Below, piece by piece: positions 1 through 64,000 of a stretch of DNA of 64,000 nucleotides. The translations under genes were made by a program, and so were the position numbers. Position 1 is the stretch's first letter. Every line of letters begins with the position of its first letter. The DNA comes from Tsukamurella sp. TY48. GTDB taxonomy: Bacteria; Actinomycetota; Actinomycetes; Mycobacteriales; Mycobacteriaceae. The stretch lies in the NCBI RefSeq assembly GCF_019656655.1, contig NZ_BPMV01000001.1, forward strand, positions 1,240,001 through 1,304,000. Direction: 5' to 3'. Below the pieces are notes generated by a model, which made no database searches, was not told where the DNA came from, and worked only from the letters and a program-made list of their open reading frames with translations.

Positions 1-77
1 TCCTCCTTGCGCGTGAACTCCAGCTCGCGCTCGGTCAGGGCCGCTTCCAGTTGGTCCGGTGTCATCGATTCGCTCAT
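1..77 (-). CDS. YbjN-domain protein, N-terminal fragment
   Basis: The first 25 codons of a gene run off the window edge. Its ATG overlaps the mshA stop as ATGA, so it should be translated in coupling with mshA. The visible residues begin [20 protein letters not shown], an acidic helical start. In mycobacteria a YbjN-domain protein of unknown role follows mshA directly (Rv0487 after Rv0486), and the call rests on that gene order plus the start, not on a visible domain. Confidence 0.55.
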
Positions 78-1390
78 GCCCGCGCCCCTGCCCGGCGCCG
101 GCGGCGGCGCACCGTCTGCGTCGCCTCCTGCCGCGCCTCGATCGCCTTCGAATAGCTCTCCAACAGGCCGTCCGCGGTGCGGGACCAGGAGAACTGCTGT
201 GCGTGTTCGGTTGCGCCGCTTGCCAGTTCCGCACGCAGTCGCTTATCCGCGGTGAGCTCGTCGAGTGCCGCGGTCCATGCCTGCGGGTCGTGCCCCGAGA
301 CCAGGCGGCCCGAGACACCGTCGGCCACCGCCACCGAGAGACCGCCCACGTTCGCGGCCACCACCGGGGTGCCGCAGGCCTGCGCCTCCACGGCGACCAG
401 GCCGAAGGACTCCGAATAGCTGGGCACCACCACCAGATCCGAGGCGCGATACACCTCGGCGAGCCCGGCCGGGGGCCGCGGGGGCCCGAAGGTCACGGCC
501 TGCTCGATGCCGAGCTCGCGGGCCAGCGCGATCAGCGCATCCGGCCGCTCCAGTCCCGTGCCCGACGGTCCGCCCACCACCAGCAGCCGGATGCGACGCT
601 CGGGGTGCGCGTGGATGAGCGGGGCCGCCGCGCGCAGCAGCAGATCGGGAGCCTTGTGCGGCTGAATCCGGCCGACGAAGGTGAGCACCAATTCCTCGGG
701 GGCGATACCGAGTTCGGCGCGTGCGGCGGCGCCGTCGCCCGGCGAGTAGGTGGCCAGATCGGCCCCCGGGTACACCACGTCGATCCGGTCGAGCGGCACC
801 CTGTGCAGTTCGGCGAGCTGGTTCGCCTCGACCTCGGTGTTCACGATCAGCCGGTCCGCCTCGTCGGAGACCTGCTGTTCACCGATGATCCGCGCCTGCG
901 GCTCGGCGGTGTCACCCTCGGCGAGCGCGCGGTTCTTCACCGCGGCCAGGGTGTGCGCGGTGTGCACCAGCGGCACGCCCCAGCGGTCGCGGGCCAGCCA
1001 GCCGACCTGTCCCGAGAGCCAGTAGTGCGAGTGGATCAGGTCGAAGTAGCCGGGTTCCTCGCGGGCCTCGGCCCGCTGCACCCCGGCCGCGAAGGCGCAC
1101 AGCTGCGCGGGCAGATCGGTCTTGTCCAGCCCCTCGAAGGGGCCCGCGACGATGTTGCGGACGCGAATCCCCGGCGCGGCCTCCACGATCGGCGCGTCCG
1201 ACGAGCTGGTGGCGCGGGTGAAGATCTCCACCTCGATGCCGCGCGCGGCGAGTTCGAGGGAGGTCTGCCAGATGTAGACGTTCATGCCGCCCGCATCGCC
1301 GGTACCGGGCTGCGCCAGCGGCGAGGTGTGCACCGACAGCACCGCGATCCGGCGCGGCGTGGTGCGGGCCGCTGACTTACCAGTAGGCAC
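74..1390 (-). CDS. mshA: D-inositol-3-phosphate glycosyltransferase, first step of mycothiol synthesis
   Basis: A 438-residue family 4 glycosyltransferase that transfers GlcNAc from UDP-GlcNAc to inositol 3-phosphate, beginning the synthesis of mycothiol, the main thiol of actinobacteria. The N-terminal Rossmann half has the glycine-rich acceptor loop [10 protein letters not shown] at about residue 30. The C-terminal half has the nucleotide-sugar motif [18 protein letters not shown] near residue 325. Length and order of motifs match MshA. The GTG start at 1390 lies 7 nt after a TAAGCT box (1398-1403), so the transcript is probably leaderless, and that box overlaps the stop codon of the upstream hydrolase. 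Its stop overlaps the next gene by 4 bp. Confidence 0.95.
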
Positions 1391-1400
1391 GCCGTCCAGC

Positions 1401-2255
1401 TTAACCCCGCAGATCGAGGAGTTCGCGGGCGCAGCGCGCGGGGTCCACCACGAAGGGCGCGTGGCCCCCGCCGTCCCACCAGGACAGCGTGGAGTGCGGC
1501 AGCACCGCGGCGTGATGCTCGGCGGTCACCGGGGCCACCACCTCGTCGTCGCGTCCGTGCTGGATGAGGACGGGGAAGGTCCAGGCGGCCAGGTCGGCGT
1601 CGTGGTCGACGGTGCGCCGGAACAGCCCACCGCGCACCGCGGGAGGCGTGGACAGCGAGTGGCCGAAAACACGCTGGGCCACGGGGCCGAGCGTCTCCTG
1701 GTCGAAGCCCTTCGGCAGCATCCGGATGCTCGCGAGTGCGGGGATGGCGGTGCTCGGTTTCGCCGACAACGCCGCCGGGAGGGCACCGTTCATGGCGGGG
1801 CCGGTGACGCCGCCGGGGAACTGCCCCTGCTTGCCGCCGCCGATCGAGGTGATCGCCCCGATCAGGCCCACGCCGAGCACACCGTCGGTGCCGTGCACGG
1901 AGAGGTGGTCGGCGATGATCAGGCCGCCGTACGACCAGCCGACCAGGTACACCTCGTCCAGGCCGAGCCGGTCGCGCACGGCCTTGACGTCGTCGGCGAA
2001 TTCCTGCGTGGTGAACGACGCGGGCACCGAGCTGCGGCCGTGGCCGCGGTTGTCCACGGCGACCACGCGGTGTCCCGCGGCGGTCAGCTCGTCGATCAGC
2101 GGCAGGCCCCACGAGTCGCCACTGGCCGACCACCCGTGGATCAGCAGGTACGCAGGCTTCGTCGGGTCGACGGTGCCCGCGTACGCGGTGCTGTAGTCGA
2201 TGTAGAAGATCTCCGTGCCGTCGGGCCCGACGGCGAATCCACATGCGCGAGTCAC
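1401..2255 (-). CDS. alpha/beta-fold hydrolase
   Basis: A 284-residue soluble alpha/beta hydrolase. The oxyanion motif HGWSASG is at residues 40-46, the nucleophile elbow GWSYG puts Ser108 at the centre, the acidic residue is Asp236 or Asp237 (HGRDDE), and the catalytic His is His265 (GGGHAPF). The substrate cannot be told from the sequence. It ends 10 bp before mshA. The GTG start is 6 nt downstream of a TAGGGT box (2262-2267), consistent with a leaderless message. Hydrolases upstream of mshA recur in related genomes, but I know of no proven link to mycothiol. Confidence 0.85.
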
Positions 2256-2271
2256 ACCCCGACCCTAGCCG

Positions 2272-2871
2272 TCAGGCCTCGCGGACCAGCGCCAGTCGGG
2301 CGCGGAGGTACTCGCGCACGTTCTCGTACCGGTGAATTCCGCCCTCGAGCTCGACGACGGTGCCCGCGTCCCATCCTGGTCCGCTGCCGGCCACCACGAA
2401 CGCCGCCCCTGAGGCGTCGGGGTCCGATGCCAGCGGAATGCAGTCGAGCGGGTCCTCGGGACTGAACTCGAGACGCCCACCCTCCGCGGCGTACCACTCG
2501 TCGATGTACTCCCGCGCGATTCCCCAGATCGATGCCGGGAACTGCGCGGGGTATCCCGCCACCCCGGCGGTGCCCACCCCGGACGTACCGAGCAGCGTGT
2601 CGCCGTAGAAGTAGCCGGGGAATCCGTTGGCGACGCCGAGGAGTGCGCGCAGCTCCGGTGGATAGGGCCGCCCGAGGGCGGCCTCGGCCTGCGCGATCTC
2701 GGCCTCGGTCGCGGGTGGTGCCGGTGCGGCGGTGGCGATCACCGGGCCGTGCGGATCGAGGTCGAGGCGGATCTCGAGACCGTCCCCGTCCTCCTCCCCC
2801 GCTCGCACCCGCTCGCGCGCCAGGTCCGCGATGAGCTCCTGCAACTCCTCGACCATCGTCTCCGTACCCAT
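2272..2871 (-). CDS. SMI1/KNR4-family protein
   Basis: A 199-residue soluble acidic protein. The SMI1/KNR4 core is recognisable from about residue 55: an initial helix (EIAQAEAALGRPYPPELRA), the LLGVANGF turn, then the beta-rich half with YFYGDTLL and a C-terminal Phe/Tyr-rich end. The family includes many immunity proteins against polymorphic toxins, but no toxin or secretion gene is nearby, so its job is open. A GGGAG ribosome site sits 5 nt before the ATG. It lies 16 bp upstream of the hydrolase, so the three minus-strand genes may form one unit. Confidence 0.7.
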   Translation of the reverse strand: MGTETMVEELQELIADLARERVRAGEEDGDGLEIRLDLDPHGPVIATAAPAPPATEAEIAQAEAALGRPYPPELRALLGVANGFPGYFYGDTLLGTSGVGTAGVAGYPAQFPASIWGIAREYIDEWYAAEGGRLEFSPEDPLDCIPLASDPDASGAAFVVAGSGPGWDAGTVVELEGGIHRYENVREYLRARLALVREA

Positions 2872-3090
2872 TCCACTCCCGTCTGCGCAATCCGCGATCG
2901 CGTCTACGGTATCCAGAATTCCTCGGCGTGCGCCGGGAGACCACGGAACCCGCCGCCGAACACCTCTCGGATTCCGTCCGCGGCGGACACCGTGTCCACG
3001 GCGGACAGATTCGGAGAGCGTCCTGTTCTCGGTATCCCGACCCTCGGAGAACGCCGTGGCCGGTGACCGCGCGACCTCGCGGGAATTAAT

Positions 3091-3104
3091 CGGACCGTGG
3101 TCCG
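3091..3104. promoter_or_regulatory. inverted repeat upstream of the pirin gene
   Basis: CGGACC and GGTCCG are separated by GT, about 50 bp before the pirin start. Position and symmetry fit a repressor or redox-regulator site, but no cognate regulator is identified and the repeat is short. Confidence 0.25.
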
Positions 3105-3150
3105 GTTGATGGTAGTGTCAGCTTCAGCAGCCCACTTCCAGGAGGACACC

Positions 3151-4122
3151 ATGCCCGCCGTGACCGCCGATACGCTCACCCTCCCCCGCATCGCCGCCGC
3201 CGCACCCGGCGAGACGGACCGCCCCGTCCGGAAGATCACCACCGGCCCCCGCGGCTACGAGGGCGAGGGCTTCCCCGTGGTGCGCGCCTTCGCAGGCGTG
3301 CACCCGCGCGATCTCGACCCGTTCGTGCACATGGACCAGATGGGCGAGGTCGAGTACGAGCCCGGCGAGCCCAAGGGCACCAGCTGGCACCCGCACCGCG
3401 GCTTCGAGACCGTGACCTACATGATCGACGGCCTGTTCCAGCACCAGGACAGCCACGGCGGCGGCGGATTGATCTCCGACGGCGCCACCCAGTGGATGAC
3501 GGCCGGCTCCGGGATCCTGCACATCGAGACCCCGCCCGCCGAGCTGGTCGAGTCCGGCGGCACCTTCCACGGCATCCAGCTGTGGGTGAACCTGCCGAAG
3601 TCGGAGAAGTTCACCACGCCCGCCTATCAGAACCTCGAGGGCGGCCAGACCACGCTCGTCACCACACCCGACGGCGGCTCCCTGATCCGCATCGTCGCGG
3701 GCGAGGTGGACGGGCACCAGGGGCCGGGATCGACCCGCACACCGATCAACTTCGTGCACGCCACGATCGCCCCCGGAGCCGAGGCCTCGCTGCCGTGGAA
3801 CCGCGATTTCAACGCGCTGGTCTACGTGCTCAGCGGCCGCGGCACCGTGGGACCCGTGGGGCATCCGATCCACGAGGGCCAGCTCGCGCAGCTCGGCCCC
3901 GGGGACCGGATCACGGTGCGCGCCGACGAGTCCCAGGACTCGAATCGGCCCACCATGGAGGTCCTGATCCTGGGCGGCCGGCCCATCCGGGAACCCGTGG
4001 TGCAGTACGGCCCGTTCGTGATGAACACCAAGGCCGAGCTCATCCAGGCGATGGAGGACTACAACGCCGGCAAGTTCGGCCACATCCCGCCCGGCGCCCT
4101 GATGCCGCACGTCGCTCGCTAG
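3151..4122 (+). CDS. pirin family protein
   Basis: A 323-residue bicupin of the pirin family. The N-terminal cupin carries the metal ligands in HPHRGFETVTYM (two His) and GSGILHIETP (His, Glu). The C-terminal cupin with FNALVYVLSGRGTVG follows. Family members bind iron, and some are quercetinases or redox-sensing regulators; which applies here cannot be said. An in-frame start exists at 3097, but the ATG at 3151 follows a strong AGGAGG site and gives the usual pirin N-terminus. A 6-bp inverted repeat (CGGACC/GGTCCG, 3091-3104) lies upstream. No gene occupies 2872-3150. Confidence 0.88.
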   Translation: MPAVTADTLTLPRIAAAAPGETDRPVRKITTGPRGYEGEGFPVVRAFAGVHPRDLDPFVHMDQMGEVEYEPGEPKGTSWHPHRGFETVTYMIDGLFQHQDSHGGGGLISDGATQWMTAGSGILHIETPPAELVESGGTFHGIQLWVNLPKSEKFTTPAYQNLEGGQTTLVTTPDGGSLIRIVAGEVDGHQGPGSTRTPINFVHATIAPGAEASLPWNRDFNALVYVLSGRGTVGPVGHPIHEGQLAQLGPGDRITVRADESQDSNRPTMEVLILGGRPIREPVVQYGPFVMNTKAELIQAMEDYNAGKFGHIPPGALMPHVAR

Positions 4123-4128
4123 CCGGTA

Positions 4129-4156
4129 CCGGCTGGGTCCGATCAGGCCCAGCCGG
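4129..4156. terminator. hairpin between converging pirin and benzoylformate decarboxylase remnant
   Basis: Perfect 9-bp arms, CCGGCTGGG and CCCAGCCGG, enclose a 10-nt loop just after the pirin stop. There is no clear T tract. Its position between convergent reading frames suggests it ends transcription from both sides. Confidence 0.55.
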
Positions 4157-4165
4157 GTGTACGCC

Positions 4166-4312
4166 TCAGCAAGAAAGCCCCAGGATGTAGCGGAAGCCAC
4201 CGGGAAGGCCCGCCAGGAAAGGCAATTCGTTCGAACCGGGGTTGCCGAACACCGTGGTGAGGCCGTGCTGGGCGAACAGCTGGTGCGCGGCGTCCTTGAC
4301 GGTGCGGATCAT
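4166..4312 (-). pseudogene. benzoylformate decarboxylase, truncated to 48 codons
   Basis: The ATG overlaps the transporter stop as ATGA. The 48 residues contain QHGLTTVFGNPGSNELPFL and GFRYILGL, a near-exact match to the N-terminus of thiamine-diphosphate benzoylformate decarboxylases (MdlC), including the active-site-lining Ser of the GNPGSNE motif. Full enzymes are about 525 residues. After GFRYILGL the expected QEA is replaced by SC and a stop, then by the pirin intergenic region, so more than 90% of the gene is gone. It cannot make an enzyme. It shows that a mandelate/benzoylformate branch once fed the beta-ketoadipate cluster next door. Confidence 0.85.
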
Positions 4313-5586
4313 GCCGCCTCGGGCTGCGCCGCATCCTCGGCGACCGGCGCCGACTGCTCCGCGCCGGGCCGCGGCACCGCCAGCACCGCGATCGCACCGA
4401 GTCCGGCGGCGACGGCGAAGAAGTAGAAGCCCCAGGGGTATCCGACGCCGGCCACCACGAGGCTGCCCGTGACCCAGGGCCCGGCGATGGCACCGAGCCG
4501 CCCGACCGCGGAGACCAGGCCCATCGCGGTGCCGACCTTCGTGCGGGGATAGAGGTAGCCGATCAGGCCGTACAGCAGAACCTGGGCCGTGAACACGAAG
4601 AAGCCGGTCACGAAGATCACCACATCGAGCACCACCTGATTGGCCACCTTGATGCTCAGCAGCGCCAGCATCACGCTGGCCATGGCGAACCACAGCACCG
4701 TGACCCGTTGCGCACCACGGCGGTCCGCGACCCGGCCGCCGATCATCAGGCCGGCCACGGCGCCCACGTTCAGCACGAGCAGCATCACCAGCGCGGTGGA
4801 CACCGGGTAGCCCGCGCCGCGCATCAGCTGCGGCAGCCAGGTGTTGAGCCCGTACACCACCAGCAGCCCCAGGAAGGCCGCGACGAACAGCATGAGCGTG
4901 GTCCGCAGGTACGGCGCCTGCAGCACCGATGCGCGGGCGGCGCGCTGCGCCGCAACCGGTTCGGCGGCGCCGGTCACGGCGGCGGTCTCCGGCATCCGCA
5001 GGGCGATCACGGGTACCAGCAGCAGGCCGAGGATGCCGCCGCCGTAGAACAGCCACTGCCAGGAGTTCCCGGCCAGCAGCGCGATCAGCGAGGCCAGGAC
5101 CGCACCCACGTGGTAGCCGGTCATGGTGACGGCGCTGGCGTTCGACTTCCGCTCGGGCGCGGCCTCCTGCATCGCGGTGAGCGCCACCGGCATGCAGCCG
5201 CCCATGCCGAGGCCGGCGATGAATCGGGCGCCGGCCAACGCCCACACCGTGGGCATGACGGGGACCAGCAGGGTGAACACCGAGAACAGCAGGACGCACA
5301 CCACGAGCGGGCCGCGGCGGCCGTAGCGGTCCGAGATCGCACCGGTGACCGCCGCACCGATGCCCACGCCGACCAGCGAGACCGTGGCAACGGTGCGCAG
5401 ATCCGATGCGGTCATCCCCAGGTGCCCGGTGTCGAGCAGCGCGGGAATGGCGGCGCCGAGCGAGACGAGGTCGTACCCCTCGAAGACGACGACCATCCAG
5501 CACAGCAGTGCGCCCCAGGTCCTCGGCGAACCGACCGAGCGCAGTGCGGCGTCCGCCGCGGGCGGGGTCAGTGGTGTGGAAGCCAT
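4309..5586 (-). CDS. aromatic acid:H+ symporter of the major facilitator superfamily
   Basis: A 425-residue, 12-segment transporter of the AAHS family (PcaK/BenK type). The first segment has the family signature FEGYDLVSLG with its essential Asp, and the loop between segments 2 and 3 has GAISDRYGRRGP. It should import benzoate, benzoylformate, protocatechuate or a related acid; the exact substrate is inferred. The ATG at 5586 was chosen over an upstream in-frame start because GGAG lies just before it. It follows pcaR with its own promoter and a probable PcaR site, and is coupled to the truncated decarboxylase, which hints at benzoylformate as the original substrate. Confidence 0.85.
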   Translation of the reverse strand: MASTPLTPPAADAALRSVGSPRTWGALLCWMVVVFEGYDLVSLGAAIPALLDTGHLGMTASDLRTVATVSLVGVGIGAAVTGAISDRYGRRGPLVVCVLLFSVFTLLVPVMPTVWALAGARFIAGLGMGGCMPVALTAMQEAAPERKSNASAVTMTGYHVGAVLASLIALLAGNSWQWLFYGGGILGLLLVPVIALRMPETAAVTGAAEPVAAQRAARASVLQAPYLRTTLMLFVAAFLGLLVVYGLNTWLPQLMRGAGYPVSTALVMLLVLNVGAVAGLMIGGRVADRRGAQRVTVLWFAMASVMLALLSIKVANQVVLDVVIFVTGFFVFTAQVLLYGLIGYLYPRTKVGTAMGLVSAVGRLGAIAGPWVTGSLVVAGVGYPWGFYFFAVAAGLGAIAVLAVPRPGAEQSAPVAEDAAQPEAA

Positions 5587-5635
5587 CGGATCTCCATCGA
5601 CGATCGAATGTGACCTGCGCCATAGGCGCATCGTC

Positions 5636-5684
5636 ATACTAACCACGCGTTCGCTGATTGCACAAGTGTTCGTTATGCGAACAC
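5636..5684 (-). promoter_or_regulatory. transporter promoter with PcaR-type operator
   Basis: Reading the minus strand, a perfect inverted repeat GTGTTCG-CATAA-CGAACAC (5666-5684) abuts a -35 TTGTGC (5660-5665). After an 18-nt spacer comes -10 TAGTAT (5636-5641). An operator directly upstream of -35 fits activation by an IclR-family protein. The same 7-5-7 repeat recurs before pcaH. Confidence 0.6.
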
Positions 5685-5753
5685 GATGGAGTGGTGAGCG
5701 ACTACCGGAGGAGTCTGAGAAAGGCGCGATGAACTGCGGTTTCGGAGGCCGCG

Positions 5754-6560
5754 TCAGTCGATGCCGGCGGCCCGGGCCGCCTCGGCGATATCGGCGGCGG
5801 TGTCACGCAACGCGGCGACCCGGTGCTCGACGGTCGGCTCGTCGGCACCGTCGAGACGCGCGGACAGCGCCATGTTGATCGCCGCCCGGGGACGGCCGTC
5901 CCGCCCGGCGACGGGCACCGCGAGCGACCGCAGGCCCACCTCGAGCTCCTGGTCGACCATCGCGTATCCCTGCGTGCGGATCTTCGCGAGTTCGGCCTCC
6001 AGCGCCGCGCGGGAGGTGATGGTGCGCGGGGTCAGCGGGGCCAGCGTGGCGTTCGCGAAGTACGCCTCGAGCTCGTCCTCGTCGGCCGCCGCCAACAGGA
6101 CGCGCCCCATCGACGTGGCGTACGCGGGGAACCGGGTCCCCGGGCTGATACCCACCGTCATGATGCGCCGCGTGTGCACGCGCGTCAGGTACACGATGTC
6201 CGTGCCGTCGAGCACCGCGAGCGAGGTGGACTCCTGCTCGCGATGCGATAGGCGTTCGAGGATCGGCTGCGCCAACTCCGGCAGCGGCTGACCGGCGAGG
6301 TAGGCGTACCCCAGTTGCAGCACCAGCGGCGTGAGACCGAAATCGCGACCGTCCGAGCGCACATAGCCCAGTTCCACCAGGGTCAGCAGGAACCGCCTCG
6401 CCGTGGCCCGGGTCAGGCCGGTCCGGGATGCGACCTCGGACAGTGTCATCGCCTGATGCTCCGCGTCGAAGGCGCGGATCACCTCGAGGCCGCGAGCCAA
6501 CGACTGCACGTACTGATCGCCCGCCTGCGGCCGCACGTCCTCGCTCCGGTCCGGGCTCAC
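5754..6560 (-). CDS. pcaR: IclR-family regulator of the beta-ketoadipate pathway
   Basis: A 268-residue IclR-family protein: N-terminal winged helix-turn-helix (about residues 22-80, TLSEVASRTGLTRATARRFL), then the effector-binding domain with GTRFPAYATSMGRVLLA. Sequence and position match PcaR/PobR regulators that respond to beta-ketoadipate pathway intermediates. The GTG at 6560 is preferred over the ATG at 6575 because AGGAG sits 5 nt before it. It starts 54 bp after pcaJ on the same strand and so probably belongs to the pca operon. Three GTGTTCG-N5-CGAACAC-like sites in the window are its likely targets. Confidence 0.85.
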   Translation of the reverse strand: MSPDRSEDVRPQAGDQYVQSLARGLEVIRAFDAEHQAMTLSEVASRTGLTRATARRFLLTLVELGYVRSDGRDFGLTPLVLQLGYAYLAGQPLPELAQPILERLSHREQESTSLAVLDGTDIVYLTRVHTRRIMTVGISPGTRFPAYATSMGRVLLAAADEDELEAYFANATLAPLTPRTITSRAALEAELAKIRTQGYAMVDQELEVGLRSLAVPVAGRDGRPRAAINMALSARLDGADEPTVEHRVAALRDTAADIAEAARAAGID

Positions 6561-6614
6561 GCGGTCTCCTCGCATTCGGGGGCGACGGGCCCCGGTTCGA
6601 GGCCCGCGATCAGC

Positions 6615-7283
6615 CTAATCGTCCAGCAGGTCGACTTCGACGACACCGCGCAGGTCCTCGACGGTGCAGCCGAAGCTCTCGCGCACCCGCACCCCCTCCG
6701 GGGACAGGAGGAACACGGCCCGCTCGGTGTAGACCCGGGTCACGCAGGACAGCCCCGTCACGGGGTAGCTGCACTGCGGCACCAGTTTCGGGGCACCCGT
6801 CTTGTCCTGCAGGGTCATCATCACCCACACCTCGCGGGCCCCGGTCGCGAGGTCCATCGCACCGCCCACGGCCGGAATCGCGTCCTGCGCGCCCGTGTGC
6901 CAGTTGGCGAGGTCGCCCGCGGCGGAGACCTGGAAGGCACCCAGCACGCACACGTCGAGGTGTCCCCCACGCATGATCGCGAACGAATCGGCGTGGTGGA
7001 AGTACGAGGCCCCCGGCAGCTCCGTGACCGGCGCCTTGCCGGCGTTGATCAGGTCCGGGTCGATCCGATCGCCCACGGCGGCCGGGCCCATGCCCAACAT
7101 CCCGTTCTCGGTGTGCAGGGTGACCCGCTGTTCGGGCCGTAGATGATCGGCGATCGTGGTGGGAAGGCCGATCCCCAGATTCACGAACGCGCCCCGCTGG
7201 ATGTCCCCCGCGACCATCGCGGCCATCTCCGGGCGGGTGAGGGGCGCCGCGCGCACGGTCCCGGTGGTCGCCGTCTGCTCCAT
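6615..7283 (-). CDS. pcaJ: 3-oxoadipate CoA-transferase, beta subunit
   Basis: A 222-residue family I CoA-transferase beta subunit. The catalytic glutamate is in TENGMLG (about residue 53), and NLGIGLPT and GGAMDLA motifs are present. With PcaI it moves CoA from succinyl-CoA to 3-oxoadipate, the penultimate step of the pathway. Its ATG shares one base with the pcaI stop (TGATG), tight coupling that fits a 1:1 heteromer. Very similar subunits serve acetoacetate, but the operon assigns it to 3-oxoadipate. Confidence 0.92.
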   Translation of the reverse strand: MEQTATTGTVRAAPLTRPEMAAMVAGDIQRGAFVNLGIGLPTTIADHLRPEQRVTLHTENGMLGMGPAAVGDRIDPDLINAGKAPVTELPGASYFHHADSFAIMRGGHLDVCVLGAFQVSAAGDLANWHTGAQDAIPAVGGAMDLATGAREVWVMMTLQDKTGAPKLVPQCSYPVTGLSCVTRVYTERAVFLLSPEGVRVRESFGCTVEDLRGVVEVDLLDD

Positions 7284-7945
7284 CACTGCACCTCCACGAT
7301 CGTGTTCACGTAGATGCCGGGCGTCACCACGACCTCCGGATCGATGCCGCCGGTGGGCACCACCTCGGACACCTGGGCCACCGTGTGCTGCGCGGCGGCC
7401 GCCATGATCGGGCCGAAGTTGCGGGCGGTCTTCCGGTACACCAGGTTCCCCACCCGGTCGGCCCTGAGCGCCTTGATCAGCGCGATATCGGCGTGCAGCG
7501 GGGTCTCGAAGACGTACCCGCGGCCGTCGATGATCCGCGTCTCCTTCCCCTCGGCCAACACCGTTCCGTAGCCGGTGGGGGTGAAGAAGCCGCCGATCCC
7601 CGCGCCGGCGGCGCGGATCCGTTCGGCGAGGTTGCCCTGCGGCACCAGTTCCAGTTCGATCCGGCCGGCGCGATAGGCCTCGTCGAAGTGCCAGGAATCG
7701 CTCTGCCGGGGGAAGGAGCAGATCACCTTGCGGACCCGGCCCTTCTGGATCAGCAGCGCCAGCCCCCGATCCCCCTGGCCGGCGTTGTTGTTCACGATGG
7801 TCAGATCGCCGGCGCCGGTCTCCAGCAGGGCGTCGATCAGTTCGAAGGGCTGCCCGGCGTCGCCGAAGCCGCCCACCATCACCGTTGCGCCGTCGCGCAC
7901 CCCTTCCACCGCATCCAGCGGGCTCGGAGCGAATTCCACCATCAT
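7283..7945 (-). CDS. pcaI: 3-oxoadipate CoA-transferase, alpha subunit
   Basis: A 220-residue CoA-transferase alpha subunit. The CoA-binding glycine loop GGFGDAGQP is near residue 25 and GGFFTPTGYGT lies in the middle. It pairs with PcaJ. The first codons are GTG-ATG-ATG (7948, 7945, 7942). The ATG at 7945 has the best spacing (6 nt) from AGGTGA; the GTG at 7948 would give a GTGA overlap with pcaF and cannot be excluded. Confidence 0.9.
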   Translation of the reverse strand: MMVEFAPSPLDAVEGVRDGATVMVGGFGDAGQPFELIDALLETGAGDLTIVNNNAGQGDRGLALLIQKGRVRKVICSFPRQSDSWHFDEAYRAGRIELELVPQGNLAERIRAAGAGIGGFFTPTGYGTVLAEGKETRIIDGRGYVFETPLHADIALIKALRADRVGNLVYRKTARNFGPIMAAAAQHTVAQVSEVVPTGGIDPEVVVTPGIYVNTIVEVQ

Positions 7946-9168
7946 CACAGATCACCTGTCGCGTCGATGTTTTCGAGCACCACGGCCAGCCCCTGGCCCA
8001 CGCCGATGCACAGCGCCGCGACGCCCCAGCGTTGCCGGGTCACCCGCAGGGTGTGTGCCAGCGTCCCGATCAGCCGGGCGCCCGAGGCCCCCAGCGGATG
8101 TCCGAGCGCGATCGCGCCTCCGAACCGGTTGACGATCTCCGGATCGATACCCCAGGCGTCCAGGCACACCAGCGACTGCGCGGCGAAGGCCTCGTTGAGC
8201 TCGACGGCCCCCACATCCGGCCACTCGATCCCGGCGCGGCGGAGCGCCCGGTCGGCCGCCTCGATGGGCGCTGCGCCGAAGGACTGCGGTGCCCCCGCCG
8301 ATGCGCCCCGTCCGGCGATGCGCGCCGTCGGGGCCGCGCCGATCGTCTCCGCCGCGGCGGCCGATCCGAGCAGGACCGCCGCCGCACCGTCGGACAGTGG
8401 CGACGCATTTCCCGCGGTCACGGTTCCGCCCTCCGGTCCCGGCGCGGCCGGGCGGAAGGACGGCCGCAGCGCGGACAGCGTCTCCACGGAGGTACCGGGC
8501 CGGATCGACTCGTCGCGAACGAGATCCGTTCCGGGCACCGGATCGACCAGGTCCGAGTAGAACCCGGCCTCCCAGGCACGCAGGGCGGCCCGATGCGAGC
8601 GCGCCGCGAACTCGTCCTGCCGCTCCCGGGTGATCCCGTGCGTCTGCCGCAGTTGCTCGGTGGCCTCCCCGAGCGAGACCGTCCACTCCCCGGGCATGCG
8701 GGGATTGACCAACCGCCAGCCGAGCGTGGTGGACGCCAGCGCCTGATCGCCCGAGGGGAAGGCACGGTCCGGTTTCGGCAGCACCCACGGTGCGCGACTC
8801 ATGGACTCGACACCGCCCGCGAGCACGATCTCGGCGTCCGCCACCTCGATCTGCCGCGATCCGGTGATCACGGCGTCCAGCGAGGAGCCGCACAGCCGGT
8901 TGACGGTGCTGCCGGGCACCGTGACCGGGAGGCCGGCGAGCAGTGCGGCCATGCGCGCGACGTTGCGGTTCTCCTCCCCGGCGCCGTTGGCGTTCCCGAG
9001 GACCACCTCGTCGATCGCGGCTCCGTCGCCGGCCGCGAGACCGGGTGCGCGATCGACGATGCGCCGCACCACGTGTGCCGCGAGATCATCGGGCCGCACG
9101 CCGGACAGGCCGCCGCCGTACCGCCCGAACGGTGTCCGCACCGCGTCGTAGACGAAGGCCTCAGCCAT
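7945..9168 (-). CDS. pcaF: 3-oxoadipyl-CoA thiolase
   Basis: A 407-residue thiolase that splits 3-oxoadipyl-CoA to succinyl-CoA and acetyl-CoA, the last step of the pathway. The acylated cysteine is in NRLCGSSLDA (about residue 91), and the C-terminal catalytic motifs NEAFAAQ, GGAIALGHPLGASG and a Cys in AALCIGVGQG are present. The start is set at ATG 9168, overlapping the end of pcaL by 8 bp, rather than the longer frame to 9234. Confidence 0.93.
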   Translation of the reverse strand: MAEAFVYDAVRTPFGRYGGGLSGVRPDDLAAHVVRRIVDRAPGLAAGDGAAIDEVVLGNANGAGEENRNVARMAALLAGLPVTVPGSTVNRLCGSSLDAVITGSRQIEVADAEIVLAGGVESMSRAPWVLPKPDRAFPSGDQALASTTLGWRLVNPRMPGEWTVSLGEATEQLRQTHGITRERQDEFAARSHRAALRAWEAGFYSDLVDPVPGTDLVRDESIRPGTSVETLSALRPSFRPAAPGPEGGTVTAGNASPLSDGAAAVLLGSAAAAETIGAAPTARIAGRGASAGAPQSFGAAPIEAADRALRRAGIEWPDVGAVELNEAFAAQSLVCLDAWGIDPEIVNRFGGAIALGHPLGASGARLIGTLAHTLRVTRQRWGVAALCIGVGQGLAVVLENIDATGDL

Positions 9169-10363
9169 CGGCGTTCTCCCCTTCCTCGGCGTCGATCGCG
9201 GCGAACACCCGGCGGGCCACGCCGAAGGCTGCATTGGCCGCGGGCACCCCGCAGTAGATCGCGCTCTGCATGAGCACCGCCTCGATCTCGTCGCGGCCCA
9301 AGCCGTTGCGGAGCGCGGCGCGCACGTGCATGGCGAATTCGTTCCAGTGCCCCAGCGCCAGCAGCGCGGTGAGCACCGCGATGGAGCGCTCGCGCCGGGT
9401 CAGCTCGGTGCCGGTCCACACATCGCCCCAGGCGGTCCGGGTGATGAATTCCTGGAAACCGGAGCCGAATCCCGTCACCGTGGCGCGGTCCACGTGGGCG
9501 TCGCCGAGCACCTGCCGGCGCACCGCCATACCTGCGTCGTACCGCTGCCGGGAGGTGACCGTGGCCGTCCGCACCGCGCGGGCGGTCGCCGCCGCGCAGT
9601 GATCCGCCAGCACATCGGCCAGCCGTCGCGGCGCCTCGACGGGTGCGAGATGCGCGACACCGGGGAGCACCTCGTGGCGCCCCTCCGGGACCGCCTCGGC
9701 CAGGGCCCGCACATCCTGCGGAGGACACACCACATCGAGATCACCGCCGACGGCGAGGAACGGAACCGTCAACGAGGGCAGCCGATCCCGGACGTCGTAG
9801 CCGGCCAACGCCTCGCAGACCGCCGCGTATCCGTCGCCGCTCACGCGGGCCAATCCCGCGAACAGATCCTCGGCGACGCCGGGTGAGCGGTCGAGGAAAT
9901 CGCTGGCGAGCCAGCGCTGCCTCGCCCCGGGGACCATCGCCGCCGTGCCCTGTGCGCGCACCGTCGCCGCCCGGTCGCGCCATGGGCCGGGGTCGCCGAA
10001 CCGGGCCGCGCTGCACACCATGGCCAGCGACCGCACGCGGTCGGCGGCGCGCAAGGCGAGCTCGGCGCCCACGGCGCCGCCCACCGAATCGCCCGCGTAG
10101 TGGAAGGCCGCACCGGGGTCGTGGGCGTCGACGAGCGCCACCACCGCATCGGCCAACTCCCCCAGGTCGAATCCGCCGCGGGGGGAGGGTGATCCGCCGT
10201 GGCCCGGAAGGTCCCAGGCCAGAACGTCGTACCGGTCACCGAGCAGCTCGGCGACCGCCTCCCAGATCACCGCGCTCGTTCCCAGCGAGGGGCCGAGCAC
10301 CAGCATCTCGCGGCGGCCCGGCGGCCGGCTCGTGAAGGACGTGGCCACCAGCTGCGGGATCAT
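9161..10363 (-). CDS. pcaL: PcaL: fused 3-oxoadipate enol-lactonase and 4-carboxymuconolactone decarboxylase
   Basis: A 400-residue fusion doing two successive steps. Residues 1-260 are an alpha/beta-hydrolase enol-lactonase (PcaD) with nucleophile Ser93 in GDSVG, Asp210 and His238 (GVAHLAPVEAP). Residues about 272-395 are carboxymuconolactone decarboxylase (PcaC), beginning RYDAGMAVRRQVLG and containing the AhpD-like helices ALGHWNEFAMHVRAA. Actinobacteria commonly have this fusion where proteobacteria have two genes. ATGA overlap with pcaB and 8-bp overlap with pcaF keep it in the operon. Confidence 0.95.
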   Translation of the reverse strand: MIPQLVATSFTSRPPGRREMLVLGPSLGTSAVIWEAVAELLGDRYDVLAWDLPGHGGSPSPRGGFDLGELADAVVALVDAHDPGAAFHYAGDSVGGAVGAELALRAADRVRSLAMVCSAARFGDPGPWRDRAATVRAQGTAAMVPGARQRWLASDFLDRSPGVAEDLFAGLARVSGDGYAAVCEALAGYDVRDRLPSLTVPFLAVGGDLDVVCPPQDVRALAEAVPEGRHEVLPGVAHLAPVEAPRRLADVLADHCAAATARAVRTATVTSRQRYDAGMAVRRQVLGDAHVDRATVTGFGSGFQEFITRTAWGDVWTGTELTRRERSIAVLTALLALGHWNEFAMHVRAALRNGLGRDEIEAVLMQSAIYCGVPAANAAFGVARRVFAAIDAEEGENADG

Positions 10364-11700
10364 CGCCCCTCCCCGTTCGTCTCGGGCCGCTGCCCGGCGG
10401 CGTGCGCCCGCTGCGGCGCGGTGCCCAGGTAGCCGTCCACGGCGAGCAGATCGTCGAGCTCCCCGACGGTGAGATCGGGGACGGCGACGGCGATCCGGTC
10501 ACGCAGCACTGCGGCACGACTGCCCGCGGGCGCCGCCACCGCGGCGTCGATCGCCTCCTGGACGGCGGCGCGACCGCCCATCGCCCGGCCGGCCAGCGTG
10601 ATCATCAGCCGCTCGGACACCAGCAGCGGGGCCGCACCGCTCACACGCTCGGCCATCCGTTCCGGGAACACCCGCAGGTGCTCACACAGTTCGCGCAAGC
10701 TCACCGCGGCGCCGAGGGCGAGCCGCAACAGGCTCCGCAGGGCCGGCCACTCGGCGTGCCAGGCCCCGGTGGAGCGCTCGTCCTCGGCCAGGCCCGCCGC
10801 CAGTTGAAGCACTCCCGCATGGCCGGGCGCTGAGATCGCCGCGGATCGGATCACCACCGAGAGAACAGGATTGCGCTTGTGCGGCATCGTGGATGAGCCG
10901 CCGCGGGCGAGAGCGGACTCCGCCAACTCGCCCACCTCGGGACGGCTCGCGAAGATCACATCGTTCGCGATCCGCCCGGCGGCGGCGCACACCGCCGCGA
11001 ACGCATCGCCCACTTCCACCACGGGTCCGCGCGAGGTGTGCCAGGGCTCGGACGTCGACAGCCCCAGCTGCCGCGCCCACTCCGCGCCGGCCTGGACGGG
11101 ATCCACGCCGATCGCCAGGACCGCGGCGTTCGTCCCGGCGGCCCCGCCGAATTGCACGGGGGTCGCAGCGGAGGCCAGCCGGCGCGCCGCACCGTCGATC
11201 CCCTGCCGCCAGCCGGCGGCCTTCGCCCCGAAGGTGATCGGCACGGCGTACTGGCCCAACGTACGTCCCACCTGGGGTGTCTGCGCGTACTGCTCCGCCA
11301 ACCGCGCCAGCGCCGCGGCAGCCCCATCGAGCTCCTCGGCGATCTCGCCGGCCACGCGGCGCGCGAGCATCATCAGCGCCGTGTCCAGGACGTCCTGGCT
11401 GGTGAGCCCGCGGTGCACCGGCATCGCCGTTCCGAGGTGCTGCCGGAGCTCGGCGACCAGGGGGATCACCGGGTTGCCGCCGGAGCGGGCCGCGCTCGCC
11501 AGGCGCGCGGGATCGAAGGCCCCCGCCGCCCGCCGGTCCGCGACGGCCAGCGCGGCCGCCCGTTCCGATTCCACACCGTCGAGCACGCCGATCCACGCGA
11601 GCTCCGCCTCCAGCAGCGCCCCGACTACGGCGGTGTCATCGGTGGCCGCGCAGGCACGGCCCGCCGCAACGGTTTCCAGCAGACCGAAGTCGCCCGTCAT
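10360..11700 (-). CDS. pcaB: 3-carboxy-cis,cis-muconate cycloisomerase
   Basis: A 446-residue enzyme of the fumarase/aspartase superfamily that lactonises 3-carboxymuconate, the product of PcaHG. The family signature GGSSTMPHKRNPVLS is near residue 250, and the earlier superfamily block GLTSQDVLDTALML-like is present as GLTSQDVLDTALMM near residue 95. The open frame runs further upstream, but the ATG at 11700 forms an ATGA overlap with pcaG and gives the standard length. The C-terminal tail after LLAVDGYLG is short and basic. Confidence 0.94.
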   Translation of the reverse strand: MTGDFGLLETVAAGRACAATDDTAVVGALLEAELAWIGVLDGVESERAAALAVADRRAAGAFDPARLASAARSGGNPVIPLVAELRQHLGTAMPVHRGLTSQDVLDTALMMLARRVAGEIAEELDGAAAALARLAEQYAQTPQVGRTLGQYAVPITFGAKAAGWRQGIDGAARRLASAATPVQFGGAAGTNAAVLAIGVDPVQAGAEWARQLGLSTSEPWHTSRGPVVEVGDAFAAVCAAAGRIANDVIFASRPEVGELAESALARGGSSTMPHKRNPVLSVVIRSAAISAPGHAGVLQLAAGLAEDERSTGAWHAEWPALRSLLRLALGAAVSLRELCEHLRVFPERMAERVSGAAPLLVSERLMITLAGRAMGGRAAVQEAIDAAVAAPAGSRAAVLRDRIAVAVPDLTVGELDDLLAVDGYLGTAPQRAHAAGQRPETNGEGR

Positions 11701-12299
11701 CGCGCACCCCCCGCGCCGTCGAAGTCGAGGAAGACCGTTTCCCCATCGCCCTGCAACCGGATGTCCCAGCGGAGGGAGCCGTCGTCGTCGCGCTGGGCGA
11801 TCAGTGTGTCCCGCCGATCGGCGGGCAGCGAGGCCAGCAGCGGATCGGCCGCGAGAGCGGTGGCGGCCTCCGGCGGATAGACCCGGGTGAACAACCCGGC
11901 GAGCAGGCCCCGGGCGAACACCGCGACCGAGATGAACGGCGCGGCACCGGAACGCGCCGGACCCGGCTCCACCGTGGTGAAGGAGTACCGGCCCGTGTGC
12001 CCGGTGGCGGTGCGACCCCACCCCGCGAAGTCGTGTGGATCGCGGGTCCAGCCCTGCAGTGAGTGATCGTCACGCGGGATGAGCGCCGCCGGCCGCGCGG
12101 GGCGGCCCTCCTCGTCGGGCTGCCAGATCTCCAGCAGACAGTCCGGGACGGGATCGCCGGCACCGTCGAAAACGGTGCCGCACAGCCGGATCGCCCGGCG
12201 ATGGCCGGGCGCGATGAGATGTTCGGCACCGGGGAGCGAGAGCCCGTAGCCGAAGAAGGGGCCGATGGTCTGGTCGGGAGTGCGCGACTGCGGGGTCAC
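11697..12299 (-). CDS. pcaG: protocatechuate 3,4-dioxygenase, alpha subunit
   Basis: A 200-residue intradiol dioxygenase alpha subunit beginning TPQSRTPDQTIGPFFGYGL, typical of PcaG. It has the beta-sandwich core (LEIWQPDEEG, GWGRTATGHTGRYSFTTVEPG) but lacks the HIH iron motif, as expected for the non-catalytic subunit. It ring-opens protocatechuate together with PcaH. The GTG start at 12299 overlaps the pcaH stop as GTGA. Confidence 0.94.
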   Translation of the reverse strand: MTPQSRTPDQTIGPFFGYGLSLPGAEHLIAPGHRRAIRLCGTVFDGAGDPVPDCLLEIWQPDEEGRPARPAALIPRDDHSLQGWTRDPHDFAGWGRTATGHTGRYSFTTVEPGPARSGAAPFISVAVFARGLLAGLFTRVYPPEAATALAADPLLASLPADRRDTLIAQRDDDGSLRWDIRLQGDGETVFLDFDGAGGAR

Positions 12300-13063
12300 C
12301 GGTCCGCACCCCCGAAGGCCTCGTTTTCGGTCCAGGTCCGGGCGGAGCCTGCGAGCACGATGTCCCAGCGGTATCCGAGCGACCACTCGGGCGCGCTCGA
12401 CTCGTGGTGGTAGTCCGCGACCAGCCGGTCGCGGGCGGCCGGGTCGACGATGGACTGGCAGATGGGGTCGTAGGCGATCAGTGGGTCTCCCGGGAAGTAC
12501 ATCTGGGTGATCAGCCGCTGCGTGAAATCGGTACCGAACAGGCTGAAGTGGATGTGCGCCGGCCGCCACGCGTTGCGGTGATTCCGCCAGGGATAGGCGC
12601 CCGGTTTGATGGTGGTGAACCGGTACGAGCCGTCCGGACCGGTGAGGCAGCGGCCGACCCCGGTGAAGTTCGGATCGATCGGAGCGGGGTGCTGGTCCCG
12701 CTTGTGCACGTAACGGCCCGAGGCATTGGCCTGCCAGATCTCGACGAGTTGGCCCGCGACCGGGCGGCCCGCACCGTCGAGCACGCGGCCGGACACCGTG
12801 ATCCGTTCGCCCAGCGGCTCGCCGCCGTGCTGCACGGTGAGATCGGACTCGAGCGGATGCACATCCTGCTGCCCGAACACCGGGGACAGCATCTCCACGC
12901 CCTCGGGGTCCGCGGGCTGCAGCCGCTTGGTGGGATGCCGCAGCAGCGAGCTGCGGTAGGGCGGATAGTCGCGCCGCGCGGTGCCCTCCGGCGCCGAACC
13001 GGCGAGATACGCCGCGCTCAGCTGCGCGATCTCCGCACTGATGGCCTGCTGGTCATCGCCCAC
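12296..13063 (-). CDS. pcaH: protocatechuate 3,4-dioxygenase, beta subunit
   Basis: A 255-residue iron-binding catalytic subunit. The non-haem Fe(III) ligands are visible: Tyr in GRYVHKRDQHPAP, Tyr in KPGAYPWRNH, and the two His of RPAHIHFS. The open frame extends to 13123, but the GTG at 13063 has AGGAG 5 nt upstream and gives the usual N-terminus MGDDQQAISAEIAQL. It is the first gene of the pcaHGBLFIJ-R operon, and a promoter with two operator-like repeats lies just upstream. Confidence 0.94.
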   Translation of the reverse strand: MGDDQQAISAEIAQLSAAYLAGSAPEGTARRDYPPYRSSLLRHPTKRLQPADPEGVEMLSPVFGQQDVHPLESDLTVQHGGEPLGERITVSGRVLDGAGRPVAGQLVEIWQANASGRYVHKRDQHPAPIDPNFTGVGRCLTGPDGSYRFTTIKPGAYPWRNHRNAWRPAHIHFSLFGTDFTQRLITQMYFPGDPLIAYDPICQSIVDPAARDRLVADYHHESSAPEWSLGYRWDIVLAGSARTWTENEAFGGADR

Positions 13064-13093
13064 GCTCACTCCTGCCGTCGTCGTGTGACCGCA

Positions 13094-13141
13094 ATCATAG
13101 CGCGTGTTCGCATATCGAATCAATGTTCATTCTACGAACAC
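13094..13141 (-). promoter_or_regulatory. pca operon promoter with two abutting PcaR-type operators
   Basis: On the minus strand two 19-bp repeats lie head to tail: one at 13123-13141 (GTGTTCG-N5-TGAACAT) and one at 13104-13122 (TGATTCG-N5-CGAACAC), same 7-5-7 spacing as the perfect copy before the transporter. A -35 TTGATT (13118-13123) overlaps the junction, and -10 TATGAT is at 13094-13099 after 18 nt. The predicted message starts near 13087, about 24 nt before the pcaH GTG. Confidence 0.65.
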
Positions 13142-13143
13142 AG

Positions 13144-13773
13144 TCAGCGAGTGACGGCCGAGCGCACCCCCAGCGCGACCATGACCACACCGCCGAGGCC
13201 GGTGATCCGGCGCCGGAACCGCTGCACGTCGACCCGGCGGCGCATCGCGGTGACCACGCCGCCCCACAGCACCAGCCACGCCGAGGCCACCACGGCATGG
13301 GCCAGCCACAGCCACAGCAACTGCGGAGCGACCGGCGACCCCGGATCGAGGAACTGCGGCGCCAGCGTGAGATACACCGCGGCCGCCTTCGGATTGAGCA
13401 CGTTCCCCAGGTAGCCCTGCACGACATCGCCGCCCCGGCGCCAGGGCAACCGGGTGGGCGCGGGCGCCGCCGGCGCATCCCGCAGCGCGGCCCGGATCAT
13501 CCACAGTCCCAGCCCCACCAGGTAGGCGGCACCGATCAGCTTCACCACGAGAAAGGCCTCGGCGGAGTGCATCACGACCGCCGACAGTCCCGCCGCCGCG
13601 AGCGCCGCGTGGGTGAGCAGCCCCAGCACCGTCCCGAGGATCACACCGCCGGCGGCCCGCGGCCCCGAGGTGAGCGCCCGGTCGGTGACCAGCGCGAAGC
13701 TCACCCCCGGCGTCAGACAGATCGGCAGCACCGCGAGCCCGAAACCGGCGGCGGCGAGGAGCGGCGAGGGCAC
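13144..13773 (-). CDS. LysE/RhtB-family exporter
   Basis: A 209-residue membrane protein with about six segments and the family N-terminus LPICLTPGVSFALVTDRAL and mid-protein GYLGNVLNPKAAAVYLTL. The family exports amino acids or related small molecules; the substrate is unknown. The GTG start has a TACCCT box 6 nt upstream and also a GAGGGG purine run directly before it, so either leaderless or SD-led initiation is possible. It lies 4 bp after the PadR gene and probably shares its transcript. Confidence 0.82.
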   Translation of the reverse strand: MPSPLLAAAGFGLAVLPICLTPGVSFALVTDRALTSGPRAAGGVILGTVLGLLTHAALAAAGLSAVVMHSAEAFLVVKLIGAAYLVGLGLWMIRAALRDAPAAPAPTRLPWRRGGDVVQGYLGNVLNPKAAAVYLTLAPQFLDPGSPVAPQLLWLWLAHAVVASAWLVLWGGVVTAMRRRVDVQRFRRRITGLGGVVMVALGVRSAVTR

Positions 13774-13777
13774 CCCC

Positions 13778-14335
13778 TCAGGGTAGGCGCGCTTCGAGCA
13801 CCGGCAGCGCCAGATCGAACCAGTCGAGGTTCTCCCGCTCGAACCGCAGGCCCCGCACCAGCGTCAGATAGGGCCCACCCAGCCGCTGGTCCGCCAGCAG
13901 CTCCGGCTCCGTGCGGCCGTCCAGCCAGCGCGCCCGCACCCGTTCGTAGTGCGCCAGCTTCGCGGCCGCGGCCGCGCGTCGCGCGCGCAGGTTCGCACAG
14001 ACGGCCGCCACATCACCGGCCTCGACACCCTGCACCATCACCAGGAAGTCGTCGCGGATCGCCATCGGTTTCGGCGACCGCTCACTGAAGGCCGCGAGCT
14101 CGGCGCGCCCCTCGGCGGTCACCCGGAAGACGCGCTTGTTCGGCCGCTTCTCCTGTTCGACGGTGCGCGCCACGATCGCACCGTCGGATTCCATCCGGTC
14201 CAGCTCGCGGTACAGCTGCTGCGGTGTGGCGGTCCAGAAATTGGCGCGGGCACCGTCGAACTCCTTGGTCAGGTCGTACCCCGAGGCCTCCTCGACCACG
14301 AGGAGGGTCGCGAGGATCGCGTGCCGCAGTGCCAT
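13778..14335 (-). CDS. PadR-family transcriptional regulator
   Basis: A 185-residue PadR-family regulator: N-terminal winged helix (MALRHAILATLLVVEEASGYDLTKEF style start, then TPQQLYRELDRMESDGAIVAR) followed by a long dimerising C-terminal helical domain (Vir_act_alpha_C type). The ATG at 14335 gives the typical start and has AAGGTGA upstream; the longer frame to 14416 does not. It is divergent from the NTF2-like gene, with an inverted repeat between them, so it likely controls that gene and the exporter downstream. Confidence 0.88.
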   Translation of the reverse strand: MALRHAILATLLVVEEASGYDLTKEFDGARANFWTATPQQLYRELDRMESDGAIVARTVEQEKRPNKRVFRVTAEGRAELAAFSERSPKPMAIRDDFLVMVQGVEAGDVAAVCANLRARRAAAAAKLAHYERVRARWLDGRTEPELLADQRLGGPYLTLVRGLRFERENLDWFDLALPVLEARLP

Positions 14336-14404
14336 GCAGTTCACCTTATTCACCGAGTTGCCTATCCGAGCCTGGACACCGCAGGCCGCGCATCGCATAC
14401 TCGA

Positions 14405-14426
14405 CCTAGTCAACAAATTTACTAGG
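14405..14426. promoter_or_regulatory. inverted repeat between padR and the NTF2-like gene
   Basis: CCTAGT and ACTAGG are separated by an AT-rich 10-nt spacer and lie directly before the NTF2-like start, overlapping its AGGAGG ribosome site. A PadR dimer bound here would block the plus-strand gene. Assignment to the adjacent regulator is inferred. Confidence 0.45.
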
Positions 14427-14433
14427 AGGAGTC

Positions 14434-14874
14434 ATGCAGGAGTTCCGCGACGCCGTGCTCGCGAAGGATCCCGAGGCGATGGAGCGCACGCTGGCCGACG
14501 ATGTGCGATTCACCAGCCCCGTGGCCTTCAAGCCCTACGAGGGGCGGCACATCACCGCCGCGATCCTGCGCGGCGTGCTGCGCGTGATGGGCGGCGACGA
14601 CTTCCGCTACGAGCGCGAGATCACCAGCCCCGACGGTCGCGACCACGCGCTCGTCTTCCGGACCACGCTCGACGGCAAAGAAGTGAACGGCTGCGACTTC
14701 CTGCACCTCAACGACGAGGGCAAGATCGACGACTTCGTGGTGATGGTGCGGCCGCTCTCGGCCGCGCAGGCCCTCTCCGCCGCGATGGCCGCGCAGTTCG
14801 AGCAGATCGCCGCCGAGGCCACCGCCGCGGCGCAGGCGGAAGCCGCACAGCAGGGCGCCGCGACGCGGAGCTGA
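14434..14874 (+). CDS. NTF2-like (SnoaL-type) protein
   Basis: A 146-residue small alpha+beta protein of the nuclear transport factor 2 superfamily: N-terminal helix with MERTLADDVRFTSPV, then PYEGRHITAAILRGV and the curved sheet ending DFLHLNDEGKIDDFVVMVRP. The C-terminal 35 residues are an Ala/Gln-rich helix. Such folds serve as isomerases, small-ligand binders or dehydratases; no specific activity can be assigned. A strong AGGAGG site precedes the ATG. It is the likely target of the divergent PadR regulator, perhaps in a stress or solute response with the LysE exporter. Confidence 0.75.
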   Translation: MQEFRDAVLAKDPEAMERTLADDVRFTSPVAFKPYEGRHITAAILRGVLRVMGGDDFRYEREITSPDGRDHALVFRTTLDGKEVNGCDFLHLNDEGKIDDFVVMVRPLSAAQALSAAMAAQFEQIAAEATAAAQAEAAQQGAATRS

Positions 14875-14884
14875 CCCGGCCGGT

Positions 14885-14938
14885 TTGGCGGATGCGCCCG
14901 GCGCGACTACTATTGACAACGATTTCCATTGCTGTCAA
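14885..14938 (+). promoter_or_regulatory. znu promoter with Zur-type box
   Basis: A -35 TTGGCG (14885-14890) and -10 TACTAT (14908-14913) are 17 nt apart. Overlapping the predicted start of transcription is a 26-bp inverted repeat (14913-14938) with outer arms TTGACA/TGTCAA and a core CGATTTCCATTG, close to the actinobacterial Zur box. Zinc-bound Zur would repress znuACB here. No zur gene is in the window. Confidence 0.65.
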
Positions 14939-14949
14939 GAGGAGCACCC

Positions 14950-15846
14950 GTGCGCATCCGCAACCGCCTGGCCCAGGCCGTCGCCGCCACCGCCGTCGCG
15001 ACCCTGACCCTCACGGCGTGCGGGTCGGCATCGTCGGAGCCCGGCGACGGTAAGCCGTCGGTCGTGGCCTCCACCGACGTCTACGGCGCCATCGCCAAGG
15101 CCGTCGCGGGCGACCACGCCACCGTCACCTCACTGTTCTCCAACCCCACCGGCGACCCCCACGAGTTCGAGCCCTCCGCGCAGGACACGCTCGCGGTCAA
15201 GCGCGCCGCGGTGATCGTCTACAACGGCGGCCACTACGACGCCTACATCGAGAAGGCCGCCGACGGCGCCTCGGGCACCAAGGTGGACGCCGTCTCGCAG
15301 CAGGACCCCAAGGGCGAGAACGAGCACGTCTTCTACGACCTGCCCACCATGCAGAAGGTGGCCACCGCGGTGGCGAAGGCGCTGTCCGAGAAGGACTCCG
15401 CCAACAAGGCCGACTACGAGAGCAAGGCCGCCGCGTTCAACGGACGGCTCGACGGCGTGATCGACCGGGCCCGCGAGATCGGCCGCGCCAACCCCGGCGC
15501 CAAGGTGGCCGCCACCGAGCCCGTCGCCGGCTACCTGCTGGCCCTGGCCGGCCTCACCGACGCCACCCCGCCCCGGTACACCGCCGCCATCGAATCGGGC
15601 ACCGACCCGGCCCCCGCCGACATCGCCGCCGCCACCGCCCTGGTGACCGGCAAGCAGGTGCGCGCCGTGGTGCTCAACGCCCAGACCGAGAGCCCCGTGA
15701 CCACCGCCTTCGCGAACTCCGCGCAGAGCGCCGGGGTGCCCGTCGTGCGGATCACCGAGTCGCTGCCCGAGGGCGTCGACGACTACGCCGACTGGCAGGC
15801 CGCGAACGTGACCACACTCGCCGACGCCCTCAAGCCGCGCCCGTGA
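14950..15846 (+). CDS. znuA: zinc ABC transporter, substrate-binding lipoprotein
   Basis: A 298-residue cluster 9 metal-binding protein. A signal peptide ends in the lipobox LTAC, so it is lipid-anchored outside the membrane. Metal-ligand regions are visible: the His in NPTGDPHEFEPSAQD, the His of NGGHYDAYI and ENEHVFYDL, with Glu in ATEPVAGYL. It lacks the long His-rich loop of many ZnuA proteins, so manganese cannot be fully excluded, but the Zur-like box supports zinc. The GTG at 14950 follows AGAGGAG and is preferred to the upstream frame. GTGA overlap with znuC. Confidence 0.88.
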   Translation: MRIRNRLAQAVAATAVATLTLTACGSASSEPGDGKPSVVASTDVYGAIAKAVAGDHATVTSLFSNPTGDPHEFEPSAQDTLAVKRAAVIVYNGGHYDAYIEKAADGASGTKVDAVSQQDPKGENEHVFYDLPTMQKVATAVAKALSEKDSANKADYESKAAAFNGRLDGVIDRAREIGRANPGAKVAATEPVAGYLLALAGLTDATPPRYTAAIESGTDPAPADIAAATALVTGKQVRAVVLNAQTESPVTTAFANSAQSAGVPVVRITESLPEGVDDYADWQAANVTTLADALKPRP

Positions 15847-16586
15847 CGCAGCCCGTCGTCAGCCTGCGCGGCGCCGCGCTGGCCTACCAGGACCGCACCC
15901 TGTGGGACGGCCTCGACCTCGACATCGCCCCCGGCGAGTTCGTCGCGGTGCTCGGCCCCAACGGCGCCGGCAAGACCTCCCTGCTCCGGGTGCTGCTCGG
16001 CCAGACCCCGCTGTCGGCCGGCACCGTCGACGTGCGGGGCCGCCTCGGCTACATCCCGCAGCAGCGCGCCCTCGACGCCGCGGTGCCCCTGCGCGGCCGG
16101 GACCTGGTGGGCCTCGGCTACGACGGTGCCTCCTGGGGCATCGGCCTGCGCCGCCGGGCGCAGCGACGGTCCGCCGTGGACGCCGCCCTCGCCCAGGTGG
16201 ACGCCCAGCCCTTCGCCGACGCCCCCGTCGGCTCACTGAGCGGCGGTGAGCAGCAACGACTCCGGGTGGCCCAGGCCCTGGCCTCCGACCCCGCCGTCCT
16301 GCTGTGCGACGAGCCGCTGCTCTCCCTCGACCCCGGCCACCAACAGCTCGCCGTCGCGCTCATCGAGCGCCGCCGCCGCGAACACGACACCGCCGTGCTC
16401 TTCGTGACCCACGAGATCAACCCCGTCCTGCCGCACTGCGACCGGGTGCTGTACCTGGTGGACGGGCGGTTCGAGATCGGCGCCACCGCCGACGTGATGA
16501 CCACCGAGACGCTGAGCCGGCTGTACCAGGCCCCGGTGGACGTGCTGCACGTGCGCGACCGCCTCGTCGTGGTGGGGGGCGAATGA
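15843..16586 (+). CDS. znuC: zinc ABC transporter, ATPase
   Basis: A 247-residue ABC ATPase. Walker A GPNGAGKT is at residues 38-45, the Q-loop Gln in IPQQR, signature LSGGEQQR at 132-139, Walker B VLLCDE at 152-157, and the switch His in VTHEINP. It powers metal uptake with ZnuA and ZnuB. The Walker B aspartate is preceded by Cys where most have a small hydrophobic residue, which is tolerated in this family. Four-base stop-start overlaps link it on both sides. Confidence 0.92.
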   Translation: MTQPVVSLRGAALAYQDRTLWDGLDLDIAPGEFVAVLGPNGAGKTSLLRVLLGQTPLSAGTVDVRGRLGYIPQQRALDAAVPLRGRDLVGLGYDGASWGIGLRRRAQRRSAVDAALAQVDAQPFADAPVGSLSGGEQQRLRVAQALASDPAVLLCDEPLLSLDPGHQQLAVALIERRRREHDTAVLFVTHEINPVLPHCDRVLYLVDGRFEIGATADVMTTETLSRLYQAPVDVLHVRDRLVVVGGE

Positions 16587-17470
16587 TGGACCGCCTGCGC
16601 CACTTCTTCGACTTCGCCGTCACGGCCGATCTGCTGGCCCAGCCCTTCGTGCAGCAGGCCCTGCTCGCCGCCGCACTGCTCGCGGTTCTCGCCGGAATCA
16701 TGGGCCCGCTCATCGTGTCCCGGCAGATGGCCTTCAGCGTGCACGGGACCTCCGAGCTGTCGCTGACGGGCGCGTCCTTCGCCCTGCTCATGGGATGGAG
16801 CGTCGGCTCGGGTGCGCTGGCCGGCGCGCTCATCGCCGGCCTGCTGTTCGGCCTGCTCGGCGTGTACGCCCGCGAACGGGACTCCGTGATCGGCGTGATC
16901 ATGTCCTTCGGCCTCGGCCTGTCGGTGCTGTTCCTGGCGCTGTACCCGGGCCGCCAGGGCACCGCTTTCGCGCTGCTCACCGGCCAGATCGTGGCCGTCG
17001 GCATGTCCGGCGTGAAGCTCATGGCGATCACCACGGTGGTCGTCCTGGCGATCCTCGCCGTGATCTACCGCCCGCTGCTGTTCCTCTCCACGGACCCCGA
17101 TGTGGCCGCGGCCCGCGGCGTCCCCACGAAGACGCTGTCGGTGGTCTTCGCGATGCTCGTCGGTGCCGCCGCCGCCCAGGGGGTGCAGATCGTGGGCGCG
17201 CTCCTGGTGATGAGCCTGCTCATCACGCCCGCCGCAGCCGCCGCCCGGGTCACGAGCTCGCCGGGCAAGGCCACGCTGCTGTCGCTGGCGTTCGCGATGA
17301 CCGCCGCGGTCGGCGGCATCGTGCTCTCGCTCGCCCCGGCGCTGCCCGTCTCGGTCTTCGTCACCTCGATCTCCTTCCTGATCTACGTGATCTGCAGGAT
17401 CGTCGGGCAGCGGGGCAGGCGGGGCACCGAAGCGGCCGAGGTCGTCCACGACCACCGGCACGCGCACTAG
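16583..17470 (+). CDS. znuB: zinc ABC transporter, permease
   Basis: A 295-residue cluster 9 (ABC-3) permease with about eight membrane segments and the family stretch AFSVHGTSELSLTGASFALL near residue 50. It forms the channel for the ZnuABC complex. The C-terminus carries a His-rich tail (VVHDHRHAH) on the cytoplasmic side that could bind metal. The ATG at 16583 overlaps the znuC stop as ATGA. Confidence 0.9.
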   Translation: MMDRLRHFFDFAVTADLLAQPFVQQALLAAALLAVLAGIMGPLIVSRQMAFSVHGTSELSLTGASFALLMGWSVGSGALAGALIAGLLFGLLGVYARERDSVIGVIMSFGLGLSVLFLALYPGRQGTAFALLTGQIVAVGMSGVKLMAITTVVVLAILAVIYRPLLFLSTDPDVAAARGVPTKTLSVVFAMLVGAAAAQGVQIVGALLVMSLLITPAAAAARVTSSPGKATLLSLAFAMTAAVGGIVLSLAPALPVSVFVTSISFLIYVICRIVGQRGRRGTEAAEVVHDHRHAH

Positions 17471-17480
17471 CCTGGACCGC

Positions 17481-18242
17481 GTGAGCCAGCGCATCGACCT
17501 CAACGCCGACTGCGGCGAGTCCTACGGCGCCTGGCGCCTCGGCGACGACGACGCCCTCCTGCGCGTGGTCTCCTCCGCGAACGTGGCCTGTGGATTTCAC
17601 GCCGGCGATCCGACCACGCTGCGCGCCACCTGCGCACGTGCCGTGGACCAGGGCGTGCGGATCGGCGCCCAGGTGGGCTACGCCGACCTGCGCGGCTTCG
17701 GCCGCCGGTTCATCGACGTCCCGGCCGCCGATCTGACCGCCGATGTGATCTACCAGATCGGCGCGCTGCAGGCGATCGCGCGCAGCGTGGGCGGCACCGT
17801 CTCCTACGTGAAACCCCATGGGGCGCTGTACAACACGATCGTGGGGAACGAGACGCAGGCGCGTGCCGTGATCGACGGTGTGCTCGCATGCGCACCGGAG
17901 CTGCCCGTGCTCGGGCTCGCCGGGTCGGCGTTCCTGCGGCTCGCGGCCGGGTCCGGCCTACGCGCGGTGGCGGAGGCCTTCGCCGACCGCGCCTACACCG
18001 CCGAGGGCACCCTCGTGCCCCGGACGCTGCCCGGATCGGTGCTGCACGACCCGGACGAGATCGCGGCCCGGGTGGTGCGCATGGTCTTCGACGGCACCGT
18101 CGAGGCGATCGACGGCACCGAGGTGGAGCTGCGGGCCGAGTCCGTCTGCGTGCACGGCGACAACCCCGAGGCCGTCCAGGTGGCGAGCCGGTTGCGGCAG
18201 GTGCTCGAAGGCGCGGGCGCCGCGATCACGCCCTTCGCGTGA
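17481..18242 (+). CDS. pxpA: 5-oxoprolinase subunit A (LamB/YcsF family)
   Basis: A 253-residue LamB/YcsF protein starting RIDLNADCGESYGAW and containing SANVACGFHAGDP and YVKPHGALYN, the hallmark motifs. PxpA works with PxpB and PxpC to hydrolyse 5-oxoproline to glutamate using ATP. No pxpB or pxpC is adjacent, so partners must be elsewhere or the role differs. The GTG start lies 7 nt after a TAGCCT box (17468-17473) that overlaps the znuB stop, pointing to its own leaderless transcript. Its stop abuts the stop of the convergent TetR gene with no gap. Confidence 0.85.
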   Translation: MSQRIDLNADCGESYGAWRLGDDDALLRVVSSANVACGFHAGDPTTLRATCARAVDQGVRIGAQVGYADLRGFGRRFIDVPAADLTADVIYQIGALQAIARSVGGTVSYVKPHGALYNTIVGNETQARAVIDGVLACAPELPVLGLAGSAFLRLAAGSGLRAVAEAFADRAYTAEGTLVPRTLPGSVLHDPDEIAARVVRMVFDGTVEAIDGTEVELRAESVCVHGDNPEAVQVASRLRQVLEGAGAAITPFA

Positions 18243-18830
18243 CTACGGCCGGTCGATCGGCGGCATCAGATAGCTGCTGAGCATGGTGGCGCAGAACCGC
18301 ACCAGATCATCGCGTTCGATCTCGAGACGCCCGGAGAGGTACTCGGTGAACAGCGCGGTCATCGCGCCGACCATGCCCACCGACGCCAGCCTGCGGGACT
18401 GCTCGTCCACCTCCGGCGGGAGCGCCGCCCCCACCACCGCGAAGAAGCCCGGCATGTGGCCGAGGCCGTACTCGGCCAGAGCACTCTCGCGATAGGGCGC
18501 GAGCAGGAGCACCCGGCCCAGATCGGGCCGGTCGACCACGAGATCGACGAAGGCGGCGACCGCCGCGGCGGCCACCTCCTTGGTCTCGGGGGTGCCCCGG
18601 ACCGCGTCGACCAGGACCTCCTGGGCGCGGGCACTCACATCGTCGTACACCGCCCGGACGAACTCGTCGCGGTTGCCGAAGGCCTCGTAGAAGTAGCGCT
18701 CGGTGATGCCCGTGGTCCGGCACACCGCCCGGACACTCACGGCTCCGCCGTCCGGACCGCCGAGGAGCGCTACCCCGGTGTCCAGCATCGTGCGACGACG
18801 AGCATGCTGTCGTTGCTCGAGCGAATCCAT
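18243..18830 (-). CDS. TetR-family transcriptional regulator
   Basis: A 195-residue TetR-family regulator. The helix-turn-helix spans about residues 24-65 (AVSVRAVCRTTGITERYFYEAFGNRDEFVRAVYDD) and the rest is the helical ligand/dimer domain. The ATG at 18830 is 6 nt after a TACGCT box (18837-18842) without an SD, so initiation is probably leaderless; the longer frame to 18932 lacks such a signal. It sits alone between pxpA and rlmB, so its target is not evident. Confidence 0.85.
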   Translation of the reverse strand: MDSLEQRQHARRRTMLDTGVALLGGPDGGAVSVRAVCRTTGITERYFYEAFGNRDEFVRAVYDDVSARAQEVLVDAVRGTPETKEVAAAAVAAFVDLVVDRPDLGRVLLLAPYRESALAEYGLGHMPGFFAVVGAALPPEVDEQSRRLASVGMVGAMTALFTEYLSGRLEIERDDLVRFCATMLSSYLMPPIDRP

Positions 18831-18885
18831 TGTGTCAGCGTAACGCAGCTCACCGCGTGGAGACCCCGAGTCGGAAAGCTTCGGA

Positions 18886-19860
18886 TCAGCTTCGCGTACG
18901 CCGCTGTCGTGCGAAATCAGCCAGCACCACACCCGCGGCCACCGACGCGTTCAGCGACTCGACCGAGGAAGCGATGGGTATGGACAGGATGGAGTCGCAG
19001 TTCTCGCGGACCAACCGCGACAGGCCCTTGCCCTCGGAGCCCACGACCACCACCACACCGGTGTCGGCGCGGTAGTCGTCGAGGGTCACATCGCCACCCG
19101 CATCCAGGCCCACGATCTGCAGGCCGGCCGCCGCGTAATCGGCGAGCGTGCGGTTGAGATTGGGTGCCTGCGCCACGGGCAGCCGCGCCGCCGCACCCGC
19201 GGACGTGCGCCAGGTGACGGCGGTGATGGCCGCGGACCGTCGGGACGGGATCACCACGCCGTGTCCACCGAAGGCGGCGGCCGAGCGGATCACCGCGCCC
19301 AGGTTGCGCGGATCGGTGATGTTGTCCAGGGCCACGATGAGCGGCGCCTCGCCGCGATCGGCGGCCCGGCGCAGCAGGTCCTCGGGATGCGCGTAGCTGT
19401 ACGGCGGGATCTGCAGCGCGATGCCCTGGTGCAGACCGTTATCGCTCATCCGGTCCAGCTCGGCGCGCTGCACCTCGAGGATCGAGATACCGCGATCGGC
19501 GGCCATCCGCACAGACTCGGTGAGGCGCTCGTCGTTCTGCGCGCCCAGCGCCACGTACAGCGCCGTCGCCGGGACCTCGGCGCGCAGGCACTCGACCACC
19601 GGGTTGCGTCCGAGGACGTACTCGGGACCGTCCTCGGCGGCGCGTCCGGCCACCTTCTGCGGCCGCCGCTGCGGACCCGAGGCGGCCTTCGCCGCGGCCC
19701 GGGCCTTCTTGTGCGCCGGGTGGTACGGCCGGTCCTTCGCGGCCGGCGTCGCGCCCCGGCCCTCGAGGCCGCGCCGTCGCACACCGCCCGAACCGGTGAC
19801 CTGGCCCTTCTTGGTACCGGCCTTGCGCACCGCGCCGCGGCGCTGGGAGTTGCCCGCCAT
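18886..19860 (-). CDS. rlmB: 23S rRNA 2'-O-ribose methyltransferase (RlmB/TrmH family)
   Basis: A 324-residue SPOUT methyltransferase. Residues 1-75 are a basic, Ala/Arg/Lys-rich extension. The substrate-binding domain starts [14 protein letters not shown], and the catalytic knot has [27 protein letters not shown] and [14 protein letters not shown]. Family members methylate G2251 of 23S rRNA with S-adenosylmethionine. An AGGAG site precedes the ATG. It is 15 bp downstream of cysS, the same order as Rv3579c-Rv3580c in M. tuberculosis. Confidence 0.9.
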
Positions 19861-19875
19861 GCTCGTCTCCTGGAT

Positions 19876-21273
19876 CTACTGGGTCTTCTTGGCCAGGGTC
19901 CAGCTGGACCCGTCGGCACCGTCGGTCACATCGATCCCCGCGGCGTGCAGCCGGTCGCGCGCGGCGTCGGCCTCCGCCCAGTTCTTCTCCGCGCGGGCGC
20001 TCGCCCGGCGTTCCAGCTCGGCCTGCACCAGCACGCCCAGCGCGTCGAGGGCGGCACCGTCGCCCTCGGACTCGGCCACCCAGTGCGGATCGAGCGGGTC
20101 GACGCCGAGGATCGCCGTCATCGCCCGCACCGAACCCGCCAGCCGCCGCGCCTCGTCGAGATCGCCCGCCTCCAGCGCGGCGTTCCCGGCGCGGACCGTC
20201 TGGTGCACCTCGGCCAATGCCGACGGTACGCCGAGATCGTCGTCGAGGGCGGTCGCGAAACCGTCGGTCCACTCACCAACCGGGACCTCGCCCGCCCGCT
20301 CGACGGTGCGCTGCACGAACGACTCGATCCGCCCGTACGCCGTGACGGCCTCGCCGAGGGCGCCCTCCGAGTACTCCTGCATGGACCGGTAGTGCGCCGA
20401 TCCCAGGTAGTAGCGCAGCTCGACGGGGCGGAACCGCTCCAGCAGCACCGGGATCGAGACCACGTTGCCGAGGCTCTTGCTCATCTTCTCGCCCGACATG
20501 GTGACCCAGCCGTTGTGCAACCAGTAGTTGGCGAACGGATCGCCCGCGCCGTGCGCCTGGGCGATCTCGTTCTCGTGGTGCGGGAAGATCAGGTCGATGC
20601 CGCCGCAGTGGATGTCGAACTGCGCACCGAGGTAGCTGGTGGCCATCGCGGAGCACTCGAGGTGCCAGCCGGGGCGGCCGTCGCCCCAGGGCGAGGGCCA
20701 GCTCGGCTCGCCGGGCTTGGCCGCCTTCCACAGCGTGAAGTCGAGTGGATCGCGCTTGTCGGTGGCCACCGACTCGCCCTGGTGCACATCGTCGACCTTC
20801 TGCCTGCTCAGCGCGCCGTACTCGCGCAGCGAGCGGACCGAGAAGTAGACGTCGCCGCCGGAGGCGTAGGCGTGCCCACGCTCGATCATGCGCTCCATGT
20901 AGGTGACCATCTGGGTGATGAAGCCGGTGGCACGCGGTTCGGCCGACGGCGGCAACACACCCAGCGCGTCGTAGGCGCGGGTGAACTCGCGCTCGTGCGT
21001 GGCGGCCCACTCCCACCAGGGGCGGCCGGCCTCGGCGGACTTGCGCAGGATCTTGTCGTCGATGTCGGTGACATTGCGAACGAAGGCCACGTCGAGGCCC
21101 TTCGCGATCAACCAGCGGCGCAGCACGTCGAAGGCGACACCGCTGCGAATGTGGCCGATGTGCGGGACGCCCTGAACCGTTGCGCCACACAGGTAGATGC
21201 CGGCCTTGCCCTCGATGAGGGGCACGAAGTCACGGACCTCGCGGGTCAGGGAGTCGTAAAGGCGCAGCGTCAC
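19876..21273 (-). CDS. cysS: cysteinyl-tRNA synthetase
   Basis: A 465-residue class I synthetase. The HIGH motif is PHIGHIRSG, the zinc ligands include Cys in YLCGATVQG and the CSAMAT/HHENE regions, and KMSKS is intact in [11 protein letters not shown]. It charges tRNA-Cys. The in-frame codons up to 21333 are not family-like; GTG 21273 gives the standard start [16 protein letters not shown]. That GTG is 8 nt after a TAGAAT box (21282-21287) with no SD, so a leaderless transcript is likely. Divergent from rarD. Confidence 0.95.
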
Positions 21274-21358
21274 GACGATTGATTCTACGGTGCCGTGCAT
21301 ACTCGACCGGCACACGAGCTGTTTCTCGGCCACGGCGGCTCATGGGTAGGTTCATTCG

Positions 21359-22282
21359 GTGGCCGAACGCGACGTCTCCGAGGTGACCCGGGGCACCGCC
21401 ATGGGCATCGGCGCCTACCTGCTGTGGGGTCTGTTCCCCCTCTACTTCGACGCGCTCAAACCCACCGGGGCGTGGGAGATCCTGGCCCACCGCATCCTGT
21501 GGACGCTGGTGCTCTGCGTCGCCGCGCTGGTGATTCTCCGCGACCTCGGCTGGATCCGCCCGGTCCTGCGGCAGCCGCGACTGCTGGCCGGGGTGACGAT
21601 CGCCGCGCTGCTGATCTCCACCAACTGGATCGTGTACATCGTGGCGGTCACGTCCGGCCACACGTCGGACGCTGCGCTCGGCTACTTCCTCAACCCACTG
21701 GTCACGGTGGCCCTCGGCGTCGTGGTGCTGCGCGAGCGATTGCGGCCGCTGCAATGGGTGGCGGTCGGCATCGGCGTGCTCGCCTTCGTCTACCTGGCGG
21801 TGGTGGCCGGAACCTTCCCTGTGACGGCGTTGGCCCTGGCCTTCTCGTTCGGCTTGTACGGGCTGGTGAAGAACAAGGTGGGAGTGCACCTGAACGCGTT
21901 GCAGGGCCTGACGCTGGAGACGGCGATCCTCGCGCCGATCGCCGCCGCCGTGCTCGTGGGCATCGCCGTGTGGGGCGGCGGTCTCGACTTCGCGCGCCAC
22001 GGCGCCGGACACGCTGCGCTGCTGGTCTTCGCGGGTGTCGCGACCGCGGTGCCGCTGCTGCTCTTCGCGGCCGCAGCGCGCCGGATCCCGCTCGTGACCG
22101 TGGGATTGATCCAGTTCGCGACGCCCATCATGCAGCTGCTGTGCGCGGTGCTTTTCCTGGGCGAGCACCTCTCCCCCGAACGCTGGATCGGTTTCGGGAT
22201 CGTCTGGATCGCGCTGATCCTGCTCACGGTCGACACCGTGCGGACGTTGCGCCGCGCGCGATCCGGCCAGCCCGCGAGGTAG
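21359..22282 (+). CDS. rarD: RarD-type EamA transporter
   Basis: A 307-residue inner-membrane protein with ten predicted segments of the drug/metabolite transporter superfamily. The RarD signature GIGAYLLWGLFPLYFDALKPTGAWEILAHR opens the protein (quoted here only in part: YLLWGLFPLYFDALKP), and TSGHTSDAALGYFLNPL follows. Family members export small molecules, but the substrate of RarD is unproven. The GTG is 6 nt after TAGGTT (21347-21352), a leaderless arrangement. It is an insertion relative to the mycobacterial order, where ispF follows cysS directly. Confidence 0.85.
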   Translation: MAERDVSEVTRGTAMGIGAYLLWGLFPLYFDALKPTGAWEILAHRILWTLVLCVAALVILRDLGWIRPVLRQPRLLAGVTIAALLISTNWIVYIVAVTSGHTSDAALGYFLNPLVTVALGVVVLRERLRPLQWVAVGIGVLAFVYLAVVAGTFPVTALALAFSFGLYGLVKNKVGVHLNALQGLTLETAILAPIAAAVLVGIAVWGGGLDFARHGAGHAALLVFAGVATAVPLLLFAAAARRIPLVTVGLIQFATPIMQLLCAVLFLGEHLSPERWIGFGIVWIALILLTVDTVRTLRRARSGQPAR

Positions 22283-22445
22283 CGCTCCGCGAGCGATGCG
22301 CGGCACGCATGGCCGAGTGCGCGGAAAGCTGCCGTGACCTGGTATTTTACTGGGTATGCGCGGGGCGCATGGCTCGTGAGATCGATACATGCCCCTGGCC
22401 GGTCCCACCCGCTCCAGCCCGCAGCGGCGTCTGGGCCGGCAGTGA

Positions 22446-22919
22446 TCAGCCCGCGGCGTAGACCAGCGCGGTGGCCACGGCCGCCACGCCCTCGCCGCGA
22501 CCGGTGAGCCCGAGACCGTCGGTGGTGGTGGCGGACACCGAGACCGGGGCTCCGAGCAGATCGCCGAGCACCTGCTCCGCCTCGGCCCGGCGCGGCCCGA
22601 CCTTGGGCCGGTTGCCGATGAACTGCACGGCGGCATTGCCGACGGCGAAACCCGCCTCGGTGAGGAGCCCCCGGACCTCGGTGAGCATCTGCGCGCCGGT
22701 GATGCCCACGTTGTCGCTGCGGCCCACACCGAAGACGGAACCGAGGTCGCCGAGGCCACCCGCGGAGAGCAGGGCATCGCACAGGGCGTGCACGGCCACA
22801 TCGCCGTCGGAGTGGCCGGAGCAGCCGTCACCGTCGAACAGCAGCCCGAGCATCCAGCACGGGCGGCCCGGCTCGATCGGGTGTACATCGGTGCCGATGC
22901 CGACGCGGGGAATGATCAT
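22446..22919 (-). CDS. ispF: 2-C-methyl-D-erythritol 2,4-cyclodiphosphate synthase
   Basis: A 157-residue MEP-pathway enzyme that cyclises CDP-methylerythritol 2-phosphate with loss of CMP. The metal-binding Asp and His are in GIGTDVHPI, the third ligand His and the catalytic region are in [17 protein letters not shown], and the CMP-binding end [16 protein letters not shown] is complete. The ATG overlaps the ispD stop as ATGA, so IspD and IspF are made together as in many bacteria. The 163 bp between this stop and rarD hold no gene I can support. Confidence 0.95.
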
Positions 22920-23578
22920 GACTGCTCCTGAGCCAGGGCCTGCGCGACCCGCAGGTCGAAGGCGGTGGTGATCTTCATGGCGAGCGGATCGCCCGGCACC
23001 GTGAGCACGGTGCCACCGGCCCGCTCGACCAGACCCGCATCGTCGGTGGCCAACTCGTTCGGGGCGGCCTCATAGGCGGCGCGCAGGGCCTCGGTGGTGA
23101 ATCCCTGCGGTGTCTGTACGGCGCGCAGCCGGGCGCGATCGACGGTGGCGACCACCGCACCGTCGGCGTCGACCTGTTTGACGGTGTCCGCCACCGGCAG
23201 CACCGGGATCACCGCGGAGGCGCCCGCACGCAGCGCCTGAACCACCCGCCCGATCATCGCGGGCGGTGTGAGCGGACGCGCGGCGTCGTGCACGAGCACG
23301 AGGTCGTGGGCGCCGGCCACGGCGAGACCCGCGCGCACCGAATCGGTGCGTTCGGCCCCACCGACGACGACGCGGGCGCTCGGTACGAGCGCCCGCGCAT
23401 CGGAGAGCATGTCGGTGGGCACCATGACGACCACCTCATCGACCGCGCCGGACTCGAAGAGCCCGTCCACGGCCCAGGACAGGAGCGCACGACCGCGCAA
23501 CTCCACGAACGCCTTCGGCCGATTCAGGCCGAGGCGAGTCCCCTGTCCCGCAGCCGGGACGAGAGCGACGACCGTCAG
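22916..23578 (-). CDS. ispD: 2-C-methyl-D-erythritol 4-phosphate cytidylyltransferase with a CTG start
   Basis: A 220-residue MEP-pathway nucleotidyltransferase. The essential CTP-binding motif [10 protein letters not shown] and the following Lys in [10 protein letters not shown] lie upstream of the first ordinary start codon (GTG 23506). Reading back from 23506 to the in-frame stop at 23693-23695 there is no ATG, GTG or TTG. The only reasonable start is CTG at 23578, which overlaps the carD stop as CTGA, the same geometry as the ATGA/GTGA overlaps elsewhere. Other motifs present are [12 protein letters not shown] and TDDAGLVE. Confidence 0.88.
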
Positions 23579-24063
23579 GAGGCCGCCGCCAGCGCCTCGT
23601 CGAGCCGGGACTCGGCGTTGCCGTCGTCCGTGGCCTCGGCGAGGGCGAGCTCGCCCACGAGGATCTGACGGGCCTTGGTCAGCATGCGCTTCTCACCCGC
23701 CGACAGGCCGCGGTCCTGCTCACGACGCCAGAGGTCGCGAACGACCTCGGCCACCTTGTTCACATCGCCCGAAGCGAGCTTCTCGAGATTGGCCTTGTAC
23801 CGGCGCGACCAGTTGGTGGGCTCCTCGGTGTGCGGCGCGCGAAGCACCTCGAACACCTTGTCCAGGCCCTCCTGGCCGACCACGTCACGAACGCCGACGA
23901 CCTCGGCGTTCTCCGCGGGAACCTTGACCGTCAGATCACCCTGTGCGACCTTGAGCACGAGGTACTCGCGCTCACGACCGCCGATGGTCTTGATCTCGAT
24001 AGCTTCGATCAGTGCGGCACCGTGATGGGGGTAGACAACGGTGTCTCCGACCTTGAAAATCAT
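23575..24063 (-). CDS. carD: RNA polymerase-binding transcription factor CarD
   Basis: A 162-residue CarD/CdnL protein. The N-terminal Tudor-like domain ([20 protein letters not shown]) binds the RNA polymerase beta subunit; the helical C-terminal domain, with the conserved Trp of [14 protein letters not shown], contacts promoter DNA and stabilises open complexes. It is essential in mycobacteria. An SD-like GGGGCAAGGA precedes the ATG, and a TATCCT -10 box is at 24091-24096. Its stop overlaps the start of ispD, tying isoprenoid synthesis to carD expression. Confidence 0.96.
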
Positions 24064-24353
24064 CTGATCCTTGCCCCTTTCGATATGACCAGGATAACAC
24101 GGGGCGATATCGGGCTGCGCGGCAACACCGCAGGTCAGGAGTCATCCAGGGCTTGACAAACGCAGTCCGGGATGTTCTCCACTGCAATCATCGAACGCCG
24201 AAACCCGCCCCTTCCGGGGCCGACGGACTCCCGGCGAACCCGCCGCCGGTGCCCGGCGGCGCGGCGCAAGCGGCCTTCTACTACGCTGCGTGGTGACATA
24301 CTCAGCTCGTCCGCACGCGGGTGCCGCCGCGCGGAGGGAACACTGGAGGAATC

Positions 24354-24947
24354 GTGTCCGCACGCACCGTCTCGACCCGACGCACCCTCACCGCCGCCGC
24401 GGGTGCCCTGCTCGCCACCGGCGCCCTGCTGTCGGTGTCCGCCTGCGGTGCGGGGCAGATCTCGCAGACCGCGAACCAGGTGGCCGCCGTCAACGGCGCC
24501 AACCACAACTACGTCGACCAGAAGAAGGTCCTGAGCGACGTGCACGTGCTGTACCCGGTGACCAACGGCCAGGGCAAGCTCGCCTTCGTGCTGAGCAACA
24601 TCGACCCCGACGCCAAGAACGGCGGCGACCGCCTCGTCGCGATCACCGATCAGAACGGCCGCAACGCCACCATCAGCGGCGACACCTCGCTGCCCGCCGG
24701 TACCTCGCTGTACGGTTCGGCGCCCCTGAACAGCGACGAGAGCTCCGACGTCACCCGCCTCAAGGTGACCCTGCCGGTGGACGGCTCGTGGCGTCCCGGC
24801 CTCACCAACGAGCTCACCTTCCACCTGCAGAAGGCGGGCGCGCTGAAGATCGCCGTGCCGCTCGACGCCGGTGCCCTTCCCGCCTCGGCCGCGGGCATCA
24901 CCGTGACCGGCGACACCGAGGTCGGCGGCAAGGGCGGCGGCCACTGA
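24354..24947 (+). CDS. LpqE-like lipoprotein
   Basis: A 197-residue secreted lipoprotein: basic start, hydrophobic stretch, lipobox SVSAC at about residues 24-28, then a beta-rich domain resembling a copper chaperone/LpqE-type immunoglobulin-like fold (VHVLYPVTNGQGKLAFVLSN). Position between carD and radA matches LpqE (Rv3584) of M. tuberculosis. Function unknown. The GTG at 24354 follows CTGGAGGAATC and is preferred to the upstream frame. The 290 bp between carD and this gene hold the divergent promoters; a CATACT box is at 24297-24302, nothing else is clear. Confidence 0.75.
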   Translation: MSARTVSTRRTLTAAAGALLATGALLSVSACGAGQISQTANQVAAVNGANHNYVDQKKVLSDVHVLYPVTNGQGKLAFVLSNIDPDAKNGGDRLVAITDQNGRNATISGDTSLPAGTSLYGSAPLNSDESSDVTRLKVTLPVDGSWRPGLTNELTFHLQKAGALKIAVPLDAGALPASAAGITVTGDTEVGGKGGGH

Positions 24948-25000
24948 GCCGCGCCCTCCTAGGCCGGGCGACCGGCCGGAGAACCCCGAGGTAGATCACC

Positions 25001-26386
25001 ATCGCCAAGCCGAAGGTGCAGTACACCTGCTCCGAATGCGGCCACACCGTGGCCAAGTGGGTCGGCCGGTGCCCGTCGTGCGGCGCCTGGTCCACGATGG
25101 AGGAGGGCACCCCGGTCCGCGCGGGCGGCGCCTCGGGTCCCGCCGCCAACGTGGGGCTCACGTTGCCCACGACGCCGGCGGTCCCGATCACGAAGATCGA
25201 TCCGAACTCCACCCGCGCGCTGCCGGTGGGCATCGGCGAACTCGACCGCGTGCTGGGCGGCGGCATCGTGCCCGGTTCGGTGATCCTGCTGGCCGGCGAG
25301 CCCGGCGTCGGCAAATCCACCCTCCTGCTGGAGGTGGTGCACCGCTGGGCGTCCACCGGCCGCGGAAAGTCGCTGTACGTGACGGGCGAGGAATCCGCCG
25401 GCCAGGTGCGGCTGCGCGCCGAACGCACCGGCGCACTCAACGACAAGCTGTACCTCGCAGCGGAATCCGATCTCGGCACCGTCCTCGGCCACGTCGAGCA
25501 GATCTCCCCTACCCTCATGGTGGTCGACTCCGTGCAGACCCTCTCCGCCTCGGGCGTCGACGGTGTCCACGGCGGCGTCACGCAGGTCCGTGCGATCACC
25601 GCGACGCTCACGTCTCTCGCCAAGGCGACGGGCATCGCCGTCATCCTCGTGGGGCACGTGACCAAGGACGGCGCGGTGGCCGGGCCCCGATCGCTGGAGC
25701 ATCTGGTGGACGTGGTGCTCAGCTTCGAGGGCGACAAGCACTCCACGCTGCGCATGGTGCGCGGCATCAAGAACCGCTTCGGCGCCTCCGACGAGGTGGG
25801 CTGCTTCGAGCAGCGCGAGTCCGGCATCGTCGAGGTCACCGACCCGTCGGGCCTGTTCCTGCACCATCGCGACGAGGCCGTCCCCGGCACCGCGGTCACC
25901 GTCGGGCTCGACGGTAAGCGGCCCATGCTGGGCGAGCTGCAGGCCCTCGTGACGCCCACCCCGCTCCCCCAGCCGCGACGCGCGGTCTCGGGCCTCGACG
26001 GGGCTCGGGTGGCGATGATCCTCGCGGTGCTCTCCCGCTACGGCGGCGTCGAGAACCTGCCGCAGAAGGACGTGTACACCGCCACCGTGGGCGGCATGAA
26101 GATCACCGAGCCCGCCGCGGATCTGGCGCTGGCCCTGGCCATCGCGTCCGGCAACGCCGATAAGGCGCTGCGCCCGCACACCGTGGTGCTGGGCGAGGTG
26201 GGCCTGGCCGGCGAGGTGCGACGGGTCACCGGACTCGAGCGCCGCCTGGCCGAGGCGCACCGGCTCGGCTTCACCCACGCGATCGTGCCGCCCTCCCAGG
26301 AGAAGCTCCGGGTGGGCGATATGCGGATCGCCGAGGCCTCGACCGTGGCGGACGCCGTCCGCCTGTCGGGGCTGCGCAAGGGTTAA
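25001..26386 (+). CDS. radA: DNA repair protein RadA, apparent ATC start
   Basis: A RadA/Sms branch-migration ATPase of 461 residues if begun at 25001. The zinc finger [18 protein letters not shown] opens it, Walker A is GEPGVGKST, the RadA-specific KNRFG is present ([12 protein letters not shown]), and a Lon-like domain forms the C-terminus. The family start [10 protein letters not shown] is encoded from ATC at 25001, which has GAGG 9 nt upstream; an in-frame TAG lies at 24992-24994. The first ordinary start is GTG 25016, which would drop AKPKV but keep the zinc finger and has no SD. Confidence 0.93.
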
Positions 26387-26396
26387 CCTGAGCCGC

Positions 26397-27479
26397 ATGG
26401 ACCTCGACGTCGCGGACGACGCCTTCGCGGGCAACACCGCGCTGCGGGACACGGTGATCCGGCTGGCGCCCGGCACCGGACTGCGCGACGGCATCGAGCG
26501 GATCCTGCGCGGCCGCACCGGTGCCCTCATCGTGCTGGGCTACGACGAGGCCGTGGAGCGGATCTGCGACGGCGGCTTCCACCTGGACGTCGAGTTCGCC
26601 CCGACGCGGCTGCGCGAGCTGTCCAAGATGGACGGTGCGGTGGTGCTGTCCACCGACGGGGCGCGGATCGTGCGGGCGAACGTGCAGCTGGTACCCGATC
26701 CGGCGATCCCCACCCAGGAGTCCGGCACCCGGCACCGTTCCGCGGAGCGCGCGGCGGTGCAGACGGGGTTCCCGGTGATCTCGGTGAGCGCGTCGATGTC
26801 GATCGTGCACGCCTACGTGGGCGGGGTGCGGCACGTGGTCGAGGACGCGGCGCCGATCCTGTCGCGGGCCAACCTCGCGATCGCCACGCTGGAGCGGTAT
26901 CGGCACCGGCTCGACGAGGTGTTGGGCGAGCTGTCGCGCGCCGAGATCGAGGACGTGGTGGCGGTGCGCGAGGTGACGCACGTGGTGCAGCGCCTGGAGT
27001 TGGTGCGGCGCCTGGCGATCGAGATCGAGCAGTCGGTGCTGGAGCTGGGCACCTCGGGGCGGCAGATCGCGCTGCAACTGGAAGACCTTCTGGGCGAGTC
27101 CGTCTCACTACGCGAACCGGTGCTGCGGGACTACCTCCCCGGCGATGCGGATGTGAGCGAGGTGGTGGCCCGGATCGATGCACTCACCGATGCCGATCTG
27201 CTGACCGCGACCACGGTGGCTGCGGCCCTGGGGTTCTCGGGCACCGTGGAGGCGCAGGACGAGCCTGTCTCGCCGCGCGGCTACCGGCTGCTCGGTTCGG
27301 TGCCCCGGCTGCAGCGGCACCAGATCGATGCGCTGGTGGCGGCTTTCGGCTCCCTGCAGACCCTGCTCGCCGCATCGGCCGCGGATCTGCAGGCGGTGCC
27401 CGGGGTGGGCGCCGTGTGGGCGCGTCAGGTGCGTGAGGGACTCTCGCGATTGTCCGAGCTCTCGGTGGAGCGCTACTAG
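26397..27479 (+). CDS. disA: DNA integrity scanning diadenylate cyclase DisA
   Basis: A 360-residue diadenylate cyclase that makes c-di-AMP from two ATP and scans DNA for branched structures. The DAC domain motifs DGA (KMDGAVVLS) and RHR ([12 protein letters not shown]) are intact near residues 80-110. A helical spine and a C-terminal helix-hairpin-helix DNA-binding domain ([19 protein letters not shown]) follow. The ATG is 7 nt after a TAACCT box (26384-26389) formed at the radA stop, so a leaderless message is possible besides read-through from radA. Its stop shares CTAG with the convergent neighbour. Confidence 0.96.
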
Positions 27480-28279
27480 CCGCCGGGGGCCGGGGCGGGA
27501 GCGGGCTCCGGCGCGGGCTTGGTCACGTTGAAAGTGACGGGCGCACTGCGCTTGGCGCCGAACTGGGCCACCACCTGGTAGGCGCCGGGAGCCACCGGAA
27601 CGCGCTGCGCCTGGCAGCCGGGCGCCGAGGTGGTGCCGGCCCACTGCAGCTTGTACCGGATCTGCTGGCCCGGCTGCAGCACCTCGTTCTTGATCTCCGG
27701 CTGGAAGGTGCAGTCGAAGTTCGACCACAGCTGCTTCGAGCCGTCGAGGGTGAGCACCATCAGCTGCTGCTGGCCGGTGCCGATGTCGCGCCCGCACGGC
27801 ACCGAGCCGGCGTTGGTCACGGTGGCCTCGAAGGTCGGCTGCTCGCCGACGGCGTAGGAGGGCTTATCGGCCGCGACGACCACCGAGATGTTGGTGTCCG
27901 GGCAGGGCCCGCCGGCGACGACTGCGCCCGGAGTGGGCACACCGGCGCCGGGCTGGCCGGATTGCGGGGCGCCCGAGGCGGCGCCGGACTGCGGGGCACC
28001 CGACTGGGCCGCGCCGGACTGGGGCGCACCGCTCTGCCCGCCCGCCGAACCGCCTCCGGGCGCCGCCGATTCACCGCTCGAGGGCGGCTGCCCGGTGGGC
28101 AGGTCGGTGGTGGTGGCCGCCGAGGAGCTCGCCGCGGCGGGGTCCGACGAATCCTTGCCGCCGCCGACGAAGACGATCAGCAGGACCACCACGAGCACCG
28201 CCAGCGCCGCGAGAGCAGCGGCCAGCACGCGGCGGCGCCAGTAGATCTCGGGCGGCAGGGGTCCGTTGGGTTCAAGCAC
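27476..28279 (-). CDS. membrane-anchored protein with proline/serine-rich linker (Rv3587c-like)
   Basis: A 267-residue protein with one N-terminal membrane segment (about residues 18-40, [20 protein letters not shown]), an 80-residue low-complexity linker built from repeats of GAPQSG, then an extracytoplasmic beta-sandwich domain with four Cys ([26 protein letters not shown]) that likely form two disulfides. Order between disA and the carbonic anhydrase matches Rv3587c. Function unknown. The GTG is 6 nt after TACCGT (28286-28291), a leaderless pattern. Its TAG overlaps the disA TAG. Confidence 0.7.
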
Positions 28280-28339
28280 GGTTCAACGGTAGCGTTTCCG
28301 CGACCTAGGGCCGCTGACCTGCGGCGGCGTGTCGAGAAG

Positions 28340-28993
28340 TCAAGCCGGATCGACGGCCTGGAAGGGCGTCGTCGGCGCCTCGCCGATGTCGCCGACCACG
28401 CTGCGCAGGTGCACCTTGCCCTCGGCCAGCTCGTAGGTGAGGCCGACGATGGCCACGCGGCCGTCCGCCACGTGGTCGTCGATGATCCGCGAGCGCTCCC
28501 GGAGCAGCAGCGCGGTCTCCTCCACGTGCTGCGCGGTGAACTCGTTGACCTCGGTGAGGCCCTCGCGGCGGCCGGCCAGGATCGACGGGGCGAGCCGCTC
28601 GACGATGTCGCGGATGTACCCCGGGGGCATGGTCCCGGTGTCGAGCGAGTTCACGGTGGCGGCGACGGCGCCGCAGCTGTCGTGGCCGAGGATGGCGATC
28701 AGCGGGACGCCGAGCACCTCGATCGCGTACTCGATGGAGCCGAGCACGGCGGAGTCGATGATGTGGCCGGCGGTGCGGACGACGAACATGTCGCCGAGCC
28801 CCTGGTCGAAGATCACTTCGGCGGCCACGCGGGAGTCGCCGCAGCCGAACAGGACGGCGGTGGGGGCCTGGCCTGCGGTGAGTTCGGCGACGCGGGAGGC
28901 TCCCTGGTTCGGGTGGATGGACGCGCCCTCCACGAATCGCCGGTTACCGTCACGGAGGGCGCGCCAGGCGCCCGGAGGTGTCGAAGTAGGCAT
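28340..28993 (-). CDS. beta-class carbonic anhydrase
   Basis: A 217-residue beta-carbonic anhydrase interconverting CO2 and bicarbonate. Zinc ligands are visible in CGDSR (Cys; with the Asp-Arg dyad) and HDSCGA (His, Cys). It corresponds in position to canB (Rv3588c). The ATG at 28993 is used; codons up to 29026 are not family-like. It is divergent from mutY, with only 18 bp between start codons, so both promoters must overlap. Confidence 0.93.
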   Translation of the reverse strand: MPTSTPPGAWRALRDGNRRFVEGASIHPNQGASRVAELTAGQAPTAVLFGCGDSRVAAEVIFDQGLGDMFVVRTAGHIIDSAVLGSIEYAIEVLGVPLIAILGHDSCGAVAATVNSLDTGTMPPGYIRDIVERLAPSILAGRREGLTEVNEFTAQHVEETALLLRERSRIIDDHVADGRVAIVGLTYELAEGKVHLRSVVGDIGEAPTTPFQAVDPA

Positions 28994-29011
28994 GGGTTCA
29001 TACTGCCTGGT

Positions 29012-29923
29012 GTGCACCGCCACCACGACTCAGGCCCGAAGATCGCATCGGATTTCACATCGGTTCTTCACTGGTTCGACGTAGCCGAGCGCGATCTCCC
29101 GTGGCGCGCCGAGGGGGTGACGCCGTGGCAGATCCTGATGAGTGAGGTGATGCTGCAGCAGACCCCGGTGGTGCGCGTCGAGCCGGTGTGGCGCGAGTGG
29201 GTGCGGCGGTGGCCCACCCCCGCCGACCTCGCGGCCGCGACCGGTGCCGATGCGGTGCGCGCGTGGGGCAAACTCGGCTACCCGCGCCGCGCGATGCGGT
29301 TGCACGCCTGCGCGCAGGCGATCGTCGACCGGTTCGACGGGGTGGTGCCGGACTCCGTCGAGGATCTGCTGGATCTGCCCGGGATCGGGGACTACACCGC
29401 CCGCGCGGTGGCCTGTTTCGCATTCGGGCAGGACGTCCCGGTGGTCGACATCAACGTGCGGCGCGTGCTGGCCCGCGCGGAGGCGGGCGAATCGGATGCT
29501 GCGGCGCCGTCGGCCAAGCGCGATCTCGCCGCCGCGACGGCGGTGCTGGAAACCGTTCCGGTGCCGCGTCGCCCGAGACTGTCCGCCGCGCTGATGGAGT
29601 TGGGCGCGCTGGTGTGCACGGCGCGCTCGCCGCGATGCGAGGCCTGTCCGATCGCTGACGGATGCGCGTGGCTCGCGGCGGGCGCACCGGAGGGCACCGT
29701 CGCGCCGCGGAAGGTGCAGAAGTACGAGGGCACCGACCGGCAGGCCCGGGGTCGCCTGCTAGACGTGCTGCGCGCCGCCGACGGTGCGGTTCCCCGTGCC
29801 GCGCTCGATGTGGCGTGGGAGCGCGATCCCGCGCAGCGCGACCGCGCGCTGGATTCGTTGCTGGTGGACGGACTGATCGAGCAGACCCGCGACGGCCGGT
29901 TCGCGCTGGCCGGGGAGTCCTGA
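29012..29923 (+). CDS. mutY: A/G-specific adenine glycosylase
   Basis: A 303-residue base-excision enzyme removing A mispaired with 8-oxoG. The catalytic Glu is in SEVMLQQTPV, helix-hairpin-helix is LLDLPGIGDYTARAV with the catalytic Asp in VVDINVRRV, and the 4Fe-4S cluster has four Cys (VCTARSPRCEACPIADGC). The C-terminal 8-oxoG domain is short, as in mycobacterial MutY. The GTG at 29012 is the sensible start between the divergent gene and the conserved core. A CATACT box lies 7 nt upstream. Confidence 0.92.
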   Translation: MHRHHDSGPKIASDFTSVLHWFDVAERDLPWRAEGVTPWQILMSEVMLQQTPVVRVEPVWREWVRRWPTPADLAAATGADAVRAWGKLGYPRRAMRLHACAQAIVDRFDGVVPDSVEDLLDLPGIGDYTARAVACFAFGQDVPVVDINVRRVLARAEAGESDAAAPSAKRDLAAATAVLETVPVPRRPRLSAALMELGALVCTARSPRCEACPIADGCAWLAAGAPEGTVAPRKVQKYEGTDRQARGRLLDVLRAADGAVPRAALDVAWERDPAQRDRALDSLLVDGLIEQTRDGRFALAGES

Positions 29924-29931
29924 AACTTTTT

Positions 29932-29945
29932 CTACACTCATGTAG
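29932..29945. promoter_or_regulatory. inverted repeat upstream of the MpaB-type oxygenase gene
   Basis: CTACA and TGTAG around CTCA, placed just upstream of the TAGATT -10 box (29956-29961). The size fits a TetR- or GntR-type operator, but no regulator is adjacent, so assignment is weak. Confidence 0.3.
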
Positions 29946-29967
29946 GAATTGGTGATAGATTCGCACC

Positions 29968-30888
29968 ATGAAGCTCTCAGATGGCCCCCTGCGCGTCACC
30001 GACCAGGGATTCTTCGGCCCCGAGTCCCCCACCTGGAGGGTGTGGGCCGCGCCCACCGCCCTGATCGGCTTCCAGCGTTCCGTGGTGCTGGAGCACTTCG
30101 ATCCGAACCTCACCGCCGCGGTCGCCGATTCGGCCGGCATCTACACCGATCCGTTCGGCCGGCTCGATCGCACGCTCGCCTACTTCCTGGTGGTCGCGAC
30201 GGCCGATTCACGCACGGCGATCGCGGCGTCCGAGCACCTGATGGACGTGCACCGCAAGGCCACCGGCATCGAGCCGGTCACCGGAAAGCGGTACAGCGCC
30301 AACAATCCCGCCTCGCAGCTGTGGATCCATGTGACCGGCTGGCACTCGGTGCTCAAGTGCTACGAGATGTACGGGCCCGGTCCGCTCAGCGCGGAGGACG
30401 AGGCGCAGTACTGGCGCGACTGCGTGACGGCCGCCGAGCTGCAGACCTGCGATCCCGCCGATGTGCCGTCGTCGCGGGAGGAGGTGCGCGCGTACTTCGA
30501 CCGCGTGCGGCCGAGCCTCGCCCTCACCGAGCGCGCCCGCCGCGGCATGCACTACCTGCTGCGCCCGCGTGAGCGCGGCGTTCGGTTGCGGGTCGGTGGA
30601 TCGCTGATCGCCCCGGCCACGATCGCCACCCTGCCGCGGTGGATGCGGGAGGTGGGCGGTTTCGACCAGCCGCGGCTCGTCGACGCCGCATACCCGCAGG
30701 CCGTGCGCCTGGCGGTGCGTGCCGCATCGGCCCAGCACGCCGCGGGCACCGTCCGGCTCGGGGCGCTCGTGGCCCCGATGACGGGCGACATCCTGCGCCG
30801 GCATTTCGCCCAGGAGCGCGAGCCCAGCAGCGGCACCGTGACCCCGGCGCAGGCCCGGGAGCGGTACAGCCGCGCGAGCGCCTCGTAG
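29968..30888 (+). CDS. oxygenase MpaB family protein (DUF2236)
   Basis: A 306-residue protein of the MpaB/latex-clearing-protein family (haem-binding, oxidative roles proposed). Family features include GPESPTWRVWAAPTALIGFQR near the start (quoted in part: SPTWRVWAAP), the His of DVHRKATGIEP, which is the likely haem ligand region, and a second conserved region WIHVTGWHSVLKCYE. Substrate unknown; relatives act on terpenoids and rubber. The ATG is 6 nt after TAGATT with no SD, so leaderless. It precedes an SDR gene by 10 bp and may be co-expressed. Confidence 0.78.
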   Translation: MKLSDGPLRVTDQGFFGPESPTWRVWAAPTALIGFQRSVVLEHFDPNLTAAVADSAGIYTDPFGRLDRTLAYFLVVATADSRTAIAASEHLMDVHRKATGIEPVTGKRYSANNPASQLWIHVTGWHSVLKCYEMYGPGPLSAEDEAQYWRDCVTAAELQTCDPADVPSSREEVRAYFDRVRPSLALTERARRGMHYLLRPRERGVRLRVGGSLIAPATIATLPRWMREVGGFDQPRLVDAAYPQAVRLAVRAASAQHAAGTVRLGALVAPMTGDILRRHFAQEREPSSGTVTPAQARERYSRASAS

Positions 30889-30898
30889 TGTGGTTTCC

Positions 30899-31744
30899 AT
30901 GACCACTCCTACCTATGTTGTGACCGGCGCGAACGGCGGCCTCGGCCAGGTCGTCACGCGCCGCCTCGCCGCCACCGGCGGCCGCGTCGTGATGGCCTGC
31001 CGGGACGTCGACGGTGCGCAGCGCATCGCCGACGGGATCGACGGTGACGTCACCGTCGGCAAGCTCGATCTGGGCGATCTCGATTCCGTGCGCGCCTTCG
31101 CCGACACCGTCGGCGAGGTCGACGTGCTGGTGAACAACGCCGGCCTGATGAACATCCCGCTCAAGCGGACCAAGCAGGGCTTCGAGATGCAGTTCGGCGT
31201 GAACCACCTCGGGCACTTCCTGCTGACCGGGCTGCTGCTCGACCGGCTCACCGATCGCGTGGTGGCCGTCTCCTCGGTGGCGCACCGGCAGAACTACCGC
31301 TGGCGGATGGACGATCCGAACTACGAGCACCGCAAGTACCTGCGCAGCGAGGCCTACGGCCAGAGCAAGCTGGCGAACATGATGTTCGCGCGCGAGCTGC
31401 AGCGCCGGTTCGAGGCGGCGGGTTCGGACAAGCGCGCCTACTACGTGCATCCCGGTGTCTCGCCCACGGGCCTGTTCACCCGCACCGAGACCCCACTCGA
31501 CCGGGTGGCCCGGCAAGCGGTCTCGCTGCTGTCGAATCCGCCGGAGCAGGCCGCCGAGGCGCTGGTGCTGGCCGCCACCGATCGCGATCTCGATCCGCAT
31601 CCGTGGTGGGGTCCGAGCCAGCTGTTCCAGACCCGCGGCCGGGTGGGTAAGTGCTCCACCACCGCGGAGTCGAAGGACACCGCGAAGTGGGCCGAACTGT
31701 GGGACGTCTCCGAGCGACTGACGGGCTTCACCTACCCGGTGTGA
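30899..31744 (+). CDS. short-chain dehydrogenase/reductase
   Basis: A 281-residue NAD(P)-dependent SDR of the retinol-dehydrogenase-like type. The nucleotide loop is TGANGGLG at residues 9-16, structural NNAG is in VLVNNAGLM, the catalytic Ser in VSSVAH and the YxxxK in AYGQSKLAN. Substrate not predictable. The ATG at 30899 is 7 nt after TAGTGT (30886-30891), so it may have a leaderless transcript although the oxygenase gene ends only 10 bp away. Confidence 0.88.
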   Translation: MTTPTYVVTGANGGLGQVVTRRLAATGGRVVMACRDVDGAQRIADGIDGDVTVGKLDLGDLDSVRAFADTVGEVDVLVNNAGLMNIPLKRTKQGFEMQFGVNHLGHFLLTGLLLDRLTDRVVAVSSVAHRQNYRWRMDDPNYEHRKYLRSEAYGQSKLANMMFARELQRRFEAAGSDKRAYYVHPGVSPTGLFTRTETPLDRVARQAVSLLSNPPEQAAEALVLAATDRDLDPHPWWGPSQLFQTRGRVGKCSTTAESKDTAKWAELWDVSERLTGFTYPV

Positions 31745-31788
31745 GCCTCCCGCGGAATGGGGGCGCACCGTCGGGCGTTGGACCCGAT

Positions 31789-32508
31789 ATGCGCGTGGAC
31801 GTCTGGACCGATATCAACTGCCCCTTCTGCTACATCGGCAAGGCCCGATTCGAGAAGGCCCTGGAGGGCTTCGAGCACTCGGGTGATGTCCAGGTGATCC
31901 ACCGATCGTTCGAGCTCGACCCCTCGGCGACGCCGGGCTCATCGGAGCCGGTGGTCCCGATGATCGCGAAGAAGTACGGCATCAGCGAGGCCGAGGCCGC
32001 GGCGAACGAACGCGGCCTCGGCGCGCAGGCGCAGGAACTGGGACTGCAGTACCAGGTATCCGGTCGCGACGCGGGCAACAGCTTCGACATGCACCGGCTG
32101 CTGCACTGGGCGCTGGAGCTCGGACGCCAGGAGGCTCTCCTGGACGCCCTCTACGCGGCGAACTTCGCCTCGGCCGACCCGGCCTTCGGCGATCGCGAGC
32201 GCCTGGTGGCGATCGCCGAGTCCGCCGGGTTCGACGGTGCCGCCGCCCGCGCCGTGCTCGACGACGAGACCGCCTACGCCGATGCCGTCCGCGCCGATGA
32301 GGCCACGGCCTCGAAGATCGGTATCAACGGCGTGCCCTTCTTCGTCTTCGACGGCAAGTACGCCGTCTCGGGTGCACAGCTGCCCTCGGTGTTCACGCAG
32401 GCGCTCGATCGCGCGTGGGCGGACCGCCCCGAGCCGCTCACCGTGATCGGTGACGACGATGCCGCCGCCTGCGGTCCCGACGGCTGCGAGCTGCCCGCCC
32501 GCGACTGA
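31789..32508 (+). CDS. DsbA-family oxidoreductase (FrnE-like)
   Basis: A 239-residue cytoplasmic thioredoxin-fold protein of the DsbA/2-hydroxychromene isomerase family, FrnE subtype. The redox motif CPFC is in DINCPFCYIGKARFE near residue 11, and the cis-Pro loop is GINGVPFFVFDGKY. A C-terminal CGPDGCEL adds two Cys. FrnE proteins act in thiol and oxidative-stress handling, but the partner is unknown. It ends 1 bp before the stop of a convergent TetR gene. Confidence 0.85.
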   Translation: MRVDVWTDINCPFCYIGKARFEKALEGFEHSGDVQVIHRSFELDPSATPGSSEPVVPMIAKKYGISEAEAAANERGLGAQAQELGLQYQVSGRDAGNSFDMHRLLHWALELGRQEALLDALYAANFASADPAFGDRERLVAIAESAGFDGAAARAVLDDETAYADAVRADEATASKIGINGVPFFVFDGKYAVSGAQLPSVFTQALDRAWADRPEPLTVIGDDDAAACGPDGCELPARD

Positions 32509-32509
32509 T

Positions 32510-33079
32510 TCAGGGCGCGGCGAGCTTCTCGACGGCCGCGGCCAGCGCGGCATCGTCGATCGCCACTGCGGCGGCGTCGCTGCCGCCGGTCAGGATATCG
32601 CCGTGGATCAGGGCCAGGATCTCGATCAGGAGCGTGGGTGCCGGGACGGCTGCCGTGACCTTCCCCGCCTTCTGCGCGGCCTGCAGCGCCTCGATCTTCT
32701 TCACGTTCGATCCGGCCGTGGACTCCAGTTGCACGAGCTCGCCCGGGCATTCGAGCGCGTGCCACAGGACGAGTCGCATCAGTTCGGGGTGCGACCGGTT
32801 GAACCCGCGCAGGCGCACGGCGTAGCCGGGGAGATCGTCGGCGGTGAAGGGCACGGTCTCGAGCAGATCGGCCACCCGGAACTCGATGACGGCGTCGAAG
32901 AGCTGGCGCTTGTTGCCGAAGTAGGCGTAGATCAGCTGCTTGTTGGCCTCGGCCGCGGCGGCGATCCGGTCCACCCGCGCGCCGGCGAGCCCGTACTCGG
33001 CGAACTCGGTGGTCGCGGCGTCCAGCAGGCGCGCCTTGGTGGCGGCAGCGTCGCGCTGCTGCTTAGCCGCGGGCGGCAT
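32510..33079 (-). CDS. TetR-family transcriptional regulator
   Basis: A 189-residue TetR-family repressor. The helix-turn-helix covers about residues 16-58 ([26 protein letters not shown] and [16 protein letters not shown]); the C-terminal domain is helical. Its start overlaps the end of the upstream SDR gene by 17 bp, so the two are one operon. Two near-identical palindromes before that operon are its likely autoregulatory sites, inducible by an SDR substrate. Confidence 0.88.
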
Positions 33080-33998
33080 CGCGCGGCAAGTCGGTTCCGG
33101 TCACCTCCGCAGCGTACTTCCACAGCCGCGCGGCGACGTCGGCGTCCCGCATCCGGGCGTTCTTCTTCGTCACCCCGGCGGGACCGACGAGGCCGAATCG
33201 TCCCTGCGGACCGTAGTACTCGCCGTTGCGCGCGGCCGGATCGCTCGCCGCGTACAGGAGCGGCTCGGCGCCCTGCTCGGGCTGCTGCGAGGGCAGGAGC
33301 CTGCCGCCGAAGCGGGTGATGATGGATTCCCGGACATCGCTCGCGCCGAGGCTGGCACCGGCGGTCTGGAGATTGGTCTGGGTGTAGCCCGGGTGCGCGG
33401 CATCGCTGAGCAGGCCCCAGCCGCGCCGATCGCTCTCGGCGGCCAGGTGATTGGCCATCAGCAGATCGGCCAGCTTCGACTGCGCGTAGGCGCGCGACGG
33501 CGAATAGCGCTGCACCGATTGCGGATCGGCGAAGTCGATGCGGCCGAAGTTCGCCATTCCGGAGCTCATCGTGGTCACCCGCGGTGCCGCCGACTTCAGC
33601 AGCACGGGCAGCAGCAGATTCGTCAGGGCGAAGGGGCCGAGGAAGTTCGAGCCGAATTGCAACTCGAATCCGTCGGCGGTCTCGAACCGCTCGGGCGGGG
33701 TCATCACGCCCGCGTTGTTGACGAGCACGTCCACCGCGACGCCGTCGGCGATGATGCCGTCCGCGAAGGCCCGCACCGAGGACAGGTCCGCGAGGTCGAG
33801 GCGGCGTACCGCGATATCGGCGCCGGGCACCTGAGCGAGGATCTCCGCGCGGGCGCTCTCGCCCTTCTCCGGGGTGCGCACCGCCATGATCACCGTCGCG
33901 CCCGCGGCGGCGAGCCGTTTCGTCGCCTCTTTGCCGGTTCCGCTGTTCGATCCGGTGACCACGAAGGTCGTGCCCGACTGGTCGCTGACCTGGTACAT
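33063..33998 (-). CDS. short-chain dehydrogenase/reductase, TetR-controlled
   Basis: A 311-residue SDR with [16 protein letters not shown] nucleotide loop, NNAGVM, catalytic Ser in [11 protein letters not shown] and YxxxK in [11 protein letters not shown]. Related to the oxidoreductases of the protochlorophyllide/retinol type. The ATG at 33998 follows AAGGAGA; the extra codons to 34064 would read through the operators. It heads an operon with the TetR gene. Confidence 0.88.
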
Positions 33999-34013
33999 CT
34001 CGTTCTCCTTCGA

Positions 34014-34080
34014 TTCAACTAACTGGTTAGTTGAAAGATTAGATCCGGGAGCCACACTTGTCAACCAACCAGTTAGTTAT
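34014..34080. promoter_or_regulatory. two TetR operators before the SDR-tetR operon
   Basis: Site 1 (34014-34035) is a perfect palindrome: arms TTCAACTAAC and GTTAGTTGAA around TG. Site 2 (34061-34080) repeats it with one arm changed: TCAACCAAC, CA, GTTAGTTAT. The centres are about 46 bp apart. Site 1 lies just upstream of the SDR ribosome site, so a bound TetR dimer would block the start of transcription. Confidence 0.75.
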
Positions 34081-34865
34081 TTCTTGTCGGGTTGGCAGCG
34101 CGGACACCACCAGATGGTTCGCTCCGCCTCCCCCACGGCGCCGAGCGAGCCCGCGACGATCGCCGTGCCGCACCGCAGACAAGATCGCCGCGCACGGTCG
34201 TAGACGAAGGCGCGCAACCCGTTTCGATCGACGCCCGTGGTCACCCGCCTGCTGCGCCCCAGGTTCGCGCGCAGCAGGCGCGCGGCCTCGTCGGCCCAGC
34301 CCCGCAGATCACCGCAGTCGGCGACGGGAGTCGCCGGGTGCGTACCGCGCACGAAGCACAGCTCGTTGCGATAGACGTTCCCCACACCGGCGAGGGCGCG
34401 CTGGTCCAGCAGCGCGAGGCCGATGGGGCGCGCAGGATCGGCGCCGAGGTTCGCGGCGGCGCGCTCGGCGTCCCAGTCCGGGCCGAGCGGATCGGGCCCG
34501 AGGTGGGCGAGCGCACCGTCGACCGCCTCGGTGGCGAGCACCTCGAGAAGGCCGAGTGAGAAGCCCACCACCTGCGCACCCTCGACGGTGAGCACCGCGC
34601 GGGCGGTGTGCCCGGGCTTCCGCCAGCGCTCGCCGGGCCGGTACAGGTGCCACTGGCCCTCCATCCTCAGGTGGCTGTGCAGCGTACGGTCGCCGAGCAC
34701 GATCAGCAGGTGCTTGCCGCGGGCGGTCACGGCGTCCACGGTGCGGCCCGTGAGGTCGACGGTGGCGTACCGCGGCACGCGCAGATCACAGCCGGCGAGC
34801 TCCCGCCCCACGAGGACCGGCCGCAGCCGGGCGGCCAGGTTGTGCAGGGTGTCGCCCTCGGGCAT
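34077..34865 (-). CDS. Fpg/Nei-family DNA glycosylase (endonuclease VIII-like)
   Basis: A 262-residue oxidised-base glycosylase/AP lyase. It starts MPEGDTLHNLA: after Met removal Pro is the Schiff-base nucleophile, Glu the catalytic acid, and the GDT context is Nei rather than Fpg. A Lys in ARGKHLL is the other catalytic residue. The helix-two-turn-helix is LALLDQRALAGVGNVYRNE, and the zinc finger has Cys pairs CLRCG and CPRCQ. Mycobacterial Nei1 is the closest type. Two base pairs separate it from the following hydrolase gene upstream on the same strand. Confidence 0.88.
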   Translation of the reverse strand: MPEGDTLHNLAARLRPVLVGRELAGCDLRVPRYATVDLTGRTVDAVTARGKHLLIVLGDRTLHSHLRMEGQWHLYRPGERWRKPGHTARAVLTVEGAQVVGFSLGLLEVLATEAVDGALAHLGPDPLGPDWDAERAAANLGADPARPIGLALLDQRALAGVGNVYRNELCFVRGTHPATPVADCGDLRGWADEAARLLRANLGRSRRVTTGVDRNGLRAFVYDRARRSCLRCGTAIVAGSLGAVGEAERTIWWCPRCQPDKK

Positions 34866-34867
34866 CG

Positions 34868-35638
34868 CTAGTCCAGGCCGGCGAGGAAAGCCTCGACGGC
34901 GCCGCGGTAGCGCTCCGGGGCGTCGTCGTGGGCGAGGTGTCCGGCACCGTCGAAGACGGCGTACCGCAGGTCGGGCCCCGTGTACTCACGCACCATGCGC
35001 GCGCCGACACCGGGTGGGACGACGGAGAACTCGGCCTCGATCAGCAGGGTGGGAGCGGCCACGGCGCGCCACTGATCCCAGTGATCGCGCGGGCCCCAGT
35101 GATCCGCGATCGAACGGAAGGTGTCCAGATCGCCGTGCAGCACACCGTCGTCGAAGGCCTCGTAGAAGTAGCGCCCGGCCACGGGGCCGAACATCGCCTC
35201 GCACTGCTCCTGGGAGGCGAACCGCGAGGGCCAACTGGCGAACCACGGCGCCCAGGTGTCGGTGGACTGGCCGGTGAACTCGGGCGACATGTCCTCGACC
35301 ACCAGCGCATCGACGAGTTCGGGATACTCGGCGGCGGTGCACCAGGCGTGCAGGCCGCCCATCGAATGACCGATGAGCACCGCCGGCCCCTGATCGAGCA
35401 GCGTGAGGATCTCGGCGACATCGGCCACGAAGCGCTCGGTGGAGATGTCGCCGGCGGGCAGCGGGAAGCCCGCTCCGCGGTGGAATTCGGCGTCGAAGGT
35501 GAACACCCGGCCGTAACGCCGCAACCAGGGGATCTGCCGCCGCCAGGTGCGGCCGCGGCCCATCAGGCCGTGCAGCAGCACGATCGGCCGGCCGTCTTCA
35601 CGGCCACCCCAATCCCGCAGCCCCACACACTCATCCAC
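34868..35638 (-). CDS. alpha/beta-fold hydrolase (Rv3591c-like)
   Basis: A 256-residue alpha/beta hydrolase. Oxyanion region LLHGLMGRG near residue 24, nucleophile Ser in GHSMGG near residue 93, an acidic loop in IEAEF, and the catalytic His in GAGHLAHD. It sits divergent to mhuD exactly as Rv3591c does to Rv3592. Substrate unknown; a link to haem use is only positional. GTG 35638 is 7 nt after TAAGTT (35646-35651), leaderless; an in-frame TTG at 35647 lies inside that box. Confidence 0.82.
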   Translation of the reverse strand: MDECVGLRDWGGREDGRPIVLLHGLMGRGRTWRRQIPWLRRYGRVFTFDAEFHRGAGFPLPAGDISTERFVADVAEILTLLDQGPAVLIGHSMGGLHAWCTAAEYPELVDALVVEDMSPEFTGQSTDTWAPWFASWPSRFASQEQCEAMFGPVAGRYFYEAFDDGVLHGDLDTFRSIADHWGPRDHWDQWRAVAAPTLLIEAEFSVVPPGVGARMVREYTGPDLRYAVFDGAGHLAHDDAPERYRGAVEAFLAGLD

Positions 35639-35645
35639 AGAGACC

Positions 35646-35663
35646 AACTTACCGGGCTATGTT
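35646..35663. promoter_or_regulatory. divergent leaderless promoters, hydrolase and mhuD
   Basis: A minus-strand TAAGTT (35646-35651) and a plus-strand TATGTT (35658-35663) are 6 bp apart, and the two start codons are only 31 bp apart. Each box is 6-7 nt before its start codon. The polymerases would compete for the same DNA, so the two genes should be expressed alternately. Confidence 0.5.
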
Positions 35664-35669
35664 GGACGC

Positions 35670-36005
35670 ATGTCGGTAGTGAAGATCAACGCCATCCATG
35701 TCCCCGAGGCCGCGGGACCCGAGCTCGAGAAGCGGTTCGCGAACCGCGCCCACGCCGTGGAGAACTCGCCCGGTTTCCTCGGCTTCCAGCTGCTGCGCCC
35801 CGTGAAGGGCGACGACCGCTACTTCGTGGTCACCGAGTGGGAGTCGGAGGAAGCCTTCGCTGCCTGGCGCGACGGCCCGGCGCGGCAGGCCCATGCGGGT
35901 GAGCGTGATCCGAACGGCGGCGAGGGCCGCAAGCCCGTCGCCACCGGCGCCGATCTGCTCGAGTTCGAAGTCGTACTGAACGTCTCGGCCAAGCCCGCGC
36001 AGTAG
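35670..36005 (+). CDS. mhuD: haem oxygenase, mycobilin-producing (MhuD/IsdG type)
   Basis: A 111-residue ferredoxin-like haem-degrading enzyme. It is strongly similar to MhuD (Rv3592): VVKINAI start, then AHAVENSPGFLGFQLLRPVK. The catalytic residues Asn7, Trp66 and haem-ligand His75 are all at the same numbers. MhuD cleaves haem to mycobilin and frees iron without CO. The C-terminal insertion AGERDPNGGEGRK is slightly longer than in mycobacteria. The ATG is 6 nt after TATGTT with no SD, so leaderless. Confidence 0.93.
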   Translation: MSVVKINAIHVPEAAGPELEKRFANRAHAVENSPGFLGFQLLRPVKGDDRYFVVTEWESEEAFAAWRDGPARQAHAGERDPNGGEGRKPVATGADLLEFEVVLNVSAKPAQ

Positions 36006-36031
36006 CCCGCGCGCTCGGGCCGCGATCACGG

Positions 36032-37102
36032 CTAGCGTTCGCGGGCCGGTGGACGATGCGCGTACCGGCGGAGCGCAGCCATTGCGGTGCGGGCCGCCGG
36101 AACTGAGTCCACTCGGTCCGACAGCACGGCCACGAGCTGCTGATCCTGGTTCCCGAACCGTGGATCCGCCTGAACCAGGAGCGGAATGGCGCAGGTGAGC
36201 AGGTACTCCTGATAGGCGGGTGTGGTCGCATCGAGGTCCGCGAGCACCTGCTCCGCGGTGCCGCGGAGGCGGCCCGGCTTCAGTTTCATCGGGCCCGAGA
36301 TCCTCGGCGCCAGATCCCTGGAGTAGGTCGCCAGCGACCACACCTCCGCCCACTGCAATGCGGCCTCGCGCACGAGCACGGCTCGGTACCGCCGCAGCAC
36401 ATCGCTGTCCCCGGCGATCATCCGGCCGGTCGCGGCACCGCGGTAGCGGAAGGCCTCCGACAGGGGGAACCCGCTGCTGCTCTGCTCCGGTTCGCGGCGG
36501 TCGTGACCGCAGTTGCGGGTCAGTCGGTGCAGCGCCATTCCCCGGCCGATGACCTCGCGCGCCCCGTCGGCCGGCGCACCGGCGACGATGCGGCGCGCCC
36601 CGTCCACGACGGCACCGGGGTCGGCGACGACTCCACCCGAAGACGGCGGGCGGAAGATCGCGTCGCAGGCCCGGTCCGCCGCCGCACCCCAGCACCGCGA
36701 GAGTGCGTGCGCGGCGGTCTCGGCGTTCCCCGCCAGGGCCGCGGCCCCGAACAGCGCGGGCACCACGCCGACGGCACCATCTTCGTCCACGAGGTCGGCC
36801 AGGAGACTCCAGTCGAGTTCGAGGCCCGCGGCCTCGCAGGCCTCACCGGCGCGCCGGGTGGCGACGGTGTCCGCGACGAGCGTGGCGTAGTCACGAATGC
36901 CCGGCACCACCGCCGACAGGGCCTGCGCGATGGATCCCGATGCCTTGTCGAGCCACCGCGGATCGGACCACAGCCGCGAGACCGACGAGCGGGAGACTCC
37001 CGACAACACCGCGATATCGGTCGCGGCGAGGCCCGCCTTCTCGGCGAGCTCGCCAAGGGTGCGCAGCGGACTGGTCAGTGCGTCATCGCGATGCTGCGCC
37101 AT
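36032..37102 (-). CDS. helix-turn-helix protein with unknown helical C-terminal domain
   Basis: A 356-residue protein not assigned to a known family. Residues about 13-62 form a Cro/LacI-like helix-turn-helix (LGELAEKAGLAATDIAVLSGV then SRSSVSRLWSDPRW). The remaining 290 residues are predicted mostly helical with no catalytic motif I recognise; Cys residues are scattered (ACEAAG, SRCWG, ADRACD, RNCGHD, TCAIP). A GGAGGG site is 10 nt before the ATG. It is divergent from the HdeD-type gene and could control it. The 157-bp gap upstream contains the AT-rich words TAAGTAACAAAT. Confidence 0.6.
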   Translation of the reverse strand: MAQHRDDALTSPLRTLGELAEKAGLAATDIAVLSGVSRSSVSRLWSDPRWLDKASGSIAQALSAVVPGIRDYATLVADTVATRRAGEACEAAGLELDWSLLADLVDEDGAVGVVPALFGAAALAGNAETAAHALSRCWGAAADRACDAIFRPPSSGGVVADPGAVVDGARRIVAGAPADGAREVIGRGMALHRLTRNCGHDRREPEQSSSGFPLSEAFRYRGAATGRMIAGDSDVLRRYRAVLVREAALQWAEVWSLATYSRDLAPRISGPMKLKPGRLRGTAEQVLADLDATTPAYQEYLLTCAIPLLVQADPRFGNQDQQLVAVLSDRVDSVPAARTAMAALRRYAHRPPARER

Positions 37103-37259
37103 GGCTCTCGAGCCCTCCGGTCACCCGCCATTTGTTACTTACCGTTGATACGAAAATACCAGGTCCGGGCAGGTCCGGCGGTTCTCCGACCCCACCGACT
37201 GTCGAACACATTCTCCAACCATGATTGTTCGGGTAGGTGTGATCGCATATGGTGCGGGC

Positions 37260-37985
37260 ATGGCTACAAGAACTGCTGCTCTCCGTCAGGACATCGAGAC
37301 CAAGACCAAACAGGCCTGGTGGTCGCTGCTCGCGCTCGGAATCCTGTCGATCCTCTTCGGCGTCGTCATCCTGGTGTGGCCCGGCCCCACGACCCTCGTC
37401 GCCGGAATCATGTTCGGGATCTTCCTCATCGTCGGCGGTCTGGTACAGATCGTCGAAGGCATCATGGGCGATTCAGACAACCGCCTGCTGTCGATCGTCA
37501 GCGGCGCGCTGGCGCTCGTGCTCGGCGCGTTCTGCTTCCGTGACGACATCGCCAACTCCGTCGCGGTGCTCGGCGTCTTCATCGGCATCAGCTGGATCTT
37601 CGGCGGCGTCTGGGGCGTGACCGCCGGCGTTGCGGGCCAGCACCTCCCGCATCGCACCTGGACCATCATCGCGGGCGTTCTCACGCTGATCGGCGGCTTC
37701 GTCCTCATCGCCAGCCCGTGGGACAGCATGATGGTCCTGATGCTGGTGACCGGCATCTTCGCCATCGCGATCGGCCTGGTGGAGATCGTGGGAGCCTTCC
37801 GCCTGCGCAGCGCGGCGAAGGAGGTCGCCCAGAAGGTCGACGATGTCACCGGCAAGATCGACGCCACCGTCGGCCGGGTCGAAGGCGCTGTGACGCAGCG
37901 TCTCGACGGCATCAGCGATCGCGTCCAGCAGCACCGCACCACCGATGGTGCCCAGACCGACGGGGACAAGACCGACGGTCAGTAG
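37260..37985 (+). CDS. HdeD-family membrane protein (DUF308)
   Basis: A 241-residue integral membrane protein with six predicted segments in three HdeD pairs (LLALGILSILFGVVILVWPG, LSIVSGALALVLGAFCF, IIAGVLTLIGGFVLIASP), then a 60-residue cytoplasmic charged tail with a coiled-coil-like VAQKVDDVTGKIDATVGRVEG stretch. HdeD in E. coli is linked to acid resistance; here the role is unknown. ATG 37260 is 6 nt after TATGGT (37248-37253), leaderless; the longer frame to 37221 is less likely. A strong terminator follows. Confidence 0.82.
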   Translation: MATRTAALRQDIETKTKQAWWSLLALGILSILFGVVILVWPGPTTLVAGIMFGIFLIVGGLVQIVEGIMGDSDNRLLSIVSGALALVLGAFCFRDDIANSVAVLGVFIGISWIFGGVWGVTAGVAGQHLPHRTWTIIAGVLTLIGGFVLIASPWDSMMVLMLVTGIFAIAIGLVEIVGAFRLRSAAKEVAQKVDDVTGKIDATVGRVEGAVTQRLDGISDRVQQHRTTDGAQTDGDKTDGQ

Positions 37986-38002
37986 TCCCCCCCGAAACGT
38001 CA

Positions 38003-38036
38003 GCGGCCCCCTCGACCTCACGGTCGTGGGGGCCGC
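38003..38036. terminator. terminator hairpin after the HdeD-family gene
   Basis: Outer arms GCGGCCCCC/GGGGGCCGC (9 bp), one T-T mismatch, inner arms CGACC/GGTCG and a 4-nt loop. It lies between converging genes and can serve both. Confidence 0.75.
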
Positions 38037-38060
38037 CGGCGTGAGGGCCGCCGCAGTGGT

Positions 38061-38627
38061 TCAGAGCCAGGCGCCGGCGTCCCAGGTGAGGAAGGACTCC
38101 AGGCTCGCCGCGGGGTGCAGGCGGGGATGCTCGGTGGACAGGTAGGCGCCGCGGTAGAACAGCAGCGGCTTCTCCTCGCTGACCGTGCCGAGCGAGTGCA
38201 CGCGGCCGATCGCGATGTGATGATCGCCGCCGTCGAGCACGTTCTCCAGGGTGCAGTCCATCCACGTCAGCGAGCCGTTGATCGTGGGGTTGCCGAGCGG
38301 CGAAGGACTCCAGTCGAGCCCCTCGTACTTGTCGTCCACAGACCTGCCGAAGGCGGCGCTCACCGACTCCTGCGCGTGCCCCAGCACGGACACCGAGAAG
38401 GTTCCGGAGGTCTCGATGTGCTTCCACGTCCGCGAGGTCTTCATCGGGCAGAACAGCACCAGCGGCGGGTCCAGCGACAGGGCCGCGAACGACTGGCAGG
38501 CGAAGCCGACGGGCTTACCCTCGGCCGAGGTGGTGCCGATGATCGTGACCCCGGTACAGAACTGTCCCATGACGTGGCGGAAGGTGCGTGCATCGAAATT
38601 CGGCTCGTCCGGCCCCGGTGCAGTCAT
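38061..38627 (-). CDS. HsaB-like flavin reductase
   Basis: A 188-residue NADH:flavin oxidoreductase. It resembles HsaB of cholesterol degradation along its whole length (TFRHVMGQFCTGVTIIGT, FACQSFAALSLDPPLVLFCP, GGDHHIAIGRVHSL, LLFYRGAY). HsaB supplies reduced flavin to the oxygenase HsaA, but no hsaA or other hsa/kst gene is in the window, so it may serve another two-component monooxygenase. The ATG is 6 nt after TAGGTT (38634-38639) with no SD: leaderless. Confidence 0.82.
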   Translation of the reverse strand: MTAPGPDEPNFDARTFRHVMGQFCTGVTIIGTTSAEGKPVGFACQSFAALSLDPPLVLFCPMKTSRTWKHIETSGTFSVSVLGHAQESVSAAFGRSVDDKYEGLDWSPSPLGNPTINGSLTWMDCTLENVLDGGDHHIAIGRVHSLGTVSEEKPLLFYRGAYLSTEHPRLHPAASLESFLTWDAGAWL

Positions 38628-38693
38628 ATGTCGAACCTACTCCGGCACCGATTCTCGCCCGCACGCGGAATCGTGATGTTCGCCACCGGCCGC

Positions 38694-39482
38694 TCAGGCG
38701 CCGAGCAGGATGGCGCGCTCCACGGGGGTGTGATCGTCGTCGGACCGCGCCAGGTCGGTGCGGTACCGCGGCAGGAGCGGGGGCTGCGCGAGGAACCGCG
38801 GCAGGCGTCCGGCGCCGGGACGGAGCGGCTGCGCCGCGTGCACCAGGAAGGGATGGCAGAGGTAGACATCGCCCGCCGAACCCGTCGCCCGCACCTCGGG
38901 GCAGTCCTCGGTGGACCGGTACTCGTCGCTCATCGCGAAGACCTCGACGCCGGTGTCGCCGTAGCGCTGCAACTCGTCGGCGATCCGCCGGTGCGAGCCG
39001 ACGCGGATGCGGGTGGGCGCATCGTCGGGCCCGACGTCGGAGAACAGGAACAGCATGAGCAGCGCGCGCCCGTCGCTGCGCCGGTTCACGCGCCAGCGCA
39101 GGAAGTTGGTCGGATCGTCGCCCGGGAAGCCCGCGTCCACGTGCCAGCCCGTGTCGACCGGATCCTCGTCGGACGGGAACCGCACCGGGAAGGTGCCCAG
39201 CGAGATCCGCGGCAGCCACCGCCCGGCCCCCACGAGCTGATCGGCGGCGGCGCGGATCGCGGGCGCGGTGGCGGCGGTCCGGAAGGGTTCCTCGCCGTGC
39301 TCGCCGAGGCGCACCACCGGCTGTTCCCAGGTGGACGGCGCGTCCGGGCGGCACCCGGCAGTGACCGCGAGGTCGTCCCACAGGATCTCGCGCCCGGCGG
39401 CCGCGGTCTCGGGCGAGAACGCGGCGTCGAGCCGGACGAAGCCGTCGCGGACGAAGGCCTCGACCTGCTGCTCGGTGAGCAC
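38694..39482 (-). CDS. phytanoyl-CoA dioxygenase family protein
   Basis: A 262-residue Fe(II)/2-oxoglutarate-dependent oxygenase of the PhyH family. The iron triad is visible: His and Asp in TGWHVDAGF and the distal His in HPFLVHAAQPLRPG, where the Arg would bind 2-oxoglutarate. Substrate unknown. In-frame starts exist to 39533, but GTG 39482 has GAGGGG just upstream and yields the typical MLTEQQVEAFVRDGFV. Confidence 0.8.
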   Translation of the reverse strand: MLTEQQVEAFVRDGFVRLDAAFSPETAAAGREILWDDLAVTAGCRPDAPSTWEQPVVRLGEHGEEPFRTAATAPAIRAAADQLVGAGRWLPRISLGTFPVRFPSDEDPVDTGWHVDAGFPGDDPTNFLRWRVNRRSDGRALLMLFLFSDVGPDDAPTRIRVGSHRRIADELQRYGDTGVEVFAMSDEYRSTEDCPEVRATGSAGDVYLCHPFLVHAAQPLRPGAGRLPRFLAQPPLLPRYRTDLARSDDDHTPVERAILLGA

Positions 39483-39564
39483 GTGGTTCCCCTCAGTCGG
39501 ATTCACACCCGACTGTGTCATCGACGCCCACATCTGCGCGACCGATTTTTCCCGCGACCGCGGA

Positions 39565-39675
39565 TCAGTCCGCGAGGACGAGCCCGACGGTCATCCCCGG
39601 CACGGTGACCGCGCAGAGGGAGACGAATATGCGCAAGTAGTACAGCGCGGATTGCCGAAAAGTACGGTTACTCAA
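39565..39675 (-). CDS. small hydrophobic protein, 36 residues
   Basis: A 36-codon frame beginning at TTG 39675 with an excellent GGAGGT site 7 nt upstream. The peptide starts with a short basic segment (MSNRTFRQSALYYLR) and continues with a single hydrophobic stretch (IFVSLCAVTVPGMTVGLVLA), as in single-pass small membrane proteins. No homologue recognised. It lies between the PhyH gene and clpC with its own spacing on both sides, in a 377-bp gap otherwise empty apart from the clpC terminator. Confidence 0.45.
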   Translation of the reverse strand: MSNRTFRQSALYYLRIFVSLCAVTVPGMTVGLVLAD

Positions 39676-39803
39676 GGCGTCTACCTCCACCTCGGACCAG
39701 CGGATGTGATGCTTCGAGGCTACGCCCGTGTTTGCAATCGCGCACGATGAATAGGGCTGCTCCGCCGATCGCGACAATCCCGGACAGAACCGGGACACGA
39801 AGA

Positions 39804-39838
39804 AAGGGGCCGCCATCCGATGTGGATGGCGGCCCCTT
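39804..39838 (-). terminator. clpC terminator
   Basis: A perfect 15-bp stem (AAGGGGCCGCCATCC and its complement) with a 5-nt loop lies 22 bp after the clpC stop. On the minus strand it is followed by a T-rich TTTCTTC, giving a classical intrinsic terminator. Confidence 0.85.
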
Positions 39839-39859
39839 CTCGTTCGATCTGCGCGGCGG

Positions 39860-42430
<2,571 letters not shown>

Positions 42431-42730
42431 GGCCATTTTCCTCACATCCCGGTTACGACGGGGACCGGCTGGCGGCCTGTCCCGTTGCTAGCCGTCTGCA
42501 ATTGACGTCTTATCACTGTAGTTCTTCACTGGTCGGCCGGGTTGGGGCGCGTGCCCCGTGAGCGGCATTGCCGTCCGCTCCCCTTCGCCGTCAGCTCTGG
42601 ATACACCAGGTCAAACGCACTCCCGGCGGGTTTTGATCCCCGTTCCGCCGTGAGCGAAAACGGACGGGAACCGGCCCGGAACACACGTCGCCCCGGTGCG
42701 CGGTGCGCACCGGGGCCACGTGGCTTCGTT
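42431..42730. other. lsr2-clpC intergenic region
   Basis: A 300-bp non-coding stretch. It holds the lsr2 terminator at its right end and must hold the clpC promoter. The part next to clpC (about 42480-42535) is AT-richer than its surroundings, with TAGTGAAGAACTACAGTGAT on the minus strand, but I cannot fix a -10/-35 pair or a known ClgR/HspR site. No gene seen. Confidence 0.5.
42684..42722 (-). terminator. lsr2 terminator
   Basis: A 12-bp perfect stem GCCCCGGTGCGC with a 3-nt loop, extended by CACGT/ACGTG across one mismatch, starts 9 bp after the lsr2 stop. No T tract follows. Confidence 0.75.
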
Positions 42731-43075
42731 CTAGTTCGCCTCGTTGTAGGCGTCGATCACGTCCTGGCTGATCCGGCCGCGGTCGTTGACCTTGAGACCG
42801 GCGCCGCGCGCCCAGTCGCGGATCGCGGCGCTCTGCGAGCGATCGATCGGGGTGCGACCCCGGGGCGCCGCCGCGGCGCGGGCTCCACGCTTACGGCCAC
42901 CGCTGCGGCGCGCACTCGCGATCCAGGTGTCGAGCGACTCGCGCAACTGCGCCGCATTCTTCGCCGAGAGATCGATCTCGTACGTGACACCGTCCAGACC
43001 GAATTCCACGGTCTCGTCGGCGGTCTGCGTGTCGTCAACGTCGTCGACAAGAGTAACGGTGACCTTGCGCGCCAT
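42731..43075 (-). CDS. lsr2: nucleoid-associated protein Lsr2
   Basis: A 114-residue H-NS-like silencer of AT-rich DNA. The N-terminal dimerisation domain ([39 protein letters not shown]) is joined by a basic linker ([17 protein letters not shown]) to the C-terminal domain with the minor-groove hook NDRGRIS. An AGAGGG site precedes the ATG. In this order (lysS-lsr2-clpC) it matches mycobacteria. The unusually AT-rich upstream region may be bound by Lsr2 itself. Confidence 0.97.
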
Positions 43076-43212
43076 GTTTTGCCCTCTTCTAGTCTCGTGT
43101 CAATGTCGGATTACGTACCGAAACACGAGTCTATACACGAAATCGCCAATACCGCGATTCCGTCGGTCATTTTTTGTAGCGATTCCGTAACGATTCACAT
43201 TTCATTGGCGCA
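43076..43212. promoter_or_regulatory. AT-rich lsr2 promoter region with repeats
   Basis: A 137-bp segment clearly richer in A+T than the rest of the window. It has an inverted repeat CTCGTGT (43094-43100)/ACACGAG (43123-43129), a direct repeat GCGATTCCGT (43154-43163 and 43179-43188) and a T6 tract. Lsr2 prefers such DNA, so autoregulation is plausible but inferred. Confidence 0.45.
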
Positions 43213-45009
43213 CTAATTCGGTTGAATCCGGTCTTCTCCGACCAGTTCCCGTACACGTTCCGCGCCGATCGCGAGCAACAACGTGGGCAGTCGCGGGCCG
43301 GTGTCCCCGCCCACCAGCAGGCGATAGAGAAGCACGAAGAATGCGCGTTGCGCTGCACCGAGTTCCTTATCGCCCTTGACGATCTGATCGGCGCCGAGGC
43401 CGCGCTGCACCTTCGCCACGCCGTACACCTGGTGGGTGATCCCGGCCAGGGTCCAGTCGTCCTCCAGCCGGCCCAGGCCGGCCGGCGCGGGGGTCCCGGA
43501 ACCGTCGAGCAGCAGCCGCAGCGCCGCTCGCTCCTCGTCGCCCAGGGCGGCCAGCGCGGCGGCGTCCCGCTCCGCCCGGACCACGGTGCGTTCCTCGGCC
43601 GGCATCTGCTCGGCGACCCACGCGGTGGCGCGGTCCAACCGCGGGCGAAGTACATCGAGGCCGGTCAGGGGCTCATCGGGCTCGAGGGCGCTGAGGATAC
43701 GGAGCGTCTGCTCGTCGTCGCCGGTGGTGATATCGACCACCGAGGCCAGCGTGCGATAGGGCATCGGGCGCGGCGTGAGCGGCAGCTCCCGGACCGCGCC
43801 GGCGGCCGGATCGGCGACCGAGGCGGCGCGCGCGTAGGCCGCGATATCGCCGGGCTGCGCCTTGTCGCCGCTCACCTTGCGGGTCAGCGCATCCCATTCG
43901 TCGTACGTGCGCGGCAGCTCGCCGTCGAGCGCCACATCGAAGGACTGATTGGGCTTCTTGCGGCCGTACAGCCAGCGCAGCAGGGGCGGCTCCAGGTATC
44001 GGAGCGCAATCGCGGCCGTCGGAACTCCGCCCTTCGACGACGACATCTTCGCCATTCCGCGGATACCGACGAATGCGTACATCGGCCCCAGCGGTCGCCG
44101 CCATCCGAAGATCGGCGCCACATCCTTACCTACCGCGAACGAAGAACCGGGAGATTGATGATCCACACCGGAGGGCTCGAATGTGATCTTCTCGAAAGCC
44201 CAGCGCATGGGCCAATCGACCTTCCACACCAGCTTGCCGTCGGTGTGCTCGCGCAACAGCACCGTCTCGGTGTGACCGCAGCGACACTGATATTCCAATG
44301 CCGTCGACTCGTCGTCGTATGCGATGACGGTGGTGAAATCCGTGCCGCACACCGAGCAATAGGGCTTATACGGGTAGTAACCGGAATCGCCGGACCCGTC
44401 GGCCTCCTCGGCCGAGCCGGACGCGGCATCGGCGGCCTCCGCGGCGGCCGCTGCTGCGTCCGCATCGGTGGCGCCGCCCTTCTTCGCCTTGTCGAGGGTG
44501 CGGTAGCGCTCGAGGATCGTGTCGATCCGGCGGCGCTCGGACATCGCGTGCAGCACGCGGTCGGTGTAGGCGCCCGAGGTGTACATCTGCGTCTGGCTGA
44601 TGCCGCGGTAGGTGACACCCAGTTCGATGAGGGCGGCCTCCAGCTCGCGCCGGAAGTGCTCGGCCCAGTTCGCGGCGTCGGAGCCGTGCGGTGCCGGAAC
44701 CCGGGTCAGCGGCTTGCCGATGTGCTGCTCCCAGGACTCGTCGACACCGTCGATCTTGGGCACCTTGCGGAACCGGTCGAAGTCGTCCCACGAGATGATG
44801 TGCTCGACCGCGATGCCGCGGCGGCGCAGCTCGTCGGCCACCAGATGCGGCACCATCACCTCGCGGAGGTTGCCGAGGTGGATCGGGCCGGACGGCGAGA
44901 TGCCCGACGCCACCTTCACCGGGGTGTCGTTCTGCTCGGCGAAGGCGACCGCCTCATCGGCGAGGCGGGTCACCCAGTCGTCCAGGGGCGCATTCAGGGC
45001 TACGGTCAC
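43213..45009 (-). CDS. lysS: class I lysyl-tRNA synthetase
   Basis: A 598-residue synthetase of the archaeal-type class I fold, not the usual bacterial class II. The HIGH-type motif is GISPSGPIHLGNLREV and the KMSKS-type motif MAKMSSSKGG. A Cys4 zinc knuckle (YCSVCGTDF, YQCRCGH) is interrupted upstream by an Ala/Glu-rich low-complexity insert (about residues 200-235). It charges tRNA-Lys. The mycobacterial gene at this place is class II. GTG 45009 is 8 nt after TAGTAT (45018-45023), leaderless; earlier in-frame codons are not family-like. Confidence 0.93.
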   Translation of the reverse strand: MTVALNAPLDDWVTRLADEAVAFAEQNDTPVKVASGISPSGPIHLGNLREVMVPHLVADELRRRGIAVEHIISWDDFDRFRKVPKIDGVDESWEQHIGKPLTRVPAPHGSDAANWAEHFRRELEAALIELGVTYRGISQTQMYTSGAYTDRVLHAMSERRRIDTILERYRTLDKAKKGGATDADAAAAAAEAADAASGSAEEADGSGDSGYYPYKPYCSVCGTDFTTVIAYDDESTALEYQCRCGHTETVLLREHTDGKLVWKVDWPMRWAFEKITFEPSGVDHQSPGSSFAVGKDVAPIFGWRRPLGPMYAFVGIRGMAKMSSSKGGVPTAAIALRYLEPPLLRWLYGRKKPNQSFDVALDGELPRTYDEWDALTRKVSGDKAQPGDIAAYARAASVADPAAGAVRELPLTPRPMPYRTLASVVDITTGDDEQTLRILSALEPDEPLTGLDVLRPRLDRATAWVAEQMPAEERTVVRAERDAAALAALGDEERAALRLLLDGSGTPAPAGLGRLEDDWTLAGITHQVYGVAKVQRGLGADQIVKGDKELGAAQRAFFVLLYRLLVGGDTGPRLPTLLLAIGAERVRELVGEDRIQPN

Positions 45010-45055
45010 GGACCGTGATACTACCGCCGATACCACCGCCGAAAGGACCGGCGGC

Positions 45056-45424
45056 TCACGCCTCGTGGGCGGCGAACTGCGCGACGGCGCGCCGGTAGGA
45101 CTCGGATCCCGCTCCGGTGCCGCCCGCGGCGCGCAGTGTGAGGGCGCGGAAGCCGCCGTCGACCGACGAGGCCTGGACACCGCGGTCGCGGAGCCGGGTG
45201 GCGATCGCGGCGGCGGTGGCGCCGTTGCCGCTCACCAGGGTCCAGCGGGCGTCCGGGCCGGCGGCGGCGAGGCTGGTGCTCAAGCCGGGCACGAGGCGGG
45301 CGATCACGGCCGCGGCGTCGAGGGCGACGGCGCCGGTCAGGATGCCGTCGCGGGTGCGTTCGGACTGATCGCGCAGGTCGACGAGGATCGATCCATCAGC
45401 GGGGGTGAAGTGCACGGGGTGCAT
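45056..45424 (-). CDS. rhodanese-like domain protein without catalytic cysteine
   Basis: A 122-residue single rhodanese-fold protein (ILVDLRDQSER start, DGGFRALTLRAAGG end). The active-site loop, normally Cys-x-x-Gly-x-Arg, reads SGNGAT, and the whole protein contains no cysteine, so it cannot act as a sulfurtransferase by the known mechanism. GGAG precedes the ATG by 8 nt, and this GGAG can pair with a CTCC 5 nt upstream. A cysteine-rich leader ORF lies 64 bp upstream. Possible roles are sulfur-carrier binding or regulation. Confidence 0.8.
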   Translation of the reverse strand: MHPVHFTPADGSILVDLRDQSERTRDGILTGAVALDAAAVIARLVPGLSTSLAAAGPDARWTLVSGNGATAAAIATRLRDRGVQASSVDGGFRALTLRAAGGTGAGSESYRRAVAQFAAHEA

Positions 45425-45431
45425 CGGGATT

Positions 45432-45444
45432 CTCCAGGCGGGAG
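45432..45444 (-). promoter_or_regulatory. hairpin masking the rhodanese ribosome-binding site
   Basis: CTCC and GGAG (4-bp stem, 5-nt loop) on the minus strand would hide the ribosome site of the rhodanese-like gene. It could act as the output switch of the upstream cysteine leader peptide. The stem is short, so this is tentative. Confidence 0.35.
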
Positions 45445-45488
45445 GCGAACGCGTGGGGCGTTCGGGGCAGCGGAAGGGGGCCGGGTTC

Positions 45489-45533
45489 CTAGCGGACCCG
45501 ACAACACTCCATGCAGCTGCGCACCTGGCTCAT
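45489..45533 (-). CDS. cysteine-rich leader peptide, 14 residues
   Basis: A 15-codon frame encoding MSQVRSCMECCRVR, with Cys at 7, 10 and 11 including a tandem pair. It begins exactly 7 nt after a TAATTT box with a 17-nt-spaced TTGCCA, so the ORF is itself the start of a leaderless transcript, and it ends 64 bp before a rhodanese-like gene. Leaderless polycysteine ORFs that sense cysteine supply by ribosome stalling and control downstream sulfur genes are known in mycobacteria; this has the same design. No such gene is annotated routinely because of its size. Confidence 0.75.
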   Translation of the reverse strand: MSQVRSCMECCRVR

Positions 45534-45540
45534 GGCAGCG

Positions 45541-45569
45541 AAATTAGCACCCGACCGGCGGCGTGGCAA
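45541..45569 (-). promoter_or_regulatory. promoter of the cysteine leader-rhodanese unit
   Basis: Minus strand: -35 TTGCCA (45564-45569), 17-nt spacer, -10 TAATTT (45541-45546), then CGCTGCC and the leader ATG. It lies in the 34 bp after the coaX stop, so the unit is not dependent on coaX read-through. Confidence 0.65.
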
Positions 45570-45578
45570 CAATTGCAA

Positions 45579-46430
45579 TCATCGCTGCGCCGAATCCCGC
45601 GGGTGCGCCTTGCGCTCGGCGCGGGTGGCCCGGTTGGCCACTTCCCGCAGGTACACGGCCCGCAGGCCCTGCAGGGTGAGATCGGCCCGACGGTGCGTGA
45701 TGCTCCGGCACTCGGTGGCCACCCCGTCGTCGTAGCCGCCGGTGGCGATCACCACGGCGCCCGGCACCGTCTCCAGGGCGCGCCCCACCAGGGCGTCGAC
45801 CATGCCGGCGAAACCGTAGATGATGCCCGCCTGCAGCGCCTCGACGGTGTTCTTGCCGACCACCGACCGCGGCGGGACGAGCTCGACCCGGCGCAGGGCG
45901 ACGGTGCGGTCGGCCAGCGCGTCGAGGGCGCTGCCGACACCGGGGGCGATGGCGCCGCCGAGGAACTCCCCCTTGGCGCTCACCACGTCCACCCGGGTCG
46001 ACGTGCCGAAGTCCACCACGATGCAGGGCGCCGCCGCGGCGCGGCCGCACACCTCGAAGGCACCGGCGGCGTTGGCCACCCGGTCGGTGCCCACCTCGCG
46101 CGGATTGTCCACGTGCAGCGGCACTCCGGTCTTCACGCCCGGTTCCAGGATCACGTGCTGCGCGTGCGGGTAGTACCGCGGCGCCACGGCGCGCAGCGAC
46201 CGGAGCAGCTCGGGCACGGTGGACAGCGCGGTCACGCCGGTCACCGCCGCCGGATCGTGTCCGTGGCCGGTGAGGAAGCCGCGGATCACCAGCGCCAATT
46301 CGTCGGAGGTCATCCGGGGGTCGCTGCGCAGCCGCCAGGTACCCAGCAGCTCGCCCTCGCGCGCACCGTCTTCCGCCGCGAACAGGCCCACGGTGACCGA
46401 GGTGTTCCCGGCGTCGATCGCCAGGAGCAT
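45579..46430 (-). CDS. coaX: type III pantothenate kinase
   Basis: A 283-residue acetate-kinase-fold enzyme that phosphorylates pantothenate, first step of CoA synthesis. The phosphate loop with the catalytic Asp is AIDAGNTSVTVG at residues 4-15, the pantothenate/ATP region is VGTDRVANAAGA and VVDFGTSTRVDVVSAKGEFLGG (quoted in two parts: DFGTSTRVDVVS, KGEFLGG), followed by GKNTVEALQAG. The basic C-terminus is unconserved. Its ATG shares one base with the panD stop. panC-panD-coaX form a pantothenate/CoA operon. Confidence 0.94.
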   Translation of the reverse strand: MLLAIDAGNTSVTVGLFAAEDGAREGELLGTWRLRSDPRMTSDELALVIRGFLTGHGHDPAAVTGVTALSTVPELLRSLRAVAPRYYPHAQHVILEPGVKTGVPLHVDNPREVGTDRVANAAGAFEVCGRAAAAPCIVVDFGTSTRVDVVSAKGEFLGGAIAPGVGSALDALADRTVALRRVELVPPRSVVGKNTVEALQAGIIYGFAGMVDALVGRALETVPGAVVIATGGYDDGVATECRSITHRRADLTLQGLRAVYLREVANRATRAERKAHPRDSAQR

Positions 46431-46837
46431 CAGAGCCTGCCCGTCACCAGGCCGAAGCCGTCCGGCACGTGCGCAGCGTCGGCGGTGAGCTCGACGGGCT
46501 TGTTGTCGGCGTCGACGAAGACGACGCTGGGCGCGTAGGTCTTCAGTTCCGCCTCGTCGAGCTGGCCGTAGGCGATCAGGATGACGATATCGCCCGGGCT
46601 CACCAGATGCGCTGCGGCACCGTTGATCCCGATCACTCCGCTGCCGCGTTCACCGGCGATGGTGTAGGTCTCCAGGCGGGCGCCGTTGGTGACGTCGACG
46701 ATGGCCACCTGCTCGCCCTCCAGCAGATTCGCGGCGTCCAGCAGGTCGGCATCCACGGTGACCGAGCCCACGTAGTGCAGGTTCGCCTCGGTGACGGTGG
46801 CCCGGTGGATCTTGGACGTCATCATGGTGCGCAGCAT
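46430..46837 (-). CDS. panD: aspartate 1-decarboxylase
   Basis: A 135-residue pro-enzyme that self-cleaves at Gly24-Ser25 (HYVGSVTVD), turning Ser25 into the pyruvoyl cofactor used to make beta-alanine. Other conserved parts are [12 protein letters not shown] (with the catalytic Lys9), [19 protein letters not shown] and [11 protein letters not shown]. It supplies beta-alanine to PanC. Two base pairs separate it from panC. Confidence 0.96.
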
Positions 46838-46839
46838 GG

Positions 46840-47733
46840 CTACTCGGCCTCCTCGAGGAATCCGGTGCCGATGGCGATGCCCACGTTGTCGAGCAGGCGG
46901 GTGTTGCCGAGCCGGGCCGCGACCAGCAGGCGGCCGTCGCCCTTGTCCGGCGCGGGGCCGAGGTCGGGGGCGCGCAGTTCCAGGTACTCGACCTGCACCT
47001 CGGGGCGCGCGGCCAGCACCGCATTGGCGGCAGCCAGGATCGCGGGCTCCCCACCCTGGGCGGCGTAGGCACCGGCCAGCAGGGCGGCGGACAGTGCGGT
47101 GGCGGCGTCGCGCTGCTCCTCGTCGAGGTACACGTTGCGCGAGCTCATCGCCAGGCCGTCGGGCTCGCGGACCGTGGGGACGCCGACGATCTTGACGTCC
47201 ATGTTGAGGTCGGTGACCATCTGCCGCACCAGCACCAGCTGCTGGTAGTCCTTCTCCCCGAAGTACGCGGTGTTGGGCCGAACGATGTTGAGCAGCTTGG
47301 CGACCACGGTGAGCATGCCCGCGAAGTGCGTGGGCCGGCTGTCGGCCTCCAGGCCGAGCCCGGCCGGTCCGGGGTGGATGGTGGTGCGAGGGCCGTTCGG
47401 GTACATGTCGGCCACCGACGGTGCGAACACCAGCTCGGCCCCGGCCGCCCGCAGCTTCGCGACATCGGCGTCGAGGGTGCGCGGGTAGGCGTCGAGGTCT
47501 TCACCGGCACCGAACTGCAAGGGGTTCACGAAGATCGAGACCACCACGATGGCACCGGTCAGCTTGGCGGCGTGCACGAGTTCGAGGTGGCCGTTGTGCA
47601 GAGCGCCCATGGTGGGCACGAACGCGATCTGCCGACCGGTGGAGCGGAGGGCGCCGGTCACCTTGGTCAGCTGCGCCGGATCGTGGTGCACGGTGAGCTG
47701 ACCGGGGGTGTACGGGCGGGTGGGTGCGCTCAT
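46840..47733 (-). CDS. panC: pantothenate synthetase
   Basis: A 297-residue ligase joining pantoate and beta-alanine with ATP. The HIGH-type motif is [31 protein letters not shown] follows, and the KMSKS-like end is [10 protein letters not shown]. Full length and typical. The ATG overlaps the DUF2520 stop as ATGA, so translation is coupled to the upstream gene. Confidence 0.95.
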
Positions 47734-48677
47734 GAAAGCTCCTGGTGCGACTGAAGAACGGGTTCGATGACTGCGGAGGTGCCGGATTGGGCAGCCGCGC
47801 GCCGGGATTGGGCGCGGTAGGCGTCTGTGATGGCCGGGTCGACGGTGTCGAGGGCCGTGAGGTGCCGGGCGACGGCGGCGGCGTCGCCGCGGGCGGCCGG
47901 ACCGGTCAGGGCGGCGGCACCGCTGCGCAGCGCATTGTCGAGCGCGGCGCCGGCCAGCGGAGCGAGTACCCGTTCCGCCAGCCCGTCCGCCGGTCCGCCG
48001 ACGGTGTCGAGCCCCACCCCCGCGGCGAGCGCGGCGCGCAGGGCGAGCACGGCATCGTCGACCAGTGCGACCAGATGGTTCGCGCCGTGCGCGAGTGCGG
48101 CGTGGTAGAGCGCGCGGGCCGATTCGGGGACCCGGACCGGCTCAGCGCCGAGTTCGAGCGCGAGGGCCTGGCCCACGGCGTGCCCCACCTCGTCGGAGGC
48201 GGTGATGCCGATGCAACAGGAGGCGAGCCGGGCGGTGTCCTCGGCGTCGTCCACGAAGGTCATCGCGGGGTGGAAGGCGATCGTGGTGCAGCCCAGTTCG
48301 GCGAGTGGGGCGAGCACGCCCACGCCGAGGGCACCTGAGGTGTGCAGCACGATCGCCGAGGGGTTCACGGTGGCTGCCAGTTCGGCGACCAGGTCCGGGA
48401 GCGCCGTGTCCGGGACGGCGAGGATCAGCAGTTCCGCCTTCTCGGCGACGGCCGAGGCTGCGGCGATCCGGGCCTCGGGCAGGAGCTGTGCGGCGCGTGC
48501 TCGGGAGCGGTCCGACGGTGCGGATGCCGCCGTCACGATGTGACCGGCGCGTTCGAGGGCGGCACCGAGGGCGGAGCCGACGCGGCCGGCGGAGATCACG
48601 CCCACGGAGAGCCGCGCGGGCGCGGGTGGATTCGGGATGCCCGCCAACAGATCTGGCGAGTCCGGGAACTCGGGCAT
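47730..48677 (-). CDS. Rossmann-fold/DUF2520 protein
   Basis: A 315-residue protein: N-terminal NAD(P)-binding domain ([22 protein letters not shown]) like the F420/ketopantoate reductase superfamily, and a C-terminal helical DUF2520 domain ([19 protein letters not shown]). It corresponds to Rv3603c, always next to panC in this lineage, and a role as a pantoate-forming reductase has been suggested by context only. The glycine loop is G-x-x-x-G-R-V-G rather than GxGxxG. A GGAGG site lies somewhat far (11 nt) from the ATG. Confidence 0.82.
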
Positions 48678-48787
48678 GGGAGTTCTGCCTCCAAGGGGTC
48701 GTTCCAGTCCCGCAGCGCGGGTACCAGACGGTCACCGAAAGGCTATGCCCGCAGCGCGACGCGGGCAATCGGGTGTGAGCTAGCTCA

Positions 48788-50002
48788 TCACTCCGGCTTG
48801 CGGCGGCGGCCGCCGGTGCGCTCGGTGTCGGCGTTCATCCGCGCGATCAGCTCGGCCACGGTGCTGCCCGAGGAGTGCTGGCCGCGGGTGGGATCGGCAC
48901 CGTCGCCCTCGGGCTGGACGGCCGCACCCTCGGCCTCGGTGGGCCGCGGCGCCTGCTCCTCCTGCGGCCGCGCGTGGGCGGCGGAGGAGGGGGCGGGAGC
49001 GGAGGTCGGGAACGGGGGCACCGTGGGGATCTGCTGCACGTGCTCCGCCGGCGAGGGCTGCTGCGGCGCGCGCTCCGGAGGCGCGTACTGCGCGAACTGG
49101 GGCGGTGCCTGCTGCTGCGCGGCGTCCGGTGTGAATCGGCGCGGCGGGAAGGGCGGGCGGTAGCCGGACTGCGGGGCGAGCGGCACGAAGGGCTCGTCGG
49201 TGTCCGGGTCGATGTGCTCCACGTGCTCCACGTCGACCGGTTCGGCGTCGGCCGCCGGCTCGGGGGTCACGACGGCCTGGAAGACCGCGGTGGGCGCATC
49301 GTCGTCGGTCCGCTGCGGGGCGGCCGGCGGCACGTCCACCGGCGGGACGTCGACGGGCGGCACGTCCACCGGCGGCTGCTCGGCCGCGGGGAAGCCCGGC
49401 ACCTCGGACACGGAGGAGGCGGCGCCGTAGTAGCTGTCGACATCGGGGACCTGCGGCGGCACACCGGCGAAGTCCTGCTGCGCGCGGAACCGGTCGTCGT
49501 CCTCGAAGACGGACTTGGCCTGCTGCGCGGCCAGGGCCCGCTGTTCGGCGGCGGCGTACAGCTCGGTGTACGAGGGGCCCAGGTCGCGGCCCAGCAGTTC
49601 CTCGAGGTTGGCGCGCAGCGCGAGCACCTCGGCCTTGAGCGCGGTGAGCTCCTCGTTGGATTCGTCGCGCAGTTCGGCGCGCAGATCGTGTTCGAGTTGC
49701 AGCTCGTATTCGCGGCGCGCGGCGATCTCGCGTTCCAGCTGGAGCGCGTAGACGGCCTTCAGACCGCCCTCCTTCGACTCCACCGATCGCAAGTCCCGCT
49801 GGTTGCGGGCCACCAGGAAGGCGGCGATCACCAGACCCCAGATCAGCAGGATCAAGGACACCAGGCCCCAGCGCTTGTCGTCGGAGAAGACCCACATCCC
49901 GGTCCCGGCCACGGCCAGCACGATCACCGCGCCGAGCATCCACTGCCCGGCACCGGCGCTCGATCGACGCGCGACTCGTTTCCGATTGGCGGGATCCGTC
50001 AT
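48788..50002 (-). CDS. membrane protein with disordered proline-rich tail (DUF6779-like)
   Basis: A 404-residue protein with two adjacent N-terminal membrane segments (about 22-40 and 46-66), a charged coiled-coil-like region (SKEGGLKAVYALQLEREIAA onward to about 160) and a 240-residue acidic, Pro-rich disordered tail holding three VDVPP repeats. It corresponds in place to Rv3604c. Function unknown; such architecture suits a cell-envelope or division scaffold. The ATG is 7 nt after TAATGT (50010-50015), leaderless. Confidence 0.72.
   Translation of the reverse strand: MTDPANRKRVARRSSAGAGQWMLGAVIVLAVAGTGMWVFSDDKRWGLVSLILLIWGLVIAAFLVARNQRDLRSVESKEGGLKAVYALQLEREIAARREYELQLEHDLRAELRDESNEELTALKAEVLALRANLEELLGRDLGPSYTELYAAAEQRALAAQQAKSVFEDDDRFRAQQDFAGVPPQVPDVDSYYGAASSVSEVPGFPAAEQPPVDVPPVDVPPVDVPPAAPQRTDDDAPTAVFQAVVTPEPAADAEPVDVEHVEHIDPDTDEPFVPLAPQSGYRPPFPPRRFTPDAAQQQAPPQFAQYAPPERAPQQPSPAEHVQQIPTVPPFPTSAPAPSSAAHARPQEEQAPRPTEAEGAAVQPEGDGADPTRGQHSSGSTVAELIARMNADTERTGGRRRKPE
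49326..49375. repeat. 15-bp tandem repeat within the Pro-rich coding region
   Basis: Three and a third copies of a 15-bp unit (GGCGGCACGTCCACC on the plus strand), encoding VDVPP repeats in the disordered tail. In-frame unit length means copy number can change without breaking the gene. Confidence 0.85.
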
Positions 50003-50104
50003 GATCGTGACATTACCGTTTACCGGCCACGATCCGGCACATGGACCTCGGAATGTCGCATACGCCGTCTTTTGTCCCAGCTTTCACACGCGACGTGCGG
50101 CGGA

Positions 50105-50629
50105 TCAGGCGGGCGAGGTGTCGGCGGGCTGCTCGTCCGGATCGTCGGGCGTGCGACAGCACCGCTCCAGCCACAGCGCCGAGGCGAGCAGCAGCACCGA
50201 GCCCACGAGTCCGATCCAGGCACCCGGCCGGTCGGCGTGCGTGGCGGTCAACTGGTTCCCGGCGGTCAGCAGGAAGGCCAGCGCGCCGCCGAAGAAGCCG
50301 AGCGACACCGCGCCCAGGTACGCCGAGGCCTTGGCCAGGGCCACCGCTCGGGCGACGGCGATCGGGTGCAGGCGACCGGGCCCCATCCCCACCTCACCCT
50401 TGGCGAGCCGGGACCGGATGAGCTGCGCGATCCACAGATCGGCGGCGGCCACGCCGTAGAGCATCGCGCCGGCCCACACGGGGATCGGCGGAACCAGCTC
50501 CTTGACCAGCAGATAGGTGGCCAGGCCCACGCCCAGCACGATCGCCGCCAGCTCGACCCAGCCGGTGGAGCGGACGCCGGAGCCCTGCGGTTCGTCGGGC
50601 TTCTTCCGCGGATCGGACGGTGCACTCAC
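50105..50629 (-). CDS. DUF3180 membrane protein
   Basis: A 174-residue integral membrane protein with four predicted segments (WVELAAIVLGVGLATYLLV, PVWAGAMLYGVAAADLWIA, SAYLGAVSLGFFGGALAFLL, AWIGLVGSVLLLASALWL; each about 18-20 residues). It matches Rv3605c at the end of the fol operon. Function unknown. The GTG at 50629 overlaps the folK stop as GTGA. Confidence 0.82.
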   Translation of the reverse strand: MSAPSDPRKKPDEPQGSGVRSTGWVELAAIVLGVGLATYLLVKELVPPIPVWAGAMLYGVAAADLWIAQLIRSRLAKGEVGMGPGRLHPIAVARAVALAKASAYLGAVSLGFFGGALAFLLTAGNQLTATHADRPGAWIGLVGSVLLLASALWLERCCRTPDDPDEQPADTSPA

Positions 50630-51114
50630 AGCGCAGTCACCTCCGCGACCTCGTCGGCGGGCAACGCGGCGATCAGGCCCGCCACGGCGCCGTGCCCGGG
50701 CAGCTCCGCCGCGGGGTCGGCGGCCAGCCACGGGACGAGCACGAAGGCGCGCTGGTGCGCGCGGGGATGCGGGACGGTGAGCTCCGGATCGTCGGAATGC
50801 ACGGCGCTCGCGCCGTCCCACACGGCGATCACGTCGACGTCCAGCGTGCGCGGGCCCCAGCGGACCTCGCGCACGCGGTCGGCGGCGGCCTCCTGCTCGC
50901 GGGCGAAGGCGAGCCAGCCGGCGGCGTCCCGGGCGGGATCGTCGGCCAGCACCGTCGCGTTGACGAAGTCCTCCTGCTCCACCCCGCCCCAGGGCGGCGT
51001 GCGGTAGAGCGGCGAGGCGGCGACGAGGGCCGGTCCGAGCGCGTCGATCGCGGACCGCACGGACGCGGCCGCGTCACCGAGGTTCGCGCCGATGGAGAGC
51101 ACCGCGCGGGTCAC
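50626..51114 (-). CDS. folK: 6-hydroxymethyl-7,8-dihydropterin pyrophosphokinase
   Basis: A 162-residue HPPK transferring pyrophosphate from ATP to the pterin. Characteristic are [10 protein letters not shown] at the start, [20 protein letters not shown], and the Mg-binding [11 protein letters not shown] followed by [15 protein letters not shown]. It directly feeds FolP. GTGA overlap with folB. The GTG at 51114 is chosen over a long upstream frame that reads through folB. Confidence 0.95.
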
Positions 51115-51494
51115 TGCGGCACTCCTCGCGCGCCGGCCCGCGAGCGACGGGCCACCACGGCCACATCGGCGAAGGTCAGCGGGATCGGCGCGGAGGGCTT
51201 GTGCACGGTGACCTCGGTGGCGTACACCCGGGGATCGGCCGCGATACCGTCGGCGATCTCGGCGGCCACGGTCTCGATGAGGTTGCGCGGCTCCCCCGCG
51301 ACGATGTCGTGGGCCAGCTGCGCGAGCGCCCCGTAGTCCACGGTGTCGGCGAGGTCGTCGGACGCGGCGGCGGGCCGCGAATCCACCCACAGCACCAGGT
51401 CGACGATGAACTCCTGGCCGTCGCGGCGCTCGTGGTCGAAGACGCCGTGGTTGCCGGTGACCCGCAGCCCGGTGAGCTCGATCCGGTCGGCCAT
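51111..51494 (-). CDS. folB: dihydroneopterin aldolase
   Basis: A 127-residue tunnelling-fold enzyme that splits dihydroneopterin to hydroxymethyl-dihydropterin and glycolaldehyde. Features include [22 protein letters not shown] with the conserved Gly-x-His-Gly-x, the substrate-binding Glu in [12 protein letters not shown] and the catalytic Lys in [10 protein letters not shown]. Its ATG shares one base with the folP stop. Confidence 0.95.
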
Positions 51495-52345
51495 CAGGCA
51501 CCGCCCCGCTGCCACGCCCGGGTCACCGCGATCGCGTCGGCGGTGGCGCGGACATCGTGCACGCGCACGCCCCACACCCCGGCCCGCGCGGCGAGCGCGG
51601 AGATCACCGCGGTGGCCACCTCGCGGCCCCCGGGGGCGCGTCCACCGAGCAGCTCACCCAGGAAACGTTTGCGGGAGGCACCCACGAGGACCCGGAAACC
51701 GGTGTCCTGCAGCACGTCCAGGCTGTGCAGCAGGGCCCAGTTGTGATCGCCGTTCTTGGCGAAACCGAGGCCGGGGTCGAGCACGATCCGCTCGGGTTCG
51801 ATGCCCGCGGCGATCGCGGCGTCGGCCTGGTGCAGCAGTTCGTCGCGCACCTCGGTGACCACATCGGTGTAGTCGGTGACGCCGTGGTGGATGCCGCTCC
51901 AGGTGTCCGCGCCGGGGGCTCCGGGCGACGGGCGCCAGTGCATCAGGATCCACGGCGCGGTCGATCCGGCCAGCACGGCCGCCATGGCGGGGTCGGCGCG
52001 GCCGCCGGAGACGTCGTTGACGATGGCCGCACCGGCCTCCAGTGCGGCGGCGGCGACGCAGGCGCGCATGGTGTCGACGGAGACCGCGATCCCCTCGGCG
52101 GCGAGCGCGCTGATCACGGGGACCACCCGGTCGCGTTCGATGTCCGCGGGCACGCGGTGCGCGCCGGGGCGCGTCGATTCGCCGCCCACATCCACCACCG
52201 CGGCCCCGTTCGCCACCAGTTCGCGGGCATGGGCCAGCGCGGCGTCGAGGTCGAGGTAGCGGCCGCCGTCGGAGAAGGAATCCGTGGTCACGTTGACCAC
52301 GCCCATGATCAAGGTGGCCGCGGAGGGGCCTCGGGTGACGTTCAC
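51494..52345 (-). CDS. folP: dihydropteroate synthase
   Basis: A 283-residue TIM-barrel enzyme condensing hydroxymethyl-dihydropterin pyrophosphate with p-aminobenzoate; the sulfonamide target. Conserved loops are visible: [50 protein letters not shown] and [13 protein letters not shown] 52345 gives a GTGA overlap with folE and is preferred to the longer frame. Confidence 0.96.
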
Positions 52346-52938
52346 CGGCGGAGGATGAGATCGAGTGCCTCGGCCCGCGAGGTCGCGCTGTCCTTGAACG
52401 CGCCGCGCACGGCGGAGGTGGTGGTGCTGGCGCCCGGCTTGCGGATCCCGCGCATCGCCATGCACAGGTGCTCGGCCTCGATCACCACGATCACCCCGCG
52501 CGGATCGAGCTTGCGCACCACGGCATCGGCGATCTGGGCGGTGAGCCGCTCCTGCACCTGCGGCCGCTTGGCGTACAGGTCCACGACGCGCGCGAGCTTG
52601 GACAGGCCCGTGACCCGGCCACTGGGGCCGGGCAGGTAGCCCACGTGGGCGACGCCGTGGAAGGACACCAGGTGATGCTCGCAGGTCGAGTACATCGGGA
52701 TGTCCTTGACCAGCACCAGCTCATCGTGGTCCTCACCGAACGTGGTGTCCAGCACCCGGTCGGGATCGGTGTGCAGGCCACCGAAGACCTCGGCGAAGGC
52801 ACGGGCCACCCGCTCGGGGGTCTTCTTCAGGCCCTCCCGCTCGGGGTCCTCGCCGACGGCGATGAGCAGCTCCCGCACGGCGGCCACGGCACGTTCGTGA
52901 TCGAACGGTGCGATGGCCGCACCGTCGCCCGCCGCCAC
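52342..52938 (-). CDS. folE: GTP cyclohydrolase I
   Basis: A 198-residue enzyme opening the folate pathway from GTP. Zinc ligands are Cys and His in [13 protein letters not shown] and Cys in [25 protein letters not shown] and [20 protein letters not shown] are typical. The GTG at 52938 starts 1 bp after the ftsH stop; the N-terminal ten residues are not conserved, so a slightly later start cannot be excluded. Confidence 0.94.
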
Positions 52939-52939
52939 G

Positions 52940-55330
52940 TCAGCGCTCGCTCGGTCGGTCCGGACCGGACTGCCCCGGCTCCTGTCCCTGCGGCGCCTGG
53001 CCGGGCTGGTTCTGCGGCGGCTGCCCCTGCGGGGGCCAGCCGGGGGCGGACCATCCGGCGGGGGCGCCGTAGTCCGGCCTGCTGCCGCCCACGGGGGGCT
53101 GGCCGTACTGGCCGGGCTGCGGGTAGGGGCTCGGCTGCGGGTAGCCGCCGGGCTGGCCGGGGTACGGCTGGTTCGGGTACTGAGGTCCCGGGTAGGACGG
53201 CTGGCCGCCGCCCCACTGGTAGCCCGGCTGACCGTAGGCGGGCTGTCCGGCCTGCTGGCCCGGCACCGGCCAGGGCTGCCCCTGGCCGTTGACCTGACCG
53301 TTCTGGCCCGACGGTGCCGCCGCCCCCGCGAGGGCCGCCTGCTCCGCCTTCTTGCGCTCGGCCTCCTCGTCGACCGGCGGCCAGGGCTCGCCGTTCTCGA
53401 TGGCGATCTCCTTGGGCGTCTTGATCGGCGGCTTGGTGGACGGCGTGCGGTGGCCGAAGTCGTCGAACTGGGTGATGCGCGGGCGCTTCTCCACCGACGC
53501 GAAGATCCGCTCGAGATCCTTGCGGACCAGCGTCTCCTTCTCCAGCAGCTCGCCGGCCAGCACGTCCAGCACGTCGCGGTACTCGGTGAGGATGGCCCAG
53601 GCCTCGGTGTGCGCGGCCTCGACCAGCGAGCGCACCTCCTCGTCGATCTGGCTGGCGACGGCCTCGGAGTACTGCGCGCCACTGCCGATGCCGCGGCCGA
53701 CGAACGGGTCGCCGTCCTCCTGGCCGTAGCGCACGGCGCCGAGCCGCGCGCTCATGCCGTACTCGGTGACCATGGCGCGGGCGATCTTGGTGGCCTGGTC
53801 GATATCGCTCGATGCACCCGTGGTGGGCTCGGCGAAGACCAGCTCCTCCGCGGCGCGGCCACCCATCGCGAAGATCAGGCGTCCGATCATCTCGTTGCGG
53901 GTGTACATGCCCTTGTCGTTCTCGGGCACGGCGAGCGCGTGACCGCCGGTGCGGCCGCGGGCGAGCACGGTGACCTTGTACACCGGGTCGAGGCCGTCCG
54001 TGGCCCACGCGGCCAGGGTGTGGCCGCCCTCGTGGTACGCGGTGACCTTCTTCTCGTGCTCGGAGATGATGCGGTTCTTGCGGCGCGGGCCGCCGACCAC
54101 GCGATCCACGGATTCCTCCAGGATCGGGGCGGTGATCTGCGTGCCGTTCTCGCGGGCGGTGAGCAGCGCGGCCTCGTTGATCACGTTGGCCAGGTCGGCA
54201 CCGGACATGCCGGGCGTGCGCTTGGCCAGACCCGACAGGTCGACGTCGTCGGCGAGCGGCTTGCCCTTGGCGTGCACCTCGAGGATCGCCTTGCGGCCGG
54301 CCATGTCCGGGTTGGACACGGGGATCTGGCGGTCGAACCGGCCCGGACGCAGCAGCGCCGGGTCCAGGATGTCGGGACGGTTGGTGGCCGCGATCAGGAT
54401 GATGCCCTGGCGGTCGCCGAAGCCGTCCATCTCGACGAGCAGCTGGTTGAGGGTCTGCTCGCGCTCGTCGTGGCCGCCGCCCATGCCGGCGCCGCGCTGG
54501 CGGCCGACGGCGTCGATCTCGTCGACGAAGATGATGCAGGGGCTGTTCTCCTTGGCCTGCTCGAAGAGATCGCGCACGCGGGAGGCGCCCACGCCCACGA
54601 ACATCTCGACGAAGTCCGAGCCGGAGATGGTGAAGAAGGGCACGCCCGCCTCGCCCGCGACGGCGCGCGCGAGCAGCGTCTTACCGGTGCCGGGCGGGCC
54701 GTAGAGCAGCACGCCCTTGGGGATCTTCGCGCCGAGGGCCTGGTAGCGGGCCGGGTTCTGCAGGAAGTCCTTGATCTCGTAGAGCTCCTCGACCGCCTCG
54801 TCGGCGCCCGCGACATCGGAGAAGGTGGTCTTCGGCATGTCCTTGCTGAGCTGCTTGGCCTTGCTCTTGCCGAAGCCCATGACCCCGCCCCGGCCGCCGC
54901 CCTGCATGCGGTTCATGAGGAAGAAGAACAGGCCCACCAGCAGCAGGATCGGCAGCAGCGTGAACAGCAGCATCGAGATCCAGGGCGATTCCTGGGTCAC
55001 GTTGGTGGTGTACGCCACCGGCTTGCCGTCGGGCGTCTTGGCGTCCTGGACGTCGGCCAGGATGTCGCGCGCGGTGCCGGCCGGGTACTTGGCGTAGATC
55101 TTGGTGCCGTCGGCACCGTCGACCGCCTTCGCCAGCGTCACGCGCAGCGTCTGCTCGCGGTCGTCGATCTGCACGTCGGTGACGTTCTTCGACTGGAGCT
55201 GCTCGACCACCACCGAGGTGGCCACCGGCTTGTAGTCGCGGTTACTGCCGCCGACCATGGTGAACGCCCAGATCAGGAGCACGAAGCCGGCGATGATCGC
55301 CAGCGTCCGGATGAGTGATTTGCGTTTCAT
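52940..55330 (-). CDS. ftsH: ATP-dependent zinc metalloprotease FtsH with long C-terminal tail
   Basis: A 796-residue membrane protease. Two segments (about 10-28 and 112-130) flank a small periplasmic domain; the AAA+ module has [20 protein letters not shown] and [19 protein letters not shown], with SRH motif [20 protein letters not shown]; zinc site HEGGH with the third ligand Asp in the ASSDIDQAT region. After about residue 635 comes a 160-residue tail rich in Gln, Gly, Pro and Tyr, disordered and longer than in E. coli. It degrades misfolded membrane proteins. It heads the ftsH-fol operon; GAGG precedes the ATG. Confidence 0.97.
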
Positions 55331-55489
55331 ATCGCTTCGCCTCGCGGGCTCGTTGTCCTTTTCCAGCGGCGGGCGCGGGTAGCCGCGCAGGTCGACTTCC
55401 CAGGTTACCGTGCGCGGTGCACGGGACGCCGGGCGCGGCCGTGCGCCCTGGGCGAACATGTCCGTTTCGCTGCCGATAGGGTTCGGCGC

Positions 55490-56008
55490 GTGACCGATCC
55501 CCAGCATCCCCAGGACCCCGCGCAGTACCCGCAGTACCCGCAGTACCCGGGAGCTCAGCAGTACCCCGGCGCCCCGCAGTACCCGCAGCGCCCGGTCGCC
55601 GCGGCCGCACCGTCGCCCGCCTGGCGCAGCCGTTTCGACTTCTACAACACCTACGGGCACCCGTCGGCCTCGCCGCAGGGCACGGCGGCGTTCAAGCAGT
55701 TGTCCTTCGGTGAGCGGTTCCGGCTCTCGGGCAACGGTCCGGCCTTCTTCTTCGGCCCGATCTACTTCGCGATCAAGGGCCCGTGGCGCAAGGGCCTGAG
55801 CCTGTTCGGCATCGCCTTCGTGATCAGCATCCTGGTCGGCATGATCGAGGTGGCCTTCGGCATCTCGATCCCCGCGGGGGCCTTCGGCGCGGCGATCGGC
55901 GTGCTCTACTCGACCACCGCCAACTGGGCGTACTACCAGCACGTGGCCTACGGCAGCACCAGCTGGAACCCGTTCGAGGATGTTCCGCTGCTGCGCGCCA
56001 GGAAGTAG
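55490..56008 (+). CDS. DUF2628-like membrane protein with PQYPQ-rich N-terminus
   Basis: A 172-residue protein: 45 disordered residues rich in Pro, Gln and Tyr, then [14 protein letters not shown], a loop of basic/aromatic residues, and a hydrophobic half with three predicted segments ([55 protein letters not shown]). The pattern [18 protein letters not shown] is typical of DUF2628. Function unknown. GTG 55490 is 7 nt after TAGGGT (55477-55482), leaderless. It ends 4 bp before the convergent amidase. Confidence 0.72.
55521..55547. repeat. 9-bp tandem repeat encoding QYP units
   Basis: Three perfect copies of CGCAGTACC within the N-terminal coding region of the DUF2628-like protein, with more degenerate copies after it. 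Copy number may vary between strains. Confidence 0.8.
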
Positions 56009-56012
56009 CGGG

Positions 56013-57323
56013 TCAGACCTCGAGCTCGGCGGCCACGGCCAGGAGCTCCGCCTCGCCGCCCGGGCGGGCGATCAGCTGCACGCCCTCGCCGCGGACGGGC
56101 ACCGTCATCGCGGGCCAGCCGAGCAGGTTCCAGAGGCTGGGGTGCGGCGCGTAGCCGAGGCTCGCGGCGGCGCTGGCCGCCCACGGCAGGGCGCTGTACC
56201 GGCGGGCCCGCGCCGGACGACGCGCCAGCGTGGGCGTCACCAGAACGTCGATCCGCTCGTTCGCGAAGAACCGCTCCAGCACCGATTCCAGGGCCGCGGC
56301 GTCGGCGGGGCGCACGAGACCCCGGTCCGCGACGAGCCGCCCGAGGGCCGCGTGCCGCCGGGTGCGGGCTTGCAGCAGGGAGGCGTCGGCACCGCGCGCC
56401 ACGAGGTCATCGGCATCGGTCGCTGCGGCGGCCACCCAGCGGGCGAGCAGCGGGAGCGGCGAGGCCGGGTAGGGCACGCGCACCTCACGCACCGAATGCC
56501 CCTGTGCGGCAAGTGTGGTCGTTGCTCCGCGGACCGCGTCCACGATGGTCTGCGAGGTGAACGTGGCCGGGGTGGGCCGGTTCAGGCCGAGGCCGATCCG
56601 CAGGCCCGCGGCGTCGCCGATCTCGGCGAGGTCGGGCCGCCCGGCCATCACGGAGAGCCCGAGCGCCGCGTCGGCGACGGTGCGGGTCATGGGTCCGTTC
56701 TCGGCCATGCCGAACCAGTTCGTGGGGCCCAGCTCCGCCGGCACCACGCCGCGTCCCGGCTTGATCGCCACGATCCCGGCGGCCGCGGCGGGCCCGCGGA
56801 GCGAGCCCAGGCCGTCGTTGCCGTGCGCCAGCGCGACGTGCCCGGCGGCCACCACGGCGGCGCTGCCGCCGGAGCTGCCGCCCGGGGTGCGGCCGGGGCG
56901 GTGCGGGTTCGCAACCACGGCCTCGGCGTCGTCGGTCATGGCCCACAGGCACAGCTCGGGTACCCGGGTGAGTCCGACCACCACGGCGCCGGCGGCGCGC
57001 AGCCGCTTCACCACGGGATGGTCGGTCTGCTCGACCGGAAGGCCGGCGCCGCAGTCGGCGGACACCCCGTCGAGTACCCGGTAGCCGGACACGGCCACGT
57101 TGTCCTTGATCGCGATGGGCACACCGGCCAGCGGCAGCGAGTAGCGATCGGGGCGTGCGTCCACGGCGGCGGCCTCGGCGAGCGCCTCCTCGGGGCGCAC
57201 CACCCGCCAGCCGTTGACCTCGTCCTCACCGATGCGGTCCAGTGCCTGCCGCGTGGTCTCGACCGCGGTGTGGCGGCCTTCGCGCACGCCGTCGGCGGTG
57301 GCCGCAGCGGTGAGCAGGGTCAT
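56013..57323 (-). CDS. amidase signature family hydrolase
   Basis: A 436-residue amidase. The catalytic Lys73 is in AIKDN, the cis-Ser is in [10 protein letters not shown] (150-151) and the nucleophile Ser174 in [12 protein letters not shown], all intact. GatA-like by sequence, but no gatB or gatC adjoins and the usual GatA C-terminal parts are short, so it is more likely a free amidase or amino-acid-amide hydrolase. It overlaps hpt as ATGA and is thus the last gene of the dacB-Rv3626c-tilS-hpt unit. Confidence 0.85.
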
Positions 57324-57892
57324 TCGCTGTAGACCTTGGGCTCCAGGATGCCGATGTACGGCATATCGCGGTAGCGCTCGGCGTAGTCGAGGCCGTAGCC
57401 CACCACGAATTCGTTGGGGATGTCGAAGCCGACCCACTTGACATCCACGTCCACGCGCACCGCGTCGGGCTTGCGCAGCAGGGTGACCACCTCGAGCGAG
57501 CGCGGATGCCGGCTCGCGAGGTTGCGCAGCAGCCAGCTGAGCGTGAGGCCGGAATCGATGATGTCCTCGACGATCAGCACGTCGCGGCCCTCGATGTCGC
57601 GGTCGAGGTCCTTGAGGATGCGGACCACGCCGGAGCTGGAGGTCGACGAGCCGTAGCTGGAGACGGCCATGAACTCGAGCTGCGTGGGCACGGGCAGGGC
57701 GCGCGCCAGGTCGGTCACGAACATCACCGCGCCCTTGAGCACGGTGATCAGCAGGAGATCGGAATCGCCCTCGCGGTCGGCGTACCGCTCCGCGATCTGC
57801 GCGGCCAGTTCGGCCGTCCGCTCCTTGATCTGGTCCTCGGAGAGCACCACCGAGGCGATGTCTCCCGCGTACAACTCACCCGTGCCGTTCAC
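57320..57892 (-). CDS. hpt: hypoxanthine phosphoribosyltransferase
   Basis: A 190-residue purine salvage enzyme. The PRPP loop is [16 protein letters not shown], the flexible active-site region is [11 protein letters not shown], and the base-binding end is [23 protein letters not shown] (seen as [14 protein letters not shown]). It uses hypoxanthine or guanine with PRPP. GTG 57892 overlaps the tilS stop as GTGA; an adjacent GTG at 57895 is the alternative. tilS-hpt-ftsH clustering is widespread. Confidence 0.95.
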
Positions 57893-58830
57893 CACGCCCT
57901 CAGGATGCCACCTGCCCGGGACACCTGCAGCCGCCGCCCCGCACTTCCGCCGGGTACCGCGGTCGGTCCCTGCCCGTGCCACTCGCTGACCAGGGCGTCC
58001 ACCGCGGCGAGGTGTGCGGCGGTGAGTGCGCGGGCGCCGCGGTCGGCGAGCCAGGCCCGCAACGCCCTTCGGCGCAGGGCGGGCGGGAGGGCCTCGATGT
58101 CGGCCACCGGGAGCTCGGGTCCCGAGGGTGCGGGCGCGAGCGCGTCGAGCGCGTCGTTGTCCGCGCGCAGGGATGCGGCGGTCCGGGCGAGCGCCTGCGC
58201 CACTCCCCCGCCGAGCACGTCCTCCAGGAGCGGCAGCACGTCCCGGCGCAGTCGCACCCGGGTGTAGCGGGGGTCGGTGTTGTGCGGGTCGTCCCAGGGG
58301 GTGAGTCCGAGTTCGGTGCAGGCGGCGGCGGTGGTGTCCCGGCGGACGCCGAGCAGGGGCCGGCCGTACGGCGCGGCCCACGGCGCCATCCCGGCGAGCG
58401 AGCGGGCGCCGGAGCCGCGGCCGAGGCCGAGCAGCACCGTCTCGGCCTGGTCGTCGAGGGTGTGCCCGAGGAGCACGGGCAGGCCCTCGCGGTGGGCGTC
58501 CAGGGCCGCGTACCGCGCGGTGCGGGCGGCGGCCTCGGGACCGCCGCCCCGCTCGCCGACCTCGACGGTGAGCCGCTCGGCGCGGCGGGCCCCGATCTCG
58601 CGGGCCTGCTCCACGGCGCGGTCGGCCACCGCGGCCGAGGCCTCCTGCAGCCCGTGGTCCACCACGAGGGCCACGGGGTCCAGTCCCGCGGCGACGGTGC
58701 CGGCGAGCAGGGCCAGGGAATCGGCGCCGCCGGACAGGGCCACCGCCACCGTCGACGGTGCGCCGTACCGCGCGGCCCAGTCCTGCACGGCGCGGCGGAC
58801 CTCCAGGGCCGCGGGGCCGGGGCGGTTCAC
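57889..58830 (-). CDS. tilS: tRNA(Ile)-lysidine synthetase
   Basis: A 313-residue PP-loop ATPase that converts C34 of one tRNA-Ile to lysidine so it reads AUA. The PP-loop is [12 protein letters not shown] near residue 37, then VVDHGLQ and [20 protein letters not shown]. It has the short C-terminal form common in actinobacteria. GTG 58830 overlaps the protease stop as GTGA. Confidence 0.95.
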
Positions 58831-59864
58831 GGTGTCGGTCCACCGAGGACGCGTGCGATCCAGCGGGCGGGTTCGTCGAACTCCTCGTCGCGGGGCAGGG
58901 TCTCGGGCCCGGTCCACACCGTGTTGAACCGGTCCATGCCCACCTCGGCCACGACTGCGTCGACGAACTTCTTGCCGCGCACGTACTGCGCGATCTTGGC
59001 GTCCACACCGAGCACGGCGCGCAGCACCCGCTGCAGCGGGTTCGACGGTGCCGCGCGGCGCCGGTCGAAGGCGGCGCGGATGGTGCCGACGGTGGGCACC
59101 ACCGCGGGTCCGGCGGCGTCCATGACGTGATCGGCGTGCCCCTCCAGCAGGGTGCCCAGGATCAGGAGGTTCTCGATGGCGGCGAACTGTTCTGCGGGCG
59201 CGGCGATCTGGAGCAGGCCGATCACGCCGTCGTGGCGCTTGCCGCCGCGCAGCGCCGCGGTGACCCGGGCGATGAGGTCGCCCACGGAACCGGTCCCGCC
59301 CTCGCCGGTGAGCGCGGCGACGTTGTGCCGCATGTGTTCCCGGAGCCACGGATTGGCGGCGAACTGCACCCGGTGGGTCACCTCGTGCAGGCACACCCAC
59401 ATCCGAAAGTCGTCCGGATCGAGCCCGAGGGCGCGTTCGACGGTGAGCACGTTGGGGACGACCAGCAGCAGCTCACCGTCGGGGGTGCCGAACGGGTCGT
59501 ACTGCCCCAGAATCGATCCGGAGACGAAACCGAGCATGCCACCCGCCTGGAGTCCGGAGATCCGGGCCGCGACGCCGGGGCGTCCGGGGGCGTCGCCGTC
59601 GAGCAGTGCGGACATCGAGCGGGCGGCGGCATCGACCCACTCGCGGCGGTCCACGGTGCGGGCGGCGGGGATCTCGGCGCCGGTCGCCAGGCCGGTCACA
59701 TCGCGCACGTGCCGCTCGGCGGCGGCGGCGAACTCGGCGAGTTGGGCGGCGGCGCGGTCGCGGGTGTAGCTGGTGGTGGCCGGGCCGGAGCCGGTGATCC
59801 GGCGGGCGGTGGCGGCGGCCAGCGCCCAGTCGACCTGCGCGCGCGGGATCCGACGGGCGGCCAT
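58827..59864 (-). CDS. zinc-dependent metalloprotease-like protein (DUF2342)
   Basis: A 345-residue protein matching Rv3626c and the DUF2342 family (once named F420-biosynthesis-associated without evidence). The zincin HEXXH is HEVTH in [16 protein letters not shown], and the third-ligand region is [14 protein letters not shown]. Substrate unknown. It lies 5 bp after dacB and overlaps tilS by 4 bp, so envelope and translation genes share an operon. Confidence 0.85.
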
Positions 59865-59869
59865 GGCGG

Positions 59870-61240
59870 TCAGCGGCAGCCGCAGCCGCGGAGCGCGGCG
59901 GTCACGGCGTCCATCGCAGGTCGCGCGACGTCGACGGGGGTCCCGGCGGACATGAGGGTGAAGGTGATGATCGACCCGTCGCGGCCGGCGACGTAGCCGG
60001 CGAGGGTACTCACCCCGGACAGGCTGCCGGTCTTGGCGCGCACGTAGCCGGCGCCGGCCCGGTTGACGGTCACGTACCGGTCGGACAGGGTGCCGCTGGA
60101 GCCGCCGACGGGCAGCGTGTCCAGCAGTGGACGCAGCTGCGGCTTGGCGTTTCCGGCTGCCGCGGTGAGGATCTCGTCGAGCACGCGGGCGGGGATGCGG
60201 TTGAGGGTGGACAGTCCGTCGACATCGGAGAGCTCCACCCCGGCGAGGTCGAATCCGGCGGTGCGCAGCGCGCCGGTCACCGCGCGGGCGCTGCCGTCGA
60301 AGGAGAGGGGTTGTCCCGCGGCGGCGGCCACCTCACGGCCGATGGACTCGGCGAGCACGTTGTCGGAGTGGATCATGGCGTCGCGCAGTCGCACGTCCAG
60401 GGGCGCGCTGCGCACGGAGGCGAGCTGCGCCGCTCCCGACGGTGCGGTGCCCGTGGTGACGGCGGTGGCGGGCAGGCCGAGCGCTGCCGCGAGGGCCCGG
60501 CCGGCGGAGAGCGCGGGATCGGTGACGCGGGGCGAGTAGTCCTCGCCGGGGCGGATGCGGCCGGCGTCGGCGGTGAGCGCCTGCATGGGCGTCACATCGC
60601 CGCCGGCGATGTCCGCGCGCTCCCAGCCGCGGGCGAAGTCGCTCCCGGTGAACAGCGAGGCGTCCACGATCACGCGGCTGACCTTGGTGCCGCTGCGGCG
60701 CAGCTGGGCGGCGAGATCGGAGATCTTGGGGGCGTCGGTGAACATCGAGTCCGCGCCGGCGCGCAGGGTCGGGTCGCCGGCGCCGACGAAGACCACGTCG
60801 CCGGGCTGCGCGCCCGCGACCACGGTGGTGGTGATCCGCTTGTCGGCGGGGAGGGTGAGCAGGGCCGCCGCCGCGGTGAGCACCTTGGTGGTGGAGGCCG
60901 GGGTCCTGGGCCGAGTGGCGTCGCGCTCCCAGAGCGTGGTGCCGCTCGCGGCGTCCACGATCACCCCGGTGAAGTCGCCGAGGTCGGGGTTGTCGAGGGC
61001 GGCGGCGATCTGCGCGCGGACCCCGGCGGGCGTCGGGGCCGCGGTGGCCGCCACGGGCTGCAGCGCGGGGGTGTACGCCGTCTCCACCGGGCGGGGCGGG
61101 ACCTGCGCGTCGAGATCGCGGCCGTCGCGGTAGGCGGCGTAGCCGAGGGCGGCGGCGAGCACACCGACGACGACCAGCGCCAGCACGATCACGGTGATCG
61201 TCAGGCGCACCAGGGTTCGTCGGATCCGCGAGCGTGGCAC
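59870..61240 (-). CDS. dacB: D-alanyl-D-alanine carboxypeptidase/endopeptidase (PBP4 type)
   Basis: A 456-residue low-molecular-mass penicillin-binding protein. An uncleaved N-terminal membrane anchor spans about residues 12-36. The serine site SxxK is Ser116-Lys119 (PASTTKVL), SxN is in IHSDNVLAE and KTG in RAKTGSLSG. It trims D-Ala or cross-links from peptidoglycan outside the membrane. GTG 61240 is 6 nt after TAGGGT (61247-61252), leaderless, and divergent from ppa. Confidence 0.93.
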   Translation of the reverse strand: MPRSRIRRTLVRLTITVIVLALVVVGVLAAALGYAAYRDGRDLDAQVPPRPVETAYTPALQPVAATAAPTPAGVRAQIAAALDNPDLGDFTGVIVDAASGTTLWERDATRPRTPASTTKVLTAAAALLTLPADKRITTTVVAGAQPGDVVFVGAGDPTLRAGADSMFTDAPKISDLAAQLRRSGTKVSRVIVDASLFTGSDFARGWERADIAGGDVTPMQALTADAGRIRPGEDYSPRVTDPALSAGRALAAALGLPATAVTTGTAPSGAAQLASVRSAPLDVRLRDAMIHSDNVLAESIGREVAAAAGQPLSFDGSARAVTGALRTAGFDLAGVELSDVDGLSTLNRIPARVLDEILTAAAGNAKPQLRPLLDTLPVGGSSGTLSDRYVTVNRAGAGYVRAKTGSLSGVSTLAGYVAGRDGSIITFTLMSAGTPVDVARPAMDAVTAALRGCGCR

Positions 61241-61352
61241 CGTACCACCCTAACGGCACGACGACACCGGAAGCGGAGCGAGCGGGTCGGATCCGGTCCG
61301 ACCCGGGTATCCTCGGCGTGCATGGTTGTCGTGGAGTGAAGGGAACTGCAGC

Positions 61353-61853
61353 GTGGAATTCGAGGTCACGGTCGAGATCGCCAAGGGCTCGCGGAACAAG
61401 TACGAGGTGGATCACAAGACCGGCCGTCTCAAGCTGGACCGCTACCTCTACACGTCGTTCGGTTACCCCACCGACTACGGCTACATCGAGGACACCCTCG
61501 GCGAGGACGGCGATCCGCTCGACGCGCTGGTCCTGCTTCCGGAATCGGTGATCCCCGGCTCGATCGTGGACTGCCGCGCCATCGGCATGTTCAAGATGGA
61601 GGACGAGAAGGGCGGCGACGACAAGGTCCTCGTGGTGCCCGCCGGCGATCCCCGCTGGGACGCCATTCAGGATCTGGAGCACATCGACAAGTTCGAGCTC
61701 GACGCGATCGAGCACTTCTTCGTGCACTACAAGGATCTCGAGCCCGGCAAGTTCGTGAAGGGTTCGACCTGGGTCGGCAAGGCCGAGGCGGAGAAGGAGA
61801 TCGCCGCGTCGGTCGCGCGCGCCGAGGCCGCGGCCGAGGGCATCGACAGCTGA
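61353..61853 (+). CDS. ppa: inorganic pyrophosphatase
   Basis: A 166-residue family I pyrophosphatase that pulls biosynthetic reactions forward. Active-site residues appear in [12 protein letters not shown], the metal cluster [11 protein letters not shown], and Asp/Lys in [11 protein letters not shown]. The GTG at 61353 gives the exact family start [13 protein letters not shown], with AAGGGA 9 nt before it; an in-frame TTG at 61326 is rejected. A TATCCT box (61308-61313) suggests a 30-nt leader. Confidence 0.96.
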
Positions 61854-61865
61854 TCTGCTCCGACG

Positions 61866-61907
61866 GACGAACGCGGCGGCGAGGTTCTCCTCGCCGCCGC
61901 GTTCGTC
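61866..61907. terminator. bidirectional terminator between ppa and the lipoprotein gene
   Basis: A perfect 19-bp stem (starting GACGAACGCGG) with TTCT loop, 13 bp after ppa and 14 bp after the convergent gene. One of the strongest hairpins in the window. Confidence 0.85.
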
Positions 61908-61920
61908 GTTCCGGGGTCGG

Positions 61921-62595
61921 TTACAGCTTGGCTGCGACCCGCTTGATCATGTCCTCGAAGCCGGCCCGGTCCACCTTGCCCTCGGCGTCGGGGTTGGCGA
62001 AGACCATGGCGGTCACTCCGCCCTTGGCGAAGTAGGCGTTGGCGGAGGCCGCCTTCTGATCGCCCACGGCCCGCTCGAACTCCAGCACGAAGCCGGTGGC
62101 GCCGGTGCCCTTCGGCAGGTCCTTGCGGGTGGTGGTCTGCTGGACCGCCCCGAGGCGCACCTGGGCGCACTCGCCGGTGCCGGCGGCCTCGAAGACGGAC
62201 ACCTTGGCCTCACCGGGGAGGAAGTTCACGCCGTAGGTCACCTGCTGCCCCTTGGCGACGTTCTGCTGCGTCCCGTACTTGACGGTGTCGGCCACCTCCT
62301 GCTGCGCGGCCACGTTCTTGTCCTTGCACGCGGCGGGGGTGATCTCCACGTCCTTCATCTGCTGCACCGCCTGCAGCGAGCTCATCAGTGCGCTGTCGGC
62401 GGGCACCGTCGTCACGGTGTAGCCCTCGGGCAGGTCCGCCTGGACCAGCGCCTTCGAGGCCGCGGGCGAGGCACTGTCGGCGCTGGACGGCGACGGTGCG
62501 CTCTCGCCCCCGCCCCCGCAGGCGGTGAGCGCGAGGCCTACCGCGGCCACTCCGGCGACGACGGAGCTGATACGAACCGGACCGGTGCGGCGCAA
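61921..62595 (-). CDS. secreted lipoprotein of unknown function
   Basis: A 224-residue lipoprotein: basic start MRRTGPVRISS, hydrophobic core, lipobox LTAC followed by GGGG, a Ser/Ala/Pro linker, then a domain of about 165 residues with two Cys pairs (TPAACKDKN, GTGECAQV) and alternating beta-type pattern. It resembles the DUF5642/sensor-type lipoproteins of mycobacteria, but I cannot name a family. The TTG at 62595 is used because AGAGGAGA lies 6 nt upstream and no better start exists. Confidence 0.68.
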   Translation of the reverse strand: MRRTGPVRISSVVAGVAAVGLALTACGGGGESAPSPSSADSASPAASKALVQADLPEGYTVTTVPADSALMSSLQAVQQMKDVEITPAACKDKNVAAQQEVADTVKYGTQQNVAKGQQVTYGVNFLPGEAKVSVFEAAGTGECAQVRLGAVQQTTTRKDLPKGTGATGFVLEFERAVGDQKAASANAYFAKGGVTAMVFANPDAEGKVDRAGFEDMIKRVAAKL

Positions 62596-62632
62596 GGGAA
62601 TCTCCTCTGGGGCGGGGAACGACCGAAATCCG

Positions 62633-63958
62633 TTAGACCTTAGCGAAGCGCCGCAGGAAGGACTCGGTGAAGGCCGGATACCGGCCGTCGGCGAGCGCGC
62701 GCCGGGCCTCGGCGGCGAGGGACACGAAGAAGTGCTCGTTGTGCAGGGTGCACAGGGTGACGGCGAGGCCCTCGTTCGCGGCGAACAGGTGGTGCACGTA
62801 GGCGCGGGTGAAATCGTCGGCCGGGTTGGCCGGCCCGTGCCGCTCGGCACCGGGGTCGAGCGGCCGGAAGTCCGTGCGCAGCGCGGAATCCGTGACATCG
62901 ACGATGCCGTCGCGGGTGTACACGCGCCCCTGGGCGGCGGCCTCCGCGGGGGCGGTTCCGTCGATCACGTCGATGCCCGCCTCGATGGCGGCGAACAGGT
63001 CGGCCGGGGTGGCGATGGCGGGCAGGTGCCGCGGGCGTTCCCGGTCGAGTTCCTCGACGGCGGCGCGCAGCTGGAGCGATTGCGCCGACGCGGAGCCGAT
63101 GCCGTCGATGCGGTAGCCACCGAATCCGAGGCCACCGGCCTGGACGTCCTGTTCGGAGAGGCGGCGCAGTCCGCGTGCGGCGGCGCGGCGCAGACCGGCG
63201 TCGGCGCCGCCGGTGACCACGGCCCACAACGATTGCCGGTCGCCGCGGTCGGCGGTCTGCCAGGAGTGCTCCACGAGGGCGCGGGCGGCCCACCGCTGGG
63301 AGCGGTCGACACCGGCCTGCAGCTGTGCGCGGGGCGCGGTCGCGGGCACCGGATCGGCCAGCGCGAAGGCGATGTCGACGCCGATGCGGTGCGCCACGCG
63401 GACGGCCTCCTCGGGGTCCCAGCGGTGCGCGCCACCGTCGAGCCGGCTCCGGAAGGCGATGCCCTCCTCGGTCACCCGGGTCTTCTTCGCCGCGGCGACG
63501 GCGGTGATGCCGGTGTCGCCCAGGGTGGGCGCGGTCCAGGCCATGGCCTTGCCGATGCCGCCGGCACCCTCGATGACGGCGGTGCCGGGCTGCAGGTAGA
63601 GCTCGTGCAGGTCCACGGTGAGCGCCTGCACGCCGAGTCCGGCCAGGACCTCGGGGGTGATGCCGGCCACGGCGCCGCGCGTGGCGACGGGCAGGTAGGC
63701 GGGCGTGGCGATCTCGCCGTGCGGGGTGCTGACGCGCCCGATCCGGGCGGCGCCGGGTCCCTGGGCCTCCACTCGGAAGGAGACGGGGTCGGACGCGCCC
63801 ACGGCGCGCAGCCGGGTGTGCCCGGCGATGGCGCGGTAGCCGGTGCGCAGCTCGGCGAGCTCGGCCGCCAGTTCCGCGTTCTGGGTGCGCAGCTCGGCGA
63901 TCTCGGCCATGGCCGGATCGACAGCGATGGGGCGGGTGCGTTCTTCGTCGGGCTGCAC
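62633..63958 (-). CDS. degenerate tRNA-guanine transglycosylase homologue
   Basis: A 441-residue TGT-fold protein. Residues 1-45 add a short coiled coil (AMAEIAELRTQNAELAAELAEL). The barrel follows (TPHGEIATPAYLPVATRGAVAGI) and the C-terminus is clearly TGT (DFRPLDPG, DFTRAYVHHLFAANE, TLHNEHFF). But the zinc CxCxxC is absent (replaced by GAERHGPAN), the substrate motif DSGGFQ is lost (region reads TAPTLGDTG), and the tRNA-binding PTRxxR is PAEAAA. The nucleophile Asp position (DVIDGT) survives. It is unlikely to insert queuine. GTG 63958 is 7 nt after TACCGT, leaderless. Confidence 0.82.
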   Translation of the reverse strand: MQPDEERTRPIAVDPAMAEIAELRTQNAELAAELAELRTGYRAIAGHTRLRAVGASDPVSFRVEAQGPGAARIGRVSTPHGEIATPAYLPVATRGAVAGITPEVLAGLGVQALTVDLHELYLQPGTAVIEGAGGIGKAMAWTAPTLGDTGITAVAAAKKTRVTEEGIAFRSRLDGGAHRWDPEEAVRVAHRIGVDIAFALADPVPATAPRAQLQAGVDRSQRWAARALVEHSWQTADRGDRQSLWAVVTGGADAGLRRAAARGLRRLSEQDVQAGGLGFGGYRIDGIGSASAQSLQLRAAVEELDRERPRHLPAIATPADLFAAIEAGIDVIDGTAPAEAAAQGRVYTRDGIVDVTDSALRTDFRPLDPGAERHGPANPADDFTRAYVHHLFAANEGLAVTLCTLHNEHFFVSLAAEARRALADGRYPAFTESFLRRFAKV

Positions 63959-64000
63959 GGGATCGACGGTACGCGGCGGAGCCTTCGGCGTCTCCCCCGT

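Follow-up and report, generated by a model that had tools for sequence, protein, structure and literature searches.

A conserved cysteine leader, most likely a variant of the mycobacterial leaderless cysteine attenuators, precedes a rhodanese-like gene in Tsukamurella and cysteine dioxygenase genes in its relatives

The TnaC leader of Escherichia coli senses excess free tryptophan and precedes tna, an operon that degrades an amino acid. For cysteine, Canestrari et al. reportedly described, in 2020, leaderless polycysteine short open reading frames (ORFs) at six loci of Mycobacterium. Their work is cited in the available text of PMC9094748 and PMC13236596, Cys leaders before other genes appear in the accessible part of Shell et al. 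2015 (PMC4633059), and a 2005 study (PMC1262725), in its available portion, predicted that Cys leader peptides precede the cys operons in Mycobacterium and P. acnes and cbs in B. longum. Here, we analyze a leader in Tsukamurella that resembles the Mycobacterium polycysteine ORFs in being a short, putatively leaderless ORF with Cys codons near its end, ahead of sulfur genes, and, as modelled for relatives, in pairing with the next ribosome site. It differs from them in occurring in Tsukamurella and other genera, in having one CC pair within a fixed ECC[RQ] motif and frozen nucleotides, in its target (a cysteine dioxygenase operon or a rhodanese-like gene), and in a Tsukamurella Shine–Dalgarno (SD) pairing that is not above shuffles. 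With the leaders of PMC1262725 it has in common Cys runs close to the stop, the lack of an obvious terminator, and a suggested involvement of Rho; unlike it, those leaders, in the available text of that study, precede other operons, with no conserved hairpin and no dioxygenase or rhodanese-like target reported.

The window, the whole stretch of 64,000 nucleotides that was analyzed, comes from Tsukamurella sp. TY48 (contig NZ_BPMV01000001.1). All features described here lie on its minus strand, in the interval between coaX (45579..46430, PF03309), the upstream neighbor, and lysS (43213..45009, PF01921, start inferred from sequence), the downstream neighbor, which encodes a class I lysyl-tRNA synthetase. 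They are, in order, a −35-like hexamer TTGCCA (45564..45569), 17 nt, a −10-like hexamer TAATTT (45541..45546), 7 nt, a putatively leaderless leader ORF of 14 codons encoding MSQVRSCMECCRVR (45489..45533, ATG at 45533, stop TAG), a 64-nt spacer (45425..45488), and a Cys-free rhodanese-like gene of 122 aa (45056..45424, start ATG 45424). ORF position, 7-nt promoter spacing, and 64-nt gap are all as the initial annotation had read them. The leader contains two adjacent Cys codons, TGT TGT (45501..45506), and one Cys at codon 7, with no long tract; TGT is a rare codon in the window, accounting for 18 of the 146 Cys codons in the ORFs kept there. By folding, a hairpin, P1, of sequence GUCGGGUCC(GCUA)GGAACCCGGC is predicted over the last codons and stop (45480..45502), and its counterpart was counted in relatives. 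It had also been claimed that the ribosome site can fold with a CTCC just upstream, and indeed the SD GGAG of the rhodanese-like gene (45432..45435) can pair, as 45435-45432, with CTCC at 45444-45441 across a 5-nt loop.

A generic sigma-70 scan called no promoter here, and TAATTT matches TATAAT at three of six positions; we take it to fit the actinobacterial TANNNT form. A second such element, TAGTAT (45018..45023), lies 8 nt before the GTG of lysS, which probably has a leaderless promoter of its own. Given this TAGTAT/GTG arrangement, the gene under control of the leader is most likely the rhodanese-like one and not lysS. Two familiar explanations were rejected: a known RNA family, because none of five leader loci matched Rfam at gathering score in a search allowing E up to 5 (the two matches obtained were far below it, 19.9 vs 50 and 16.7 vs 72), and an attenuator built on an intrinsic terminator, because no stem-loop followed by a U run occurs between 44950 and 45650 of the window.

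To place the leader in its genus, we compared 16 Tsukamurella genomes and found it in all of them (15 loci, with L204 as the 16th). The peptide is identical in 14, the other two encoding VRMTLCCQECCRIR and VTMSVCCRLECCRIR, and the CC pair is spelled TGT TGT in 15 of 16. Among the 14 genomes that share one peptide, synonymous variation affects 1 of 12 leader codons, compared with 53 of the 66 amino-acid-conserved codons within the first 95 of the rhodanese-like gene (Fisher P = 3.2e-6). Frozen codons of this kind point to selection on the nucleotides, not on the peptide alone. Conservation of the Cys codons had been set beforehand as the observation on which the proposal could fail; they are kept throughout the genus (16/16) and in the family, and the conserved Cys cluster near the ORF end by which mycobacterial polycysteine attenuators are recognized is present in all 16 genomes. 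Given this strong evolutionary preservation, the leader is therefore probably a ribosomal switch that senses a lack of cysteine.

We conclude that the element is most likely a genuine cysteine leader that represents a variant of the leaderless Cys attenuators of mycobacteria, and we assign a probability of roughly 0.7 to its being a ribosome-read cysteine attenuator. Transcription would begin at the leader ATG, and a shortage of Cys-tRNA would make the translating ribosome pause at TGT TGT. Paused there, it would prevent the leader RNA from adopting a repressive form and so permit expression of the downstream sulfur gene at low cysteine; with ample cysteine the ribosome would pass on and expression of the downstream gene would stay low. 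In relatives, the repressive form would be a long hairpin that ties up the SD and start codon of the following gene by pairing them with leader codons; in Tsukamurella, the paused ribosome would either free the SD from a weaker fold or keep Rho from terminating transcription within the C-rich spacer. Counted against an attenuator are the presence of only two adjacent Cys codons and a −10 that is weak by consensus.

The motif extends well beyond the genus. Searching the family with the rhodanese-like protein gave 30 loci; the ECC leader is present at 28 of them. Among 40 family regions, hand-chosen by the position of coaX or of a rhodanese match, 27 have the ECC leader and 13 lack it. Of the latter, L043 has VSKSCQVCR and L038 MLRCCC instead, L050 and L064 have an ORF ending CCPxNCRAL, L054 and L060 one ending QKCCLR, and six (L036, L042, L047, L059, L068, L070) have no CC ORF listed; L066 has unrelated CC ORFs only, and its genome carries the leader elsewhere (L126). 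With all synonyms allowed, 89 of 201 family genomes contain QECCRG-TGA, each a single time, with no match in the reversed control, and every place listed is spelled CAGGAGTGTTGTCG[AGC]GGCTGA, only the third base of the Arg codon varying. The 15 Tsukamurella genomes in this draw fall outside the 89 because their peptide ends RVR. Sixty regions were taken from positions of this pattern (59 loci) and from one more such place, and therefore give no frequency estimate. A looser leader pattern matched 41 genomes in a class-wide draw of 394. Occurrence outside the family was rejected, since 28 of 358 non-family genomes matched vs 18 in the reversed control, with mixed spellings, which is near chance.

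Leaderless geometry, with the start shortly after the −10, is conserved as well. Of 55 loci, 52 have [TC]ANNNT followed at 5-8 nt (at 7 nt in 45) by an in-frame ATG or GTG; a script took as start the one with a −10 at this distance, and L040, L044, L067, and L071 may in reality use a different one. The N-terminal part of the peptide differs between genera, and the residues E-C-C-[RQ] are kept. Conservation of ECC is what one would expect of a functional small Cys protein that binds metal or thiols and regulates nothing, yet the unconserved N-terminal part, the frozen synonymous sites, and the pairing of the leader RNA with the next gene's start in relatives (see below) all argue against that explanation, which we regard as very improbable.

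What follows the leader in many relatives is a cysteine dioxygenase gene. We scanned named genomes for the dioxygenase (507 relatives) and examined the best 80: a short ORF with a CC pair at or near its end lies at most 460 nt upstream in 71 of these 80, and in 70, from Nocardia, Rhodococcus, and Mycolicibacterium, it is the ECC leader. The nine loci without a CC ORF are the nine Tsukamurella listed. Four leader-preceded proteins, one with a longer spacer, score 37.3 to 46.8 bits against PF05995 (cut-off 23), and a rhodanese whose loop is intact (CSEGYTSS or CSQGYTSS) follows the dioxygenase in at least 6 of 19 regions that have both leader and dioxygenase. No dioxygenase relatives were found in viral contigs. 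The leader thus stands upstream of a sulfur gene in both settings, a rhodanese-like gene of weak Pfam score in the window and cysteine dioxygenase in relatives. In three Tsukamurella loci read closely, source genome included, the dioxygenase is fused to a rhodanese (loop CSEGY[TS]SS), and two other Tsukamurella have shorter frames at the dioxygenase locus. In the source genome the fusion (L165) is on contig C1 at 1959.8-1960.7 kb, with loop CSEGYTSS and no CC leader upstream; L166 and L172 carry it too.

This distribution suggests to us that the leader was originally part of a cysteine dioxygenase-rhodanese operon. In Tsukamurella, leader and dioxygenase probably became separated, the dioxygenase now being elsewhere and the leader having stayed between coaX and lysS with the rhodanese-like protein. 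Such a history raises the question of whether the Tsukamurella leader is no more than a relic of its former place next to the dioxygenase. At all nine named Tsukamurella loci (among the best 80 of 507) the dioxygenase lacks a CC leader, and the Tsukamurella SD pairing is no better than in shuffles, as a relic would predict; the synonymous sites, by contrast, are frozen in 14 genomes, and we consider a relic highly doubtful. A literature search of partial coverage brought up no paper recognized as describing a leader before this cysteine dioxygenase gene, and the surprise of this analysis is the tie of a cysteine leader to a cysteine-degrading operon.

The protein encoded downstream of the leader lacks a hallmark of active rhodaneses, the catalytic Cys in the active loop: that position is lost, the loop reading VSGNGATA. 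Even the rhodanese label is weak, at 19.7 bits against PF00581 (cut-off 22.2); of three relatives, L057 passes (29.6 bits) and L018 (18.7) and L020 (20.7) remain below the cut-off, and the alignment of diverse rhodanese-like proteins is too divergent for scanning. That a Cys-free protein could be made when Cys is scarce had been offered as telling, but this argument carries little weight, as 2 of 9 ORFs of similar size (100-160 aa) kept in the window are Cys-free. It is weakened further by cysteine dioxygenases that are Cys-free at loci without the ECC leader (L167, L168, L169, L175, L176, L180, and L182).

For the RNA, the clearest case is a group of relatives with a compact spacer (59 sequences, 55 distinct). 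In many of them type I cysteine dioxygenase comes first, in others (L057, L067) a rhodanese-like gene. Here the leader sequence GCAUGAG is predicted to pair with CUCAUGC, the segment containing the next gene's start codon, and the last leader codons to lie within a hairpin. The structure is paired in 96.5% of cells, vs 34-50% in slid controls. Changes on both sides of a pair occur in 14 cells against a shuffle mean of 3.1 (0 of 500 shuffles as high), although they are restricted to 4 of 15 pairs (16 of 500 as high); because the structure was derived from the same sequences and the shuffles ignore relatedness, we read this test as support and not as proof. At the first base of the start codon the pair changes from UA to CG in four distinct sequences, AUG becoming GUG together with the leader base, and in 13 other sequences GUG stands opposite an unchanged U. 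RNAalifold on the gapped alignment A1 recovered the start-codon helix and the stop hairpin and missed the SD helix, because MAFFT gaps were placed unevenly there.

Energies agree with this picture (counts cover 114 of 115 loci, L058 being omitted because no start was found). The duplex of leader with SD and start has −26.0 kcal/mol in the compact group vs −15.8 kcal/mol for shuffled targets, with 56 of 59 sequences at 5% or better, as are 21 of 24 other long-spacer loci. In the folding model, opening SD and start in the compact group costs 16.7 kcal/mol when the RNA is free and 7.6 kcal/mol with a ribosome on the first Cys codon, a gain of 9.2 kcal/mol vs 3.6 with synonymously shuffled leaders. 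With the Cys codons occupied by a ribosome, the pairing of the leader with SD and start would open. A point against this reading is that the modelled stall would free the start codon but not the SD itself, the unpaired probability rising from 0.02 to 0.42 for the former and falling from 0.29 to 0.15 for the latter. In a group that we label Gordonia-like, a name coined in this analysis, SD control was rejected, as 16 loci show no mean effect (−0.4 vs 1.0 kcal/mol). In one of these, L018, a hairpin AGGGC...GCCCU with a U run just past the leader stop looks terminator-like by eye; it is not kept in L022 and L030.

The direction of control deserves separate comment, since a starvation switch on a cysteine-degrading enzyme is puzzling physiology. 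Like TnaC, the ECC leader is short, has conserved residues, and stands before an amino-acid-degrading operon; unlike for TnaC, there is no evidence of excess sensing. An arrest peptide is conceivable in which nascent ECC[RQ] stalls the ribosome near the stop at high free cysteine and so induces cysteine oxidation, and the dioxygenase directly downstream in many relatives, the conservation of E-C-C-[RQ] beyond Cys alone, and the very short leader ending right after CC are all in keeping with it. Cys codons, however, are the classical starvation signal, the target in the window is not a dioxygenase, and in the model the compact-group site stays harder to open with the ribosome at the stop than with the ribosome at Cys (9.9 vs 7.6 kcal/mol). 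Moreover, in Gordonia sp. NB4-1Y cysteine dioxygenase and four sulfurtransferases are higher on organosulfonates than on sulfate, so that the dioxygenase gene rises when poor sulfur sources replace sulfate, a pattern that argues against an arrest peptide sensing excess cysteine (PMC7661421; transcript-level data, with no leader named in the available text). These data fit a leader that is on at low sulfur, although translational control alone need not alter transcripts. We judge the arrest peptide improbable, and regard as unlikely also the broader proposal that ECC[RQ] is a family-wide cysteine counterpart of TnaC whose Tsukamurella copy was redirected to a non-catalytic rhodanese-like protein.

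Returning to the starvation-sensing attenuator, its read-out in Tsukamurella is less clear than in the compact group. The minimum-energy fold of the window leader joins the leader stretch CCAGGUG (45522..45528) to CGCCUGG at the SD (CGCCTGG, 45434..45440), and the leader RNA as a whole folds better than shuffles (z −2.41, 4 of 200 as good). The leader-SD/start pairing itself is no better than in shuffles (0 of 15 Tsukamurella loci at 5% or better), and the predicted opening energy changes from 9.9 kcal/mol free to 8.6 stalled, a gain of 1.4 vs 0.9 kcal/mol in shuffles. Extending the 3′ target into the first rhodanese codons did not improve on shuffles, 10 to 64 of 100 being as good across the 15 loci. 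Thus, of the mycobacterial mechanism that the initial annotation had proposed for this leader, the pairing finds backing in relatives, from energetics and from pair-keeping changes, whereas in Tsukamurella the pairing does not exceed shuffles.

The spacer offers a second route. It is C-rich and G-poor (C33, G15 in 64 nt), a possible Rho loading region, and its C-G excess is reached by 0.36% of 64-nt windows on both strands. The C-rich spacer, the absence of an intrinsic terminator, and SD pairing equal to shuffles therefore leave sensing likely, with a read-out through either SD release or Rho. A sub-case of the attenuator keeps the same sensing and makes Rho-dependent termination in the spacer the only read-out in Tsukamurella, with no SD control. 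Base composition (Tsukamurella spacer means C 0.53, G 0.23), the unremarkable SD pairing, and the suggestion of Rho for Mycobacterium cys leaders in the available text of PMC1262725 speak for it; spacers are C-rich in every group, however, and the window leader RNA does fold better than shuffles, which makes this sub-case a tentative option, somewhat short of an even chance.

If the attenuator reading is right, the mycobacterial leaderless Cys attenuators extend to Tsukamurella and relatives, and one short, near-frozen RNA-peptide element couples cysteine supply to a cysteine oxidation operon in many genera, a coupling that runs opposite to expectation for a starvation switch. The direction of control and the role of the dioxygenase-rhodanese pair under sulfur shortage would become directly testable, and many natural variants, including AUG and GUG starts, would be at hand for dissecting start-site release by a paused ribosome.

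Other Cys leaders were observed alongside. In genus g30, L167, L169, L173, and L179 carry different CC leaders before the dioxygenase (VMEHVGFQGCCRRS, VMEYVAFQGCCCRS, MTTGRQGCCGA, and VMERFGFCECCRP). The source genome holds a second leaderless-looking Cys leader, MRNRCELLLTRRLAVDLCRMAGCRCLG, on contig C1 at about 2638.3 kb (L321, L318), 173 nt 5′ of the first domain match of a two-domain rhodanese; we presume that it resembles the mycobacterial type, and we count it in favor of the attenuator reading. Among the 13 rhodanese and NIR_SIR matches examined, the gene behind this second leader is the only one with a Cys leader.
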